Shown piece by piece: positions 1 to 64,000 of a DNA stretch of 64,000 nt (its first letter is position 1; each line of letters starts with the position of its first letter). This DNA comes from an uncultured Chlorobiaceae bacterium (lineage in GTDB: Bacteria > Bacteroidota > Chlorobiia > Chlorobiales > Chlorobiaceae). The stretch covers positions 1-64,000 of the forward strand of contig CAIJVD010000018.1 in the NCBI GenBank assembly GCA_903824045.1, given 5' to 3'. Made by a program: the position numbers and the translations under genes. The notes under the pieces were generated by a model. That model was not told where the DNA came from and did no database searches. It was given only the letters and a program-made list of their open reading frames with translations.

Positions 1-150
1 GCCCGGCTCAAAGATTGGAATATCGCCCTGTTTGAGCCGATCGATCTTCTGCTGGTCGATATCGACGCACAGAACATCGTTGCCTACTTCAGCAAAGCAG
101 GCTCCGGTGACAAGTCCGACATAACCGGAGCCGAATATGGTTACTTTCAT
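1..150 (-). CDS. ugd: UDP-glucose 6-dehydrogenase, N-terminal fragment
   Basis: Only the first 50 codons lie in the window; the gene runs off the left edge. The translation starts [20 protein letters not shown], the N-terminal Rossmann fold (GxGYVGL) of the UDP-glucose/UDP-ManNAc dehydrogenase family. It continues with an acidic VDID at the end of beta-2 (NAD preference) and a segment ending IPIFEPG, typical of Ugd. The family oxidises UDP-glucose to UDP-glucuronate in the cytoplasm for polysaccharide synthesis. Its ATG (148-150) overlaps the TGA of the upstream dehydratase gene in an ATGA arrangement, so the two are probably translationally coupled. Which UDP-sugar is used cannot be decided from this fragment. 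Confidence 0.85.
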
Positions 151-2210
151 ATCAGGATATTGGTTGAGGAATAATTGAGCAATGGTTCAAGGTGAGAATG
201 ACGCGCATCATGCAACGGCCTTTTAAGGGACAGATCACTCGGTTCATACTCAGTGACCATAAGCCTCAGCATCTGCTTGAGAGTAGTGATATCATTAAAA
301 TCTGCTGCGGTGAGTAACTCGTCAAGGGCCGGTTTGAGTTCTTTCCATGGCTTGAATGGCTCATGTGCCCTCCATATTCCGGAACGCTCTGTCCTTACAG
401 CGTGATCCCCGATCAAAAGCTCTTCATAGAGTTTCTCGCCCGAACGCAGTCCAGTGTATCGGATCTCTATATCTCCTTGGGAGTTATCTTGATCCCTGAT
501 GGTGAGCCCGGAAAGCTCAACCATGCGGCGTGCCAGATCAATGATTTTGACTGGCGCACCCATATCAAGCAGGAAAAGATCCCCGCCCTGAGCTATTGCA
601 CCAGCCTGAATAACCAGCTGTGACGCCTCAGGAATTGTCATAAAGTATCTGGTAATATCTTTATGAGTAATGGTGATGGGACCACCGCCCTTGATCTGCT
701 GGCGGAATAATGGGATAACAGAGCCGCTTGAGCCGAGTACATTGCCGAAGCGAACAATTGAAAAACAGGTGGCATGGCCGGATCGATCGGCAAACGCTTG
801 CATGATCATTTCGCACAAACGTTTGCTGGCACCCATGACATTTGTTGGGCGTACCGCTTTGTCAGTACTGACCAGGACAACACGAGGCACTCTGTTGCCG
901 AGCGCAACGTCAGCAATAACAAGCGTACCAAGAACATTGTTTCGAACTCCTTCTGCAGGATTATGCTCGACCATAGGCACATGCTTGTATGCCGCGGCAT
1001 GATAAATGACCGATGGCCTGAATTCTCCGCAAACCGAGTCCATCCGGCGCTTATCGGTAACGTTGCCAAGTATTGGAACTATCGCGGTTCTGGAATCCAT
1101 GCGCAATGATAGAGCGTCAAGATCATGCTGAATTTTGTAAAGATTAAGTTCACCATTGTCCACAAGAACCAACGTCGATGGCCGAATAGCAAGAAGCTGC
1201 CTGCACAGTTCACTGCCGATGCTTCCTCCGGCTCCCGTGACCATCACAACTTTACCAGCAACACTCTCGGCCATCAAATCACTATCGACCATCACCGGAT
1301 CACGTCCGAGAAGATCTTCAATCTCAACTTCTTTGATATCAGACATGGTTACCCTGCCGTCCATAAGTGCGTCTACCCCGGGAAGCATCTGAATCCGTAC
1401 TTGATAGCCTCGAAGTTTTTCAACAATTGCGTTGCGCTGCCTTCTGCATGCCGACGGAATTGCCATCAAAATCATATCGATCCCGTCACTTTCCATGAAA
1501 GCAGCGGCTTTCTTGAAGTCGAAAACCGGTTTTCCGTTAATGGTTCGCCCATGCAGTTCCTCATTGTCATCAATAAACCCCACAAGCAAAAACTTCGGAC
1601 TTTCACAGATTTCGTGAGCAATCTGAACGCCGGCCGATCCTGCTCCGTATATCAGAATACGCTTGGAAGGAACATTATTGTTTTCAGCTCTGCGTGACTC
1701 TGCAAAAAATATTCTTGGCAAGGCACGCGACCCTCCGGTCAGCAGCAAAAGCATCATTGGTTGCAGCAGACCTATCGAATGAGGCACCTGATTTTTACTG
1801 AACATCAGCATTGTGAGAAAAAACAGTGCGCCATAAACAGCGACCGCCCTGGCAACCATGACAAACACACTAATCCCGTTATAACGGTGAACTGCATTGT
1901 AAACGCCTGAGAAGACAAACACCGGCAACATCAATAGAGGGGCCAGCAGAACGACTACCCATTGTTCTCCAACTGGCCACACCCAGAACTCCAGTCTCAG
2001 TGAAAATGCCATCCAGATACTTAGAAAAGCTGACAGAAGATCGATCACGCCTGCGATAAGACGTTTAACGTTCTGCGGAAGCTGAATGACTTTATTCTGC
2101 AAACGAACAACTGCAGAAACAAATTTCCTGTCGAGCTTCTTTGACGTCGTGTGCTGTGCCGGTATGGAGAGATCCACCTGTTTGAATATTTCGATTCTTG
2201 AGCCGTACAT
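147..2210 (-). CDS. Membrane-bound nucleotide-sugar dehydratase/epimerase (CapD/WbpM/PglF type)
   Basis: 687 residues, the usual size of long WbpM/FlaA1-type UDP-GlcNAc C4/C6-modifying enzymes. The N-terminal part has several hydrophobic segments (about residues 45-160), then a first Rossmann-like domain ([14 protein letters not shown]) and a second, catalytic extended-SDR domain starting [15 protein letters not shown]. The usual SDR YxxxK appears as MxxxK (VMGASKR), a substitution known from the inverting 4,6-dehydratase group, with STDKA just before it. It probably makes a 4-keto-6-deoxy nucleotide sugar for exopolysaccharide or O-antigen. It follows the BY-kinase gene by 13 bp and overlaps ugd by 4 bp. 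The exact sugar product is unknown. Confidence 0.9.
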
Positions 2211-2223
2211 GAGTGCGAATTAT

Positions 2224-4551
2224 TCAGCTATTCTTGGCAATTGCCTCATATTTACCATCCCCCAAGCGGCCGTAGCCAAGAGGGCCTGAATCCTCTGCAG
2301 TAATGAGGGCAACGCCGAGTATCCGTGGACTGAAAAACGGATCATCAACAAACGCCTGTATCGGTTTTTTCTCGGTGTGCTGCAGTCGTGAGGCAAGCAG
2401 AATCCCGTCGACTGATGGCACCAGTTGTGCCGCATCGCTCAGGAAAAGAGGGGGCGAGTCGATCAGCACCTTGTCGAAGCGACCGGCAAGCTCTTTGAGC
2501 AAGTGCTGCATTTTAGAGGATCCTATCAGCTCATTAGGATTAGAGACCGCGCTGCCGGCACTCAGAAGGAAAAGGTTATTTTGCTGCGTTGGCTGTAGCC
2601 ATGAGGAGTCAAGCACATCCGATTCACTCACGAGATAATCGGTCAAGCCTGGGGCCTCTTTGCAGTTGAATTTTTCATGCTGTGACGATCGACGCAGTTC
2701 ACAGTCGATGATCAATGTTTTTTTGCCAAGAAGAGCGTAGGCAATGGCAAGATTTGCACAAATTGTTGACTTCCCTTCTGACATGGCTGTCCCTGACACC
2801 AGAATCGAGTGTAGCGGTCTGTCGAGAAAGTAAAAGTCCAGGGTCGTTCGCAGTGTCCTGAAGCTTTCCACAAAGAGTGAATCATCACTTTCAGTAATCA
2901 GGGGAAGCGGTTTTTCGATCACCCCCGATTTTCCTTTGCTGTTCAAGCGGGTCATGAACCCTTGGCGCACATCTGCATGGCCTCCTTTTCCATTTTGAGT
3001 CACACCAGGAATGACAGCAAGAGTGTTCAGCCCTGCTCGCTTGAAAAATGACTCATCCTTGATAGTGCCGTCCAGAGTTTCAGCAACGTAGGTATAGGCT
3101 GATGCAAGCAATCCGCCAAACAAAAGTCCAAGCAACATGCTTCTCGACAGATCAAGAGGCGTTTCCGGAGCAAACGGCTGAAATGCAGCGCCAACAACAG
3201 AGACCTGCCCAGCCTCAGAACCGTTGAGGATGCGGGTCTCATCGAGTTTTTCCTTTAGTGCCACATAGGTTTTGCCGACCACATCACGATCTCGTTGAAG
3301 GCGCAGAAACTCCTGCTGTTTTTTTGGAAGTGCAGAAAGCTGGCCTTCATAGTACTGCTTCTGCTTGCCGAACTCGATAGCACTAAAGCTCAGGTCGTTC
3401 ATTTTTCTCTCGACCTGAAGCTTCTCGGAGATCATGTCGAAGTTGAATCTCTGGGATTTGCCAGCATAGCCTATGGCACCAGCAATTTTGCTGCGACTGA
3501 GCTGATCATACCTGGCTTTTACAACATCAAGCTGCTGGCGTTTTATCTTGACATCTTCAGCATCGGCACCTTTTTCACGCAGTGCTTTGACATAATCGAG
3601 CTCTCTTCCTTTAATTTCATCGATGATAGTGCCAAGCTGTGCGTTGGTATTCTGAGCGATTTGCTGGCTGAGAGCTTTTTCGGAATCCGAGAGTTTCTTT
3701 TCCAGAAAACTCAGGCTATTTCTGGCGATATTGTATTCAGCGGTAACCGATTTGTTCTTTGCATCGGCTTCGACCAGCTTGTCCAACAGGTGCTGGGTAT
3801 TGCCTGTGACCTCATAGATTTCATGCTTCCTCATGTACGCAGAAAGGGCGCTATCAGCTTCTGTAACCTTTTTCTGCTGATCTCGCAGCATCTCGGCGAT
3901 AAAGCGGTTTGCCTGGGCATACCGTTCAGCGTTCAGGTTTATGTTAGTCTCTTTATAGACCTTGCAAAGCGTGTTTGTCAACAGCGCCGCCTCATCGGGA
4001 AAGGGGCTGGCTACAGAGACTTTTAACATGTTCGTTTCACGGACCGGCTCGACCCTGATACGTTTAGAAAGCTGGAGCGCCTGCCTCCCCAAAAGCTTCT
4101 CATTTTTGCTTGCTGAAGCAGTTTGCTGGCCTGCATTCAGGATTTCGAAGGGCAGTATCCCATGAAATACCCCGGCTATTGGCGAGAGATATTTTCTTTT
4201 CCCTAAAAATTCAAGTGCTTCCCTGCGACTGCCTTTGTTGAGCTCCTTGACGGTAAGTTCAGCGATTGGCATGGAAGTGATGAGCTCGGCATCTTTTTTT
4301 GAGGCTTTGTTATCACCATCCTTACTTGAGCCTACAACCGCGGCAGAAAAATTTGAAGGATCCTTGGCATCACTGATCATAATCATGGCAATGGCATGAT
4401 ATTCAGGAGGCATAGTATAATGATAGACCAGCCCACCAATTAATGAGGCCAGAATCAGCGCAACGATCCCCTTTTTCCGGCGTTTGATCATTCTCGCTAT
4501 CTCTTCAAACCCGATCTCGGGGGCCCAATTTCGATCACTGTATTGCTGCAT
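2224..4551 (-). CDS. Polysaccharide copolymerase / tyrosine autokinase (Wzc-like)
   Basis: 775 residues combining a Wzz chain-length domain with a BY-kinase domain. A hydrophobic segment follows the first ~28 residues, a long coiled-coil periplasmic region covers about 190-440, and a second TM precedes the cytoplasmic kinase. The kinase shows Walker A (GTAMSEGKSTICANLA), Walker A' (LIIDCELRR) and Walker B (VLIDSPPLFLSDA). The family controls export and chain length of capsular or exopolysaccharide through autophosphorylation of a C-terminal tyrosine cluster. Here the last 20 residues hold only two tyrosines, so the usual cluster is reduced. It lies between the SLBB export gene and the nucleotide-sugar dehydratase. 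Confidence 0.9.
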   Translation of the reverse strand: MQQYSDRNWAPEIGFEEIARMIKRRKKGIVALILASLIGGLVYHYTMPPEYHAIAMIMISDAKDPSNFSAAVVGSSKDGDNKASKKDAELITSMPIAELTVKELNKGSRREALEFLGKRKYLSPIAGVFHGILPFEILNAGQQTASASKNEKLLGRQALQLSKRIRVEPVRETNMLKVSVASPFPDEAALLTNTLCKVYKETNINLNAERYAQANRFIAEMLRDQQKKVTEADSALSAYMRKHEIYEVTGNTQHLLDKLVEADAKNKSVTAEYNIARNSLSFLEKKLSDSEKALSQQIAQNTNAQLGTIIDEIKGRELDYVKALREKGADAEDVKIKRQQLDVVKARYDQLSRSKIAGAIGYAGKSQRFNFDMISEKLQVERKMNDLSFSAIEFGKQKQYYEGQLSALPKKQQEFLRLQRDRDVVGKTYVALKEKLDETRILNGSEAGQVSVVGAAFQPFAPETPLDLSRSMLLGLLFGGLLASAYTYVAETLDGTIKDESFFKRAGLNTLAVIPGVTQNGKGGHADVRQGFMTRLNSKGKSGVIEKPLPLITESDDSLFVESFRTLRTTLDFYFLDRPLHSILVSGTAMSEGKSTICANLAIAYALLGKKTLIIDCELRRSSQHEKFNCKEAPGLTDYLVSESDVLDSSWLQPTQQNNLFLLSAGSAVSNPNELIGSSKMQHLLKELAGRFDKVLIDSPPLFLSDAAQLVPSVDGILLASRLQHTEKKPIQAFVDDPFFSPRILGVALITAEDSGPLGYGRLGDGKYEAIAKNS

Positions 4552-4599
4552 AGTTCCGAGGGATTTATTGTTTTTCAGTGGTTGACGGATGTATCCGCT

Positions 4600-5178
4600 T
4601 CAATTATGGTTGTGCAAAACCGAGTAGCCTGTAAAGCCGGTATAGAATATTCCGGCTACTTTGGAGAGCACATCGAGTGTGACTCCCTTTTCCGGAATAA
4701 TGATGGTGTCGTTTGGTTTCAAGGCAATAAAAGAGGACCTGTCGCCCTCTTTGAGAAACTTCTTCAGATTGACTTTATAGGCATCTATCCCATTTTTATC
4801 AGGATCTCGCCTTGCAACAACTACGTTTTTCAAGTTTGCCTCATGCGTCTGGCCACCTACAAGAGCAAGAATGGTTGCAAAATCAGCGTTCTCCCGGACC
4901 ACGACCTGACCCGGCTTCTGGACTTCGCCGAGCACATTAACGATCATGAGAATGTTGCCGAAATCGTCGGTGAAATAGGACTCCTGAAGCAGAGGGTAAC
5001 TTGGTCCTGCCAGGGGGTTATAAAGAGATCGCGATGAACTCTCCTTCTGGTCGGAAAACAGTGTTCCAAAGGTATTCGGAAGAATCGTCGTCTCGGCGGC
5101 AGCCGGCAAACTCATCGCTGAAATCATGATGCACTGAAGAAATATCATGATGACGGGAACTCTTGTAATAGATCTCAT
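4600..5178 (-). CDS. SLBB-domain polysaccharide export protein (Wza-like, short)
   Basis: 192 residues with an N-terminal signal peptide (MRSITRVPVIMIFLQCIMIS..LPAAAE). An SLBB domain follows from about residue 78 (ILMIVNVLGEVQKPGQVVV) with the ATILALVGGQT turn, and the sequence ends in NDTIIIPEKG. It resembles the soluble-ligand-binding part of Wza-type outer-membrane exporters but is shorter than full Wza (~380) and lacks a convincing lipobox Cys and full polysaccharide-export domain, so it may work with a separate outer-membrane component. It is the first gene of the minus-strand exopolysaccharide cluster, 48 bp before the kinase. Confidence 0.8.
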   Translation of the reverse strand: MRSITRVPVIMIFLQCIMISAMSLPAAAETTILPNTFGTLFSDQKESSSRSLYNPLAGPSYPLLQESYFTDDFGNILMIVNVLGEVQKPGQVVVRENADFATILALVGGQTHEANLKNVVVARRDPDKNGIDAYKVNLKKFLKEGDRSSFIALKPNDTIIIPEKGVTLDVLSKVAGIFYTGFTGYSVLHNHN

Positions 5179-5740
5179 AACAGAAATATTTTAGATGATG
5201 AGAGCATGCGATAAGCGGCGTTGAATTGAATAAAGAAGAAAAAGGCTCCGCCATTTTCAGTCACAGCTGATTATTTTTCACTTATCATTTCCGCCCACCT
5301 GTTTCGTAATCGGGAACTCTGCATCAGAAAGAAATCTGTGTAAGCCGCCCGGCATCACTTATAATGCAAATAGCATGCCAGGAAATCGAATATTGTAATC
5401 CCGAAGTATTTGCTGCGTTCAAAAGAGCAATACAGGCCTGTAATGTTCGGATAGAGACAATTCTTACGAGTGGTTAACCGGATTTTTTTTTAAAAACGGT
5501 TGCTGTCTCAATTTGAGGCATCAAGACGAATGACCGAGAGATATTGATGCAACCATCTCATACGACAAATGGTGAGCCAATAAGAGGATGCAAGGGATTT
5601 ATTCCGCGTGATTATGGGTCGCCGGGGGGCCCTGCGGGCTTAATGGTCGTGCAAATCGATTACGGCTTGCCAGAAAGATCCAGGTACACCAGGAATTCAG
5701 GGGCGAGAGGCTCTTCAAGCCAAGAGTGAAATGGGGCAAA
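5179..5740. other. Intergenic region with no recognised gene
   Basis: About 560 bp between the divergent start of the polysaccharide cluster and the 3' end of aclA. No ORF here resembles a protein; the 61-codon frame at 5544-5729 has no recognisable features. It holds a small inverted repeat (CTCAA-T-TTGAG near 5507-5517) and a GC-rich patch at about 5615-5640, but no complete terminator or known RNA motif. The promoter of the polysaccharide cluster presumably lies in the left part, but no good -35/-10 pair was identified. Confidence 0.5.
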
Positions 5741-5776
5741 AAAAAAGGCGGAAATCCTTGGATTTCCGCCTTTTGG
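5740..5776 (-). terminator. Rho-independent terminator of aclBA
   Basis: Perfect 11-bp stem GGCGGAAATCC/GGATTTCCGCC (5747-5757 with 5760-5770), flanked by A and T tracts. Read on the minus strand it ends in nine Ts. It lies about 80 bp past the aclA stop and fits an intrinsic terminator for the aclB-aclA transcript. Confidence 0.92.
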
Positions 5777-5852
5777 AGGGTGTTGAAACGTCAACAGCTC
5801 ATCGCTCTGGAATATGAGGGTTCCTTCAAAAGAATGAGCAGTTGCAGAGTAC

Positions 5853-7685
5853 CTACTTCTTCTCAGGAACGACGCGCTCTTCCTTTACAGCGTAGTTGAT
5901 CAGATAGTCGTAGAGCCTGATGAGGCGCGAGTTCTGATTATTCTGGTCGATCCAGTGGCCAATCATGCCGATGGTACGGGCCAGAACGAAGAAGCCGTTG
6001 AAGGAGTGCTCCGGGAAGTCCAGATCAACAAGAATACAGCCGATCGTACCGTCAACGTTAAGGATAAGGTTATCCTTCTTGGCAGTGGTAATCTTCTGTA
6101 CCTCAAGCGCATAGTCAAGGCACGGTGTGTGCAGTGTGGTATGGTTCTTGACATAGTCGACAAGGTACTTGACCCTCTTGTCAGGATTCTTGAGGCTCTT
6201 GACTCTGTGGCCGATACCAGGAACCGGACCAACGTTCTGCTTCATCCACGAAAGGAACCCTGCGATGTCGTTCGGGTACTCCTTGACGCCATACTTGAAG
6301 TATTTACCGGCATTGGTGACCGCTCCGCCGAAACGGGGACCGATCATGGTCATGCCTGCAGATACTGCCTGGGGCATGTCGATGCCTGCACAGGCTGCAA
6401 TAATGGAGCCGAACGCGCCGGAGACAGCTGGACCGTGGTCGGCAGAGATCATGATGATACGCTTGATGATCTCGGACTCCTCTCTCGATGGAAGCTTTTT
6501 GTTCCAGAGAAGGCCAACAACATCCTCGATGCCGTATCCTTTTTCACAAAGTTCCGATGCAGCATAACCGACATAGCGGGGCTCTTCGCCACGGTCGTCG
6601 GAGATGGTGGTACGGATGAGAGGCTCAACAATGACCTCACCCTGCTTCATAACCTCCTGGACACTCGGAGGAAGCGCTGGCAGCAGCTTCTCGTCGAGCT
6701 CAGCCTCTGGCTTGATAACGCCGCTCTGGAGCAGCTCCTGGTAGACCTGCTTGATTGCCTTGCTCAGTCCGCCGAAGGTGTCGGGGACAATGGCGCCGGC
6801 ATCACGAAGAGCGTTCATTTTGGAGCGTGCCGAACCGAGACCTTTCTTGCCCTCCTTGGCTCCGGCATGACCGAACTTCATGCCCTGCGGAAGCACTTCC
6901 TGACAGGTTCCGCCAATTGCTGCGATGAGCTTGATGCGGCGAACTTCGGCCCCAAGCCATTCGGCAGCCTCTTCCTCGAGGGTTCCACCGACTTCACCGA
7001 CAATAACGACGGCCTTGGTCTCAGGGTCGTTTTCAAACATGTTGAGGTAGGTCACGAAGTCAGTACCGGGATAGGAGTCTCCGCCGATTGCCACGGCAGA
7101 GGTGATGCCATCACCGTTCTGGGCGCAGAGCCACATCGCCTCGTTTGAAAGGCCTCCTGATTTGGTAATAACGCCGAACGAACCCGGGCGGTAGAGATTA
7201 CAAAGCTTCAGGTTCTTGTACTCGCCGCCGATAACACCAAGACGGCACTGTCCTGCGGAGAGGATACCAATCGAGGATGGACCGTTGAAGATCTTGCCTT
7301 TTTCGATAGCGTGCTTGCGGAGGCGCTTTGCATCCTTCTCAGGAACGCCTTCAGTGATCATGGTGACCAGCTTGATGCCTTTCGAGTCAAGAGCCTCCTT
7401 GGCGGACTGGTATGCCCTGGATGCACCGATATAGATAAGCACTGTGTTGATCTGGGGATTCTCCTCGAGGGCTTTTTCAAGCGTCGAGTAAACGGTGACG
7501 TTGTTCAGCTCACCACCCCTGTATATCTCTTTCTGCTGGCCCTCTTCCGGCGGATAGACAAACGCCTGTACGGTCAGAGGCCTGTTGATCAGAAAGTCGA
7601 ACTGGGCCATCCGCCTTGCGGCGTTCAATCCGGCTACACCGCCAATGATGACCGCTCGTGTTTCTTTATTTGCTAAAATGCTCAC
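5853..7685 (-). CDS. aclA: ATP-citrate lyase, alpha/large subunit
   Basis: 610 residues. With AclB it cleaves citrate plus CoA and ATP to acetyl-CoA, oxaloacetate, ADP and Pi, the key step of the reductive TCA cycle of green sulfur bacteria. The N-terminal half is succinyl-CoA-synthetase-alpha-like and carries the phosphohistidine motif GHAGA with His273, the residue known to be phosphorylated in the C. limicola enzyme. The C-terminal half is the citrate-synthase-like lyase domain (GAFGSIIAACAG, GPRFGGAVTNAG, PGIGHRVKSLKNPDKRV). It lies downstream of aclB with a 57-bp gap and before a strong terminator. All visible active-site motifs look intact. Confidence 0.97.
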   Translation of the reverse strand: MSILANKETRAVIIGGVAGLNAARRMAQFDFLINRPLTVQAFVYPPEEGQQKEIYRGGELNNVTVYSTLEKALEENPQINTVLIYIGASRAYQSAKEALDSKGIKLVTMITEGVPEKDAKRLRKHAIEKGKIFNGPSSIGILSAGQCRLGVIGGEYKNLKLCNLYRPGSFGVITKSGGLSNEAMWLCAQNGDGITSAVAIGGDSYPGTDFVTYLNMFENDPETKAVVIVGEVGGTLEEEAAEWLGAEVRRIKLIAAIGGTCQEVLPQGMKFGHAGAKEGKKGLGSARSKMNALRDAGAIVPDTFGGLSKAIKQVYQELLQSGVIKPEAELDEKLLPALPPSVQEVMKQGEVIVEPLIRTTISDDRGEEPRYVGYAASELCEKGYGIEDVVGLLWNKKLPSREESEIIKRIIMISADHGPAVSGAFGSIIAACAGIDMPQAVSAGMTMIGPRFGGAVTNAGKYFKYGVKEYPNDIAGFLSWMKQNVGPVPGIGHRVKSLKNPDKRVKYLVDYVKNHTTLHTPCLDYALEVQKITTAKKDNLILNVDGTIGCILVDLDFPEHSFNGFFVLARTIGMIGHWIDQNNQNSRLIRLYDYLINYAVKEERVVPEKK

Positions 7686-7742
7686 GATTCTTACGGTTTA
7701 ATGAGTTAGGAATTTCTATTGGGTGATTCAATAAAGCCAGCC

Positions 7743-8939
7743 TTACGAGTTCAGTGCAAGGTCGACAATATCGGTCATAGGCATGCTGCGGTCATAGACA
7801 TGGATATCGAATCCCTCTTCCTGCAGCTTTTTGATTGCGGCAAGGCCCTGGTTTTCGTTTGGTCCACCACGACGAACCCATATCTGCACATTTTCCAGGT
7901 ACCCTTTAGACTTGCTTGCACGGAAGCCGTTAATGATGCCGCTGAAGGTAGCCTTGACATCAGTGAAGTTGGCAATTGCGCCGCCGACAATGATGTGTCT
8001 GATATTTGGAAGCGCGCAGATGGTCTCGGTAAGAGCCTCTACTGCCCAGTCCGGGGGATCACCGGAATATTCGGCGTAGTTGGCGATGGTGCCGCCGCGT
8101 GCGACAACAGCATCGGAATAAAATACGGAAGCGCCGCCACCTGCGGTCAAGAGAGCGATATCTCCACCCGGAACTTCGACCAGCTTGACCGAACCCTTGA
8201 TACGGGCATCGATATCCATGATCTGCTGTTCAGCTTCGGTGAAAGGACGTCCGATTTCGGAAACAGGCTTGAAATCCCAGTCCGGATGGCGGAAACGGGC
8301 ATCCCAGTCTACATTCATAACGGCGTCAAGTGCGGCAAATCGCATGTCGCTCTTGCGAATGACAAGCGGATTGATCTCAATCGACTGTGCATCTTCGTTA
8401 TCGAAACAGAGAACGAGGCGGGAGGCAATCTTTGCGACGCGCTCTGCTATCTCACCAACAAAACCGGCTTCAAGAGCGATCTGGGTGATGCGTTCGACCG
8501 TCGGGAGCTCATCGATGGGAATGAACAGTCTCTTGACGCTGTCCCAGTTATCCTCGATATCGACACCGCCCTTGTTGGAAAAGAGAAGCTCAGCGCCGTC
8601 ACGGTTGCCGGCGATCGAGACATAATACTCCTCATCATGCTCCAGCATCTCTGCAACGATAACCTGGCGGACGACAGAGGTGCCTATTTCACGGCCGATC
8701 ATCTCTTTTGCGGCCTCAAGAGCCTGGTCGAGATTGAGTCCAAGCTTCACGAGTCCGAGCTTGAACCTCCCGCCGATAGCCTCATGAGCTTTCACGACGA
8801 GTTTTGATTCTCTCAGCCATTTATTAGCTTCCCCAAGCTGGGCAAGTCGGTTGGGATCCATGATCACAACATAATTTGGCACCGGAATGCCCCATTTGTT
8901 GAATAGTTTCATGGCTGGCCCTTCAAGTATCTTAGCCAT
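7743..8939 (-). CDS. aclB: ATP-citrate lyase, beta/small subunit
   Basis: 398 residues when started at the ATG at 8937-8939 (MAKILEGPAMKLFNKWGIPV); the frame is open to 9005 but the extra 22 residues look unlike the family, and 398 matches the C. limicola subunit. It is an ATP-grasp protein related to succinyl-CoA synthetase beta: the N-terminal ATP-grasp part includes SKLVVKAHEAIGGRFKLGLV and FDNEDAQSIEINPLVI, and the C-terminal part has LTAGGGASVFYSDAVV and NIRHIIVGGAIANFTDV. It binds nucleotide and transfers phosphate to the histidine of AclA. It is the first gene of the aclBA operon and divergent from lgt. Confidence 0.96.
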   Translation of the reverse strand: MAKILEGPAMKLFNKWGIPVPNYVVIMDPNRLAQLGEANKWLRESKLVVKAHEAIGGRFKLGLVKLGLNLDQALEAAKEMIGREIGTSVVRQVIVAEMLEHDEEYYVSIAGNRDGAELLFSNKGGVDIEDNWDSVKRLFIPIDELPTVERITQIALEAGFVGEIAERVAKIASRLVLCFDNEDAQSIEINPLVIRKSDMRFAALDAVMNVDWDARFRHPDWDFKPVSEIGRPFTEAEQQIMDIDARIKGSVKLVEVPGGDIALLTAGGGASVFYSDAVVARGGTIANYAEYSGDPPDWAVEALTETICALPNIRHIIVGGAIANFTDVKATFSGIINGFRASKSKGYLENVQIWVRRGGPNENQGLAAIKKLQEEGFDIHVYDRSMPMTDIVDLALNS

Positions 8940-9081
8940 ACTGATCCGTATTTGTGTGTTAGTGGGTATGAAACGAGAAAATGCGCAAGATAAAAAGTTA
9001 ACCATATTTCCGTTCTATCCAATAGGTTAGGAACTTTTTACACGAAAAAGCCACTAAATAACCGTCAATAAACCCAAAATT

Positions 9082-9939
9082 ATGAGTGATTTTGTGCTCT
9101 GGTGGCAGAATCTGCCATCACAGATGGATCCGGTGATCATCTCTTTTGGCGGATTTGCCGTTCGATGGTACGGGATGATGTATATCGTCGCCTTCAGCAT
9201 TGTCTACCTTTTGACCAGCTACCGCATCAAGCAAGAGCAGCTCTCTTTCGAAAAAAGCTTCATCGGAGATGCCATCACCTGGGCTATGGCAGGCGTCGTT
9301 CTTGGAGGAAGGATCGGCTATATTATTTTTTACGGGATGGGCTCGTTTATGACAGACCCACTCGGAACGGTATTTCCCTGGGTTTTCATTACCGGAGGCG
9401 GATGCCGCTTTGCGGGCATCAGCGGAATGTCATACCACGGAGGGGTAATCGGTGTGGTTCTTGCGTTCCTTATCTTCACCCGTTCCCGAAAGAGCGGCTT
9501 CTTCAGAACTTTTGACCTTTTCATTCCGGCCATCCCCCTTGGCTATACCTTTGGACGGCTCGGCAACTTCATCAACGGAGAGCTCTACGGCAGGGTAACG
9601 ACGTCCGCAGCCGGCATGTATTTTCCTTTTGCACCGACCCATGAACTGCGCCATCCTTCCCAGCTCTATGAAGCATTTTTTGAAGGGATTGTGCTCTTCA
9701 TCCTGCTCTGGCTTCTGCGCAAAAAGTCGCCCTTTCCGGGGTTTCTTTCCGCCATCTACCTGTTCGGATACGGGTTTGTGCGGTTTTTCATTGAGTACTT
9801 CCGTGAACCTGACGCCCAGCTCGGTTTTGTCTTTCTGAATTTCTCCATGGGGCAGCTGCTCTGCTTCGCCATGATGCTCGCGGGGGTTGCAATATTTCTC
9901 GGCACGCGAAACCGCTTGCCTTCAACGGGGAGTCAGTAG
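9082..9939 (+). CDS. lgt: Prolipoprotein diacylglyceryl transferase
   Basis: 285 residues, a multi-spanning inner-membrane enzyme. Lgt transfers diacylglycerol from phosphatidylglycerol to the lipobox cysteine of prolipoproteins. Family motifs are visible: FAVRWYGMMYIVAF near the N terminus, GRIGYIIFYG, GMSYHGGVIGV with the conserved His, and the Lgt signature FGRLGNFINGELYGR, followed by HPSQLYEA. The start MSDFVLWW fits the family. The 3' end overlaps the convergent UPF0014 permease gene by 18 bp. The window also encodes lipoproteins and LolC/E-type permeases that act downstream of this enzyme. Confidence 0.96.
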   Translation: MSDFVLWWQNLPSQMDPVIISFGGFAVRWYGMMYIVAFSIVYLLTSYRIKQEQLSFEKSFIGDAITWAMAGVVLGGRIGYIIFYGMGSFMTDPLGTVFPWVFITGGGCRFAGISGMSYHGGVIGVVLAFLIFTRSRKSGFFRTFDLFIPAIPLGYTFGRLGNFINGELYGRVTTSAAGMYFPFAPTHELRHPSQLYEAFFEGIVLFILLWLLRKKSPFPGFLSAIYLFGYGFVRFFIEYFREPDAQLGFVFLNFSMGQLLCFAMMLAGVAIFLGTRNRLPSTGSQ

Positions 9940-10707
9940 CACCTCCTCCCCGCTGCCGAAGCAGCGGCGGCGGACGATAAGCATGACGACAACCGAGGTG
10001 ACAGCCGTTGAACCCACAAGCATCAGCATCACCACGATCTGGTACCGAATGGCGATCAGCGGATCTGCCCCTGCAAGAATCTGGCCGGACATCATGCCTG
10101 GAATAAAAACAAGACCGACCCCCATCATGGCGTTGATTGAAGGAATCATGCCCGCCTTGACGGCACTCCTGAAAATATCCTGGCTCGCCTCACGGTAATC
10201 GGCACCAAGTGCCTGCCTCATCTCCACTATCTCCCTCCCCTGACGCATATCCCTGAAAAGCCTTTCAAGGGCAATGGCCAGCGCGGACATCGAATTGCCA
10301 ATCACCATGCCGCCCGCAGGAATGAAGTAGCGGGGCTCCCACCATGGAGTACTGTCGACAATCATCCCCGAGACAAAGATTGCCGTGGCGAAATAGCTTA
10401 TAAGCATCGTCAGAAAGGTGGGGACGATATAGGGGATTTGGCTCTCCTTCACCCGGCCTTTCACGATAAATACAGCCGAAAAAACCATTACGGCAAAAAC
10501 GCCAACAACAATCCAGACCGTCGTCGAGCGAAAAATCCAGGTCAGCACATATCCCATCAGGAAAAGTTGGGCGAAGGTTCGCACCGTCCCGATGAGTATG
10601 TCGCGGTTAAGTCCAAGCTGATAGATAAAAGAGCTTGCCTGTGCCACAAGAATGAAGAGAAGAGCCAGAAGCAGCTGACCTACAGATATCTCGATGATCC
10701 CGGGCAT
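9922..10707 (-). CDS. UPF0014 ABC transporter permease (FetB/YbbM-like)
   Basis: 261 residues with about seven hydrophobic segments. It matches the UPF0014/FetB family: GTVRTFAQLFLMGYVL near the N terminus and PAGGMVIGNSMSALAIALERL plus GVGLVFIPGMMSGQILAGADPL in the middle. E. coli FetAB is implicated in iron export, but the substrate here is not established. The probable ATPase partner is the gene at 11869-12540 on the same strand; the two are unusually separated by an R/P/Q-rich protein gene and a terminator. It starts just downstream of the hairpin at 10736-10774, so it may need its own promoter. It overlaps lgt tail-to-tail. Confidence 0.85.
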   Translation of the reverse strand: MPGIIEISVGQLLLALLFILVAQASSFIYQLGLNRDILIGTVRTFAQLFLMGYVLTWIFRSTTVWIVVGVFAVMVFSAVFIVKGRVKESQIPYIVPTFLTMLISYFATAIFVSGMIVDSTPWWEPRYFIPAGGMVIGNSMSALAIALERLFRDMRQGREIVEMRQALGADYREASQDIFRSAVKAGMIPSINAMMGVGLVFIPGMMSGQILAGADPLIAIRYQIVVMLMLVGSTAVTSVVVMLIVRRRCFGSGEEVLLTPR

Positions 10708-10735
10708 GGTTCAAATAATCGGTTAGTGAGCAAGG

Positions 10736-10774
10736 CGCAAAAAAAGCAGGAGGGTCATCCTGCTTTTTTTGCGT
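10736..10774 (-). terminator. Intrinsic terminator after the R/P/Q-rich protein gene
   Basis: Inverted repeat CGCAAAAAAAGCAGGA / TCCTGCTTTTTTTGCG with a short GGGTCA loop, T-rich on both strands. It lies about 65 bp beyond the stop of the gene ending at 10841 (minus) and 30 bp upstream of the UPF0014 permease start, and can act in either direction. Confidence 0.85.
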
Positions 10775-10840
10775 AAGCGTATTATAATCAACATTCAGGA
10801 AAATCATGCACCCGGACGTCCGGTCGAAATACTATTCCGT

Positions 10841-11662
10841 TCACCGTTCATCACCTCTGCCGCCCGATCTGTCCTGATCATCCTTCTTCTTCTGATCATC
10901 TTTCTTGCCAACTGCTGCCGGAGCCTGGGGCTTCTGCTGCGGCTGAACTGCCGGACGTTCCTGTGGCTTTGCTGGGGTCTGAGAGCGAGGCTGCTCCTGA
11001 GGCTTCGCTGGAGCTTGAGGGCGTGGCTGTTCCTGCTGCCTCACTGGCTCCTGAGGTCTCGACTGTTCACGAGAGCGCTGCTGCTCCTGGGGACGGGGTG
11101 GCTCCAGGCCTCTCGGCTGCTGCGGCGGCCTTGCGGGCTCCAGAGGTCTCGGCTGCTCATGACCGCGTCGCTGCTCCTGGGGCCTGGGCGGTTCAGGGCC
11201 TCTTGGTGGTTCGGGTGATCGCCTCTCATCCATCCGGCCTTTATCGGGATGACGATCCCTCTCCTCCCAATACCTGCGATCATGCTTGCGGTACTCTACA
11301 TCACGGTATCGCCTGATCTCCTCCCAGCGATGGCGCCTGATGTTGCGCGGAAGCCGGTCCTCACGCACAATGATCCATGGACCCCTGAAATATGAAGAGC
11401 TGTACCAGTAGCCATCACGATAGATGTAATAGAGATCGCCATAGTAGAGCATATCATAGGGCGTGCCCACTCCCACCGAAAAACCCATATCCTGAAGGTA
11501 GATAAAGGTAGGGCGGGTCTCAATGACAAAGGATGGTCCCCTCTCACCGACCCCGATGTGCAAGTCCCCGAGTCTTACGTTGATTTCAGCCTTTGCATCT
11601 CCATTGGGATTGCACAGAAGCATCCCGAAGATTCCAGCTGCAAGCCAGATTTGTTTGTTCAT
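10841..11662 (-). CDS. Exported arginine/proline/glutamine-rich protein, function unknown
   Basis: 273 residues from the ATG at 11660-11662, chosen because GGGAGAG lies seven bases upstream and a signal peptide (MNKQIWLAAGIFGMLLC..AKA) follows; the frame is open to 11758. A folded, aromatic-rich region covers about residues 25-100 (YDMLYYGDLYYIYRDGYWYSSSYFRGPW) and is followed by a charged RHRWEEIRRYRDVEYRKH stretch. The rest is a low-complexity tail of repeated P-Q/E-Q-x-R units (PRPQEQ, PAKPQEQPR) ending in a lysine/aspartate-rich segment. Similar exported proteins with a YxWY-type core and basic tail occur in many Gram-negatives without known function. It separates a likely ABC ATPase from its permease. 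Confidence 0.75.
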   Translation of the reverse strand: MNKQIWLAAGIFGMLLCNPNGDAKAEINVRLGDLHIGVGERGPSFVIETRPTFIYLQDMGFSVGVGTPYDMLYYGDLYYIYRDGYWYSSSYFRGPWIIVREDRLPRNIRRHRWEEIRRYRDVEYRKHDRRYWEERDRHPDKGRMDERRSPEPPRGPEPPRPQEQRRGHEQPRPLEPARPPQQPRGLEPPRPQEQQRSREQSRPQEPVRQQEQPRPQAPAKPQEQPRSQTPAKPQERPAVQPQQKPQAPAAVGKKDDQKKKDDQDRSGGRGDER

Positions 11663-11868
11663 CGTCACTCTCCCGTTCACGCTGTTATAAAAATAAGATT
11701 GTAGCCCATCCGTTTTTGAGGCCGAGATGCACTCAATAGCAATCCCGCTTCCGGCCATAACTGTCTGACGGCATTGATGCGGCGTTTCCTGCGCCTGATC
11801 ATTAAATTAATATGAAAATAAAACTGCGTTATGCTGTTGAAAATTCCGACAAGAGAGAACTTCCAGTC

Positions 11869-12540
11869 TCAGCTTTGGCACATGAGGGTCCGGCCTGAAA
11901 GGGTGCAGATGCGCGTATGGACTGTTTCGGGGGTGTAGTCGAGATGAGTGACGGTGATGAGGGTTCTTCCCTCTGCGAAGTTCAAGCGCTCCATAATTGC
12001 AAAAACCATTGCCGCGCTCTCCTTGTCGAGGGCAGATGTCGGTTCATCGAGCAGCAGAAGAACCGGCTCCTGCAGAAGCGCCCTCATAATCGCCAGACGC
12101 TGTTTCTGACCGACGGAGAGCTTCAGGGCAGAGTGTTCAAGCGTGACACCATCAAGATAGAACTCGCGCAGCATCGCCTGCAGCTCTTCCATCTTCGGCC
12201 GTTTTTTTGAGGCGTTGCTGGCAAATGAGAAGGGCAGAAGAAGATTGTGCGATACAGAGGCGTCGATCATCTGTGGCGTCTGCTGGACATAGATCACCGC
12301 GCTTCTCAGGCGTGCAGGAGGGATTGCGGCAATATCCTTCCCCTGAAAGAGAATGGTTCCGGCGAGAGGCTTGTTCAGACGGCAGATAAGGCGGAGCAAC
12401 GTTGACTTTCCCGCTCCTGAAGGGCCTTTGACAAGGATAAACTCCCCCTCCCTGACCGAGAGGTCGAGCCCCTCGAAAACAGGTGAAGATGATCCTTCAT
12501 AACCAAAGGAGAGATTGCTTATTTCAAGAAGAGCACTCAT
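11869..12540 (-). CDS. ABC transporter ATP-binding protein (FetA/YbbL-like)
   Basis: 223 residues, a stand-alone ABC ATPase with Walker A (GPSGAGKST), Q-loop (YVQQTPQ), signature LSVGQKQRLAI, Walker B (LLLLDEPTSAL) and a terminal His switch (ITVTHL). The short size resembles FetA/YbbL, the partner of UPF0014 permeases, and the matching permease lies 1.2 kb downstream on the same strand at 9922-10707. It starts 6 bp after the stop of the GDT1-type gene, so those two are probably co-transcribed. Assignment to metal export is inference from this pairing and from the neighbouring metal-related genes. Confidence 0.85.
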   Translation of the reverse strand: MSALLEISNLSFGYEGSSSPVFEGLDLSVREGEFILVKGPSGAGKSTLLRLICRLNKPLAGTILFQGKDIAAIPPARLRSAVIYVQQTPQMIDASVSHNLLLPFSFASNASKKRPKMEELQAMLREFYLDGVTLEHSALKLSVGQKQRLAIMRALLQEPVLLLLDEPTSALDKESAAMVFAIMERLNFAEGRTLITVTHLDYTPETVHTRICTLSGRTLMCQS

Positions 12541-12546
12541 TTCGGA

Positions 12547-13197
12547 TCAGGATGCCGCGCTCGAGGGCTTGCGAAGAAAGATGTACCCGGTCAGAGCGAT
12601 AACTGCCGCAGCGCCGCCCCAAATTACGAGACCAAAGCGCCCGCCACCATCAATCATGCTGAAGATGCCAAAGAGGAAAAAAATCGCTGAAGCCCCGATT
12701 TTGATGGTCTTTTCCGGCAGTTTCGCTCCAAGCATCTTTCCTGCGATGATGGCGAGACCATCGGAAATCACCATCCCGAGGGTGGAGCCGAGCCAGACAG
12801 GAAGGAAGGGGTTTGTCGAAGCAAGCGTGATCGTTGAAAGCATGGTCTTGTCACCAAGCTCGGCCATAAAGAAGGTTGAAAAGACCAGCCAGAAAGGGTT
12901 AATCCCGCTCTTGCAGCTGCTCTCATCCCCGTCGATGCTGTCTCCGCGAAGGGTCCAGAACCCAAACGCGATAAAGGCAATCCCTGCGGCAAACTTGATC
13001 CAGTCAAGAGGCAGGCTTCCTCCAATAAACCAGCCGATACCGGCTGAAAAAACGTGTACCGCCAGAGTAGCAAGAAATATTCCCCACAAAACGACGCCTG
13101 TGTTATAGCAGGTCGCAAGTGTAAGGGCGACGAGCTGGGTCTTGTCGCCGAGCTCAGCAAGAAAGATCATGACAAGCGAAAGCCAGAATGCGTCCAT
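12547..13197 (-). CDS. GDT1/TMEM165 (UPF0016) family cation transporter
   Basis: 216 residues from the ATG at 13195-13197 ([20 protein letters not shown]); an in-frame ATG at 13222-13224 would add nine residues, and neither has a convincing ribosome site. Two homologous halves each carry the family motif E-x-G-D-K-T ([16 protein letters not shown] and [17 protein letters not shown]), with six or so membrane segments. Bacterial members such as MneA export Mn2+, and eukaryotic GDT1 moves Ca2+/Mn2+. It is immediately upstream of the FetA-like ATPase and divergent from the GNAT-rubredoxin gene. A perfect inverted repeat lies in the shared upstream region (13244-13259). Confidence 0.9.
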
Positions 13198-13243
13198 AAC
13201 GTAAGAATGGTGAGTGAAGGCCATGTAAATCTTCATCACAAGT

Positions 13244-13259
13244 ATAGGGGAATCCCTAT
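13244..13259. promoter_or_regulatory. Operator-like palindrome upstream of the GDT1-type gene
   Basis: ATAGGG-GAAT-CCCTAT, a perfect 6+6 inverted repeat with a 4-nt centre, between the divergent GDT1-type and GNAT-rubredoxin genes. Position and symmetry fit a dimeric regulator site, possibly metal-responsive given the neighbours. No regulator can be named. Confidence 0.4.
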
Positions 13260-13367
13260 GCATGTGCAAGAGAGAAAAAGGAATGCCATGCATTTTGAAG
13301 GAGATGCGGCATGTAGCGCATGGAACTTGCTTATTGTCGAATTGTTTTGAAAATTGCGGAACAGGAC

Positions 13368-14048
13368 ATGGCAACAATTCAGCATAACGTATCTTACCCC
13401 TTTTCAATGAACCAGATACGTACCGCCGCTGCGGGAGATGAGCGCCAGTGCGCTGCGCTGCTTGCAATCCTTTTCGCACAGGAGAAGGAGTTTCTGCCTG
13501 ATGCTGAAGCGCAGGCACGAGGGCTTGCTGCAATCATCGGCAATCCTGAACTTGGGAGGATATTTGTTTTTGAGTCGGGCGGCCTCATTCGCGGCATGGT
13601 TATGCTGCTTTTCACCGTCAGCACCTGGCTCGGAAAGAAAGTCGCACTCCTTGAAGACATGATTGTCGCCCCCGAGTGGCGCGAAAAAGGAGTCGGAAGT
13701 GCGCTTGTCGATCATGCCATTGAGTATGCCAAAACGGAGGATTTCGGCCGAATAACCCTCCTGACCGACAGCGATAATCAGAGCGCACAGCGTTTCTACC
13801 TGTCGAAGGGTTTTTCACGCTCGGAGATGGTTGTCTTCAGAAAACTGCTCGACACTTCCGACCTCGCAGCAATTAAAGAGCACGATGCAGATCCCTGGAT
13901 GTGCCGGGAGTGCGGCTGGCTCTATGATCCTGCAGAGGGCGATCAGGAGAGCCGCGTCAAGGCTGGGACCCCGTTCAGACTGCTCCCTTCCGACTGGAGC
14001 TGCCCGGTCTGCTTTGCAGGAAAAGCCTTTTTTGACCTGTTGCCATGA
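13368..14048 (+). CDS. GNAT acetyltransferase-rubredoxin fusion protein
   Basis: 226 residues from the ATG at 13368; an in-frame ATG at 13407 ([10 protein letters not shown]) is an alternative. Residues ~14-155 form a GNAT fold ([27 protein letters not shown] is the acetyl-CoA pyrophosphate loop; [13 protein letters not shown] is the late strand/helix). Residues ~170-215 are a complete rubredoxin: [15 protein letters not shown], then [16 protein letters not shown], giving the four cysteines for one Fe. Such a fusion could couple acetylation to redox or metal state; the substrate is unknown. Its TGA overlaps the ATG of the COG0523 gene (ATGA), so they are translationally coupled. Confidence 0.85.
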
Positions 14049-15082
14049 CTTCTTCGACAAAAAAAGCCGACCCACTCCTTCATATACCGACGACGATCAT
14101 CACCGGCTTTCTAGGAGCCGGCAAGACGACCCTCATCAACCATCTGCTTTCGGTAAAACCTCCTTCTGAACGCTGGGCCGTAGTGGTCAATGAATTCGGA
14201 AAAATCGGTGTTGACGGCGCACTGCTCGGAACCCGGGATGGGGTTTCCATCAAGGAGATTCCCGGCGGATGTCTCTGCTGCTCTGCCGGGCAGGCCTTCG
14301 AGGCCGGGCTCAACCGGCTCATCCGCATCGCCCGGCCAAATCGTATACTTATCGAGCCAACGGGCATCGGCCACCCGCTGAAAATCATCAGTACCCTCAC
14401 CTCCGGCTACTACCGGGCAGTGCTCGACCTCAAGGCAACCATCTGTCTGGTCGATGCGCGCAAACTCGGAGAATCGCGCTACAGCCAACACCCTGCATTC
14501 CGCGATCAGCAGAGTCTCGCCGACATTCTGGTTGCAAGCAAGAGTGACTGTTATAGCGCTGGAGATCTTGAGCTCTTCATGAATCTTGCTGAGAGCTTTA
14601 ACCCCAAAAAATTGTCGATGACCACCGCCGCTTTTGGAAAGCTCTCGCCCTTCCTGCTCGATATGGATCGTGATCCTTCACGCACGGCAAGCTATCCCCT
14701 TCTGCACGAAACAGCTCCCGGCGAAGTTGCTTCTCCGGCCATTGATGATTCTGCCCCCGACAACTCCCCAGAGACAGCTCCGGATTCGTGGGTCATGCTT
14801 GAAGGGTCGGGAGCCGGCTATTTCACCGGAAGCTGGCAGGTTGGTCGCGGCTACCGGTTCCAGAGAAGCTCCCTTTCGGCACTGCTCCGGTCGTTGCACT
14901 ATCTGCGGATAAAAGGGGTGATGCAGTGCAGTGACGGCTGGATAAGCCTCAACGCCACCGATGGAGAGTATCAGTTCTCCCCCGCCACTCCCGCACGCAC
15001 CTCAAGGCTTGAGATTATCGACAGCACCCACCTGCCATGCATCGAGATTGATGCCAAGCTGCGTGGGACGCTTGGCGAGTAG
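14045..15082 (+). CDS. CobW/COG0523 family metallochaperone GTPase
   Basis: 345 residues. The N-terminal CobW/HypB/UreG GTPase domain shows GFLGAGKTTLINHLL (Walker A), the metal-binding GCLCC motif (GGCLCCSAGQAF) and EPTGIGHP, with ASKSDC at the position of the guanine-specificity NKxD motif. A CobW C-terminal domain follows. COG0523 proteins deliver metal (Zn, Co or others) to client enzymes at the cost of GTP. The tail has no long His-rich stretch. It is coupled to the GNAT-rubredoxin gene by a 4-bp overlap, which suggests a joint role in metal handling, although the metal and client are unknown. It ends 2 bp before the convergent LolC/E-type gene. Confidence 0.9.
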   Translation: MTSSTKKADPLLHIPTTIITGFLGAGKTTLINHLLSVKPPSERWAVVVNEFGKIGVDGALLGTRDGVSIKEIPGGCLCCSAGQAFEAGLNRLIRIARPNRILIEPTGIGHPLKIISTLTSGYYRAVLDLKATICLVDARKLGESRYSQHPAFRDQQSLADILVASKSDCYSAGDLELFMNLAESFNPKKLSMTTAAFGKLSPFLLDMDRDPSRTASYPLLHETAPGEVASPAIDDSAPDNSPETAPDSWVMLEGSGAGYFTGSWQVGRGYRFQRSSLSALLRSLHYLRIKGVMQCSDGWISLNATDGEYQFSPATPARTSRLEIIDSTHLPCIEIDAKLRGTLGE

Positions 15083-15084
15083 AT

Positions 15085-16335
15085 TCAGTCTGGCTTGAAA
15101 TCGGAAGAGGGGCTTGAGGCAATCGCGGCCGCTTTCAGCGCAGGATAGATGCTGACGGCAAGACAGAGTGTGAGGGCGGTGAGGCCGACCAGAAGAAAAT
15201 CGCCGCCATGCATGCTGACCGGATAGGCATCGATGATAAAGGCGCTTTTCGACGGAAGCTGAACAATTCCGTAACGCTCCTGGAGCGTGCAGATCGTCCA
15301 GGCAATGAGTGTCCCTGCTGAGGTACCGGCAACGCCGGTCATCGCTCCCTGTATGATAAAAATGGCCATAAACTGTGGCTTTTCAAGACCAAGACAGCGC
15401 AGATAGAAGAGCTCCCGCTGCTTGTCAATGGCCGTCATGGCAAGCGCACCGGTCAGGCTGAGTGACGCAACGAGGATAATGAGCATCAGAACGCTGAAGC
15501 TCACCCACTTCTCAAGTTGCATCACCGCAAAGATGCTGCTGTACTTCTCCTCAAGAGTTCGAACCCGGCATGTTTTTTTTAACGGGCTGCGTTCCAGCCA
15601 CGCCCTGAGGTGTCGGGCAAATGACTCCCCCCGGCCGACCTCTTCTCCCCTTATGTCGATACCCGAATACTCACCCTGGCCGAGCAGCAGCACCTTCTGG
15701 GCGAATTTGTCGGAGGAGAGCACATAGCGGTCGTCAAACACTTTCTGGAGAGAAAATATGGAGCTGATGGAGGTTTCAGGAATGTTGAGAGCCGGCAGCA
15801 TGTAGGGCTCGGAGAGCGACTCAAGCCCGAACGAGATGAGTTCTGGGCTGAAAAGCTTCACCTGCCTGTAGGCGTAGAGGTTTGTCCTGTAAGCAAGAAG
15901 CTCACCGGCGGCAATGGTCTCACCGCTGAAAAAAGGGTGTGGGGCTCTCGTCTCTTTGAGAAGCCTCTGGTGGGCCGCATCACTGAGACCCTTGAGGGTA
16001 ACGAGCTCGCTTTTTTCGCTGGTCGCAAGAATAGCCTCCCCTTCGGCGAAAGGTTCGGCGGAACTGACCCCCTCGATGGCGCGTATCGAGTGCAGCAGAC
16101 TCTCCGAAACCCTTAGCCGCGCTCCCTGGAGCGGAACGATCTGCACCGGGCTGTCAATGGTGATAAAGAGATCGCGCGCAAGCTTCTGGAATCCGTTCAG
16201 GACGCTCATGACTACCAGAAGAGTACAGACCCCGACAGTAATTCCGGCAAGGCTGATAGCCGAAATGATATTGATGACCCTGAACCGTTTACGGGCGAAA
16301 CTGAAACGACGCGCAATCAATAACCCTGCTTTCAT
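15085..16335 (-). CDS. LolC/LolE-type ABC transporter permease
   Basis: 416 residues with the LolC/E architecture: a TM near the N terminus ([32 protein letters not shown]), a ~230-residue periplasmic MacB-PCD-like domain, then three TMs of the FtsX core. The start ..[12 protein letters not shown] is the family N-terminal pattern. The Lol complex extracts lipoproteins from the inner membrane for transfer to LolA. It is the second of two tandem LolC/E genes (21-bp gap) and the last of a four-gene operon. The LolD ATPase is not in this window. Confidence 0.85.
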
Positions 16336-16356
16336 AAGATCTGCGGTGACATTGGT

Positions 16357-17628
16357 TCAGGAGCCGAGGGCGGTTCCGGGTTTAAGGGATGCCGCAACCC
16401 GCGCCGGAACAAAAGCGAAGAGCAGTGTCAATAAAATAACTGCCAGCGAAACGGCGCCGTAATCCAATGGATCGATGAGAATCGGCACATACCGGATGAA
16501 GTAGCTCCTCTCGGGCAGCGTAATGAGATGGAAGCGGAGCTCAATCAGTGAGAGCGAAAGCGCAAGCAGGTTGCCCGCAGCTACCCCGACAAGCGAAATC
16601 AGAAAGGCCTGCGACATGAAGAGGCGGCTGATGCGTCCAGGCTCAAGACCCAGCGCACTGAGCATGCCTATCTCGCGAGTCTTTTCGATAATCATCACCA
16701 GAATGGTCGAGATGATGTTGAATACCGCAACAATGGTGATGGTCACCATCAGAAGCGGCATGAGGTTTTTCTGGAGCTTCAGCCATTCAAAGAGATTGGC
16801 GTAACGCTCGAAGACCGTATAGCCGTAAAAGGGAAATCCGAGTGAAGCGGTCAGCTCCTTCAGTGTGGAAGGAAGCCTGTCGAGCCGGCGTACATTGGCA
16901 TCATAGCCGCTGATCATCTGCGGGCTGAAGCGGGCCTGCATCTCTTTCAAATCGGCCAGCAGCACAAAATCATCAAACCCCTCCTGCAGGCCGGTATCAT
17001 AGATTCCCCGGATAACGCCAACTTCAAGGTCAAGCGAAGAGAGAAGATCGACCATATTCCTCGTTCCGCTAAGCAGCTTTGCACTCGATGACTCCCTGCC
17101 GATGCCGACAAGCATCACCTTGCTGCCCACAGAGAGTCCCATGTTTTCGGCAAGCGTCTGGCCAGCGTAGAGCGAGATGCCCTCGCCGCCATCCTGACTG
17201 GAGGATCGCCCCTGGCGAAGATATTTGCCGAGAAATAGTTGGCGCTGTTCGTTGTTAACCCCCTTAAGCACGACTGGTTTACTCCTGCTTGCAGCGGCAC
17301 GGCCGGACAGCTTGCTCTGGAGCACAAAGCTTTTTTCAAGGAACGGGGTGACCGACCGAACCTCCGGATGACGTGAAATCATCTGAAGCTCGGGGCGCCG
17401 CTCCTGAAAAAGCCGCTCATCCGGCTGTCGGATCTGGAGATGGGAGGAGAATCCGATAAGCTTCTCTTCCACGCTGCCGGCAAATCCCTTGACAATGGAG
17501 AGCGTAAGGATAAGCGCAGCAGTACCGACGGCAATTCCGATGATGGCGACCAGAACAATAAACGTCGGCCTCGTTGCAGAGCGACGCATGAATGCGAACC
17601 GCCTTGCGATGTAGAACTCGGGAATCAT
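16357..17628 (-). CDS. LolC/LolE-type ABC transporter permease
   Basis: 423 residues, same family as the gene just downstream: MIPEFYIARRFAFMRRSATRPTF leads into a TM (IVLVAIIGIAVGTAALILTLSIVKGF), followed by a large periplasmic domain and an FtsX core ending VPARVAASLKPGTALGS. The two paralogues would form the LolCE heterodimer of a lipoprotein-releasing transporter. Its ATG (17626-17628) overlaps the TGA of the diguanylate cyclase gene by 4 bp, showing translational coupling to an unusual neighbour. Confidence 0.85.
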   Translation of the reverse strand: MIPEFYIARRFAFMRRSATRPTFIVLVAIIGIAVGTAALILTLSIVKGFAGSVEEKLIGFSSHLQIRQPDERLFQERRPELQMISRHPEVRSVTPFLEKSFVLQSKLSGRAAASRSKPVVLKGVNNEQRQLFLGKYLRQGRSSSQDGGEGISLYAGQTLAENMGLSVGSKVMLVGIGRESSSAKLLSGTRNMVDLLSSLDLEVGVIRGIYDTGLQEGFDDFVLLADLKEMQARFSPQMISGYDANVRRLDRLPSTLKELTASLGFPFYGYTVFERYANLFEWLKLQKNLMPLLMVTITIVAVFNIISTILVMIIEKTREIGMLSALGLEPGRISRLFMSQAFLISLVGVAAGNLLALSLSLIELRFHLITLPERSYFIRYVPILIDPLDYGAVSLAVILLTLLFAFVPARVAASLKPGTALGS

Positions 17629-18911
17629 CCCTGAAGCTCAGTCGGGGTATTCATGGAGGAGTAGGTGATCACGGCGTTTCTGCCGGCTGCCTTTGCGGCG
17701 TAGAGCGCCCGGTCGGCATTCTTGATCAGGCCAACCCAGTCATCGGCGTCACCGGGAAAGGTCGCAATACCGATGCTGACGGTAAGATGACCATCCGGCT
17801 CGCCCTGCTCATGCGGGAGCGGCTCAACGCTGATGATCCTGCGCAGCCGATCGGCAATTTCACGGGCAATATCCGAATCAGTTTTTGGAAAAAGGATGGC
17901 AAACTCCTCTCCGCCGAAGCGCGAAGGGACGTCAGAAAGACGACACTGGCTGCTGATAATATCTGCCAGAACGGCAAGCATTTTGTCACCGGCAAGATGG
18001 CCGTGCAGATCGTTGAAGAGCTTGAAATGATCGATATCAATCATGGCCAGAGAGACCTTGTCGCTGTGAGGCTTGGCCCGCTCGACTTCAGTAATGAGAT
18101 GCTCCTTGAAATGGCGATAGTTGTAAAGGTTTGTCTTTTCGTCCATGATATGAATCTCATCGAGCTTCCTGTTTTTCTCCTCGATATCTCCGCAGAAGCT
18201 CATGATCGATTCGGTAATCTGGGCGATCTCCCTGGAGCGATCCGTTTCCGTAAGCTCTTTTTTCATCTCCTCGGCCGTATCATGAATACTCTCGGGAATG
18301 TTGCGGTTGAGAAGGCTGAGCTGGGCGGCAAGCTGGGAGAGGGGTATAAGGCTCTGACGGTAGTTGAAGTGTAGCAGCCACCCGGCGGTCATGCCAAGTG
18401 AAAGCAGGACAAAAAGAATGAAAAAGAGAAAATACTGGTTGACATCAACCAGCCTCTCGGCTGCATCCCGCGTCTCGATCCTCGCCCGCTCTATAGTACT
18501 TTCCAGTTCAAGCCTGAAGAGCTCAAGGTTCTCAACTGCAAGCAGGGCCGGGCTGTTCTGGCGTGCTGCATGCAGCTCGGGGAAGTTTTTCAATCTCGCA
18601 CTCTGAATCCTCGCAGCAAGCCGGTCGTACATGAAGAGCAGCACACCTGCAGGTTCCTCCTTTCTGCCCGGAGCCTCTTCGGCAATAATGTCAATCCCCC
18701 TCTTCTTTGCAAGCTCAAACTCTGTAAGCTTTGCCCTGAAATCGATCAGATCAAGATAGAGTGCCTGTTTTTTTTCAACCTCATCAAGCAGCCTGCCCTG
18801 CTCTACAATAAAGGCCGCCGTGCCGGCAATAACGATCATAAGACCGATGGCTCCGGTGACGACAATTGCCTTGAGTGGGGATGTGTTTTTTCCGATCTGG
18901 CTGAAATTCAT
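17625..18911 (-). CDS. Membrane-anchored GGDEF diguanylate cyclase
   Basis: 428 residues from the ATG at 18909-18911 (MNFSQIGKNTSPLKAIVV); the frame opens further upstream but inside the previous gene. TM1 covers ~14-36, a periplasmic helical sensor ~37-158, TM2 ~160-181, a linker, and a GGDEF domain with the active-site sequence GGEEF at ~333-337. An RLSD inhibitory I-site lies five residues upstream, so product inhibition by c-di-GMP is expected. It makes c-di-GMP from two GTP. It starts 4 bp after the binding-protein lipoprotein gene and overlaps the LolC/E gene, so an envelope signal may be relayed from the lipoprotein; that link is inference. Confidence 0.9.
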   Translation of the reverse strand: MNFSQIGKNTSPLKAIVVTGAIGLMIVIAGTAAFIVEQGRLLDEVEKKQALYLDLIDFRAKLTEFELAKKRGIDIIAEEAPGRKEEPAGVLLFMYDRLAARIQSARLKNFPELHAARQNSPALLAVENLELFRLELESTIERARIETRDAAERLVDVNQYFLFFILFVLLSLGMTAGWLLHFNYRQSLIPLSQLAAQLSLLNRNIPESIHDTAEEMKKELTETDRSREIAQITESIMSFCGDIEEKNRKLDEIHIMDEKTNLYNYRHFKEHLITEVERAKPHSDKVSLAMIDIDHFKLFNDLHGHLAGDKMLAVLADIISSQCRLSDVPSRFGGEEFAILFPKTDSDIAREIADRLRRIISVEPLPHEQGEPDGHLTVSIGIATFPGDADDWVGLIKNADRALYAAKAAGRNAVITYSSMNTPTELQG

Positions 18912-18915
18912 TCCG

Positions 18916-19794
18916 TTACTTGATAGTGATAGTCCTTTCAATCTGGCGGACGGGTACCAGCTCGCTGCTCTCGAAAAGCTTCTGGCCGCGACTTGTGAGC
19001 CATGCGCCAAAACCGGCTGCAAGCGCATCGCCGGGGTAATATACATAGGAAACCGTCGTCACAAGCGGATAGCTTCCCTCAAAGATCGCCTCTCTGCGGG
19101 GCAGGAAGGCCTTCTCTCCAGCTCGAACACTGAGGGGAATGATACGAACAGCTTCCCCGGCCTTTCCTGCCGCGCGGGCGGCTTCGAAGGAGGATCGGAA
19201 CATCAGCCCAACCGCTCTTTTATCGGAGGCGACCCGGCCGAGAAGCTCACTGTCGCTGTTGCACCTCCAGACGCCTAAATCGCTCCGCTTAAGGGAGAGC
19301 CTTGAAGCAAAAACCCCTAACAGGCGGTAATCATCGGCTGACACAAGCGGGGTAACTCCCTTTGCCGAATCCGAAAAGAGAGCGGCCAGCTCGACGAGGG
19401 AGAGCTTCTTTGAAGAGTACTCCCTGTTGACAACGCAGACAATGGCGTCCCGGGCAACCGATTCGAGCCGCAGGGGCCGTTTCAATGTCGCAAAGAGCGA
19501 GTCCTCCGGGGCAAGCAGTTCGCCATCGACCAGTGCCGCCCCGGCCTTGCCGTCCAGAAGTGCCGCAAGAGTTTTTGCAGAACCCGATGAAGATACCTTC
19601 ACCCTTGCATCAGCATAGTAGCGACTGAAAAGCTCTGCATGCGCTGAGGCAAGCTCCGCGAGCTGCCGGTCGGCAGAGAGAACCAGACTCCCGCTGCGGG
19701 CAGTTTCCTTTTCAGGGAGACCGGAACAGGCGCCGAGAAAGGCCAGTAAAAACAGCAGTGTCAGCAAGGAAGAGAGCTTCGTCACCATCTGCAT
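18916..19794 (-). CDS. PstS-like substrate-binding lipoprotein
   Basis: 292 residues from the ATG at 19792-19794, preferred because AGGA lies eight bases upstream. A lipoprotein signal (LTLLFLLAFLGACSG, lipobox LGAC) is followed by a periplasmic-binding-protein fold of the PstS-like type: SGSAKTLAALLDGKAGAALVDG, AIVCVVNREYSSKKLSLVELAALFS and a C-terminal PLVTTVSYVYYPGD.. segment. No ABC permease or ATPase of a phosphate transporter lies nearby. It sits directly before a diguanylate cyclase, so a sensory rather than transport role is possible. The ligand is unknown. Confidence 0.75.
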   Translation of the reverse strand: MQMVTKLSSLLTLLFLLAFLGACSGLPEKETARSGSLVLSADRQLAELASAHAELFSRYYADARVKVSSSGSAKTLAALLDGKAGAALVDGELLAPEDSLFATLKRPLRLESVARDAIVCVVNREYSSKKLSLVELAALFSDSAKGVTPLVSADDYRLLGVFASRLSLKRSDLGVWRCNSDSELLGRVASDKRAVGLMFRSSFEAARAAGKAGEAVRIIPLSVRAGEKAFLPRREAIFEGSYPLVTTVSYVYYPGDALAAGFGAWLTSRGQKLFESSELVPVRQIERTITIK

Positions 19795-19990
19795 GCAAGG
19801 AGTCCTCTGCATAAATCCGTTGTCCGTTTCGCGATTGATCGACCGCCCTGCCGTTACAGAGCACACTCATGGCCAAGATAGTGAGAAAAAAGCAGTTGCC
19901 ATAGTAAACGCCGAGCCCTGCCTCGATCAGGAAAAAAATTGCTCACCCCCCTTGAAAATCAGGTAAAAATAGTTAATATTTCCGCTTTAT

Positions 19991-20004
19991 TGGATATTTA
20001 TTCA
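19991..20004 (+). promoter_or_regulatory. ARG-box-like operator upstream of argC
   Basis: TGGATATTTATTCA differs from the ArgR consensus TGAATWWWWATTCA at one position. It lies 136 bp before argC in an operon that encodes ArgR itself. A second box at the usual 21-bp spacing is not convincing. Confidence 0.55.
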
Positions 20005-20005
20005 C

Positions 20006-20020
20006 CTCCGAAATTCGGAG
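20006..20020. promoter_or_regulatory. Perfect inverted repeat in the argC leader
   Basis: CTCCGAA-A-TTCGGAG, a 7+7 palindrome one base after the ARG-box-like site. It could be a second operator or a small RNA hairpin. Confidence 0.35.
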
Positions 20021-20059
20021 CAGGTATCTGCACATAACCTTATAGTGAAATGAGTTATA

Positions 20060-20115
20060 AAAAAATCCAATAATCAACCCTCTTTTGATTACTCGGATTT
20101 TTGTTTTTTTTCTGA
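20060..20115 (+). terminator. Terminator/attenuator-like hairpin in the argC leader
   Basis: A-rich run then AATCC..TAATCAA, a CCCTC loop, TTGATTA..GGATT, and a tail TTTTTGTTTTTTTT. It looks like an intrinsic terminator on the plus strand but lies ~30 bp before argC with no plus-strand gene upstream. It could therefore attenuate the arg operon or end a short leader RNA or sRNA. It is also T-rich on the minus strand. Confidence 0.55.
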
Positions 20116-20139
20116 AACTATTTTCATTGCACTTCACTC

Positions 20140-21162
20140 ATGACAGCTGGCAGCTCAGTAAAATATTCGGTATCGGTCATCGGCGCTTCCGGCTACTCCG
20201 GCGCAGAGCTGACCAGGCTCCTGCTCAAGCACCCGACTGTCATGCTTGATGAGCTCTATGCGTTTTCCCAAGCCGGAAAAAAGGTCTCCGAGCTCTACCC
20301 ATCGCTCTCTACCGATAAGGTCTATCAGCAGTACAGTGGCCAGACAGCAAGCGATATCTATTTTCTTGCACTCCCGCACGGCGAAGCCCTCGCTCTGGTG
20401 CCAGACCTTCGGAAGGCCGGGAAGACCGTCATCGACCTTTCGGGTGATTTCAGGCTGAAAAGCACAGCCGAGCATGAGCTGTTCTACAAGCAGAACAAAG
20501 CTTCCGACGCCGTTATGACCTACGGCATGCCGGAGCTTTTCCGCAAGGAGATCGAGCAGGCTCATGCCATCAGCAACCCCGGGTGTTTTGCCACGAGCAT
20601 CATTCTGGGACTCGCTCCCCTCTTTCTTGGCGGCGGAGCAGCTGGCGCGGTCAATGCAGTCAACTGCACCTCTGTTTCGGGAATATCGGGTGCTGGCCGG
20701 AGCAGCAAGACCGAGCTCTCCTTCTCGGAGATGAGTGAAAATGTGCGGGCATACAAGGTCGGAGTCCATCAGCACACCCCTGAAATCATGCAGAGCCTCG
20801 GCAGTTCGGCCACCGACCCGGCGTTCGACTTCACCTTTACGCCGATGATCGGCTCCCTCGTCAGGGGAATATACAGCGTGCTCAATGTACGGCTCGACCG
20901 CCCCGCCGATGGCGAAAAAATACAAGCGCTCTACAGGGAGTTTTACCGCAACGCCCCCTTCGTCAGGGTGCGGGAGGCCATGACGGAGGTCCGCCATGTC
21001 GCCCATACAAATTATTGCGATATCCATCTGGCCCATGCCTCCGCCAGCGGCTCGATGGTCATCGTCACGGCCATCGACAACCTCCTCAAGGGGGCTGCCG
21101 GTCAGGCGGTGCAGAACATGAATATCATGCTTGGCCTCGATGAAACCGCAGGTCTCCTGTGA
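20140..21162 (+). CDS. argC: N-acetyl-gamma-glutamyl-phosphate reductase
   Basis: 340 residues. It reduces N-acetylglutamyl-5-phosphate with NADPH to N-acetylglutamate semialdehyde, the third step of arginine synthesis. The NADP-binding N terminus is [16 protein letters not shown]. The catalytic cysteine is Cys149 in SNPGCFATS, and the conserved GVHQHTPEI and [13 protein letters not shown] follow. It is the first gene of argCJBFRG, preceded by an ARG-box-like site and a terminator-like hairpin. The ATG at 20140 lacks a clear ribosome site. Confidence 0.97.
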
Positions 21163-21186
21163 CAACCATTAACTCGCTACACTGAC

Positions 21187-22473
21187 GTGAAAAAGCTTCT
21201 TAAAGGGCTCGAAAAGATCAGAAAACTCTCTCTTGCCACCGCTTGGCCGGCGGGAGTTACCCCTATGCCTACCAGTTCGGACGGCAGCCAGGGATTCTGG
21301 CCGAACGGATTTTCATCGGGCGCCGTTGCATCCGGGATAAAATATGAGCAGCGGAAAGATATGATGCTCTTGTCGACAGATGCGTCTGCAAGCGCAGCGG
21401 CTGTTTTTACGACTAACCTCTGCTGTGCCGCACCGGTACTCCTTTCGCAGGAGCATCTGAAGCAGTCGGGAGGCTCTGTGCGAGCAATTGTCAGCAACAG
21501 CGGCAATGCCAATGCCGCCACTGGTGAACAGGGCATGTTGGATGCCCTTGCCATGGCTGAGGCAGCCGCGGATCTGCTTGCTGTCAGCCCCAGCGAGGTG
21601 CTTGTGGCCTCCACGGGGGTCATCGGCCAGCTTCTGCCTATGAACAAGGTTCTCTATGGCATTGCCAAACTGCCCGGAAGCATGCAGCGGGAGTCCGGCA
21701 TCGAAACGGCAATGGCGATCATGACGACCGACACCTTTCCGAAGTTTTTCTCACTTGACCTGCAGCTCTCGACCGGAACCGTCCGCCTCTCTGGCATTGC
21801 AAAGGGCTCCGGGATGATATGCCCAAACATGGCTACCATGCTGGCATTTCTTGCTACTGATGCGACCATCGACGGGCCGCTCCTGCAGGAGGCGCTCCAG
21901 AGAGCCAACCGTAGCAGCTTCAATGCCATTACGGTAGACGGCGATACCAGCACCAATGACATGGCCGCCATTCTTTCGAGCGGCACCGGCGCAAAAGTTG
22001 TCGCAGGAAGCACCGATTACCAGCTCTTTTCGGATGCGCTTGAAGCACTCATGGCCTTTCTGGCGAAACTGATTGTCATTGACGGTGAAGGGGCTACAAA
22101 ATTTGTTGAAATCACCGTTCTGGGTGCGGAGAATGACCGTGAGGCTGAGCTTGCTGCCAGAACGATTGCACAGTCGAGCCTTGTCAAGACCGCCATTCAC
22201 GGCGAGGATGCCAACTGGGGAAGAATTATTGCTGCTGCCGGACGCTCCGGAGCAACATTCAATCAGGAGGAGCTTGAACTTCACTTCAACGACATGTCGA
22301 TCCTGAAGCCCGGCTTCATCGCCGACTTCTCGGAAGAGGAGGCAGCCCTGATCCTTGCACAAGAGTCCTACACCGTGACGCTTCGCCTCGGCACCGGTCC
22401 CGGTCGAGCGACAATCTGGACATGCGATTTGAGCAAGGAGTATATCGATATCAACGGAAGTTACAGGAGCTGA
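21187..22473 (+). CDS. argJ: Bifunctional glutamate/ornithine N-acetyltransferase
   Basis: 428 residues from GTG at 21187; an ATG at 21267 is a possible shorter start, and neither has an evident ribosome site. ArgJ recycles the acetyl group from N-acetylornithine to glutamate. The self-cleavage site is visible in CPNMATMLAFLATDA (cleavage before the Thr of ATM), with KGSGMI just upstream, SFNAITVDGDTSTND downstream, and HGEDANWGRI toward the C terminus. It lies 24 bp after argC. Its presence implies the cyclic acetyl route, so the argF product should act on free ornithine. Confidence 0.95.
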   Translation: MKKLLKGLEKIRKLSLATAWPAGVTPMPTSSDGSQGFWPNGFSSGAVASGIKYEQRKDMMLLSTDASASAAAVFTTNLCCAAPVLLSQEHLKQSGGSVRAIVSNSGNANAATGEQGMLDALAMAEAAADLLAVSPSEVLVASTGVIGQLLPMNKVLYGIAKLPGSMQRESGIETAMAIMTTDTFPKFFSLDLQLSTGTVRLSGIAKGSGMICPNMATMLAFLATDATIDGPLLQEALQRANRSSFNAITVDGDTSTNDMAAILSSGTGAKVVAGSTDYQLFSDALEALMAFLAKLIVIDGEGATKFVEITVLGAENDREAELAARTIAQSSLVKTAIHGEDANWGRIIAAAGRSGATFNQEELELHFNDMSILKPGFIADFSEEEAALILAQESYTVTLRLGTGPGRATIWTCDLSKEYIDINGSYRS

Positions 22474-22506
22474 GGCTCTCTCAACCAATCAGAAAAAAAA
22501 TTCGCA

Positions 22507-23421
22507 ATGAACCAAGCCGCGTGCTGCGAACAGAAATCGCCAAGAAAGGCCCCCCAGGCTGCCATAGGGCAGGTGCTGATTGAAGCGCTTCCCTACATCC
22601 GGAAGTTCGAAGGCAAGACCTTTGTCATCAAGTACGGCGGATCGGCCATGAAGGATGAGTGCCTGAAGAACACCTTCGCGCAGAATGTCACCCTGCTTCG
22701 CAAGGTTGGCATCAAGATCGTCCTGGTCCACGGCGGCGGAGACGCCATCACCAAAACTGCGGAGAAGCTCGGGCTCGCCTCACGCTTCCTGCACGGCAAA
22801 CGGGTAACCGATACGGAGATGATCTCGGTTATCCAGATGACCCTTGCCGGAAAGGTCAACCAGGACATTGTTCAGCTCATCAGCGAGCATGGCGGCAAGG
22901 CGGTTGGTGTGACCGGCCTGGATGCCGACACCATCAAGGCTGAACCCTGCCAGAACGCCTCCACCCTCGGGCTTGTCGGCGACGTGCAGCAGATCAACAC
23001 CAGCTATATCGACCTGCTCTGCCGGGCGGGTCTCATCCCGGTCATTGCCCCGATCGGATTCGACGAGAGCGGCAACATCTACAACATCAATGCCGATGAC
23101 GCCGCCAGCAGCATTGCCATTGCGCTGAAAGCCGAAAAGCTCATCTACGTCAGCGACGTGGCAGGCATCCTCGTCGGCGAGAGGATACTGAAAACCATCT
23201 GCAAGGAGGAGGCTGCCGACTTTATCGAGCAGGGCGTCATCTCCGGCGGCATGATCCCGAAAGTGCTTTCCGCCTTCAAGACGCTCGACGCCGGTGTGGG
23301 CAAAGTTCACCTGATTGATGGCAAGGCAACCCACTCCATACTGCTCGAGATATTCACCCACGAAGGTGTCGGCACACAGTTCATCGCCGAACAGGATAAT
23401 GATCAATCCCTAAACAGCTAA
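22507..23421 (+). CDS. argB: Acetylglutamate kinase
   Basis: 304 residues, an amino-acid-kinase fold protein that phosphorylates N-acetylglutamate, the committed step of arginine synthesis. Visible motifs are [20 protein letters not shown] (glycine-rich nucleotide/substrate loop), [11 protein letters not shown], and SGGMIPKV near the C terminus. The N-terminal extension of about 25 residues (Cys- and Lys-rich) resembles the N-helix of arginine-inhibited hexameric kinases, so feedback inhibition by arginine is likely but inferred. It is 33 bp after argJ and 4 bp before argF. Confidence 0.96.
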
Positions 23422-23425
23422 CGGC

Positions 23426-24442
23426 ATGTCAGAGGTCAAAAAAACAACAAAAGCCGCAAAAAGAGATTTTCTCGGGTTTTTACCGCTCGACGCAGTCAAG
23501 ATCATCGAACTGTTCGACTACTCGATCTATATCAAGAAGATGCGGGATGACAAAGACTCATCATCCCATTTCAAGCCGCTTCGCGACAAGACTGTCGCCA
23601 TGATCTTCAATAAGCCATCGCTGCGCACACGGGTCTCTTTCGAGCTCGGCATTCACGAGCTTGGCGGCTACTCTATCAACCTCGACGGCAAATCGATCGG
23701 CGTGGGATCGCGTGAATCAGTCGAGGACATCGCAATGCTGCTCTCCCGATACAACGATGCCATCGTGGCCCGTCTGCATGAGCACTCGGTCATCGAAGGG
23801 CTTGCCGAGCATGGCTCTATCCCTGTCATTAACGCGCTGACCGACCTCTCCCACCCCTGCCAGGTGCTTGCCGACGCCTTCACCCTCTACGAAAAATCGC
23901 TCTGGAGTGAAACTATCAAGGTTGTTTTCGTCGGTGACGGCAACAATGTGGCCAACTCCTGGATTGAGCTTGCCGGGATTCTTCCCTTTCACTTTGTACT
24001 CACCTGCCCGGAGGGCCACCTTCCCGATCAGGGATTGCTCGAAGCGGCAAGAGCCACAGGGGTCAGCAAGATTGAGATAATTCACGACCCGAAAGAGGCT
24101 GTTAAGGATGCCGATGTGCTCTATACCGACGTCTGGACCAGCATGGGCCAGGAAGATGAGGCGGCGGGCCGCCTGAAGACATTCAAGCCCTACCAGATCA
24201 ACAGCGATCTTCTCTCAAAGGCCAAGGCGACCGCAGTGGTGATGCACTGCATGCCCGCACACCGGGGCCTGGAGATCAGCGCCGAGGTGATGGATGGGCC
24301 GCACTCCATCATTATCGATCAGGCTGAGAACCGGCTTCATGTCCAGAAAGCCCTGCTCGTCAAGCTCCTGAACCACGAAGAGTACCGCAAGTTCCACCTG
24401 ACAAACAGGCTCCAGAACGCCGCACGTAAATTAAAAGCCTGA
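23426..24442 (+). CDS. argF: Ornithine carbamoyltransferase
   Basis: 338 residues. It makes citrulline from ornithine and carbamoyl phosphate. The carbamoyl-phosphate site reads PSLRTRVSFE, a Leu in place of the usual Thr of S-T-R-T-R. Ornithine-type signatures DLSHPCQVLADAFT and HCMPAHRG are intact. HCxPAHRG together with an argJ-encoded acetyl cycle argues against an acetyl- or succinyl-ornithine enzyme, although S-L-R-T-R itself also appears in those relatives. It sits between argB and argR. Confidence 0.93.
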   Translation: MSEVKKTTKAAKRDFLGFLPLDAVKIIELFDYSIYIKKMRDDKDSSSHFKPLRDKTVAMIFNKPSLRTRVSFELGIHELGGYSINLDGKSIGVGSRESVEDIAMLLSRYNDAIVARLHEHSVIEGLAEHGSIPVINALTDLSHPCQVLADAFTLYEKSLWSETIKVVFVGDGNNVANSWIELAGILPFHFVLTCPEGHLPDQGLLEAARATGVSKIEIIHDPKEAVKDADVLYTDVWTSMGQEDEAAGRLKTFKPYQINSDLLSKAKATAVVMHCMPAHRGLEISAEVMDGPHSIIIDQAENRLHVQKALLVKLLNHEEYRKFHLTNRLQNAARKLKA

Positions 24443-24455
24443 GGAATAAACCGTA

Positions 24456-24902
24456 ATGAACAAGCATGACCGGCAGCTGAAGATCATGGAGATTCTTCAC
24501 CAGAACAATGTTGAGAACCAGCATGAGCTTCTGCATCTTCTCCGCCTAACCGGCATGAGTGTCGCCCAGGCAACCCTTTCGCGCGACTGCGCCGAACTCG
24601 GCATTGTCCGCTCGCGAATCAACGGCGAGTACCGGATGGTCATGCCGGACAACAACCAGGGCCGCATCATCAAAGGGCTTGTCGGCGTAGAAGTGCTCTC
24701 GGTCAGCTCCAACGAAACATCCGTCATCATCCGCACGCTCCCCGGACGCGCACACGGCGTCGGCTCCTATCTCGACCAGCTCAGAAGCCCCCTCATCCTC
24801 GGCACCATTGCCGGTGACGACACGGTGCTCGTAATTCCGGCATCGATAGAGAATATTTCGGGCGTGATATCATATATTCATAAAAATCTCTTCAAAAACT
24901 GA
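24456..24902 (+). CDS. argR: Arginine repressor ArgR
   Basis: 148 residues, the normal ArgR/AhrC length. The N-terminal winged helix-turn-helix contains [17 protein letters not shown] (family S-R-D motif). The C-terminal oligomerisation/arginine-binding domain contains [17 protein letters not shown] and [12 protein letters not shown] with the conserved GDD. As a hexamer with arginine it would repress the operon, probably through the site at 19991-20004, giving autoregulation. It is embedded between argF and argG. Confidence 0.95.
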
Positions 24903-24918
24903 TAATCAATCGAGCAAC

Positions 24919-26121
24919 ATGAGCAAGGAAAAAATCGCAATAGCCTACTCCGGCGGACTGGACACCTCCGTCATGATCAAGTGGCTGAAAGACAAGTATG
25001 ACGCCGAAATCGTCGCCGTAACGGGCAACCTCGGCCAGACAAAAGAGATTGAGAACCTTGAAAGCAAGGCCCTCTCCACCGGCGCATCAAAATTCCAGTT
25101 CGTTGACCTGCGCAAGGAGTTCGTTGAAGAGTACATCTGGCGCGCACTGAAAGCCGGCGCACTCTATGAGGATGTCTACCCGCTCGCCACAGCACTTGGC
25201 CGTCCCCTGCTCGCCAAAGCCATTGTTGACGCCGCCATCGCCGAGGATTGCACCATGCTTGCCCACGGCTGCACCGGAAAAGGCAACGACCAGGTGCGCT
25301 TTGAAGTCACCTTCGCCTCGCTTGCTCCCCACCTCAAGATTCTTGCTCCGCTCCGCGAATGGGAGTTCAAGTCAAGAGAGGCTGAAATCGCCTATGCGCT
25401 TGAACACAACATCCCGGTATCGGCAACCAAGAAGAGCCCCTACTCCATCGACGAGAACATCTGGGGTATCAGCATTGAGTGCGGCGTACTCGAAAACCCG
25501 ATGATCGCCCCTCCGGAGGATGCCTACCAGATCACCACCTCCCCGGAAAATGCGCCCGATAAAGCGGCAGTTGTCGATATCGAATTTGAGAAAGGCATCC
25601 CCGTTTCACTCGACGGCAAAAAGATGAGCGGCCTCGACCTCATCATCCGCCTCAACGAGATCGGCGCAGCAAACGGTGTCGGACGCCTCGACATGATCGA
25701 GAACCGCGTCGTCGGCATCAAGTCACGCGAGATCTACGAAGCACCAGCCGCAACAATCCTCCACTTCGCACACCGCGAACTTGAGAGGCTGACCCTCGAA
25801 AAATCGGTCTTCCAGTACAAGAAGAACATCAGCCAGGACTATGCCAACCTGATCTACAACGGCACATGGTTTTCGCCGATGCGCAAGGCCCTCGACGGCT
25901 TCGTCAACGAAACCCAGAACCCCGTCACCGGACTTGTGCGCCTGAAGCTCTACAAAGGCGGCGTTACCCTCCTCGGCAGGAACTCCCCTTACTCGCTCTA
26001 TAACGAAGAGCTGGCCACCTACACCGAAGCCGACACCTTCAACCACAAGGCAGCCGCAGGCTTCATCCACCTCTACGGCCTCGGACTGAAAACCTTCAGC
26101 GAAGTCAATCCCGGATACTGA
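24919..26121 (+). CDS. argG: Argininosuccinate synthase
   Basis: 400 residues, the standard length. It joins citrulline and aspartate with ATP to argininosuccinate. The N-type ATP pyrophosphatase loop is [28 protein letters not shown] and [12 protein letters not shown] are further conserved elements. It is the last gene of the arg operon here, 16 bp after argR. argH and argD are not in this window. A hairpin follows the stop. Confidence 0.97.
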
Positions 26122-26135
26122 GCCGATACCCCGCA

Positions 26136-26182
26136 GTAACCCAATAAACGCGCAGCCAACAACTGCGCGTATTTTGGGTTAC
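26136..26182 (+). terminator. Probable terminator of the arg operon
   Basis: Long hairpin 15 bp after argG: GTAACCCAA..ACGCGCAG pairs with CTGCGCGT..TTGGGTTAC around a 7-nt loop. The stem is strong but is followed by no long T tract. Confidence 0.7.
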
Positions 26183-26332
26183 AGGTAAATAATGAATTGA
26201 TGATTCGTTCAAGTCGGACGGTGAGGCAATCGATGACCTGCAACATATGCTTGTCGAAGCCCGAATGAAAAGGCAGTGCTCTCCAGATTTGGTTCGGTAT
26301 CAGCGGGAAGAGGACTATTACTCATCAAGCGC

Positions 26333-27163
26333 TTACTGCATTGCCCGATTGATGAGGGCGCCGCTGTGCTGAACCGTTCTGGCATATCGGACCGCCGGCT
26401 TGCCGAAGACCATCGCGTAGCCGATGGAATGGTCTTCCGGAATGCCGAGGCGCTTCTTTGCCTCGGGCACCAGGTCGTCGATCGCCCACTTCGCAAGGCC
26501 GTTCCACAGCGTGCCTACGCCGTTTGACTGAGCGAACAGCTCGAAATACGACATCGCAATCACGCAGTCCTCTTTCGGGCAGGCCACATGCTTCGGTGCA
26601 GAAGTGACGAGCAGGTGCGGCGCATTGCGGAAGATGATGTCAACCTTGTACTTCTCCCATATCTCGATGAACCTGACAAAATACTCGCTCCCCTTCGGCA
26701 TGAGGCCCTCCCTGTGCAGACGCACCAGCCCCTCCATCACCTCGTCGCGAAGCGCCGCAACCTTCTCCTTTTCGTCCAGCACCGTAAAGAGCACCTGCCG
26801 CGAGTTCACGCCGGTTGGCGCGTGCCAGGCAACATCAAGCAGCCTCTGGAAAAGCGCGGGATCAAGGTTTTCGCCGGTATAGCTTCGCACCGAACGCCGC
26901 CCCTTGATGAGTGTTTCGAGCGCTTGCGGGTCAGGGTATCCGCCTGCAAGCGGCAGGCTCTGTGACGGCTTCAGCCCGAGTATCGAAACCGAGCCGGTCG
27001 GGCAGATCGCCAGGCAGTGCTCGCACCTGTAGCATGTTGCCTCCTTTTCAGGCTCAATTGAAGGATAGCCACTGTCCTTCATCGCAATGATCCTCGCCGG
27101 GCAGTCCATAGAGCAGGCGCCGCACTGCGTGCAGCTTCTCTTGTCTATTTCGAATTGCAGCAT
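26333..27163 (-). CDS. Ferredoxin-nitroreductase fusion protein
   Basis: 276 residues. Residues 1-60 form a bacterial ferredoxin with two 4Fe-4S motifs (CTQCGACSMDCP and CYRCEHCLAICP). From ~80 onward is an FMN nitroreductase domain (LIKGRRSVRSYTGENLDP, APTGVNSRQVLFTVLD, C-terminal GYAMVFGKPAVRYAR). Such proteins, common in anaerobes, probably use electrons from the fused clusters to reduce nitro or quinone compounds; the substrate is unknown. It is convergent with argG. Upstream on the same strand is a Fic remnant. Confidence 0.9.
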   Translation of the reverse strand: MLQFEIDKRSCTQCGACSMDCPARIIAMKDSGYPSIEPEKEATCYRCEHCLAICPTGSVSILGLKPSQSLPLAGGYPDPQALETLIKGRRSVRSYTGENLDPALFQRLLDVAWHAPTGVNSRQVLFTVLDEKEKVAALRDEVMEGLVRLHREGLMPKGSEYFVRFIEIWEKYKVDIIFRNAPHLLVTSAPKHVACPKEDCVIAMSYFELFAQSNGVGTLWNGLAKWAIDDLVPEAKKRLGIPEDHSIGYAMVFGKPAVRYARTVQHSGALINRAMQ

Positions 27164-27214
27164 AGTGAAAGAGGGTCTGATTAGTGATTCAAATATTTTG
27201 CTTGAAGGATGCGG

Positions 27215-27528
27215 TTATTCAAGAATCTCCCAGTATCCCCCTTTTGGCGCACCAGTTCGCTTCAATTGCCCTTCACTTTGCAGTTTTTGAAGGTTTCGTT
27301 CAATCGAGCGGGTTGTGACACCAATTACTTCAGCAAGATCAGAAATGGTCAACGAGCGGTTCAGTTTCAACGCCGCAATGATTTTCTCCGACGTTTGTGA
27401 AAGCATTTCCTTCATGCTGTCCAGCAGTGCCAGCAACATGAATTCAATAAAAGGGGGCGATGCGGCTACCTTATCAGCCTCCTTCAATGCCTGATAAAGG
27501 TTGGCCTGTCTTATTTTGATGAGCGATT
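27215..27528 (-). pseudogene. C-terminal remnant of a Fic-family protein
   Basis: The frame reads ..SLIKIRQANLYQALKEADKV then PPFIEFMLLALLDSMKEML and a winged helix (SLTISDLAEVIGVTTRSIERNLQKLQSEGQLKRTGAPKGGYWEIL). This is the characteristic tail of long Fic proteins, where the AMPylation domain is followed by xxFIEFML and a wHTH. No in-frame start is found; a stop precedes SLIKIRQ and the Fic core with the HxFxxGNGR motif is absent. It is best read as a decayed gene whose 5' part is lost. Confidence 0.7.
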
Positions 27529-27762
27529 AGCGTGGCCGGATCCTGCTGGCTGGCAACCCAATCAAGGTAAACAAATGATCAGGCATTCACAATCCTTGTG
27601 CAATGCGAGCTCTTGAAGCGCTGCGCCCGAAAAATTTATGCGACATTTAGGATTGCCTTCATAATCGTTTAAGGATAGAAGGGCTACTATGTAACCGTAC
27701 GATGAACATAGTAAATCGAACGAAAGCAGAGCTCTCGATAACAACGCAAATTGAACGATACG

Positions 27763-27957
27763 ATGAAACAGTTGTCAAGATCAATCGCAGCATCTTTTGC
27801 CGTTGCGGCATTCATTATGGCCTTTGTCGGGGGCATTCTGTTTTTCTTGCACGGTGGCGTCGGCATGGCGCAATCAACGCCTCATGTCTGGCTGAGCTGC
27901 TTATTTGTTCTCGCCGTAGTGCTGCACACCGCCCTCAACTGGAAGCGGTTTACCTGA
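27763..27957 (+). CDS. Small membrane protein, DUF4405-like
   Basis: 64 residues from the ATG at 27763. Two hydrophobic segments are present: SIAASFAVAAFIMAFVGGILFFL and HVWLSCLFVLAVVLHTALNWKRF. The H-x20-H-x3-W pattern resembles DUF4405 (flavinylation-associated cytochrome-like) membrane domains, which are usually two to four helices, so this may be a minimal or truncated member. No clear ribosome site is seen. It is followed by a strong hairpin (27980-28017). Confidence 0.5.
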   Translation: MKQLSRSIAASFAVAAFIMAFVGGILFFLHGGVGMAQSTPHVWLSCLFVLAVVLHTALNWKRFT

Positions 27958-28582
27958 GCCTAAGGCAAAAACAGCGTCCGTCATGGTCCCGCCTAAGGTT
28001 GTGGGGCGGGATCATGACGCAAACGCAGCCATTTTCCCTCCTGTCATCTCTCCCGCTGGTCTTCTTCAGACCCATTTTTCTGTCAGTTCGTCCCGACCAT
28101 TCCGGGGAGAAATCTTTTTCCAGCAAGCGGTAGCAGCCGAAAATCACTCTTGCAACAGTTATGCCCGGTGATTGCCGGACTGGACTGGTATTTATATCGA
28201 TAACGTGTAAGCGTCAACAGCAAGAGGGGTCAGTGCTGAGGGCCTTGGTCGATATACTTTTCCTGTTGCCAGATTGCTTCTCATCTGCCGTAAAAGCGCC
28301 AGTTGCGGCATGTTTTGAAACAACGCTGAACCGGCTATGGTTATCTTTGAAGCGCTTGAGAAAATTCAACAGTACCTCGCCATAAAACTCCTGAATCTTG
28401 CTGATGATGAGTTCATCTCCATCGACCTGGCGGGACAACTCAATCAACCGTTCAAGCTGTTCATAAATAGAAAGCACATAGTGTGTTCACTGCAAATCCA
28501 AAATTCAGCATCCGCCAGTCCAAAATCTCCTGATGAATCGTATCTTCCCCCTAAAGCAACCCATCACCCTCAACCCTTGCAG
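27958..28582. other. Poorly coding stretch with a hairpin and a repeat fragment
   Basis: A 13-bp stem TCATGGTCCCGCC/GGCGGGATCATGA (one G-U pair) lies at 27981-28017, possibly ending the small membrane-protein gene. A fragment similar to the dispersed repeat (TCGTCCCGACCATTCC..GGAGAAATC) lies at about 28087-28118. A minus-strand frame at 28214-28477 could encode an 87-residue peptide starting MLSIYEQLERLIELSRQVDG; it looks helical but resembles nothing known and lacks a ribosome site. Confidence 0.4.
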
Positions 28583-29092
28583 ATGAAGACGTTAAAAGCT
28601 AAAGGAGTTCAATGGCTGAAAGGCTTTCATCTTCTTGCGGTTGCCTGCTGGGTCGGAGGTGCAGTTTCGCTCATCTCGCTCTACTTCCTCAAGCAAGGTG
28701 GCCTCCGTGACGGCGGGGTTCTGTATGGGATCAATCAGGGGGTTCACCAGGTCGATATGTCAATCGTCGTCGTTCCCGGAGCCGTCGGATGTCTCCTGAC
28801 CGGTCTTGTCTACTCAATATTCACTAACTGGGGGTTCTTCCGGCACACCTGGCTGACCTTCAAATGGATCATAACGGTAGGTGCCATTATTTTCGGCACT
28901 TTCTATCTCGGACCCTGGGAAGTTGTCATGATGGATATCTCAGGAAAGCTCGGCTTGGCCTCTCTGCATGACCCCGCCTACCTCTACAACCAGAAGATGA
29001 ACATTCTCTTCGGCACCATCCAGGTCGGCATGCTGATTGTCACCATTTTCGTCTCAATCCTCAAGCCCTGGAAAAAAAAGAAAGAGCACTAA
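28583..29092 (+). CDS. Integral membrane protein with four TM helices, DUF2269-like
   Basis: 169 residues from the ATG at 28583 (MKTLKAKGVQWLKGFHLLAVACWVGG). Four hydrophobic segments are visible, the first with a conserved-type His (KGFHLLAVACWVGGAVSL). HxVD and PGAVGCLLTGLVYSIFTNWG follow, then WLTFKWIITVGAIIFGTFYLGPW. The layout resembles DUF2269/CopD-like small membrane proteins of unknown function. It ends with a 3-bp tail overlap against the convergent gene at 29089. The frame is open upstream but the extra N-terminal residues look non-coding. Confidence 0.7.
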   Translation: MKTLKAKGVQWLKGFHLLAVACWVGGAVSLISLYFLKQGGLRDGGVLYGINQGVHQVDMSIVVVPGAVGCLLTGLVYSIFTNWGFFRHTWLTFKWIITVGAIIFGTFYLGPWEVVMMDISGKLGLASLHDPAYLYNQKMNILFGTIQVGMLIVTIFVSILKPWKKKKEH

Positions 29093-29811
29093 CTTCTGTC
29101 AATTGCAGTGTGATTGATCGGCATGTAGATGTATGTGTTCATCGCCTCTTTCAGAGCTACAAGCTGCTCCGCAATGCCGCGATACTCCTTGAGCAGGTTC
29201 TCCGCAAATCGCCTCATCTCCTCCGTCATCTCTGCCTGAAGTGCCGCGTACTCCTCCCGGTCTTTTTCGGTAGGGGCAACAGAGAGATCCTTGAAGGCAC
29301 TTTTCTCAAACATGGCCAGCTTGATATCATAGGGCTTGATGCGCGCCTGAAGGTCTATCAGCCTCGGCATCGGCTCGTTGATGAGTGGGTAGTAGGTCTG
29401 GCGCAGCTTCATGACCGATCTCATGAGCTGCTGTTCCAGCTCCTTATCGCGAAGGTAGATGCCCGCTCTTACCACGGCAAGCTTAACCTTCAGGTAGAGC
29501 TCCTTGTCCCTTGTGTACATAGAAGCAATGTCAGCCGCTGAGGGTAGATTCATCGAGTAGTCGAACACCATTGTCTGAAGAGCGTCCTCCCACTCCTCAA
29601 TGGCCGTTCTGAACGCCACCAGTTCACCCCGCTCCTCCTGCCGAATCGCAGACTTTATCTGCAGTGAAGTCTTGGCAATCTCCTCGACCCGCCCGGCAAA
29701 TCCCTCAATGCGCTTTTCAAGGAAAATTTTCAGGAGATACAGTGCTGCGAGAATGATCAGGATCTCTATCGGAGTCCCTTTTGCCCATTCAACAAACTCT
29801 TTTGGATTCAT
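29089..29811 (-). CDS. Membrane-anchored coiled-coil protein, function unknown
   Basis: 240 residues from the ATG at 29809-29811, supported by GGGAGGG seven bases upstream. One N-terminal TM (IEILIILAALYLLKIFL) is followed by a long, charged helical region (EKRIEGFAGRVEEIAKTSLQIKS, later EEYAALQAEMTEEMRRFAENLLKEYRGI). No family is recognised. It probably sits in the inner membrane with a cytoplasmic or periplasmic coiled coil. Confidence 0.7.
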   Translation of the reverse strand: MNPKEFVEWAKGTPIEILIILAALYLLKIFLEKRIEGFAGRVEEIAKTSLQIKSAIRQEERGELVAFRTAIEEWEDALQTMVFDYSMNLPSAADIASMYTRDKELYLKVKLAVVRAGIYLRDKELEQQLMRSVMKLRQTYYPLINEPMPRLIDLQARIKPYDIKLAMFEKSAFKDLSVAPTEKDREEYAALQAEMTEEMRRFAENLLKEYRGIAEQLVALKEAMNTYIYMPINHTAIDRS

Positions 29812-29950
29812 GAGCCCTCCCATCAGGTTAAGTTTGATGCTTTTCAAGGTACTGCGTATCCAACGACAAGCGTTTTGGCAGAGTGTTTGAGATGAATATA
29901 TGGCGTAATATCGGCTTGAGCAAAATGATGAACAACCACGATGAGACAAC

Positions 29951-30032
29951 TGAGTGTTATGAATACGCACTCCTACTCGAATTGTGAGTGTACTCCGCCA
30001 ACCAAGTTAGGGGATGACATTCATAACACTCA
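29951..30032. repeat. 14-bp inverted repeat pair, also present at 61995
   Basis: TGAGTGTTATGAAT at 29951-29964 and its exact reverse complement ATTCATAACACTCA at 30019-30032. A third exact copy lies at 61995-62008. Copies 1 and 3 stay similar for about 20 further bases (CCTACTC..GAATT). Confidence 0.8.
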
Positions 30033-30035
30033 CTT

Positions 30036-30120
30036 CGGGTCGGGAGATTTCTCTCCCGACTTGTCGGGACGGAATGACAGGAATGGGCGTTCGGAATGAG
30101 AAGAAGAAGGTCGGGATGAC
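30036..30120. repeat. Dispersed repeat copy with CCCGAC/GTCGGG hairpins
   Basis: Contains GTCGGGAG-atttct-CTCCCGAC (30039-30060) overlapping CCCGAC-tt-GTCGGG (30055-30068), then GGAATGACAGG and GGGATGAC. The same modules recur at 33568, 35149 and 38488. Non-coding. Confidence 0.75.
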
Positions 30121-30177
30121 ATGCTGCGGAATTGGGTATATTAGGTTTTGGAATCACCAAACATGGGGGGAGCTATT

Positions 30178-30363
30178 ATGGCTATGACTGTTGAGATAAA
30201 GAACGGGAAGCTTTGCATCGAGATTGATCTTGAGAAGCCTACGCCATCGTCGTCGGGCAAGACGCTTGTGGTTGCGAGCACTCGCGGCAATGCGGTGACC
30301 ACGGCGATGGTTGAGGGGAAGCCTGTAACCATTGGGCTTAACGCCTATATTTCGAAGAAGTAG
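30178..30363 (+). CDS. Small conserved protein preceding umuD
   Basis: 61 residues from the ATG at 30178. The sequence MAMTVEIKNGKLCIEIDLEK then PTPSSSGKTLVVAST and GKPVTIGLNAYISKK is predicted mostly beta. Similar short proteins with the PTPSSSGKT and GLNAYI motifs occur in many anaerobes, but no function is known to me. GGGGGG lies about eight bases upstream as a ribosome site. It abuts umuD with no gap, so it is in the same SOS-type operon. Confidence 0.75.
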   Translation: MAMTVEIKNGKLCIEIDLEKPTPSSSGKTLVVASTRGNAVTTAMVEGKPVTIGLNAYISKK

Positions 30364-30816
30364 ATGAAGCTTTCCAAAGTACATTCCGGCGTGAGGCTTG
30401 ACTTCTATGCGCCGGATTTTACGAACACGCTTGAGCTGCCGATTTCCGGGACGGGGATTGCGGCGGGTTTTCCCTCCCCTGCCGAGGAGTTTGAGGAGAT
30501 ACGGCTTGATCTTAACCGGGAGCTGATCCGCCATCCTGCGGCGACCTTCTATGCCAGGGTCAAGGGGAACTCGATGATTGATGCGGGGATCAATGACGGC
30601 GATCTACTTATCGTGGACAAGGCGCTTGAAGCGAAGGACGGATGCGTCGCGGTCTGTTTTATTGATGGTGAGTTTACCCTCAAGCGTTTGGCGGTGCGTG
30701 ATGACGGCATCTGCCTCATGCCGGCCAACGCCGAGTTCAAGCCGATCAGAATCTCCGAGGATAACGATTTTACGGTCTGGGGAGTGGTGGCTTATATTAT
30801 CCACAAGCCGAGATGA
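30364..30816 (+). CDS. umuD: UmuD-like S24 peptidase (translesion polymerase V subunit)
   Basis: 150 residues. It carries the self-cleavage site Ala34-Gly35 (GIAAGFPSPAEE), the catalytic Ser70 in VKGNSMIDAGI and Lys107 in FTLKRL. After RecA-stimulated self-cleavage UmuD' joins UmuC for mutagenic lesion bypass. It is flanked by a small conserved gene with no gap and by umuC. A LexA operator could not be identified by eye in the upstream 60 bp. Confidence 0.95.
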   Translation: MKLSKVHSGVRLDFYAPDFTNTLELPISGTGIAAGFPSPAEEFEEIRLDLNRELIRHPAATFYARVKGNSMIDAGINDGDLLIVDKALEAKDGCVAVCFIDGEFTLKRLAVRDDGICLMPANAEFKPIRISEDNDFTVWGVVAYIIHKPR

Positions 30817-30836
30817 CCCTTGACGGAGAGCTTCCC

Positions 30837-32111
30837 ATGTTTGCCCTTGTTGACTGCAATAATTTCTACGCATCCTGTGAACGGGTGTTCAACCCTCTGC
30901 TGCAGGGCCGGCCGGTTGTGGTGCTTTCGAACAATGACGGGTGCATCATCGCCCGCTCCGAGGAGGCCAAGGCGCTCGGCATCAGGATGGGCACGCCGGA
31001 GTTCAAGTGCAGGGAGCTTCTCCGGCAGCACAATGTGACGGTTTTCTCCTCGAACTATCCTCTTTATGGCGATATGTCGTCACGGGTGATGACCACCCTT
31101 GCCGCGCTGGCGCCCGAGATCGAGGTCTATTCGATTGATGAGGCATTTCTCGACATGAGCAGCTTCAGGCGCTACAACCTGCAGGAGTATGGCGGCCTCA
31201 TGCGCCGGACGATACGGCAGCACACCGGCATTCCCGTCTCTATCGGAATGGCACCGACGAAAACTCTCGCGAAGGCTGCCAATCGTCTTGCAAAAAAGGA
31301 CCCGCACTATCAGGGCGTCTGTATCCTCTCTTCGGACGCGGATATCAGGGCTGCGCTTGAGCGAACCGCCGTTGAGGATATCTGGGGCATCGGCCGGCAG
31401 TGGAGCGCCCGGCTCAAGCTTCGGGGGATCTACACCGCAGCCGATTTTGCGGCGGCACCTGCTGCGTGGGTTCAGAAGCATTTGCATATTGTCGGCGCAA
31501 GAATTCAGGCGGAGCTGAACGGCCGCTCGTGCCTCCAGATGGAGCTGGTTCGGCCACAAAAGCAGAGCATCTGCACCTCTCGATCGTTCGGCAGAAGCGT
31601 TTTTCTGAAGGAGGAGCTGCATCAGGCGGTGGCGACCTTCGCCGCCAAATGCGCGTTCAAGTTGCGCAGAGAACAGGCACTTGCCTCGATGCTGACGGTT
31701 TTTGTGTCCACAAGCCCGTTCGATGCCGACGGAAATCGGTACTGGGGCACAAGGACAATCGCCCTGCGACCTCCGACACAAGACTCCATCGCTATCATTC
31801 ATGCGGCCGGGGTGATTCTCGATTCGGTCTTTCAGGAGGGGCCGGCCTACAAAAAAGCGGGGGTGCTTGTCAGCGGGCTGGTTTCAGACACCATGCAGGC
31901 GGTGCCACTCCCCCTCTTTTCTGACGAAGAGTCCGCGCTGGATGAGAGGGGCGGCAGCATCATGCGGGTGATGGACGCCGTCAACAGCCATTACGGCAAA
32001 GGAAGCATCCGCCTCGCCGCCGAAAACTTCGAAAGCTGGAAACCCAATCAGGAAAGGCTCTCGCCCTGCACCACCACCCGCTGGAGCGACATTATTTCCG
32101 TCAGAGCTTAG
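30837..32111 (+). CDS. umuC: UmuC, Y-family translesion DNA polymerase V catalytic subunit
   Basis: 424 residues from the ATG at 30837 (MFALVDCNNFYASCERVFNP), preferred over the ATG at 30813 that overlaps the umuD stop because GGAGAG lies six bases upstream and UmuC proteins begin this way. The Y-family active site is visible: LVDCNNFYASCE, and EVYSIDEAFLDM with the catalytic Asp-Glu. SIGMAPTKTLAKAANRLAK, the helix-hairpin-helix region DIWGIGRQWSARL and the little-finger domain follow. It works with UmuD'. Confidence 0.95.
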   Translation: MFALVDCNNFYASCERVFNPLLQGRPVVVLSNNDGCIIARSEEAKALGIRMGTPEFKCRELLRQHNVTVFSSNYPLYGDMSSRVMTTLAALAPEIEVYSIDEAFLDMSSFRRYNLQEYGGLMRRTIRQHTGIPVSIGMAPTKTLAKAANRLAKKDPHYQGVCILSSDADIRAALERTAVEDIWGIGRQWSARLKLRGIYTAADFAAAPAAWVQKHLHIVGARIQAELNGRSCLQMELVRPQKQSICTSRSFGRSVFLKEELHQAVATFAAKCAFKLRREQALASMLTVFVSTSPFDADGNRYWGTRTIALRPPTQDSIAIIHAAGVILDSVFQEGPAYKKAGVLVSGLVSDTMQAVPLPLFSDEESALDERGGSIMRVMDAVNSHYGKGSIRLAAENFESWKPNQERLSPCTTTRWSDIISVRA

Positions 32112-32114
32112 GGT

Positions 32115-32190
32115 GGAGAAGAGAGGAGTGGGTTCCCGGGATTGTCATCCCGAACAGAGAGAGGGATCTGGCACGGATCAGGGTCAGCCG
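32115..32190. repeat. Repeat copy upstream of mqsRA
   Basis: A 32-base segment at 32115-32146 (purine-rich GGAGAAGAGAGG, then AGTGGGTTCCCGGGATTGTC) recurs downstream of mqsRA at 33102-33148 with a 15-base insertion. It is followed here by CATCCCGAACAGAGAGAGGGATCTGG, related to the 35149/38488 repeat family. Confidence 0.75.
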
Positions 32191-32231
32191 AATAGCGCGA
32201 TATGGAGGTAGATGATGATTCCTTGATTTGA

Positions 32232-32256
32232 TAAATTAATCGAAATGATTAATTTA
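32232..32256. promoter_or_regulatory. Operator-like palindrome upstream of mqsR
   Basis: TAAATTAATC-gaaat-GATTAATTTA, a perfect 10+10 inverted repeat 26 bp before the mqsR start. MqsA-type antitoxins bind palindromes to autoregulate their operon; this differs from the E. coli AACCT-N3-AGGTT site. Confidence 0.6.
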
Positions 32257-32281
32257 ATCAATTCCAATAAATGACAGCACT

Positions 32282-32590
32282 GTGGAGAAACGAACACCAC
32301 ATTACAGCCTCGTTGAGGTTCAAGCTGTTGTTGCAGATAAACGGAGTCGGCCGTTTACCAGTACCGCGCTAACGGGCGGTTTATCTCTGGGGTTGACTGA
32401 GGTTGAGATGCGACAGGTAGTTCTCGCGCTGTCACGTTCTGATTTCTATAAATCAATGACGACTCATGCTGATCATCAGCAGTGGCAAGACGTCTATCAT
32501 GGTGAGACTTTGGCCGGAGTGGTTGTTTATATCAAAATCACCTGGCTTTCTGATGACCGGCCGCCGGTTATTCAGTTTAAGGCAAAATGA
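32282..32590 (+). CDS. mqsR: MqsR-type mRNA interferase toxin
   Basis: 102 residues from GTG at 32282 (VEKRTPHYSLVEVQAVV). The family signatures MEKRTPHxxLxEVQ and the C-terminal FYKSMTTHADHQQWQDVYH are clear; MqsR cleaves mRNA at GCU. It has a RelE/YoeB-like fold. It is followed 12 bp later by mqsA, the toxin-first order typical of mqsRA, and preceded by a 25-bp palindrome. Confidence 0.92.
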   Translation: MEKRTPHYSLVEVQAVVADKRSRPFTSTALTGGLSLGLTEVEMRQVVLALSRSDFYKSMTTHADHQQWQDVYHGETLAGVVVYIKITWLSDDRPPVIQFKAK

Positions 32591-32602
32591 AACGGAGGTA
32601 CT

Positions 32603-32998
32603 ATGAAATGCCCTGCATGCGGCCATCCTGATATGGTCAATAAAGTTCTTGATGAAACGCTTGCCTACGGGGGGCAATCATTGACCTTGCATGCCATGCA
32701 CGGGCAATTCTGTGCGCAATGCGGAGAGGGCGTCTGGAATGAGGAGAGTTATCGGCGATATACAGAGGCGCAGGCGGGTTTGTTGCGTGCCGTCAAAGGG
32801 GATGTTGGTTCGGATATTCGCCGTATCAGAAAAAAACTCAATCTTACTCAGGCAGAGCTTGCTTCCGCATTTGGCGTTGGCAAAATGGCTTTTTCCAGAT
32901 ATGAAAGAGGCGAAAGCCGTCCTCCCGCTCCATTGGTAAAACTGATGAAGCTCGTAGACCGCCATCCGGACCTGCTCGCCGAGATGCGCAACGTATGA
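32603..32998 (+). CDS. mqsA: MqsA-type antitoxin
   Basis: 131 residues. The N-terminal zinc domain has CPACGHPDM and CAQCGEGVW (two CxxC pairs), and the C-terminal HTH_XRE domain has LTQAELASAFGVGKMAFSRYERGESRPP. The zinc domain binds and neutralises MqsR; the HTH binds operator DNA. GGAGG lies before the ATG (32594-32598). The palindrome at 32232-32256 is the likely target. Confidence 0.93.
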   Translation: MKCPACGHPDMVNKVLDETLAYGGQSLTLHAMHGQFCAQCGEGVWNEESYRRYTEAQAGLLRAVKGDVGSDIRRIRKKLNLTQAELASAFGVGKMAFSRYERGESRPPAPLVKLMKLVDRHPDLLAEMRNV

Positions 32999-33101
32999 GG
33001 CTCAGCAGAATGAAAAAATGCCGAGTGAAGACAGAATCCATCGGATTGCAGCGATTTCAGGCCTTTAGGGCCGTGATGGATGAGGAAATTTTGGACGCGG
33101 G

Positions 33102-33149
33102 CGGAGAAGAGAGGAGAGGAGAGGAGTGGAGTGGGTTCCCGGGATTGTC
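33102..33149. repeat. Repeat copy downstream of mqsRA
   Basis: Direct repeat of the segment at 32115-32146 with an extra 15 purine-rich bases inside (GGAGAAGAGAGG, insert, AGTGGGTTCCCGGGATTGTC). With the upstream copy it brackets the mqsRA operon. Confidence 0.75.
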
Positions 33150-33198
33150 TTTAGTATCATACAGGGGTGATGGGATAATCGCCATTGATTCCGCTTTG

Positions 33199-33501
33199 TC
33201 AGGCCAGCAGGGTGCGATTTCCGATGATGCTGTCAAAGTCTATCGGGAACGATGGCTCGAGGTTGTTGAAGCGGTCGCGACCTTCGGGCATGGCGTGAAC
33301 ACCTGTGGGGAAGGCGTGGTGCAGGGTGAGGTAGTCGAGCAGGTAGTTGGTCAGCCGGAAGTAGCCGCTTGGCTTGGTTGATCCGGGAGTTGGATTGATC
33401 GGCTTGCAGGCAGCCCACTCTTCAACGATCTCCTCGACGACATCCTTGTATCGTTGGAACTTTCTTTCCTGCTCCAGGGGATTTTGCTCTTCAATGTTCA
33501 C
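33199..33501 (-). CDS. Conserved-looking hypothetical protein
   Basis: 100 residues from GTG at 33501. The sequence RYKDVVEEIVEEWAACKPINP, then GYFRLTNYLLDYLTLHHAF and FNNLEPSFPIDFDSIIGNRTLL, is well structured and lacks low complexity, so a real gene is likely. No family was recognised. No ribosome site is evident. Any plus-strand frame over the same bases looks like a shadow. Confidence 0.55.
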   Translation of the reverse strand: MNIEEQNPLEQERKFQRYKDVVEEIVEEWAACKPINPTPGSTKPSGYFRLTNYLLDYLTLHHAFPTGVHAMPEGRDRFNNLEPSFPIDFDSIIGNRTLLA

Positions 33502-33561
33502 GGTGGGGGTTTTAGAGGTTATCTGTTCAGGGTAAGAATATACGGATATCTTTCAATTTGG

Positions 33562-33590
33562 TTCAATCCCGACAAGTCGGGGCGAAGAAA
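33562..33590. repeat. Repeat-family hairpin upstream of lipA
   Basis: CCCGAC-aa-GTCGGG at 33568-33581, the same hairpin core as in the copies at 30055, 35158 and (as CTCGAC) 38498. It is 67 bp before lipA. Confidence 0.55.
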
Positions 33591-33647
33591 GAAAGGATTC
33601 GTTATATTGCACCGTTGTAATCAATAACCGCCTTGTTGCAGACCCTT

Positions 33648-34529
33648 ATGGAGCGTGGACCTGGAAAGAAACCGGAGTGGCTTAAAATCAGAATGGCTTC
33701 CGAGGCCTCCTTTGCGGCGACAAGGCAGCTCTTGAACCAGCGGGGCATTCATACCGTCTGCCGCTCGGCGCTCTGCCCGAATCTTCAGGAGTGCTGGTCG
33801 AGGGGTACGGCGACTTTTCTTTTGCTCGGCAATGTCTGTACCCGCAGCTGCCGCTTCTGCGCCGTCGGCAAGGCGGCAACTCCCCCTCCGCCGGACCCTC
33901 TCGAACCTGAAAATATTGCCCAAGCAGTAGAGTCCATGCGGCTGAAGCATGCCGTGCTAACAAGCGTCAACCGCGACGATCTTGATGACGGCGGCGCATC
34001 TATCTGGGTAGAGACTATTGGCGCACTGCGCAGGGTAACCCCATCGGTGACCATCGAGTGCCTCATTCCCGATTTCAACGGCAATGAGCGTTCACTTGAT
34101 TTGGTCATGAGTGCAGCTCCCGACGTTCTGAACCACAATATCGAGACGGTACCCTCGCGCTATCCGGCTGTTCGTCCTCAGGCGAGCTACCAGGCCTCGC
34201 TGCAGCTCATCCGGATGGCGAAGTCGCACTACGGTCTGGCAACGAAGTCTGGCCTGATGGTCGGCATGGGCGAAACGGCTGAAGAGGTACGCCAGTCGCT
34301 CTCTGACCTTGTGGCTTATGGATGCGACATGGTGACTATCGGGCAGTATCTTCAGCCCTCTGCGGCTCATCTGCCGGTCGAGCGCTATGTTACGCCCGAA
34401 GAGTTCGCGGCATACCGTCGGGATGCTGAAGCCGCGGGGTTCCGCCATGTGCAGTCGGGCCCTTTTGTTCGCAGCTCCTACCATGCAGAGGCATTTGCCG
34501 GCACAACGGAAACCTCTACCAACCCCTAA
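33648..34529 (+). CDS. lipA: Lipoyl synthase
   Basis: 293 residues from the ATG at 33648. A radical-SAM enzyme that inserts two sulfurs into octanoyl groups on lipoyl domains. The auxiliary cluster ligands are in [12 protein letters not shown], the SAM cluster is CTRSCRFC, and the C-terminal Ser ligand is in the FVRSSYHA motif. [12 protein letters not shown] and GLMVGMGE are also conserved. It is followed 13 bp later by the CPBP-like gene. Green sulfur bacteria need lipoate for the glycine cleavage system and some oxoacid complexes. Confidence 0.96.
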
Positions 34530-34542
34530 CCACATTGCAGCG

Positions 34543-35121
34543 ATGGAATTAACGGTACCGATGCAGATTTACGCCTATTGGGCTCTTGCCCTTCTTATCG
34601 GCGTTCTCTTTTTCAGAAAAGATATTCTCGAGTTCAATCCGGTCTTCGATACCCGTCGAAAGCTTCTTTTGGCAGTCTCACTGGTGATTGTTGCACTCAA
34701 TGCATGGGTCTACTCTCATTCGACCTATGATGGAGGACGCCCGCTTGACTGGCCAACCGTACTGGTGTTCAGTCTGGGCAACGGCGTTGCCGAGACCTTC
34801 ATGTTCTATGCTGTATTCCGGATCGGCACCGCTCTTGCCGGGAAAGTCACCGAAAACCCCTGGGCGCTCTTTATTGCAGGCATTCTCTGTTTCATGATCT
34901 ACAGTGGCCTGATTCACGGCCTTTTCTGGCTTAACATTCTGCCCGATCATGTCGTGCAGACAAGCCCCTACAAGCCGTTTTTTATGCCGGTCCAGCTTCT
35001 CATTGCCACCAGCTGGGCGCTGAACTTCTTCTGGTATCGTGATATCAGTACCGTTATTTTCCTGCATGCGCTTGTTGATTTGACCATGGCAGTGAATGTC
35101 AAGTTCTCACTGTTCGGTTGA
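34543..35121 (+). CDS. CPBP-like integral membrane protein
   Basis: 192 residues from the ATG at 34543 with six or so TM helices. The core resembles the CPBP (CAAX protease/bacteriocin-processing) family: NGVAETFMFYAVFRIG in the place of the EExxxR motif and STVIFLHALVDLTMAVN in the place of the FxxxH motif. The first motif has only one Glu, so protease activity is uncertain. It follows lipA by 13 bp. A repeat-family element begins right after its stop. Confidence 0.65.
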   Translation: MELTVPMQIYAYWALALLIGVLFFRKDILEFNPVFDTRRKLLLAVSLVIVALNAWVYSHSTYDGGRPLDWPTVLVFSLGNGVAETFMFYAVFRIGTALAGKVTENPWALFIAGILCFMIYSGLIHGLFWLNILPDHVVQTSPYKPFFMPVQLLIATSWALNFFWYRDISTVIFLHALVDLTMAVNVKFSLFG

Positions 35122-35252
35122 AGAGATTTTGAACAGAATCCCCGGCTTGTCATCCCGTCCCGACTCGTCGGGAGAGGTATCCCGGTTGGTTTGTGAAGCA
35201 GATTTCTCTCTTCGCTCGAAATGACAGGGTGAGAGATTCGAAATGATAAGAA
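35122..35252. repeat. Dispersed intergenic repeat copy B
   Basis: Begins right at the upstream stop (TTGAAGAGATTTTG) and contains TGTCATCCCGTC, the CCCGACtcGTCGGG hairpin, GATTTCTCTC, CGAAATGAC and ATTCGAAATGATAA. These occur in the same order and similar spacing in copy C (38411-38617). Non-coding. Confidence 0.8.
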
Positions 35253-35377
35253 GAGAAATTGCAGAATGAATGATGTGAAATGACTGGTGGATGGGGGGAA
35301 AGAAAGGATCCATGTGTTTAAAGCGTCTGGTTGTTGTTCATTGAGTTCTGAATCAACAGTAATACACACAAATACTT

Positions 35378-36082
35378 ATGGTAAAATCATTTAAAGGTAC
35401 GGTGCTTGTTGCGGGGGCTACTGGGCGGACTGGGGCGTGGGTGGTGAAGCGGCTGGAGAGCCACGGGTTCGATTATCGTCTGTTTGTGCGTTCAGGCGCA
35501 AAGGCTGTAGAGCTTTTCAGGCCGGAAGTTGTCGACAGGCTTTCGATCGGCTCGATAGAGAATGACCTGGAGACCGATGCTGCGCTGAAAAATGCTGATG
35601 CGGTCATCAGTGCGATCGGAGGGAACGTTATGAGTCCCGATGCCCCGCCGCCGTCGGCGATTGACCGTGACGGGATTATACGGCTGGCAACGCTTGCCAA
35701 AAAGCAGGGTATCAGGAAGTTTGTGCTTGTCAGCTCTCTGGCGGTGACGAAGCCCGATCACCCGATGAACAAGTACGGTCGCATTCTTCAGATGAAGCTT
35801 GAGGCCGAAAATGAAGTGCGCCGGCTCTACTCTGAGCCTGGATATTCCTATACGATTCTCCGTCCGGGCGGCCTGCTTGACGGCCCGCCGATGGCGCATG
35901 CAATGGTATTTGGAACAGGCGACGGCTTCGAGACGGGCACCATAGAGCGCAGCGATGTTGCTGAAGTGGCCGTCATCTCGCTCTTCACCCCCGAAGCGCA
36001 TAACCTCACCTTCGAGCTTATTCAGGGAGAGGCCGCTCCCCAAGCTACCCTGGCTGGATATTTCAGCCAGATTGTTCCATAA
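35378..36082 (+). CDS. NAD(P)-binding atypical SDR protein
   Basis: 234 residues. A Rossmann fold begins VLVAGATGRTGAWVVKRL (GxxGxxG) and continues with ADAVISAIGG and KFVLVSSLAV, followed by ILRPGGLLDGPP. It belongs to the NmrA/TIC62-like atypical SDRs; the usual YxxxK is not evident as an active site. The substrate is unknown. The role may be as a reductase, redox sensor or assembly factor. A hairpin (ACAACACC../..GGTGTTGT, 36101-36130) follows the stop. Confidence 0.85.
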   Translation: MVKSFKGTVLVAGATGRTGAWVVKRLESHGFDYRLFVRSGAKAVELFRPEVVDRLSIGSIENDLETDAALKNADAVISAIGGNVMSPDAPPPSAIDRDGIIRLATLAKKQGIRKFVLVSSLAVTKPDHPMNKYGRILQMKLEAENEVRRLYSEPGYSYTILRPGGLLDGPPMAHAMVFGTGDGFETGTIERSDVAEVAVISLFTPEAHNLTFELIQGEAAPQATLAGYFSQIVP

Positions 36083-36097
36083 ACCCGCATTAAAGGT

Positions 36098-36134
36098 CTG
36101 ACAACACCGCCTGAAAGATGGTGGTGTTGTTCAG
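36098..36134 (+). terminator. Hairpin after the SDR gene, possible terminator
   Basis: ACAACACCGCC pairs with GGTGGTGTTGT (one mismatch) about 20 bp after the stop at 36082, but no T tract follows. Confidence 0.4.
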
Positions 36135-36361
36135 CAGTCCCGAATATTCAATGCAATGTTTACTCGCAACTCTGCGTTGTTATCTCAATTGATGTCCGCT
36201 CTTACCGATATTAGAGTGAGGGCTATACTGAGTACTGACGGGATTTATCTGGAGTGTCACAACCCTGGAGGAATGCTAATCATAGGCTTATCACCCTAAT
36301 CCAGATCAAGTTACTTACTAATGCAACAGCAGGAGTGTATTCCTTCAAATTGAGTGCTACC
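36135..36361. other. Intergenic stretch without recognisable features
   Basis: AT-rich sequence between the SDR gene's hairpin and the 152-bp inverted-repeat element. No ORF, RNA motif or clear promoter was identified. Confidence 0.4.
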
Positions 36362-36513
36362 GCACCATTAATCACCGTATTAATTCCTGCCTACCAATAG
36401 CGCCTGATAATAAAAAAGTTTTATATGATATCAGCCATTCATTTGTATTAAAATACCTTAACAAGACCCGTCACCTCTATTTGACGTTTACTCTTTATGG
36501 TGATTAATGGTGC
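36362..36513. mobile_element. 152-bp element with 15-bp perfect inverted ends (MITE-like)
   Basis: GCACCATTAATCACC at 36362-36376 and its exact reverse complement GGTGATTAATGGTGC at 36499-36513 bound 122 AT-rich bases with no ORF. The size and termini fit a miniature inverted-repeat element. No target duplication is obvious, so a paired regulatory site or long hairpin is an alternative. The right end is 25 bp before the ogg start. Confidence 0.5.
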
Positions 36514-36537
36514 TAAAAACTGCTTGCTTATTCATTG

Positions 36538-37473
36538 ATGTACCTTTATACTATCAGTCATAAAAATCCGATAGACCTTCATGGAACGCTCTTTAGCGGG
36601 CAGTCATTCATGTGGGATAACGCATTTTCATGTGGCGGTTTATATGCGGCTGTTGTGCGTGGGGTTGCTCTTGTTGTTTCAGTGCAATTAACTGGTGAGC
36701 TTGAGGTTCATGCTTCATCCAAAGAGATCGGCGGGATGAATGTTCCTGATTTTATCCGGTATTATTTTACCGATGATGTCGAAAGTAAGGGGCTCTTTCC
36801 TGAAAAGTTCAGCGTGGAGTTTCCTCGTGTCTGGAAGCTTGTGCTCCCCTACTTTCACCTGAAGGTGCTCCGCCAGGAGTTTTTTGAAACCATGCTTACC
36901 TTCATGTGTGCCCAGGGCATTGGGATGCATCTGATCAGAAAACAGGTTTCCATGCTTGCCCGCACCTATGGTGAGTCGGTGAGCGTCCGTATCGGGGAGA
37001 GGGAGCTCGTGCTCTACGGCTCCCCTTCCCCGGAGCGGCTTGCCTCTCTCGACCCTCTTGAGCTCTCGAGGTGCACGAACAATAACCGCATCAGGGCGGC
37101 AAACATTATTTTGTCAGCAAGAGCCATCGCGGAGGGGAGGGTTGATATTGAAGCCCTGAAAGACCGGGAAATTCCGATCGAGGATCTGCGAAATATGCTC
37201 TCCTGCGCTGGCGGCATCGGCTACAAGATTGCGGACTGCATCGCCCTTTTCGGGATTGGCCGCTTCGATGCATTTCCTGTCGATACCCATGTTCGCCAGT
37301 ACATGGCTGAGTGGTTCGGAAGCGAGGCCGCTCTTCGAGCTTTGACTCCAGCGACCTATCTTTTAATAGACGGCGATGCCCGCACTATACTTAGGCCGGA
37401 GATGGCTGGTTATGCCGGGCATCTGCTTTTCCACTGCTGGCGCAGGGAGATAAAAAAGCTTCAATCGTTTTAG
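36538..37473 (+). CDS. ogg: 8-oxoguanine DNA glycosylase/AP lyase (OGG1 type)
   Basis: 311 residues from the ATG at 36538 (a TTG one codon earlier is also in frame). The helix-hairpin-helix/GPD signature is complete: NMLSCAGGIGYKIADCIALF with the catalytic Lys, and DAFPVDTHVRQYMAEWF with the catalytic Asp. The N-terminal domain has FSGQSFMWD, as in OGG1. It removes 8-oxoguanine opposite C. It has its own upstream region containing the 152-bp inverted-repeat element. Confidence 0.9.
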   Translation: MYLYTISHKNPIDLHGTLFSGQSFMWDNAFSCGGLYAAVVRGVALVVSVQLTGELEVHASSKEIGGMNVPDFIRYYFTDDVESKGLFPEKFSVEFPRVWKLVLPYFHLKVLRQEFFETMLTFMCAQGIGMHLIRKQVSMLARTYGESVSVRIGERELVLYGSPSPERLASLDPLELSRCTNNNRIRAANIILSARAIAEGRVDIEALKDREIPIEDLRNMLSCAGGIGYKIADCIALFGIGRFDAFPVDTHVRQYMAEWFGSEAALRALTPATYLLIDGDARTILRPEMAGYAGHLLFHCWRREIKKLQSF

Positions 37474-37528
37474 CTGAAAGCAGAGATATCGTTATCTGAA
37501 CCGTTAATCATCAACAGGAGCTGTCGCT

Positions 37529-38413
37529 ATGAGTGTTGCAAAAAGAGTGCTGGTTGCCGGTGCGTCCGGATATCTTGGACGCTATGCCCTCAAGGAGTTC
37601 AAGGATCGGGGGTATTTCGTTCGGGCGCTGGTCAGGAATCCAGAGAAGTTAAAGGTTGCCGGGCCTCACGGGGAGCCCGCTGTGTTTGATCTGGCCGACG
37701 AGGTCGTTGCCGGCGACGTCACCGTGCCCGATACCATTGCGAGGGTTTGCGACGGCATGGATATTGTTTTTTCGGCTATCGGCCTGACAAAGCCCGAGGC
37801 ACACACCAGCATCGAGGTCGATCATCTCGGCAACCGTCGAATCCTTGAGAGCGCTCTCGGGGCGAAGGTGTCGCGGTTTATCTATGTCTCGGTATTCAAC
37901 CAGGACAAGATGGCCGAGGTCTCTACTATCAAGGCTCACGAGCTTTTCGTGGACGACCTAAAGGCTTCAGGTATTTCATGGGCGGTCATACGGCCGAACG
38001 GGTATTTCTCCGACATGGGGAGGTTTTTCGATATGGCCCGAGGCGGGCACATCTTCATGGCTGGCGAGGGAGAGCGGAAAATCAACCCCATCCACGGTGC
38101 GGATCTTGCAAAAGTGTGCGTCGATGCCGTTGAGGGCGACAATCGGGAGATTCCGGCCGGAGGCCCCGACACCTACACCTTCCGTGAGATCATGGAGCTT
38201 GCTTTCGAAGCCTGCGGCAAGAGTGTGTGGATCACCTCGCTGCCGATCTGGCTGGCCGAGGGAGGGCTTTTTGTTGCCGGAATCTTCAACCGCAACCTGG
38301 CCGACCTGCTTTCATTTGCTATCGAAGCGCTGAAATTCGACCATGTTGCCCCGGCATATGGAACCCGGCATTTGAAAGAGTTCTTTGCCGAACTTGCGGA
38401 GGGCTCTCGTTGA
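37529..38413 (+). CDS. Atypical SDR (NmrA/SDR_a5-like) NAD(P)-binding protein
   Basis: 294 residues. The N terminus VLVAGASGYLGRYALKEF carries the GxxGxxG nucleotide loop with an Arg-rich following strand (VRALVRNPEKL), favouring NADP. DIVFSAIGLTKPEAHTSIEVDHLGNRRIL and FIYVSVFN follow, then VIRPNGYFSDM. Related proteins include photosynthesis-associated reductases and assembly factors, but nothing here fixes the substrate. AGGAG lies ten bases upstream of the ATG. A repeat-family copy begins at its stop codon. Confidence 0.85.
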   Translation: MSVAKRVLVAGASGYLGRYALKEFKDRGYFVRALVRNPEKLKVAGPHGEPAVFDLADEVVAGDVTVPDTIARVCDGMDIVFSAIGLTKPEAHTSIEVDHLGNRRILESALGAKVSRFIYVSVFNQDKMAEVSTIKAHELFVDDLKASGISWAVIRPNGYFSDMGRFFDMARGGHIFMAGEGERKINPIHGADLAKVCVDAVEGDNREIPAGGPDTYTFREIMELAFEACGKSVWITSLPIWLAEGGLFVAGIFNRNLADLLSFAIEALKFDHVAPAYGTRHLKEFFAELAEGSR

Positions 38414-38617
38414 AGAGATTTTGGATTCTGGATTCCGGGTTTTTGATTTGAACTCCAGCGACTTATCTCGATCGGAAGGTTCCGCGGTGTCATCCCGTCT
38501 CGACTTGTCGAGAGAGGGATCCTGATCTGGTTTGGGTGGAGGCGAAGATTTCTCTCCGCGTTCGAAATGACCGTGAGGGTATTCGAAATGATAATGAGGG
38601 GCGTTCAGGATGACGGG
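38411..38617. repeat. Dispersed intergenic repeat copy C
   Basis: Starts at the upstream stop codon with TTGAAGAGATTTTG, then TGTCATCCCGTC, a hairpin CTCGAC-tt-GTCGAG, AGAGAGGGATCCTGAT, GATTTCTCTCCGCG, CGAAATGACC and ATTCGAAATGATAATG. It matches copy B (35122-35252) module by module. The remaining bases up to secA (38618-38850) hold only a small hairpin GTCCG..CGGAC at about 38788-38803. Confidence 0.8.
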
Positions 38618-38850
38618 GAGCTGGGGGAAACGCATTGCATTCATGGGCTTCCTCCTATGGCTATCGATCTGTCGGGACTGGCGAAAAAGAGGGGTTTGAG
38701 TGCTGCATTTTTTTCGCCGCATCTGCTTTTTTCTCAATGGCTAATTCAATACCTTAGGGGTCAGCAGGATATAGGGATAATAACGTCCGAAATGGCGGAC
38801 TGTTCCTGTAATCTGCAACGGAAATTTTTTGAGAGAACTAATACCATTGC

Positions 38851-41800
38851 ATGTTGAAAATTTTTGAGAAAATCTTTGGCTCCAAGCACGAAAAGGATAT
38901 CAGGAAAATCCAGCCGGTTATCACCAGAATCAATGAGCTGCAGGCAGCCCTGGCGTCGCTCAGCGAGGAGCAGCTGAAAGAGAGGGGCCGTGAGTTGAAG
39001 CGGAAGGTTCGAAGCGCACTGGAGCCTGTTGAGAAGGAGCGCGTTGAACTTTTCGGCAAGCTTGAGGGTGCCGATATAAGCCTCGAGGAGGCGGAAAAGA
39101 TAAACACCCGGCTTGATCTTCTTGGCGAAGAGTACGAGAAGGTAACGGCTGCCGCGCTTGAAGAGGTGCTTCCTGATACGTTCGCGCTGGTCAAGGAGAC
39201 CTGCCGACGACTTAAGGGACATGTCTACTCTGTGGTCGGAAGAGAGTTTACCTGGGACATGGTGCCTTACGATGTCCAGCTTATCGGCGGTATTGTGCTG
39301 CATTCGGGCAAGATCTCCGAAATGGCCACCGGTGAAGGAAAGACCCTTGTCTCCACCCTCCCGGTATTTCTCAATGCGCTTACGGGACGCGGCGTGCATG
39401 TCGTTACCGTCAACGACTACCTTGCCCAGAGGGACAAGGAGTGGATGAGCCCTGTTTTCGACTATCACGATTTTTCGGTCGGCGTCATTCTTAATACCAT
39501 GAGCTCCGAAAAGCGCCGCGAGCAGTACGGGTGCGATATCACCTACGGCACGAACAACGAGTTCGGTTTCGACTACCTGCGTGACAACATGGCCGGTACG
39601 CCGGAAGATATGGTGCAGCGTGAGTTCTATTTTGCCATCGTCGATGAGGTAGACAGTGTGCTGATCGATGAGGCCCGTACACCGCTGATCATTTCAGGAC
39701 CGGTGCCCAATGCCGATAACAGCAAGTTCCAGGAGATCAAGCCCTGGATTGAGCAGCTTGTCCGTGCCCAGCAGCAGCTTGTGGGCGGATACCTCACTGA
39801 GGCCGAGCGCCTCATGAAGGCCAAGCCCGCTGATTTCGATGCCGGCCTCGCACTTCTGCGAGTCAAGCGCGGCCAGCCCAAGAACACCCGATTCATAAAG
39901 ATGCTCTCACAGCAGGGCGTCGCCAAGCTGGTGCATAGCACCGAGAACGAGTTTCTCAAGGACAATGCCAGCCGGATGCATGAGGTTGACGACGAGCTCT
40001 ATTTCGCCGTTGATGAAAAGTCCAATACCATTGACCTTACCGACAAGGGCCGCGAGTTTCTCAGCAAGCTCAGTCATCAGGACAGCGATATCTTTCTGCT
40101 GCCTGACGTCGGTTCAGACGTGGCAGTTATCGAGGCTGACCAGTCGGTTAGCGCGGCCGAAAAAGTCAGCAAGAAGGATGCGGTCTACCGCCTCTATGCC
40201 GACCGCTCGGAGCGCCTGCACAATATCGCCCAGCTCCTGAAAGCCTACTCGCTTTTCGCCCGCGACGACGAGTATGTGGTTCAGGACGGCCAGGTCATGA
40301 TTGTCGACGAGTTCACCGGGCGAATACTGCCGGGCAGAAGGTACAGCGAGGGACTACACCAGGCGATCGAGGCCAAGGAGAATGTCAAGATCGAGGGTGA
40401 GACCCAGACCATGGCGACCATCACTATCCAGAACTTCTTCCGTCTCTACAAGAAGCTCGCCGGCATGACCGGTACAGCGGAGACCGAGGCTTCCGAATTT
40501 TTTGAGATCTACAAGCTCGACGTTGTCGTCATTCCCACAAACCGCAATATCGTGCGCCGTGACATGGACGACCTCGTCTACAAGACGCGCCGCGAGAAGT
40601 ACAACGCCATTGTGCAGAAGGTTGAGGAGCTGCAGAAAAAAGGCCAGCCTATCCTTGTCGGCACAACAAGCGTCGAGGTCTCTGAAACCATTTCGAGGAT
40701 GCTTCGGGCCAGAAAGATCCCCCACAATGTGCTGAACGCGAAGCAGAACGATCGTGAGGCCGAAATCGTCGCCGAAGCCGGAGGCAGAGGTGCCGTCACC
40801 ATCGCCACCAATATGGCTGGACGCGGTACCGACATCAAGCTCGGCGAGGGGGTGCGTGAACTCGGCGGTCTCTTTATTCTCGGTTCTGAACGCCATGAGT
40901 CCCGCCGCATCGATCGTCAGCTCAGAGGCCGTGCCGGCCGCCAGGGCGATCCGGGCGAATCGGTATTCTTTGTTTCACTTGAGGATGAACTGATGCGTCT
41001 CTTCGGTTCCGACAGGGTCATCTCGGTCATGGACCGCCTCGGTCACGAGGAGGGCGATGTGATCGAACACTCCATGATCACCAAATCGATCGAGCGTGCC
41101 CAGAAGAAGGTTGAGGAGCAGAACTTCGCTATCCGCAAGCGCCTGCTCGAGTATGATGATGTGCTCAACCAGCAGCGCGAGGTTGTCTACTCCCGCCGCA
41201 AAAACGGCCTGATCAAGGAGCGCTTGACCAGCGACATCCTCGATCTCCTGAAGGAGTACAGCGAGATGGTTGTCAACACCCATCTCAAGAATTTTGATGT
41301 CGATGCCATTGAGGAAGAGGTCATGCGCGAGCTCTCCATCGAGTTCAAGCCTGATCCGGCTGATTTTGAGAAAGATGGTGCTGCCGTGACGGCCGAAAAG
41401 CTTTACAATACTGCGGTTGAATTCTATCGTCGCAAAGAGGATGCTGTGCCAGCGGATCTCATGCGCCAGATCGAGAAGTATGCGGTGCTGAGCGTGATCG
41501 ACCAGAAGTGGCGGGAGCATCTCAGGGAGATCGACTCCCTGCGTGAGGGTATCAACCTCCGTGCCTACGGCCAGAAAGACCCTCTTCTCGAGTACAAGCA
41601 GGAGGCGTTCAAGCTCTTTGTCGAGATGCTGCGCGAAATAGAGCTCGAAACGCTCTCGCTTGCATTCAAGCTCTTTCCGGTCAATCCCGATGAGGCGCAG
41701 GAGATAGAGGAGCGCCAGCGCAAGGCCGCCGTCAAGCAGGAGAAGCTTGTTGCCCAGCACCAGGAGGCCCAGAGTGTTTACACCGCATCATACGGCATCG

Positions 41801-41937
41801 AAGTGGAGCCTGACGTTGAAGGTGAGGCTCCTCAGGCGCAGCAGCCGGTTTCGGTCGATAAAAAGCCGGGGCGCAACGATCTCTGCCCCTGCGGAAGCGG
41901 AAAGAAGTACAAAAACTGTCACGGCCAGGAGCCCTGA
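38851..41937 (+). CDS. secA: Preprotein translocase ATPase SecA
   Basis: 1028 residues, longer than E. coli SecA (901) as usual in the Bacteroidetes/Chlorobi group. The motor has Walker [15 protein letters not shown] and the DEAD-type [21 protein letters not shown], and the second nucleotide domain contains [14 protein letters not shown] and [13 protein letters not shown]. The C-terminal zinc motif [14 protein letters not shown], which binds SecB and phospholipid, is intact. It lies 27 bp before purL. A SecB-like gene is present at 56292. Confidence 0.98.
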
Positions 41938-41964
41938 CCACCCTCGAAACGTTTACCGGTAACC

Positions 41965-44247
41965 ATGAAACACACTGAACAGGAAGTCACGCTTGCCATA
42001 GCCGAAGAACATGGCCTGAATGCTGAAGAGTATGGAAAGATACGCGAGATTCTCGGAAGAACGCCCTCAATCACAGAGCTCGGAATTTTCTCTGTCATGT
42101 GGTCGGAGCACTGCAGCTACAAGAACTCCATAGCGGTTCTCAAGACACTCCCCCGCGATGGCGGCGCACTGCTCACCGGCGCCGGCGAGGAGAATGCCGG
42201 TCTGGTCGATATCGGCGACAACATCGCCGTGGCCTTCAAGATCGAGTCGCACAACCACCCATCTGCCGTTGAGCCCTACCAGGGCGCGGCCACCGGTGTT
42301 GGCGGCATCCATCGCGACATCTTCACCATGGGAGCGCGCCCTGTCGCGTCGCTCAACTCTCTCCGCTTCGGTTCACCCAAAGACCCGCGCGTTCGCTATC
42401 TTGTCGATGGCGTGGTCCGCGGCATCGGCGACTACGGCAACTCGTTTGGTGTTCCCACAGTCGGCGGCGAGATCTATTTCGAAGAGGGCTATACCGGCAA
42501 CCCGCTGGTCAACGCCATGTCTGTCGGCATTGTCGAACATCATAAAACTGTCAGTGCCACCGCTTTCGGCGAGGGCAACCCGGTACTGATTGTCGGCTCT
42601 TCCACCGGGCGTGACGGTATCCACGGTGCGACCTTCGCCTCTGAAGATCTCAGTGAGGCGTCGGAGGACAAGCGCCCGAGCGTTCAGGTCGGAGATCCTT
42701 TCGCAGAGAAGCTTCTGCTTGAGGCCACACTCGAAGCTATTGCGACAGGCTATGTTGTCGGCCTGCAGGATATGGGTGCGGCTGGCATTACCAGCTCGAC
42801 CTCCGAGATGAGCGCAAGGGGAATCGAAAAGACCGGTTCGGGCGGCATCGAGATCGACCTGGACCTTGTGCCGATTCGCGAAAAAGGGATGAGTGCCTAC
42901 GAAATCATGCTCTCGGAATCGCAGGAGCGGATGCTTATTGTTGCCGAAAAGGGATTTGAGGAGACGATCATAGATGTCTACCGCAAATGGGATGTTCTGG
43001 CAGTCGTCATTGGCAAGGTGACCAGCGACAACCATCTTCGGGTCTTTCATCATGGCGGAGTCGTGGCCGAGATTCCGGCGGAAACGCTGGTACTCGGGGG
43101 CGGAGCACCGGTCTATATCCGGGAAGCGGTCGAAAAGAAGCCCCAAACCCCGGTTGCAAAGCTGGTCGATGACCAGAGCCTCGATTTCAAAACACTATGC
43201 CTTGAGTTGCTCTCCCGGCCAAACATTGCCAGCAAGCAGTGGGTCTACCGCCAGTACGACTCGATGGTGCAGACCAATACCGTCACTCCGGTCGGCCATA
43301 CAGACGCTGCGGTGATCCGCATCAAGGGCTCCAAAAAGGGGCTTGCCATGAAGACCGACTGCAATGCCCGATACGTCTATCTCAATCCCAATGCGGGCGG
43401 AAAGATCGCCGTTGCCGAGTGTGCCCGCAACATCGCCTGTTCAGGCGCACGGCCGCTTGCCATCACCAACTGCCTCAACTTTGGCAACCCCTACAAGCCG
43501 GAGGTCTATTTCCAGTTCAAGTCCTCGGTGGCGGGGATGGGCGAAGCGTGCAGAGCCTTCAATACCCCGGTTACCGGAGGCAATGTCAGCTTCTATAACG
43601 AATCGACTATCGGCGGCGGAGGCACGGCCATCTACCCTACCCCGACCATCGGCATGATCGGCCTGCTTGACGATATCGATAATCTCGTTGGCTCTACCTT
43701 TACGACCGCAGGTGACGCTATCCTTCTCCTCGGAGAGCCGGAGCTTACTCTCGACGGCTCGGAATACCTTGTCATGCAGTATGGTACCCCCGGACAGGAT
43801 GCCCCGGAGATCGACCTTCAGCATGAGAAGCATCTGCAGGAGCTGCTCGTTTCGCTCGCCTCCAAAAAGCTCGTTCATTCCGCTCATGACATTTCGGACG
43901 GAGGTCTGTTTGTAGCGCTTGCTGAAAAAGCGATCATGAACGAAGCCGCCCCTCTTGGCTTCAGCGTCGATATTGAGGATGTTGGATGCGCCCCTTTCTG
44001 CATTCAGAAGGAGCTCTTCTCCGAAGCCCAGGGCCGTGTGCTGTTGAGCATCGCCCCAGAGAGTGCCCGTGACGTGATTGCCGAAGCAGTTCGCTTCAAT
44101 GTTCCGGTACGGGTTATCGGAAAGGTTGTTGCCGCCGAGGCCTCGATTGCCATAAATGGTCGTAACATCCTCAGCTTCCCCGTTGCCGATCTTTCCGGCG
44201 CATACTTTCATGCGCTCGAACGCTCGCTGCACCTTGACGAACTTTAA
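41965..44247 (+). CDS. purL: Phosphoribosylformylglycinamidine synthase subunit PurL
   Basis: 760 residues, the small form of PurL that works with separate PurQ and PurS. It converts FGAR to FGAM using ATP and ammonia. Conserved elements are [10 protein letters not shown] near the N terminus, [25 protein letters not shown], and in the second half [13 protein letters not shown] and [13 protein letters not shown]. It follows secA by 27 bp and precedes nnr by 32 bp, so all three may be transcribed together. Confidence 0.96.
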
Positions 44248-44279
44248 ACCCTCCCGGTGAGGGAGAGGAGCTTACGGCC

Positions 44280-45860
44280 ATGCTGCCCGTTCTAACCGCA
44301 TTGGAGATGCAGAGCGCCGACAAGGCGGCGATCGAACAGCTTCATATTGGCGAAACCCGCCTTATGGAGCTTGCCGGCTCCGAAACCGTTCGCGTTATCC
44401 TTGAGACGCTTGACCGGGAGTCACTCGACGGGCTTCTCTTTCTCGTCGTATGCGGCAAGGGGAACAATGGCGGTGACGGATTCGTCATTGCCCGCCACCT
44501 CCTCAACCTCGGCGCCTCTGTTGATCTTCTGCTGCTCTACCCTCAAAGCGCCCTCAAGGGGATAAACCGCGACGGTCTCACGACTCTTGAGGCCTACATG
44601 GAGTACACCCTGAACCTGCGCATTTTCAGAAGCCATGAGGAGGCACTCCCCTTCGTCGGCGAAACCGCCTACGATGCCCTTATTGACGCCATCACCGGCA
44701 CAGGCCTCCGTATTGAGGCACAGGGCTCGGAGCTTCCCGCTCCCCTTTCGGATGGCATTGAGCTTATCAATTCGATTCGCGAACGCACTGAGGCCGTCAC
44801 CATAGCCGTCGATCTCCCTTCCGGTCTTGACGCCACAACGGGGTTTGCCGCGTTCCCGGTTGTCGAGGCCGATGCAACTGCCACAATGGCATTTCTCAAA
44901 ACCGGGTTCTACCTGAATGACGGTCCAGAGGTATCGGGAGAGCTGCATATCTGTGAGATCTCGATTCCACCCTTTCTCGTCGATGCTCCAGCTGCGCTTC
45001 TCGGGGATGAAGCTTTTGCCGCAGAGAGCTTCATTCTGAGGGAGCGCACAAGCGCGAAGCACTCTAACGGCAGGGTTCTTATTATTGCCGGTTCAGAGAG
45101 CAGTGAGGGCTCGATGCTCGGTGCGGCCATTCTTGCCGCCAAAGGCGCACTGCAGAGCGGTGCCGGGTATGTCGCACTCTCCATTCCTCCCGCTCTTTCG
45201 GGTGCCATCCACGTTGCCGTCCCCGAAGCCGTAGTCATCAGTCGGGATCTTTCAGCAATCATTGAAAAGGCTCGCTGGGCAGACGCCATTCTCATCGGTT
45301 GCGGCCTCGGCCGTGATGCTGCCGCGCTCTCTCTTGTTTCAACGCTTCTGGGCGAAGAGGAGATCACCTCAAAGAAGCTGATTCTCGACGCTGATGCGCT
45401 CTACGCGCTCGCTCAATCCGGCTCGTCTGGCCTGCCGCAATCCGCAGCGGATATTCTCATTACCCCGCACTACGGCGAGTTCAGCCGTCTCTGCGGTGAC
45501 ACGGTTAACGCTATTGCCTCCGACCCGATAGTATCGGCCCGGAACTACGCCAGCCTTCACGGCCTGAATGTGCTTCTCAAGGGCAGCCCGACCGTTATAG
45601 CCGCTCCCCAGGGGCAGGTCATTCTGAACACCAGCGGCACGGAGGCTCTGGCTACAGCGGGCTCCGGTGACGTGCTTTCCGGCATGATTGCCGCCTTTGC
45701 GGCCAAAGGCGCGGGCCTTCGCGACGCCGCAGCCGCCGCAGCATGGTTTCACGGCAGGGCCGGAGACCTGGCTTCCGATGTAGCAAGCCTGGTTAGTGCA
45801 GGGATGATTGTTGAGGGAATCAGGAAATCTTTGGAGGAGATCTTCGAGATAGAGGAGTAA
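44280..45860 (+). CDS. nnr: Bifunctional NAD(P)H-hydrate repair enzyme
   Basis: 526 residues fusing the epimerase (YjeF_N) and the ADP/ATP-dependent dehydratase (YjeF_C). The first half has LMELAGSETV, VVCGKGNNGGDGFVIARHL and AVDLPSGLDATTG. The second has VLIIAGSESSEGSMLGAAILAAKGAL, ILDADALYAL, LITPHYGEFSRL, LKGSPTVIAAP and GTEALATAGSGDVLSGMIAA. It restores NAD(P)H from its hydrated, inactive form. GAGGAG lies before the ATG. A convergent terminator follows. Confidence 0.95.
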   Translation: MLPVLTALEMQSADKAAIEQLHIGETRLMELAGSETVRVILETLDRESLDGLLFLVVCGKGNNGGDGFVIARHLLNLGASVDLLLLYPQSALKGINRDGLTTLEAYMEYTLNLRIFRSHEEALPFVGETAYDALIDAITGTGLRIEAQGSELPAPLSDGIELINSIRERTEAVTIAVDLPSGLDATTGFAAFPVVEADATATMAFLKTGFYLNDGPEVSGELHICEISIPPFLVDAPAALLGDEAFAAESFILRERTSAKHSNGRVLIIAGSESSEGSMLGAAILAAKGALQSGAGYVALSIPPALSGAIHVAVPEAVVISRDLSAIIEKARWADAILIGCGLGRDAAALSLVSTLLGEEEITSKKLILDADALYALAQSGSSGLPQSAADILITPHYGEFSRLCGDTVNAIASDPIVSARNYASLHGLNVLLKGSPTVIAAPQGQVILNTSGTEALATAGSGDVLSGMIAAFAAKGAGLRDAAAAAAWFHGRAGDLASDVASLVSAGMIVEGIRKSLEEIFEIEE

Positions 45861-45887
45861 GCGGGGCGAAGATGAAGCTCTGGAAAT

Positions 45888-45923
45888 AAAAAAAGCGGGA
45901 CCTTTCGGGAGCCCGCTTTTTTG
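45888..45923. terminator. Bidirectional terminator between nnr and the aminotransferase
   Basis: AAAAAAGCGGG (45889-45899) pairs with CCCGCTTTTTT (45912-45922) around a 12-nt loop, with A/T runs on both sides. It lies between two convergent genes. Confidence 0.9.
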
Positions 45924-45941
45924 TTGGACTCAGCGCTCTCT

Positions 45942-47153
45942 TCAGGCGTCGCCTGTACGGAGGAATTTCTTGATATTGCGAGCGGCCTGCCGGATTCTCT
46001 CCTCGTTTTCAATCATCGCGACCCTGACATATTCGTCTCCGTAGGAGCCAAATCCTATTCCGGGACTGACGGCAACTTTTGCCTCCGTGAGCAGCTTCTT
46101 GCTGAATTCGAGACTGCCGAGATGCCGGAACTGTTCAGGGATATGAGCCCAGACGAACATGCTGGCTCTTGGGGTGACTACCGGCCATCCTGCGTTTTCA
46201 AAGCTCTTGACCATGACGTCACGGCGCTTGCGGTAGACCTCTGCAATCTCCTGCACACAGCTCTGGTCGCCAGTGAGGGCGATGGTTGAGGCAACCTGAA
46301 TTGGGGTGAAGGTGCCGTAGTCGAGCCAGCTCTTGATCTTTTCGAGCGCTCCGATCAGCTTCGCATTACCCACCATGAACCCTACTCGCCATCCGGCCAT
46401 GTTATAGGTTTTCGAGAGAGTGTAGCTCTCAACGGCCACATCCTTGGCTCCCGGGACCTGAAGTATTGAGGGGGTGACGTAGCCGTCGTAGGTCAGCTCG
46501 GCATAGGCAATGTCACTGATAATATAGAACCGCTCCTGGCGGGCAATGTCGACCAGCTTTTGATAGAACGGGAGCTCAACGGTTGCCGTGGTTGGATTAT
46601 TCGGAAAGTTGACCACCAGATATTTTGGTTTCGGAGAGGACTCACGCAACGCCTTTTCAATGTTTTTGAAAAAGCCCTCCTCATCGAGCGTCAGGTCGTC
46701 ATTCAACTCAAGCTTCAAGCGGTGGACGTTGCCTCCTGCAAGGATAAATGCCTGGGAGTGGATCGGATAACAGGGGTCGGGTACCATGGCCAGATCGCCG
46801 GGATTGGTGATTGCCTGCACGAGATGGACATAGCCCTCCTTTGAGCCCATCGTTGCAACAACCTCGCGGTCGAGGTCCAAATCGACGTTGTACTTGCGCT
46901 TGTACCAGATTCCCACTGCGCCACGCAGCTTGTATATCCCTTTTGAAACAGAGTAGCCGTGGGTGCGGGGCTTGTTGATGCTTTCCACCAGCTTGTCAAC
47001 AATATGCTGGGGGGTCGGGCCGTCAGGATTGCCCATGGAGAAATCAATAACATCCTCCCCTGCCCGCCTCTCGGCCATCTTCAGTTCATTGACCGCAGCA
47101 AAAACATATTTCGGAAGTCGCTTGATCTTGTCAAACTCTATTTCATCGAACAT
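45942..47153 (-). CDS. alaC: Class I/II aminotransferase, AlaC/alanine type
   Basis: 403 residues, a PLP-dependent aminotransferase. The AlaC subgroup start (FDKIKRLPKYVFAAVNELK) is clear, as are IDFSMGNPDGPTP, GYSVSKGIYKLRGA, VVNFPNNPTTATV and the PLP lysine in SYTLSKTYNMAGWRVGF. Alanine-glutamate transamination is the likely reaction, making alanine from pyruvate; the exact substrate pair is inferred. It is transcribed toward nnr and divergent from the hdr-flx operon. Confidence 0.88.
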   Translation of the reverse strand: MFDEIEFDKIKRLPKYVFAAVNELKMAERRAGEDVIDFSMGNPDGPTPQHIVDKLVESINKPRTHGYSVSKGIYKLRGAVGIWYKRKYNVDLDLDREVVATMGSKEGYVHLVQAITNPGDLAMVPDPCYPIHSQAFILAGGNVHRLKLELNDDLTLDEEGFFKNIEKALRESSPKPKYLVVNFPNNPTTATVELPFYQKLVDIARQERFYIISDIAYAELTYDGYVTPSILQVPGAKDVAVESYTLSKTYNMAGWRVGFMVGNAKLIGALEKIKSWLDYGTFTPIQVASTIALTGDQSCVQEIAEVYRKRRDVMVKSFENAGWPVVTPRASMFVWAHIPEQFRHLGSLEFSKKLLTEAKVAVSPGIGFGSYGDEYVRVAMIENEERIRQAARNIKKFLRTGDA

Positions 47154-47470
47154 GGTAGCAAGAGGAAAAATAATTGATTACGAAAAATCAAACATATCTT
47201 GATAGCATAAGCAAAAAGAGACTTATATCAATGCCTGTCAGAATTATTCTCATCACTTTTCCAGTGCAACTCACTATTGACCGAGCAGCACTGAACGTGA
47301 GCAACTTTTTTTCTGGCAACCCGGTAAAATGCGACCAATTCGAAACTCTTTTATCGCTCCTTTTGTTCTTCATGGTAACAATTGCTAACTCATGGGCCGA
47401 AAAACACTCCACAATCAGCCTTATTATGCACTATATGCAGGGCTTTTAATGAATAATTAGGCTTCATGAT
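47154..47470. other. Intergenic region between alaC and the hdr-flx promoter
   Basis: About 320 bp with no convincing gene; the 91-codon plus frame at 47174-47449 has an unlikely composition and no ribosome site. No hairpin of note. Confidence 0.45.
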
Positions 47471-47498
47471 TTGACATTATTGTATTTTTGTGTAAAAT
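47471..47498 (+). promoter_or_regulatory. Sigma70-like promoter of the hdr-flx operon
   Basis: Perfect -35 TTGACA (47471-47476), 16-nt spacer, and TAAAAT (47493-47498) as a near-consensus -10. The predicted start is near 47505, giving a leader of about 45 nt before the GTG at 47551. Confidence 0.7.
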
Positions 47499-47550
47499 AC
47501 CATGTTTGTGTCCTTTAGCGCCCCGCTCCACGTAAAGTAATATATACCAA

Positions 47551-49059
47551 GTGTCAAATACTACCACGACAGGACAGGATGCCCTTAAGCATCAGCTTGA
47601 GGCGTCCACAGGCAATGACTACAACTGCTGCTACCAGTGCGGCAAGTGTACGGCTGGGTGTCCGGCAGGTTCACTGATGGACAATCCGCCCACAAGGGTT
47701 ATGCGCCTTGTTCAGGCAGGCTTTATCGAGGAGGCTCTCAAAAGCGACTCGCTCTGGTACTGTCTGGGCTGCATGACCTGCACCTCCCGATGTCCTCAGA
47801 ACCTCGAGATTGCCGCCACAATGGACGCTCTACGCGCGCTTGCGCTTGAAAAGGGCATTGTGTCGAACGACAGGGCAAAGAAACTTGTTACCGCTTTTCA
47901 TACCTCTTTCCTCAACAACGTGCGCAAGCATGGCCGCCTTCAGGAGCTTTCGCTGGTCAACAGCTACAAGCTCCGCACAAGGACTCTGACTCAGGATGTC
48001 GTTCCCGGCATCAAAATGATCTTGCAGGGAAAGATCAACCCCATGCACACCCTCACCGGCCATGGTTCGGTCAAGGGCAAGGCGCAGATAGAGAAAATTT
48101 TTGCAGCAGCCGAGAGCGAGTCACACCTCTCAGCCCTGAAGCGCCGCCCGAAAAAGAAGAGTTTTGTACCGAATGCGCCCCTCTCCATAAAGCCGGGCAT
48201 GACGATCGGCTACTACCCTGGATGCTCTCTTGACGGGACAGCCCAGGAGTATGGACTTTCCGTCAGAAAGATGTGCGAACTGCTCGGGCTCAAACTCAAG
48301 GAGATAGAGGATTGGAACTGCTGTGGCGCAACCTCTGCCCATGCAACCAATCACAAGCTCGCGCTGCTTCTTCCTGCAAGAAACCAGGTGCTGGCTGAAG
48401 AACAGGGGCTTGACGTTATCCTCGCCCCATGCGCTGCATGCCAGAACAGGCAGGTTACGACCCGCAGGGCACTGCTCGATTCACCGGAACTCTGTGAGGA
48501 GGTACGCTCGATTACCGGCGTCGCTCCGACCGGAAAGTCGCAGTTCATTGGCGTCATCCAGCTGCTCGAAGCTATGGACCCCGAGGAGATCAAAAAGCGG
48601 GTCAAGCGCCCTCTTGAGGGGCTCAAGCTCGCCTGTTACTACGGATGTCTGCTTGTTCGCCCAATGGAGGAGATGGGCTTTGATGATACCGAAGATCCTC
48701 TCAAAATGGAGGCGATTGTCAGCGCACTTGGTGCATCGCCTGTCGACTGGGCATTCAAGATAGAGTGCTGCGGTGCCGGCCTTACCCTTGCGCAGCAGGA
48801 TATGGTCGAAGACCTGACTCACAAGATCTCAAGGAATGCGTCGGCAAATGGAGCTGAAGCCTTTGTTGTTGCCTGCCCTCTCTGCCAGGCGAACCTCGAT
48901 ATGCGCCAGGGCACCATGATCAAGCGTTTCGGTGATCTCAACCCGATGCCGGTTTATTACATTTCGGAACTTGTCGCCATTGCATGCGGCGCAGATCCAA
49001 AAGAGGTCGCGGTCGGCAAGCATTTTGTTCCTGCTCTTGAGCTGATTTCAAAATTTTAG
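47551..49059 (+). CDS. hdrCB: Fused heterodisulfide reductase subunits C and B
   Basis: 502 residues from GTG at 47551. Residues 20-90 are HdrC-like with two 4Fe-4S motifs (CYQCGKCTAGCP and CLGCMTCTSRCP). From ~215 is an HdrB-like part with two CCG domains: C224 (YYPGCS), C257-C258 (NCCGA), C294/C297 (APCAAC), then C366 (YYGC), C406-C407 (ECCGAG), C442/C445 (CPLC). In HdrB these cysteines hold noncubane clusters at the disulfide-reduction site. HdrC and HdrB are usually separate; the fusion keeps the order C then B. It is the first gene of the operon. The disulfide substrate is not known; green sulfur bacteria lack coenzymes M/B, and DsrC-type proteins are candidates. Confidence 0.9.
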   Translation: MSNTTTTGQDALKHQLEASTGNDYNCCYQCGKCTAGCPAGSLMDNPPTRVMRLVQAGFIEEALKSDSLWYCLGCMTCTSRCPQNLEIAATMDALRALALEKGIVSNDRAKKLVTAFHTSFLNNVRKHGRLQELSLVNSYKLRTRTLTQDVVPGIKMILQGKINPMHTLTGHGSVKGKAQIEKIFAAAESESHLSALKRRPKKKSFVPNAPLSIKPGMTIGYYPGCSLDGTAQEYGLSVRKMCELLGLKLKEIEDWNCCGATSAHATNHKLALLLPARNQVLAEEQGLDVILAPCAACQNRQVTTRRALLDSPELCEEVRSITGVAPTGKSQFIGVIQLLEAMDPEEIKKRVKRPLEGLKLACYYGCLLVRPMEEMGFDDTEDPLKMEAIVSALGASPVDWAFKIECCGAGLTLAQQDMVEDLTHKISRNASANGAEAFVVACPLCQANLDMRQGTMIKRFGDLNPMPVYYISELVAIACGADPKEVAVGKHFVPALELISKF

Positions 49060-49233
49060 ACTGATTACTCGTATACTGTGGTTCGGTTCCGGTACTTCCC
49101 GCCCCGGATCACCCCCACAATAATCGAGAGTTCACGCCTTTGTTGAAAATGATGGAGTTCAGGGAGTGCATCCGCTTCCAGGCTTCATCCATGTACCGCC
49201 AAGTTCCGCGGCTTCATTTTAAATGATTGAACC

Positions 49234-51204
49234 ATGTCCAAAATAGGGGTATTCATCTGTCACTGCGGCGAAAATATTGCCGCAAAGGTTGACTGTACGA
49301 GAGTTGCCGAAGTACTCGGGGATCATCCCGGAGTAGGGGCTTCTGTCGAATACAAGTACTTCTGCTCCGATCCTGGCCAGGAGAGCGTCAAGAGGGCGAT
49401 TCGTGAGAACAATCTCACCGGTGTCGTCGTGGCGGCCTGCTCTCCGAGGATGCATGAAGCTACCTTCCGCAAGGCATGCGCCGAAGCCGGCCTGAACCCC
49501 TACATGTGCGAAATCGCCAACATCCGTGAGCAGTGCTCATGGGTCCACAACGACGGCGAGCAGGCAACCGACAAAGCCATCGATATCATCCGTTCGATGG
49601 TTGAGAAGGTCAAGCGGAACAACATGCTGCAGCCTATTGAAGTCCCGGTTACCCGCAGGGCGCTGGTTATTGGAGGAGGCATTGCCGGCATCCAGGCGGC
49701 GCTCGATATTGCTAACGCTGGACAGGAGGTCGTGCTCGTCGAGCGCGAACCATCCCTTGGCGGTCACATGGCCCAGCTTTCCGAAACATTCCCTACGCTC
49801 GACTGTTCACAGTGTATCATGACGCCTCGAATGGTTGAGGCATCGCAGCACCCCAAGATTCGCCTTCTGACCTACGCTGAGGTGGAGCACGTTGACGGCT
49901 ACATCGGTAATTTCAAGGTGAAGGTTCGCATGAAGGCCCGCTATGTCAACAAGGATACCTGTACGGGTTGCGGCGAGTGTATCACCAAATGTCCCCAGAA
50001 GAAGCTCTCCAGCGAATTCGATTGCGGCATAGGGAAGCGAACCGCCATCTACACCCCGTTTGCCCAGGCTGTGCCGAACAAGCCTGTTATCGACAAGGAT
50101 AACTGTACCTACTTCAAGAACGGGAAGTGCAAGGTCTGCGTCAAGAGCTGCCCTCTCGACTGCATCGATTTCGAGATGCAGGATGAGTTCATTGATCTTG
50201 AAATCGGAGCGATTGTGGTTGCCACAGGGTTCCAGGTACAGAATAATGCGGTTTACGGCGAGTACGGATATGGCAAGTACGCCGATGTCATCAACGGTCT
50301 TCAGTTTGAGCGCCTCGCTTCTGCCAGCGGTCCTACTTCCGGCAAGATCCTGCGTCCCTCAGACGGCAAGGAGCCTGAAAATATTGTCTTTATCCAGTGC
50401 GCAGGTTCACGCGATCCCTCCAAGGGTGTCAAGTACTGTTCAAAGATCTGCTGCATGTACACCGCCAAGCACGCCATGCTCTATGCGCACAAGGTCCACG
50501 GCGGAAAGAGCAACATCTTCTACATGGATATCCGTGCCGCAGGCAAGGGTTACGACGAGTTCACCCGGAGGGCGATCGAGGAGGATGAGGCTGGATATGT
50601 TCGCGGTCGAGTCAGCAAGGTCTGGCAGGAGAACGGCAAGCTGATGGTCCGGGGTGCTGATACCCTTCTCGGCCGGCCGGTCGAAGTTGCAGCCGACATG
50701 GTTGTGCTCGCTACAGCTATGGTTCCGCAGCCTGACGCCAAGGATTTTGCAAAGGTCGTCGGCATCGGCTATGACGAGTACGGCTTCTTCAATGAGGCCC
50801 ATTTGAAGCTCCGTCCTGTCGAGTCATCTACCGCAGGCATCTATCTTGCCGGCGCATGCCAGTCCCCCAAGGACATCCCGGATTCAGTTGCCCAGGCATC
50901 TGCCTCCGCAAGCAAGGTGCTGGCCCTCTTCAGCAAGGAGAAGCTGGAGCGTGAACCGGTAATCGCCGTCAACAACGAAGCTACCTGTGCCGGCTGCTGG
51001 GGCTGCGTGCTGGCATGCCCATACAACGCCATCGAGAAGAAGGATATTCTCGACCGTTCCGGCAAGGTCATCAAGCGGGTCGCATCGGTCAATCCCGGTC
51101 TCTGTCAGGGTTGCGGTACCTGCGTCACCTTCTGCCGCTCGAACAGCATCGACCTGGCCGGATTTACCGAGAAACAGATATTTGCCGAAGTGATGGGCCT
51201 CTAA
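49234..51204 (+). CDS. hdrA: Heterodisulfide reductase subunit A, flavoprotein
   Basis: 656 residues. The N-terminal HdrA domain begins GVFICHCGENIA. A FAD-binding fold starts at ~143 (ALVIGGGIAGIQAALDIANAGQEVVLVE), with the HdrA cluster region GGHMAQLSETFPTLDCSQC. 4Fe-4S motifs CTGCGECITKCP and CKVCVKSCPLDC lie in the middle, and CAGCWGCVLACP plus CQGCGTCVTFC at the C terminus. HdrA is the flavin centre where electron bifurcation occurs in methanogens. It lies 174 bp after hdrCB, the longest gap in the operon, with no terminator seen there. Confidence 0.93.
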   Translation: MSKIGVFICHCGENIAAKVDCTRVAEVLGDHPGVGASVEYKYFCSDPGQESVKRAIRENNLTGVVVAACSPRMHEATFRKACAEAGLNPYMCEIANIREQCSWVHNDGEQATDKAIDIIRSMVEKVKRNNMLQPIEVPVTRRALVIGGGIAGIQAALDIANAGQEVVLVEREPSLGGHMAQLSETFPTLDCSQCIMTPRMVEASQHPKIRLLTYAEVEHVDGYIGNFKVKVRMKARYVNKDTCTGCGECITKCPQKKLSSEFDCGIGKRTAIYTPFAQAVPNKPVIDKDNCTYFKNGKCKVCVKSCPLDCIDFEMQDEFIDLEIGAIVVATGFQVQNNAVYGEYGYGKYADVINGLQFERLASASGPTSGKILRPSDGKEPENIVFIQCAGSRDPSKGVKYCSKICCMYTAKHAMLYAHKVHGGKSNIFYMDIRAAGKGYDEFTRRAIEEDEAGYVRGRVSKVWQENGKLMVRGADTLLGRPVEVAADMVVLATAMVPQPDAKDFAKVVGIGYDEYGFFNEAHLKLRPVESSTAGIYLAGACQSPKDIPDSVAQASASASKVLALFSKEKLEREPVIAVNNEATCAGCWGCVLACPYNAIEKKDILDRSGKVIKRVASVNPGLCQGCGTCVTFCRSNSIDLAGFTEKQIFAEVMGL

Positions 51205-51252
51205 GGGGCGCCCCTCTTTACATGAATGGAACATTGCAACAGGAGTAAACCG

Positions 51253-51702
51253 ATGAGTGAGCAATTTGAACCCGAAATCGTCGCCTTTGTCTGCACCTAC
51301 TGCACCTACGCGGGTGCCGACCTTGCGGGTACCAGCAGATTGAAGTATGCGCCGAACGTCCGCATTATCCGTCTCCCCTGCACCGGCAGGATAAGCCCGA
51401 TGTTTATTCTTAAAGCTTTGCAGAAAGGGGCCGACGGCGTGCTCATCAGCGGCTGCCATCCTGGCGACTGCCACTTCACCCACGGCAACTATCACGCCCG
51501 GCGCCGCTGGATGGTCTTTCGCGCACTGCTCAACTTTATCGGCATTCCCCCGGAGAGAATCAAGTATTCATGGATCAGCGCGGCTGAAGGTCTCAAGTTT
51601 GCTGACCTGATCAACAGCATTACCGAAGATATCCGGAAACTCGGCCCGTTCGAGCAGTACGACAAGCTGATCGCAGAGACCGAGGCCCAGGCGTCACTAT
51701 AA
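51253..51702 (+). CDS. flxD: MvhD/FlxD-type 2Fe-2S electron-transfer subunit
   Basis: 149 residues from the ATG at 51253, with AGGAG (51241-51245) eight bases upstream. The MvhD family signatures are clear: IVAFVCTYCTYAGADLAGTSR, VRIIRLPCTGR and GVLISGCHPGDCHFTHGN. MvhD links a hydrogenase or dehydrogenase to HdrA; in Flx-Hdr complexes the partner is the NAD-binding Flx module, encoded by the next three genes. Position between hdrA and the other flx genes supports this. Confidence 0.9.
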   Translation: MSEQFEPEIVAFVCTYCTYAGADLAGTSRLKYAPNVRIIRLPCTGRISPMFILKALQKGADGVLISGCHPGDCHFTHGNYHARRRWMVFRALLNFIGIPPERIKYSWISAAEGLKFADLINSITEDIRKLGPFEQYDKLIAETEAQASL

Positions 51703-51714
51703 AAAATACACCCA

Positions 51715-52545
51715 ATGAGTATCGAGCAACAATACAGAACGAGGGCAAAGGAACTTCTCTCATCCGGCGAGGTGAAGATGGTTATCGGGTACAGCAAGGG
51801 CTCGACTCCCGACCGACGCAGACCGGCATTCATCAGCACCCCTGAGGATGTTGAGACTCTTGTGCTTGATGGCGCCTGCATTGCCAACCTCTCAGGATAT
51901 CTGGTAACCGAAGGGCTGCTCAGTGATGAGAAGCGCGTCGCCGTTTTTCTGCGTCCTGAGGGAATCCGTGCCATCAATATCCTTGCAGCCGAGTTCCAGC
52001 TTAACGCCGCACAGGTAGAGATTCTTGGATTCAACACAGAGGGAAACGAGCCGACTGCGCTCAGCGGAAGCAAGGTAGACGACTTTGCAGAGCTGATCGG
52101 CACGCTGAAAGGGATCATCCCGGATACAGCCGGCGAGGAGCTCTACAAGAAGCTTGAAGCGATGAGCCCACAGGAGCGGTTTGACTTCTGGCAGTCTGAG
52201 TTCTCGAAGTGCATCAAATGCTATGCCTGCCGCCAGGCCTGCCCGATGTGCTACTGCCGGAGGTGCATTGTCGATAACAACCAGCCGCAGTGGGTCAACA
52301 CCTCCTCCCATACGCTCGGCAACTTCGAGTGGAACATCGTGCGCGCCTTCCATCTTTCAGGTCGGTGTGTCGAGTGCGGCAACTGCGACCGCGCCTGCCC
52401 GGTCAACATCCCTCTCCGCCTGATCAACCGGAAGATGGCCGGCGAGGTACTCGAGGCATTTGACCACTTTGCAGGTTCAAGCCAGACGCAGGAGCCGGTG
52501 ATGGCAAGTTTCAAGAAGGACGATACCGAGACATTCATTCTCTAA
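51715..52545 (+). CDS. flxC: Iron-sulfur protein of the Flx-Hdr complex (FlxC-like)
   Basis: 276 residues. An N-terminal domain (VKMVIGYSKGSTPDRRRPAF, LVLDGACIANLSGYL) is followed by an unusual cysteine-rich region CIKCYACRQACPMCYCRRC and a second motif CVECGNCDRACPVNIPLRL, together able to hold two 4Fe-4S clusters. The first part resembles the FrhB/4Fe-4S ferredoxin proteins found in flx loci. The symbol follows the mirrored order of flxABCD and should be taken as a position-based guess. It is 12 bp after flxD. Confidence 0.75.
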   Translation: MSIEQQYRTRAKELLSSGEVKMVIGYSKGSTPDRRRPAFISTPEDVETLVLDGACIANLSGYLVTEGLLSDEKRVAVFLRPEGIRAINILAAEFQLNAAQVEILGFNTEGNEPTALSGSKVDDFAELIGTLKGIIPDTAGEELYKKLEAMSPQERFDFWQSEFSKCIKCYACRQACPMCYCRRCIVDNNQPQWVNTSSHTLGNFEWNIVRAFHLSGRCVECGNCDRACPVNIPLRLINRKMAGEVLEAFDHFAGSSQTQEPVMASFKKDDTETFIL

Positions 52546-52558
52546 GTAACCAACGCGT

Positions 52559-53572
52559 ATGACCAAAATTCTTTACACCGATAAGCTTGACAACTGCGTC
52601 GAACGCTGGAGATCGGCTGGCCTTTCGGTAATCGGTCCTGTCCGCAACGCCAACATAACGGCATATCGTCCGGTAGGCAGTGCGGCTGATTTGGAGCTCT
52701 CGCAAATTCTTCCTGACCGCTCGATCAAGGAGCTCTTCTTTCCGCAGACCGAGCCGATGATGCGCTACTCCATTAAAAAGGACGCGATCAACACCGAGGA
52801 GTGCCTTCCTCCAGTTGGGCCGAGGATCATTTTCGGCGCAAGGCCGTGCGATGCATCCGGACTGGCCATTGACGATCCGCTTTTCGGCTGGGACTACAAG
52901 GATGAGTACTGGTTCAACCGCCGCAACGAGACGGTCATCGTCTCTATTGCCTGTACCAAATCGGATGAGTTCTGCATGTGTACCTCGCTGAAGCTCTCCC
53001 CTGACAGCACAAAGGGATCCGACGTGCTGCTTCGTCCGCTCGAAAGTGGCAAAGGGTGGCAGGTTGAGGAGCTCACTGACAGGGGTCGTGAGGCCTTCAA
53101 GGCAATCGCAGAGCTTCTCACAGAGGGCGCAGAGGCAGCGGCACCGACTGCCGTTGTTGCTGAAAAGTTTGACGCAGATGCATGTTCCGAGTGGCTGAGA
53201 AACCCTGAAAACTTCGAGAGCAGGTTCTGGAAGGAGATTTCGGTGCGCTGCATCGGCTGCGGTTCCTGCACCTATCTCTGCCCAACATGCCACTGCTTCG
53301 ACATTCAGGATGAGGGTGACACCTTCACCGGCATCCGCAGAAAGAACTGGGACAGCTGCTCTTTTGCTCTGTTCACCATGCACACCTCAGGCCATAATCC
53401 CCGCTCAACGCAGTCGGCACGGTGGCGCCAGCGCATCATGCACAAGTTCAACTATTTTCCCGGCAAGTTTAGTGCAAACAGCTGCAGCGGTTGCGGTCGT
53501 TGCACCAGACAGTGCCCGGTAGACATGGGTATAACGGAAACTTTACAAGAGATCTCAAAATTATCGCAGTGA
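52559..53572 (+). CDS. flxB: 4Fe-4S dicluster subunit of the Flx-Hdr complex (FlxB-like)
   Basis: 337 residues, related to the beta subunit of sulfhydrogenase/anaerobic sulfite reductase A (HydB/AsrA family): FFPQTEPMMRY, FGARPCDASGLAIDD and ACTKSDEFCMCTS in the first half. Two 4Fe-4S motifs lie in the last third (CIGCGSCTYLCPTCHC and CSGCGRCTRQCPVDMG). It would pass electrons between the NAD-binding subunit and FlxC/FlxD. Its TGA overlaps the GTG of the next gene by 4 bp. The symbol is position-based. Confidence 0.78.
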   Translation: MTKILYTDKLDNCVERWRSAGLSVIGPVRNANITAYRPVGSAADLELSQILPDRSIKELFFPQTEPMMRYSIKKDAINTEECLPPVGPRIIFGARPCDASGLAIDDPLFGWDYKDEYWFNRRNETVIVSIACTKSDEFCMCTSLKLSPDSTKGSDVLLRPLESGKGWQVEELTDRGREAFKAIAELLTEGAEAAAPTAVVAEKFDADACSEWLRNPENFESRFWKEISVRCIGCGSCTYLCPTCHCFDIQDEGDTFTGIRRKNWDSCSFALFTMHTSGHNPRSTQSARWRQRIMHKFNYFPGKFSANSCSGCGRCTRQCPVDMGITETLQEISKLSQ

Positions 53573-54435
53573 CAGAAAACATCCACAGCGCGCCACAGAA
53601 CATCTACAAGCCGGCCATCATGAAGATCGTCGCCCGCCACGACGAAGCGCCAGGCGTAAGAACCATGAGGCTGGAGTTTCAGGACCCGGCCGAGCATGAG
53701 CAGTTCAAGGAAACGTTCCGTACAGGGATGTTCGGCCTCTACGGCATCTACGGCGAGGGGGAGAGTACCTTCTGCGTCGCCAGTCCGGAGACCAGGAAGG
53801 AGTATATCGAATGTACATTCCGCCAGTCCGGCAGAGTGACTTCAGCCCTGGCGAGTGCCGATGTCGGTGATCTTGTTACCTTCCGCGGCCCTTATGGCAA
53901 TCGCTTCCCGATCGAGGATTTTTACGGCAAGAACCTGCTCTTCATCGCTGGAGGCATTGCGCTTCCGCCGACAAGAAGCGTTATCTGGTCCTGCCTTGAC
54001 CAGCGCGAAAAGTTCGGCAAGGTTACCATCGTTTACGGTGCCCGTACCGTTGCTGATCTTGTTTACAAGCATGAACTTGAAGAGTGGCAGAAGCGTGACG
54101 ACGTTGATCTCGTGCTTGCTGTCGATCCGGGTGGAGAGTCGCCTGACTGGAAGCACCGTGTCGGCTTTGTTCCGACCGTGCTCGAAGAGGCAGCGCCATC
54201 GGCAGAGAACTGTGTGGCAGTGCTCTGCGGGCCACCGATCATGATCAAGTTCACCCTGAACTCGCTCAAAAAGCTCGGCTTTGAAGAGTCGAATGTCTAT
54301 ACCACGCTTGAAAATCGCATGAAGTGTGGTCTTGGCAAATGTGGCCGCTGCAACGTCGGATCGGTCTATGTCTGCAAGGAGGGCCCGGTCTTTACTGCTG
54401 CCGAAGTTGCCCTTATGCCTCAGGCAGACCTTTAG
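53569..54435 (+). CDS. flxA: FAD/NAD(P)-binding subunit of the Flx-Hdr complex (FlxA-like)
   Basis: 288 residues from GTG at 53569, which overlaps the previous TGA (GTGA); the frame opens earlier but inside flxB. A ferredoxin-NADP-reductase-type fold of the HydG/AsrB/PyrK-like group: FAD barrel (TFRGPYGNRFPIEDFYG), nucleotide domain (NLLFIAGGIALPPTRSV, VLCGPPIMIKFTLNSL) and a C-terminal 2Fe-2S motif CGLGKCGRCNVGSVYVC. It is the likely NADH entry or exit point. It is the last gene of the operon, followed by a hairpin. Confidence 0.88.
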   Translation: MTENIHSAPQNIYKPAIMKIVARHDEAPGVRTMRLEFQDPAEHEQFKETFRTGMFGLYGIYGEGESTFCVASPETRKEYIECTFRQSGRVTSALASADVGDLVTFRGPYGNRFPIEDFYGKNLLFIAGGIALPPTRSVIWSCLDQREKFGKVTIVYGARTVADLVYKHELEEWQKRDDVDLVLAVDPGGESPDWKHRVGFVPTVLEEAAPSAENCVAVLCGPPIMIKFTLNSLKKLGFEESNVYTTLENRMKCGLGKCGRCNVGSVYVCKEGPVFTAAEVALMPQADL

Positions 54436-54458
54436 CACCCCATTGCTTTACTGCCAAG

Positions 54459-54489
54459 CCGGTTTCCCGGGATTGCTCCGAGAAACCGG
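54459..54489 (+). terminator. Hairpin after flxA
   Basis: CCGGTTTC (54459-54466) pairs with GAAACCGG (54482-54489), 24 bp beyond the flxA stop. There is no T tract, so this is a weak or factor-dependent terminator. Confidence 0.5.
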
Positions 54490-54512
54490 TCAGGCTCCTT
54501 CCCCTATCCCCC

Positions 54513-56120
54513 TCATCTGAGCCTGACTCCCGCAAACCGTTCCGGCTGATGGAAATCGGGCGGCGCATCGTTATGACTCCACCAGGGAAAAAGCCCGTAC
54601 TCTCCCCTGCCGGATGATCCGCAGCACTGCAGATGAATAACTCCCTGCTCAACAAAAGGCTTGATCAACTCCCAGGAAAGCTCCATGCCGAATGAGGAGC
54701 CATCCCGTAAGTGACACAGGTGCCCTCTCCATGGATCTTCAGAAAGCATCTGGTGGCCCGAGTTTCTTACTCTTGGAGCATCAAAGCGGAGCGCCACCCA
54801 CTGCCCTTCAGGGGTCATTTCGAGCTCAAGGTAGCCAGCTCTCGTGCCAACAAAAAGCTCAGAGACCCCGTAGTTCCAAAGGGTGTCGACAAAACTTCCA
54901 GAAGGAAAGGTCGTCGGCGGTTTTACCTCAAAGCCTGTCGATCTGTCATAACGGGTAGACCAGCGAAGAAACGGGGCCGCAGGATCTGCTTCTGCCTCTT
55001 CAAGAGAGCGAAGCTGCTCGATTTCAACCGTAAAGCCTGCAGGGAACTCCCGCTCTCTGCCGTAGTACCCTACCAGCGGACCTTTCAGGAGCGTAGCGGG
55101 CAGAATCGGTTCTGCCTCGGCGCTCTCCGCTCCATCCGGAATGGCCAGAAGTCCGGCCCATCCACGAGCGGGATCGTTGGATGCCTCACGATAGCGGACG
55201 CCGCAGGAGTCAAGCAGAGCGCGATCAAACAGCCCGATACACTCCACCTCAAGCTCAAGCTCCACGCCGCACTGTTCAAGGGCAGCTGCTCTCATTCGAG
55301 CGGCAAGGGCAAGCACATCACGGGCGGAGGATCCCCCTTTATTGAAGATGAAGTTCGCATGGTGCATGCTGACCGATGCACCACCTTCCGACGCACCCTT
55401 GAAGCCGAGCTCTTCAAAAATGGATCCGCTGGAACGGCCGGCGTCATAGTTGTTCTTGAAGGTTGAGCCGCAGCTCGGAAAATCAAAGTGATGTTTGAGG
55501 CTTCGCTCCTCTTCATGGCCGAGCATGAGTCGCCGAATCTCGGCGGGAGCGCATTCATCGGGAAAGCGAAGCACGACGCCTGCAACTATTTCGGGACTGG
55601 CCATAAGAGAGGTCTGCTTGTAGCCGAGGAATGTCTCTTCGGGTGAGCGCCACAGAAGATGGCTGTCAAGAGAGGCTACCAGGAGTCCGGAGGTGATCCG
55701 GGAGAGTTCTCCGCCGAAACAGCGCGCGTTCATCCTGACAGCGGCCCCTATCTGCCCTGGAAGCTTGTAGAGCCACTCTCCCCCGCCTCTTGATGAGGCA
55801 AGAAGCTTCTCGGCAACAGCGGTGTTCTCTGCCCCTGCCTCGCAGAAGAGCTCGCTTTCGGAGATCCAGAAAACCCTCTGCATGGAGATGAGCGAGATAA
55901 CAATGCCAGGGAAGGGCTCGTCCGAAAATACAATGTTGGTGCCGCTTCCCATAAGCGCAAGGGGAAGGCCTGCCTGACGGTTCCAGTGAAGCAGGGCCAA
56001 GAGCTGGACAGGACTCTCGGGCAGTGCAAGGTATCTGGCTTTGCCGCCGATGCCGTAATAGGCACGCGCTGCAAGGTCAACATTGGATAAAAATGGACAG
56101 GGCAGGCTCAAATCAGCCAT
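54513..56120 (-). CDS. murB: UDP-N-acetylenolpyruvoylglucosamine reductase with CBM9-like C-terminal domain
   Basis: 535 residues; normal MurB is 300-350. Residues 1-~300 are MurB: LMGSGTNIVFSD (FAD), LYKLPGQIGAAVRMNARCFGGE, GYKQTSL, the catalytic-Ser loop CGSTFKNN (Ser219), HHANFIFNKGGSSARDVL and the terminal Glu in ELELEVECIG. Residues ~330-535 form an unrelated domain (TLWNYGVSELFVGTRAGYLELEMTPEGQWVALRF; WRGHL; CGSSGRGEYGLFPWW) resembling carbohydrate-binding CBM9-like proteins. MurB makes UDP-MurNAc in the cytoplasm; a sugar-binding appendix is unexpected. It is not near other mur genes. Confidence 0.85.
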   Translation of the reverse strand: MADLSLPCPFLSNVDLAARAYYGIGGKARYLALPESPVQLLALLHWNRQAGLPLALMGSGTNIVFSDEPFPGIVISLISMQRVFWISESELFCEAGAENTAVAEKLLASSRGGGEWLYKLPGQIGAAVRMNARCFGGELSRITSGLLVASLDSHLLWRSPEETFLGYKQTSLMASPEIVAGVVLRFPDECAPAEIRRLMLGHEEERSLKHHFDFPSCGSTFKNNYDAGRSSGSIFEELGFKGASEGGASVSMHHANFIFNKGGSSARDVLALAARMRAAALEQCGVELELEVECIGLFDRALLDSCGVRYREASNDPARGWAGLLAIPDGAESAEAEPILPATLLKGPLVGYYGREREFPAGFTVEIEQLRSLEEAEADPAAPFLRWSTRYDRSTGFEVKPPTTFPSGSFVDTLWNYGVSELFVGTRAGYLELEMTPEGQWVALRFDAPRVRNSGHQMLSEDPWRGHLCHLRDGSSFGMELSWELIKPFVEQGVIHLQCCGSSGRGEYGLFPWWSHNDAPPDFHQPERFAGVRLR

Positions 56121-56291
56121 AGTAGTTCGGGCAAGGGTGAAGATCAGTTGTGCTGTTCATCGGGACTCCGTTCGTGACCGGAACCGAACACAACAATAGG
56201 AAATCAAAACAAATAAAACCGTCTTTCAAATTATTTAGATATTTTCACAGGAACAGTGTGTTCTTCTTTTCAGCAACTATCACAGACCTAC

Positions 56292-56744
56292 ATGTCAGAC
56301 AGCAACATTGCGAGGGTCAATTTCGCACTCGCCCAGATCGTAACCGATTCACTCGAGCTTCATCCGGAGCTCTTCGACGAAGAGAAGCCTGTATCAATCA
56401 ACTTTGCCATAGATTTTGGCATCGACAGCCGTCAGCATCTGCTCAAAGTGCTCTTCAAAAATCTCTTTCTTCAGGATGAAACCCCATTTATCACCATTGA
56501 GGCAGGATGTATCTTTGCCATCGACCCCTCTTCATGGTCACATTTCTGCAGCAAGGACAATACCTCTTTTGTTCTGCCGAGTAATTTCGCGGGTTACCTG
56601 GCGACGCTGACGGCGGGAACGGCCCGAGGCATTCTCCACAGCCGCAGTGAAAACACGCCCCTAAACAGGTTTGTTATTCCTGTGCACAATCTGGAGGATA
56701 TCATCAAGGAGAGTGTCGTGCTTCAGCTTGAACCGCTCTCATAA
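56292..56744 (+). CDS. SecB-like chaperone/translocase protein
   Basis: 150 residues from the ATG at 56292 (MSDSNIARVNFALAQIVTDS). The C-terminal part ATLTAGTARGILHSRSENTPLNRFVIPV resembles SecB/SecB-like proteins (xxxTARGxL.. and LNxFxxP), and the acidic beta-rich N terminus suits the fold. True SecB is mainly proteobacterial; SecB-like proteins elsewhere often partner export or toxin-antitoxin systems, though no such partner is adjacent. It is divergent from murB and convergent with the histidine kinase. Confidence 0.65.
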   Translation: MSDSNIARVNFALAQIVTDSLELHPELFDEEKPVSINFAIDFGIDSRQHLLKVLFKNLFLQDETPFITIEAGCIFAIDPSSWSHFCSKDNTSFVLPSNFAGYLATLTAGTARGILHSRSENTPLNRFVIPVHNLEDIIKESVVLQLEPLS

Positions 56745-56747
56745 ACA

Positions 56748-56794
56748 GCCGCCTCATGACACCCCGGTTGTGAAGATCAGCCGGGGTGCGGCGG
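56748..56794. terminator. Convergent hairpin between the SecB-like and kinase genes
   Basis: CACCCCGG (56760-56767) pairs with CCGGGGTG (56781-56788), extended by GCCGCC/GGCGG outside. It lies between two convergent stops; no T tract. Confidence 0.6.
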
Positions 56795-56807
56795 AAATGA
56801 AGTCAAT

Positions 56808-58166
56808 TCAGTGCTCTTGCTGAACGAAGCGAGGCAGGTAGATTTCAAACGTAGTGCCCGTCCCCTCTTTACTGCGCACAACGATCGTTCCTTTGTTCTG
56901 CCGGACAATCCCGTATACCGTAGCAAGCCCGAGGCCTGAGCTTTCGATAAGTGACTTTGTGGTAAAAAATGGCTCGAAAATCGATTCCATTGTCGCCGAA
57001 TTCATGCCGCAGCCAGTGTCATGAACGGCAAGGAGAATATAGTCGCCCGGCACAAGATCAGGATGCTGGCGGCAGAATTCAGGGTCAAGTGTGGTATTCT
57101 CTGTCTCTATGGAGAGCGTTCCGGCATTTCTGATGGCCTCTTTGGCATTGATGGCCAGGTTCACCATAATCTGGTCAATCTGGGATGAATCCATTTTAAC
57201 AGGCCAGAGGTTTGCCGCAGGGGTATACTCAAGCGTTATGTTCTCTCCAAGCAGCCGGCCAAGCATGTTGAGCATGTCGGCAACTGCGGCATTGAAATCA
57301 AGCGGTTTTGGAGTGATAATCTGCTTGCGCGCAAAAGCAAGAAGCTGGCGGGTGAGTTCGGCGGATTTCATGATCACCCGTCTGAGGCCTGCAAGCGTCG
57401 TTTGAGTGCTTGCGTCCAGTTGCCCATCACTGGAGAGCAGATCGAGATTGCCGAGCATGACCTGGAGCATGTTGTTGAAGTCGTGTGCAACTCCGCCAGC
57501 AAGCCGGCCGATAGACTCCAGTTTCTGTGACTGGCGCAGGTTTTCCTGAAGAGTGGCATTCTCACTCTCAATCGCTTTTTGCCGGCTGATATCGGAAAGG
57601 ATAGCCCTGCACTCCTGGTGATCATTGCTGACGAGAGCGTCGACCCGAAATGTTTTAATGGCCGCTTGCGTCCCTTGCGGAGTACGTGGTGATGAGTTTT
57701 CTGAAAGTTCCTTCACGTCCGTTATCAGCGAAAATTCACACCACTCTGATTCCCCCGACAGAAAGGCGCGCTCGAGCATCGTATTGAACCTCTTCCAGTC
57801 CTGCGGATCTATAAAACGGCTGAAGCGGCGTCCTTTCAGCTTCCCCCGTTCGACCCCAAGCATCGATGAGGCGGTCAGGTTGATCTCAAGAATAGTGGTA
57901 TCTCGACAAAGCGTCAAGTAACCGACCGGAGCGAAATCATAGAGCTCGGTATACCGATCGAGAAGGAGTTCGAGCTCCTCGCGCGACTGAACCAGCTCCT
58001 CCTGCTGCATTTCCAGTTCGATCTGATGGACGCTAAGCTCATGAATCAGCTTGTGCATGTCTGCCATCGAGCGGGTTTGATCCGGCTCAGTGGATAGACG
58101 TAACCTCTCCTCCGCACGTTTTCTGAGTCCCGAATGATCTCTGTTCGGCTTTTTTTGATTGCCCAT
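56808..58166 (-). CDS. PAS-domain sensor histidine kinase
   Basis: 452 residues. A coiled-coil N terminus (~25-75) leads to a PAS domain (~75-200; YDFAPVGYLTLCRDTTILEIN, MLGVERGKLKGRRF). The kinase core follows: H-box VAHDFNNMLQVMLGNLDLL, N-box INAKEAI, G1 DTGCGM, F-box FEPFFTTK, G2 GLGLATVYGIV. No TM segment is present, so it is probably cytoplasmic. No receiver domain or adjacent response regulator is seen (orphan). The PAS ligand is unknown. Confidence 0.9.
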   Translation of the reverse strand: MGNQKKPNRDHSGLRKRAEERLRLSTEPDQTRSMADMHKLIHELSVHQIELEMQQEELVQSREELELLLDRYTELYDFAPVGYLTLCRDTTILEINLTASSMLGVERGKLKGRRFSRFIDPQDWKRFNTMLERAFLSGESEWCEFSLITDVKELSENSSPRTPQGTQAAIKTFRVDALVSNDHQECRAILSDISRQKAIESENATLQENLRQSQKLESIGRLAGGVAHDFNNMLQVMLGNLDLLSSDGQLDASTQTTLAGLRRVIMKSAELTRQLLAFARKQIITPKPLDFNAAVADMLNMLGRLLGENITLEYTPAANLWPVKMDSSQIDQIMVNLAINAKEAIRNAGTLSIETENTTLDPEFCRQHPDLVPGDYILLAVHDTGCGMNSATMESIFEPFFTTKSLIESSGLGLATVYGIVRQNKGTIVVRSKEGTGTTFEIYLPRFVQQEH

Positions 58167-58398
58167 TAACGTATCAACTACTTCAGTTTAAGAGAGTTCA
58201 GAATGCCCTGATTTCTCAGCCGGCCACAACTACACACTCTCTTCGAATCATCGACAAACATATATAACCCATAATAAAATATATATCCGACAATTCCGAC
58301 ACTTTACGGGGCGAGGCTTGCTGAAGAGCAGGACAAATACCGATATTGTGTTTCGACTTTTCATTAACAGGAAGTCTAACCAAAGCAAGATGATCATC

Positions 58399-58875
58399 AT
58401 GAAGAAACTTTCCGTTCTTATCGCCATCCTTTTTCTCTCCCTTACGTCGCCGCTTTGCGCAGAGAACGCTCCGCCACCAGCAACCGTCCAGCCCTTAGAG
58501 ACTGGATGCATCAAAATTCAGGTAACCGGGCTTAAAAATACAACCGGACTGATTGGTGTAGCACTTTACTCTTCAAAGCAGGGTTTTCCCGACACGCCCG
58601 CTAAGGCTTTTGCAACAAGAGTGAGAAAAATCAGTGAGACAACTGAAGAGTTTGCCTTTGACAGTATCCCTTTCGGGAGCTATGCCCTCAGCGTTCTCCA
58701 CGATGAAAACAGTAACGGACGAATGGACAAGCTCCCGATTCTTGGCATTCCGAAGGAGGGCTTTGGAGTATCAAACAATCCAAAGATCAGGCGCGGCCCC
58801 CCGACATTCAGCGAATCCATCTTTATTCTGGGGGCCAGCGAAATCGACCTCAGCATAAAAATGAACTATCTCTAA
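58399..58875 (+). CDS. Exported DUF2141 protein
   Basis: 158 residues from the ATG at 58399 (MKKLSVLIAILFLSLTSPLCAE); an ATG three codons earlier is also possible. A signal peptide is followed by the DUF2141 pattern: GCIKIQVTGLKNTTGLIGVALYSS, FAFDSIPFGSYALSVLHDENSNGRMDK and GFGVSNNPKIRRGPPTFSESIF. The domain is beta-sandwich-like and secreted or periplasmic; its function is unknown. Confidence 0.85.
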   Translation: MKKLSVLIAILFLSLTSPLCAENAPPPATVQPLETGCIKIQVTGLKNTTGLIGVALYSSKQGFPDTPAKAFATRVRKISETTEEFAFDSIPFGSYALSVLHDENSNGRMDKLPILGIPKEGFGVSNNPKIRRGPPTFSESIFILGASEIDLSIKMNYL

Positions 58876-58993
58876 CACGGTGATTCCTTGAAGGTGGATA
58901 TATATGGCACAGGTAAAACTAACAAGCGGCATATACTGTTTTACTACGATGCACTGGATTAGTTTTTGTTAACGCATTAATGCGCAGTCCACC

Positions 58994-59266
58994 ATGAACC
59001 GTAAAGGATACATCAACAGTTTTGACCGCCAGCTCAAAGCTTGGGACAAGGATATCGCAAAGCTTGAGAAGAAGGCAGAGAAGATCACCAGAAGCCTCCA
59101 CGAGAGGATCGAAAGCCTCAAGCATCAGCGTGATGCGGCGGCCGCAAGGACCAGCGATCTCTTGCACAGCAGCGAGGATGCCTGGCATGAAGTGAAGCTT
59201 GGCGCCGAAAACGCGCTCAGTGATCTGAAGAAAGCCTTCATCAAGGCAAAGGCGAAATTCGACTGA
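58994..59266 (+). CDS. Small charged coiled-coil protein
   Basis: 90 residues, almost entirely helical by composition (DRQLKAWDKDIAKLEKKAEKI, then SLHERIESLKHQRDAAAARTSDL). It resembles short coiled-coil proteins of unknown role found near stress or envelope genes. It has no signal peptide. No clear family; confidence rests on composition and an intact frame. Confidence 0.6.
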   Translation: MNRKGYINSFDRQLKAWDKDIAKLEKKAEKITRSLHERIESLKHQRDAAAARTSDLLHSSEDAWHEVKLGAENALSDLKKAFIKAKAKFD

Positions 59267-59484
59267 GAGCGGGCAGCCGGAATCCTACCAAAATGTAGTC
59301 GCAGGAGGCGATTCTACGCGGAGGTATGTTACTACGCCCCTTCTTACTGCTGCTCCTTTCACGCAAGTAACAATGATAATAGGAGTTAGCGGTTGACAGT
59401 ATTTGAGGCACGGTAATTGCTTTATAAATATAGGACCACTTTTCTCCTGTAAAGCGATTACTGATAATCCTCAACCCTGCCACA

Positions 59485-60417
59485 ATGGAATCCTTCAGCA
59501 CAATATACGGTGAACTCAAGGGCGTCGAGTTCCGCTCACTCTTTTCCAACGGCAAGACCGACGGCTGCCAGGTTACTCTGCCTAATACCCTCTCTACCCC
59601 TTACGGCAAGCTCGTACCCCAGTATGAGGCCGAAGATATGGGTCGGCGGGCTGCAAAGCCCCTCTATTTTTACAAGGATGGCTCCATCAAATCTATCGCC
59701 CTGCAGTCGCAAACCATCCTTGATACTCCGGTTGGCGCCATACCGGCCGAACTTGTCACCTTCCATAAAACTGGCGCAATCAAAAGAATCTTTCCTCTCG
59801 ACGGGAAGCTCAGCGGCTTCTGGTCATGGAAAAACGAGTTCGCCCTTGCCGATCCGATAACCTTCATCTCACCCGTTGGAGAGCTGACGGCCAAAATCAT
59901 CGGCATACAGTTTTATGAGAGCGGTGCCTTGAAAAGCATTACGTTGTGGCCTGGCCAGAACCTGACAGTGCAAACACCACTTGGAGAGGTGACCGTTCGC
60001 AAGGGGCTCGCTTTTTATGAGTCAGGCGGGATCCGTTCCTTTGAGCCACTGAAGAAGATGGAGATCGATACTCCGATAGGTGTCATGACCGCCTACGATA
60101 ATGAGCCGAACGGAATACATGGGGACATCAACTCGGTGCAGCTTGCCGAGGATGGCTCTATTGAGGCGCTGAGCACCGTTGACCATGCCGTGCATGTATC
60201 CCTGCCGGGTGAGGGTGCTGAACTCTTCCGGCCTGGAGTGAAAAACAATGTGTGCGGAGACGAACGCAAAGTGAGCGTTCCAATGAAGGTAAGGTTCGAA
60301 CCAAAGCGGGTCATCTTCCATGACAATCCCAAATTCTCCTTTGAGCTGGAAAAGGGACGCTTTGAGCTCAGGGCGATGGACATGAAAACAAAAGAACCCG
60401 CCTACTCCTGCGGGTAA
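59485..60417 (+). CDS. Repeat protein with five TPxG / xYxxGxIK units
   Basis: 310 residues. Five units of roughly 25-45 residues pair a TPxG-type turn (TPYGKL 39, TPVGAI 81, SPVGEL 129, TPLGEV 164, TPIGVM 196) with a MORN-like strand (FYKDGSIKS, FHKTGAIKR, FYESGALKS, FYESGGIRS, LAEDGSIEA). This suggests a beta-solenoid-like protein. There is no signal peptide or catalytic motif. Family and role are not recognised; an envelope or scaffold role is possible. Confidence 0.7.
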   Translation: MESFSTIYGELKGVEFRSLFSNGKTDGCQVTLPNTLSTPYGKLVPQYEAEDMGRRAAKPLYFYKDGSIKSIALQSQTILDTPVGAIPAELVTFHKTGAIKRIFPLDGKLSGFWSWKNEFALADPITFISPVGELTAKIIGIQFYESGALKSITLWPGQNLTVQTPLGEVTVRKGLAFYESGGIRSFEPLKKMEIDTPIGVMTAYDNEPNGIHGDINSVQLAEDGSIEALSTVDHAVHVSLPGEGAELFRPGVKNNVCGDERKVSVPMKVRFEPKRVIFHDNPKFSFELEKGRFELRAMDMKTKEPAYSCG

Positions 60418-60440
60418 GCTTCAACTCTGATGGTATGATG

Positions 60441-60476
60441 AGCCTGGGGTGCCATGACTATCATGGTGTCCCTGGT
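60441..60476. terminator. Hairpin at the convergent gene ends
   Basis: CCATGA-cta-TCATGG (60452-60466), extended by partly paired CCTGGG/CCCTGG. It overlaps the stop of the minus-strand flavoprotein gene. Confidence 0.35.
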
Positions 60477-61855
60477 CGCTCAGGGAGTGCCAGACTTTTT
60501 GCGGCATGCATGCCAGCCAGCCACCCTGTCGAAAATGCCGCCTGCAGGTTGAAGCCTCCGATCTCTCCGGCATAGTCGAGCAGCTCCCCAGAGATGTAGA
60601 GGTTCGGAACAACGCGCGACTGCATGGTTTTCGGATTCACCTCTCCAAGACAGACTCCTCCGGCCGAAACCTCTCCGGCATCCAACGAGAGCTCCCTGAC
60701 GGTGCCGAGCGGAAACTTTTTCAGCACGCCAAGCAGCGCAACCCTCTTCTCTTTCTGGAGCGTGCTCCATGTCACCTCGCTCTCAAGAGCTGCATGGCGC
60801 AGAATCATCGGCACGAGTGCAGTTGGAATGGTCCCGTGCGGGGATGTTGAAAACCCCTCTTCCGGCGGAGCAATCGGGCAGCCCTGCAGAAACTTGCGAA
60901 CCATCTGTGCGCCGTTTTTTCGGCCCTGCATCAAGAGCAGTCGGTCGAGTTCGGCGGGGCTCTGTTCAGGAAAAAGATCGACAAAAAGGGAGATTCGCCC
61001 ACTCTCTTTCAAGAGCTCGCCAATATCACGCGACAGAGACAGGGCGGCCGGACCGCTGAATCCGCGATGGGTAAAGAGCAGGTCCCCGCGTCGCCCGACC
61101 CTTTTGCCTTTACCCTCAGCCACAAGCGAGCATGAGCGGAGCGCAAGGCCGGAGAGGGATGAAGAGAGCGGGTGTGTGGTATGGAGTGGTGTAAGGGCCG
61201 CTGAAGGCTCGATGATGGTATGGCCGAGCTTTCGGGCAATTGCAAGGCCGTCACCGGTTGTTCCTGTCTTTCTGTAGGAGACGCCGCCGGTAGCCAGAAT
61301 AACGGCATCAGCCATAAGCGTAGCCCCGGGAAGTGTTACAAGAAACCGATTATCCACTCGCTCGACGCCAAGCACCCGGCATGAGGAGATCTCCTCCACC
61401 GCGGCATCACTGAGCATCCGCTCAAATGCATTGGCGACCGAAGAGGCCTCTCCGCTGTCAGGAAAGATTTTGCCGTCGGGCCTGATCTCTGTTGTAACCC
61501 CTTTTGAAAGAAGCAGGTCAAGGAGGTCGCCTCCTGAAAAGCCGTAGATGGCATTGCGAAGGAAGCGCTGCTCGTTCAGCCGCATAAATCCTTTCAAAAG
61601 AAACTCTTCCGGACTGCCCTCGTGGGTGACATTGCATTTGCCGCCCCCCGAAATCCTGATTTTTGCTCCAAAGCCTGGATTGCGTTCAACGATCGTTATT
61701 TTGCACGCTCCCGCTTTGATTCCGCGGCTTTCAGCACCCTTTCGGGCGGAGATGGCCGCAGCCATTCCAGAGGCGCCCCCGCCGATAATGAGGATCGAGA
61801 GCTGCGGGGTTGAGCCGGCTTTCGTCCTCGCTGAATTGATCTTGATTTTAGTCAT
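60461..61855 (-). CDS. HI0933/YhiN/BaiN-type flavoprotein
   Basis: 464 residues. The N-terminal FAD fold has IIGGGASGMAAAISA, and the family signature RISGGGKCNVTH is clear. A C-terminal TGGVSYRKTGTTGDGLAIARKLGH and a final GELLDYAGEIGGFNLQAAFSTGWLAG complete the HI0933-like layout. These are NAD(P)/FAD-dependent oxidoreductases; one member (BaiN) acts on steroids but most have no known substrate. No neighbour defines its role. Confidence 0.9.
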   Translation of the reverse strand: MTKIKINSARTKAGSTPQLSILIIGGGASGMAAAISARKGAESRGIKAGACKITIVERNPGFGAKIRISGGGKCNVTHEGSPEEFLLKGFMRLNEQRFLRNAIYGFSGGDLLDLLLSKGVTTEIRPDGKIFPDSGEASSVANAFERMLSDAAVEEISSCRVLGVERVDNRFLVTLPGATLMADAVILATGGVSYRKTGTTGDGLAIARKLGHTIIEPSAALTPLHTTHPLSSSLSGLALRSCSLVAEGKGKRVGRRGDLLFTHRGFSGPAALSLSRDIGELLKESGRISLFVDLFPEQSPAELDRLLLMQGRKNGAQMVRKFLQGCPIAPPEEGFSTSPHGTIPTALVPMILRHAALESEVTWSTLQKEKRVALLGVLKKFPLGTVRELSLDAGEVSAGGVCLGEVNPKTMQSRVVPNLYISGELLDYAGEIGGFNLQAAFSTGWLAGMHAAKSLALPERPGTP

Positions 61856-61994
61856 AGGATATTAAGATACTCCGGCCGATGAAATCTGCAACAGACTCTT
61901 CAGGGTTGATGCTGAAAAGTGCATTGACCATCTGCAATATTTTGGCAGAGCTGTCAGCAAACTGCATTTGATATCTGTTGTGAAGCTGAGTAAG

Positions 61995-62030
61995 TGAGTG
62001 TTATGAATACTCACCCCTACTCCCGAATTT
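61995..62030. repeat. Third copy of the TGAGTGTTATGAAT repeat
   Basis: Exact 14-base match (61995-62008) to 29951-29964, with similarity continuing to about 62030. It runs through the stop (62017-62019) of the adaptor gene, so the gene's last codons lie inside the repeat. Confidence 0.75.
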
Positions 62031-63180
62031 TGACTCGCATTCCGTTTTCGAGCTCATTGGTTGGGTGCACAATAACCGTTTGCCCAACAGTCGCTCCCGA
62101 AAGCAACTCCGCCTGATAGTTTCCCCGCAGACCGATAGTGACCTGCTTTTGAACCGCCCGGCCACCCTCAATCACAAAGAGGTTCCAGCCATTCTTTCCC
62201 CTGAAGAGGCTTGAAACCGGTACCTGAAGGAGATTCGGAGCTTCATGCAGCATAATTTTGCTCTGCACGCGGAAGTTATCGCCAAGAAGTGGCTCAAAGT
62301 TGTCAAGAACGGCTATGACGTTAATCCGCTTCTCTTCAATGCCCAGCGCCGAAACCTTGGTAAAGGCAGAGGATTCAATGGTTTTGACTCTTCCCTGCAA
62401 CGCTCGCTCGCCTCCCCAGTCGAGAATGACCACCCTGTTTCCGGGACTTACCTTGACCGCATCGGAGGAGAGCAGATCAATCACAACTTCGATTGAAGCG
62501 GGGTCGCCAATATCGATGAGGGGGGAACCGGCAGCGACGGTTCTCTCGCTCTTCTCATGGATACGAAGCACCCGTCCCTCTACCGGAGCAAGAACAGTTA
62601 CGGCCCGGCGAGAGCTACGGGGATCGACCAAAGTCTGGAGCGCCTTAAAATTGTAGCGGGCAGAGGTAACTGCTGAACGGGCAGCCTCTGCCTCCTTTCG
62701 AAGCGCTCCGGCTTCATTTTCGGCAACCTCAAAGCTCTCGCTGGAAATTGCCCCTTCACCATGGAGATTGCCATAACGCCTTGCTCGCCGTTCAGCCTCT
62801 GCAAGGCTCAGTTCGGTACGGCTTGCACGGGCAAGAGCCTCGTTAAGGGCTGCACGTGCGGACTCACTCCTTGCTGATGCCTCCTCTGACTGCCGGGCAT
62901 CAAGCTCAGGCGGAAGAAGAGTGGCCAGCACCTCCCCTTTTTTGACTCTGTCGCCCTCTTTTAGGGCCACTCTCATCAGCCTGCCCGTCACCGGCGCCGC
63001 AACCACAAATCGGTCGTTGACCCGTGTTACCCCTTCGGCATCAAGCGTCACCAGCAAGGCTCCACGGCTTACCACTCCGGAATCCACCAGAAGTGGTGAT
63101 GGGCGAAAGACAAAAAAGAGGATGAGAACCGATGCCGAGAGAGTGAGTGCTGCGATTCGCTGAGTTTTTGAAAGTCTCAT
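62017..63180 (-). CDS. HlyD/MacA-type periplasmic adaptor of an ABC efflux system
   Basis: 387 residues. An N-terminal TM anchor (IAALTLSASVLILFFVF) is followed by a biotinyl-lipoyl-like half (VAAPVTGRLMRVALKEGDRVKKGEVLATL), a coiled-coil hairpin (~95-185), the second half (VLAPVEGRVLRIHEKSERTVAAGSPLIDIGD) and a beta-barrel/MP domain. It would link an inner-membrane ABC permease to an outer-membrane channel. It lies 9 bp after the permease gene. Its last codons fall inside a dispersed repeat. Confidence 0.88.
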   Translation of the reverse strand: MRLSKTQRIAALTLSASVLILFFVFRPSPLLVDSGVVSRGALLVTLDAEGVTRVNDRFVVAAPVTGRLMRVALKEGDRVKKGEVLATLLPPELDARQSEEASARSESARAALNEALARASRTELSLAEAERRARRYGNLHGEGAISSESFEVAENEAGALRKEAEAARSAVTSARYNFKALQTLVDPRSSRRAVTVLAPVEGRVLRIHEKSERTVAAGSPLIDIGDPASIEVVIDLLSSDAVKVSPGNRVVILDWGGERALQGRVKTIESSAFTKVSALGIEEKRINVIAVLDNFEPLLGDNFRVQSKIMLHEAPNLLQVPVSSLFRGKNGWNLFVIEGGRAVQKQVTIGLRGNYQAELLSGATVGQTVIVHPTNELENGMRVKIRE

Positions 63181-63189
63181 GGAGGTGAT

Positions 63190-64000
63190 CTACTCCTTTG
63201 TTTTTAATGCCTCGACAAGGTCGAGTTTTGCAAGACGACGGTTGACGATAAAGCCGGAAAGAGCCGATATTATGATAATAACGGTAAAGGCAAAAAGAAA
63301 GTTAAAGCTGCTGAAGACCACCGGAAGGCGGTAAAGTTCCGAGCTGAGTGCATGGGCAAGCAGGACCGAAAGAGCTATACCAAGAAGAAACCCGAGCGGT
63401 ATGGCAACAAGGGTGAGAATGGCCTGTTCGCCAAGCAAAATCAGGGAGATTTCGCGTCGGGTCATGCCAAGAACCCTGAGGCTGGAGAGTTCACGGCCCC
63501 GTTCGGAGAGAGAGATGCGTGCCCCGTTGTAGACCACAGCAAAGGCAAGGATAGAGGCAAAGGTGGTAAGAATGACGGTTGAAGTGTTCATGCTTTGGGC
63601 AATCAGTTCATCAAAGCTCTCCTTCAGCGCCTTGAGCATCATGACACCACCAACTCCGGGCATTTGTTTGAATGTTTTATTGAGTTCGCCCGCTTTTGAT
63701 TGATCAATTCGAAGGTAGGCCGCATTCAGGGCTCCGCCATCCCCCGCAAGTCTGTTCAGAGCCTCACGATCCATATAGGCTGAGAGCCCCAGTATCTCGT
63801 CAATGGTGGCGCTTACCATCACGTTGCCATGCAGTTGCCTCCCCTGCTGAAAATCAATTTCGAGCATGTCGCCGGGCCTGACCCCAAGAATTGTTGCCAG
63901 CGTAGTGGTGAGCAGAATGCCGTCAGAGGGAAGGCCAAATTGCCGTCCGCTTTTATCTACCAGACGTTGCAGCCCGGAGGCTGACTCCATCCCCTTGATT
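63190..64000 (-). CDS. ABC transporter permease (FtsX type), C-terminal part
   Basis: At least 270 residues; the 5' part runs off the right edge with the frame still open. It shows a periplasmic MacB-like region (LATILGVRPGDMLEIDF, MDREALNRLAGDGGALNAAYL) and an FtsX core of several TMs (FASILAFAVVYNGARISLSERGRELSSLRVLGMTRREI). Full-length members with two FtsX units have about 800 residues. With the HlyD-type gene downstream it would form a tripartite efflux or lipid-transport system; the ATPase is presumably upstream, outside the window. Confidence 0.88.
   Translation of the reverse strand, partial: IKGMESASGLQRLVDKSGRQFGLPSDGILLTTTLATILGVRPGDMLEIDFQQGRQLHGNVMVSATIDEILGLSAYMDREALNRLAGDGGALNAAYLRIDQSKAGELNKTFKQMPGVGGVMMLKALKESFDELIAQSMNTSTVILTTFASILAFAVVYNGARISLSERGRELSSLRVLGMTRREISLILLGEQAILTLVAIPLGFLLGIALSVLLAHALSSELYRLPVVFSSFNFLFAFTVIIIISALSGFIVNRRLAKLDLVEALKTKE

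Follow-up and report, generated by a model that had tools for sequence, protein, structure and literature searches.

MurB, the UDP-N-acetylenolpyruvoylglucosamine reductase (UDP-N-acetylmuramate dehydrogenase) of the second committed step of peptidoglycan precursor synthesis, is essential in nearly all walled bacteria and is a drug target. Canonical MurBs, such as those of S. aureus (1hsk) and E. coli (1mbb), consist of a FAD domain and a MurB_C domain, and in the E. coli enzyme Arg159 and Glu325 touch the substrate carboxylate (PMC12844806). A lineage-restricted fusion is known in the Verrucomicrobia, where the working MurB of Verrucomicrobium spinosum is a MurB/MurC enzyme (PMC4803751), and murB is reported to have been lost from the dcw cluster in the superphylum that also holds the bacterium studied here (PMC8871954). 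The carbohydrate-binding module TmCBM9-2 of Thermotoga maritima xylanase A (1i82, 1i8a) binds polysaccharide ends; its sugar clamp is formed by Trp71 and Trp175, and hydrogen bonds to glucose come from Gln96 and Asn172 (PMC8280721).

In the window, by which we mean the whole 64,000-nucleotide stretch that was analyzed, the minus-strand gene at 54513-56120 is a single 535-residue frame with an ATG start and no internal stops, in which a complete MurB (residues 1 to ~300) is followed by ~225 residues of a different domain (Table 1). Both MurB domains score above their Pfam cut-offs (PF02873, MurB_C, residues 194-295, E = 2.9e-25, 88.8 bits; PF01565, FAD_binding_4, residues 30-140, 41.3 bits), the protein reaches 161 against the NCBIfam cut-off of 144.5 for TIGR00179, and solved MurBs align with it over residues 13-296; taken together, these comparisons assign residues 10-297 to MurB. 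A preliminary description of this DNA had proposed a full MurB with an extra in-frame domain, and these matches confirm it and add the strand. Like the V. spinosum enzyme, the gene is a lineage-restricted MurB fusion that presumably serves as its host's working copy, but the partner there is the next enzyme of the pathway, whereas the partner here, a CBM9-like domain, gives no indication of enzymatic function. The name of the CDD model cd09627, 'DOMON_murB_like', suggests that MurB with an attached DOMON-like domain is already catalogued; no functional or evolutionary study of a MurB-CBM9/DOMON fusion was found in the literature searched.

Table 1. Features of the fused gene and of related loci. 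Entries without a locus prefix are window positions.
Feature	Position	Strand	Evidence or remark
murB-CBM9 fusion gene (535 aa; coordinates include the stop codon)	54513..56120	-	ORF; frame intact across family
MurB reductase part, residues 1-300 (FAD-binding domain + MurB_C)	55221..56120	-	Pfam, NCBIfam, solved-MurB alignment
Lys168 codon, at E. coli Arg159 position	55617..55619	-	alignment; Arg159 role from PMC12844806
Ser219 codon, equivalent of E. coli catalytic Ser229	55464..55466	-	alignment; kept in 51/51
Glu291 codon, equivalent of E. coli Glu325	55248..55250	-	alignment; kept in 51/51
C-terminal extension, residues 311-535	54516..55190	-	purifying selection, dN/dS 0.19-0.36 among relatives
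CBM9_2-homologous core, ~residues 408-533	54522..54899	-	hhalign P 95.4%, E 1.9e-8
Trp415 codon, matching Trp71 in the sugar clamp of TmCBM9-2	54876..54878	-	alignment, invariant; clamp from PMC8280721
Phe523 codon, matched via CBM9_2 (4jpq) to Trp175 in the sugar clamp of TmCBM9-2	54552..54554	-	alignment, invariant
Five-gene operon, electron-bifurcation type	49234-54435	+	runs towards murB
Full-length dcw-type MurB homologues, second genus (g19)	L163:4702-5631, L164:4997-5920, L165:4582-5499, L166:2315-3256, L167:1583-2524, L168:1841-2782, L169:1856-2779, L171:1746-2690
Truncated MurB, same genus (genome G083)	L203:5790-6692	-	FAD half only, ~187 aa
MurB-like mini-protein	G000:C11:4664-4912 (L202:4649-4945 minus); L204:5701-5961; L205:4750-5016
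Stand-alone CBM9-like proteins, 216-227 aa, other families of phylum	L093:5111-5794 (-), L094:5394-6044 (+), L095:5615-6277 (-)

A search with the tail alone found it in 84 of 86 genomes of the family, among them every one of the 65 with a completeness of 90% or more. We take this family to be the Chlorobiaceae, and its second genus (g19) to be Prosthecochloris-like, from what is known of the group and from the two loci, both of uncultured Chlorobiaceae (L032, L033), that a search of contigs with one sequence returned. With the whole protein as query in 61 genomes, matches across the genus covered both parts at 50-62% identity; those in the order's other families covered residues ~10-300 and then ended. 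Sister families of the order encode an ordinary MurB of ~310 residues, in the dcw cell-division cluster where checked, and a class-wide search with the full profile returned the same distribution of fused and ordinary MurB. The survey of relatives proposed in the preliminary description thus places the fusion in every near-complete Chlorobiaceae genome searched and outside the sister families. No real match to the tail was found in plasmids, and none in viral contigs.

The same survey bears on whether two genes have been joined through a frameshift, which the preliminary description named as fatal to a fusion, or through misassembly or wrong annotation. Isolated stops do occur in the fused frame in a few draft genomes. 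Wherever the contig is intact, however, the frame runs to ~530 residues or more, in both genera and in single-contig genomes, and this continuity across the family leaves such an artifact practically excluded. Both parts are under purifying selection among close relatives (dN/dS 0.10-0.24 for the MurB part), their pairwise identities co-vary (r = 0.88), and the family alignment contains no conserved internal Met from which the tail might be translated on its own.

The genome, which is 99.96% complete, encodes no complete MurB besides the fused one. The fused gene lies on contig C18, murE, murC and murG on C37 and murA on C35, with further Mur-ligase genes also present, so that the gene was correctly described as standing apart from other mur genes; given the superphylum-wide report of murB loss from the dcw cluster (PMC8871954), a separate locus is by itself unremarkable. 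The dcw order of the genome is ftsW-murG-murC-[297 aa]-ftsA, where the 297-residue gene, without a family match, occupies the ftsQ position. Since ~25 bp separate it from murC, no murB or remnant lies between them. The check for a second murB therefore returned no other complete copy, and the idea of a moonlighting paralogue loses its support. Because it is the sole complete MurB of a genome with murA, murC, murE, murG and further Mur-ligase genes, the fused protein is presumably the working enzyme. As its active site is unusual, we presume this activity from its sole-copy status.

Relative to the canonical enzymes, the fused MurB keeps the FAD domain, MurB_C, the catalytic Ser and Glu and the length of the enzyme part. 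It differs in its extra C-terminal domain, in MNARCFG replacing the MNAGAYG of ordinary MurB, in NY replacing PP after FKN, in a long stem in the tree, and in the residue at the Arg159 position. There, 51/51 Chlorobiaceae fused proteins carry Lys, a conservative swap, whereas 11/11 outgroup MurBs and S. aureus carry the Arg expected of a MurB. The protein would therefore best be labeled, on alignment evidence, a divergent MurB.

Other members of the family retain traces of an ordinary copy. In a sister family the dcw order is murG-murC-murB-ftsQ-ftsA, and a full-length MurB homologue of 305-315 residues persists in several genomes of the second genus; its placement between murC and ftsQ comes from L163, the only locus in which the neighbours were read closely. 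Among the eight aligned copies the FAD-loop Asn is missing from 8/8, the catalytic Ser from 7/8 and the Arg from 7/8, yet they evolve under purifying selection (dN/dS 0.13-0.34). These full-length dcw-type copies are probably pseudoenzymes, judging from their residues. A same-genus genome assembled as a single contig has a truncated MurB, the N-terminal half only, between murC and the gene in the ftsQ position, and similar partial matches in two more (G024, G011) are likely further cases of truncation. Separately, a stand-alone mini-protein of ~87-98 residues, which resembles only the first 83 residues of MurB and has no Pfam match, is conserved in most same-genus genomes and adjoins ORFs of ~220-233 and 276 residues.

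Coexistence of fused and dcw-type copies in one genome implies that the fused gene arose as an extra MurB, through either duplication or transfer, and took the other's place. The best tree joins the dcw remnants to the order sisters (support 94/82) and leaves the fused copies outside this group, at the end of a stem of 1.6-2.3 changes per site. This topology speaks against the view that the fused MurB is a Chlorobiaceae-specific, very fast-evolving duplicate of dcw murB, rather than a foreign lineage, and that the original later decayed. AU tests nevertheless reject neither the grouping of fused with dcw copies (p = 0.10) nor that of fused copies with the order sisters (p = 0.28-0.37), and such a duplication has somewhat less than even odds.

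To identify the tail, which had been guessed to be CBM9-like, we compared it with domain collections at several levels of sensitivity. Residues ~300-535 alone gave no convincing Pfam, NCBIfam or PDB match, a tail profile found no match in PDB (hmmsearch), and single tails stayed below the curated Pfam cut-off of CBM9_2 (the best, one member out of 30, reached E = 0.018). In a profile-profile comparison (hhalign) with CBM9_2 (PF16011) domains gathered from the phylum, by contrast, the tail profile aligned with a probability of 95.4% (E = 1.9e-8), against E = 0.08-0.71 for eight column shuffles and 0.36 for the reversed profile; a repeat on a shorter core gave E = 2.4e-7. The guess is thus upheld at the level of remote homology (all controls at least 0.08), although a plain domain search falls short of the Pfam cut-off. 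As the tail profile has no direct signal with CBM9_1, the link to that family runs via CBM9_2, which matches CBM9_1 with TmCBM9-2 (1i82) at E = 1.6e-18.

In an alignment of 30 tails, certain W, E, F, Y, C and H residues never vary, including those in LWxxxxSELF, YLExE and a terminal FHxP. With CBM9_2, whose solved member (4jpq) is uncharacterised, the tail shares a length of ~200 residues and the core motifs VEFF, a YYNFE-like element and a terminal FHxPxxFG-like element; it differs in scoring under the Pfam cut-off and in being fused to MurB instead of standing alone. Three stand-alone CBM9-like proteins occur in other families of the phylum, and these distant relatives of the tail, with weak CBM9 matches of their own, help to bridge the gap to CBM9. 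The tail is predicted to fold as a beta-sandwich of CBM9/DOMON type. This prediction draws on sequence profiles, because AlphaFold2 models of the tail and the full-length protein from 3-row alignments were poor (pLDDT 45 and 37) and a PDB fold search with the tail model returned noise.

DOMON, the wider fold group of CBM9, includes heme binders, going by the title of Iyer 2007 as cited in PMC2739507, and MurB is a flavoenzyme; the tail could on these grounds be a heme domain or another redox domain that exchanges electrons with the flavin of MurB. The tail alignment has no invariant Met (Met169 of the tail is Ile in L065 and L071) and one invariant His only, so there is no conserved Met/His pair of heme ligands, and the closest profile is CBM9_2 rather than a cytochrome. 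We consider a heme-binding tail very improbable.

With respect to the sugar clamp, Trp71 and Trp175 of TmCBM9-2 align with Trp415 and Phe523 of the fused protein, so that both aromatics are present, the second as Phe instead of Trp. By our reading of the alignments Gln96 corresponds to Glu432 and Asn172 has no counterpart. Sugar binding by the tail is plausible from the clamp positions, though the hydrogen-bonding residues differ. The main rival takes this difference further: the tail would be a CBM9-derived domain that no longer binds sugar, a purely structural or protein-contact module through which MurB dimerizes or docks on the divisome, MurA or MurC, and so recruiting the product of a non-dcw gene. 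The tail is cytoplasmic (no signal peptide is visible and MurB is N-terminal), parts of the inter-domain segment are conserved, unlike a loose linker, and one CBM9 module without the expected binding residues has been described (PMC8280721), all of which fit this rival. Invariance of both clamp aromatics across the aligned family members is what would be expected of a ligand site, and we regard a solely structural tail as rather unlikely.

We favor, with a probability of about 0.55, the reading that the cell's only MurB is fused to a cytoplasmic CBM9/DOMON-type domain that acts as a ligand-binding regulatory or docking module, and that this fused MurB displaced the dcw murB. The ligand would most likely be a sugar. 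In the ancestor of the Chlorobiaceae, a fused MurB outside the dcw cluster would have replaced the ordinary enzyme, whose gene sat between murC and ftsQ; that copy would then have lost its active site (several second-genus genomes), been truncated (one same-genus genome, likely two more) or been deleted (the window genome). The W415/F523 clamp may pack against the sugar ring of, for instance, a nucleotide-sugar intermediate or the end of a glycan, and this contact might tune or place MurB. In a more specific version, the tail would sense a sugar in the cytoplasm, gate or position MurB accordingly and so couple this step of wall synthesis to a carbohydrate signal; the Lys-site MurB would have displaced the dcw MurB, and the dead sister-genus copy would be retained in the division cluster for some non-enzymatic function. 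This version seems unlikely.

A whole family relying on a divergent MurB with a domain of sugar-binding type would offer a natural test of carbohydrate control of precursor synthesis at MurB, and its Lys for Arg a natural test of how far a MurB active site can change. Purifying selection on dead MurB copies suggests a non-catalytic role of MurB in the division cluster.

Next to the fused gene, the five-gene operon encodes a FAD/Fe-S HdrA-like protein, FlpD/MvhD, two Fe-S proteins and an NAD-binding reductase. The neighbourhood is conserved at every same-genus locus examined and at 1 of 5 second-genus loci.
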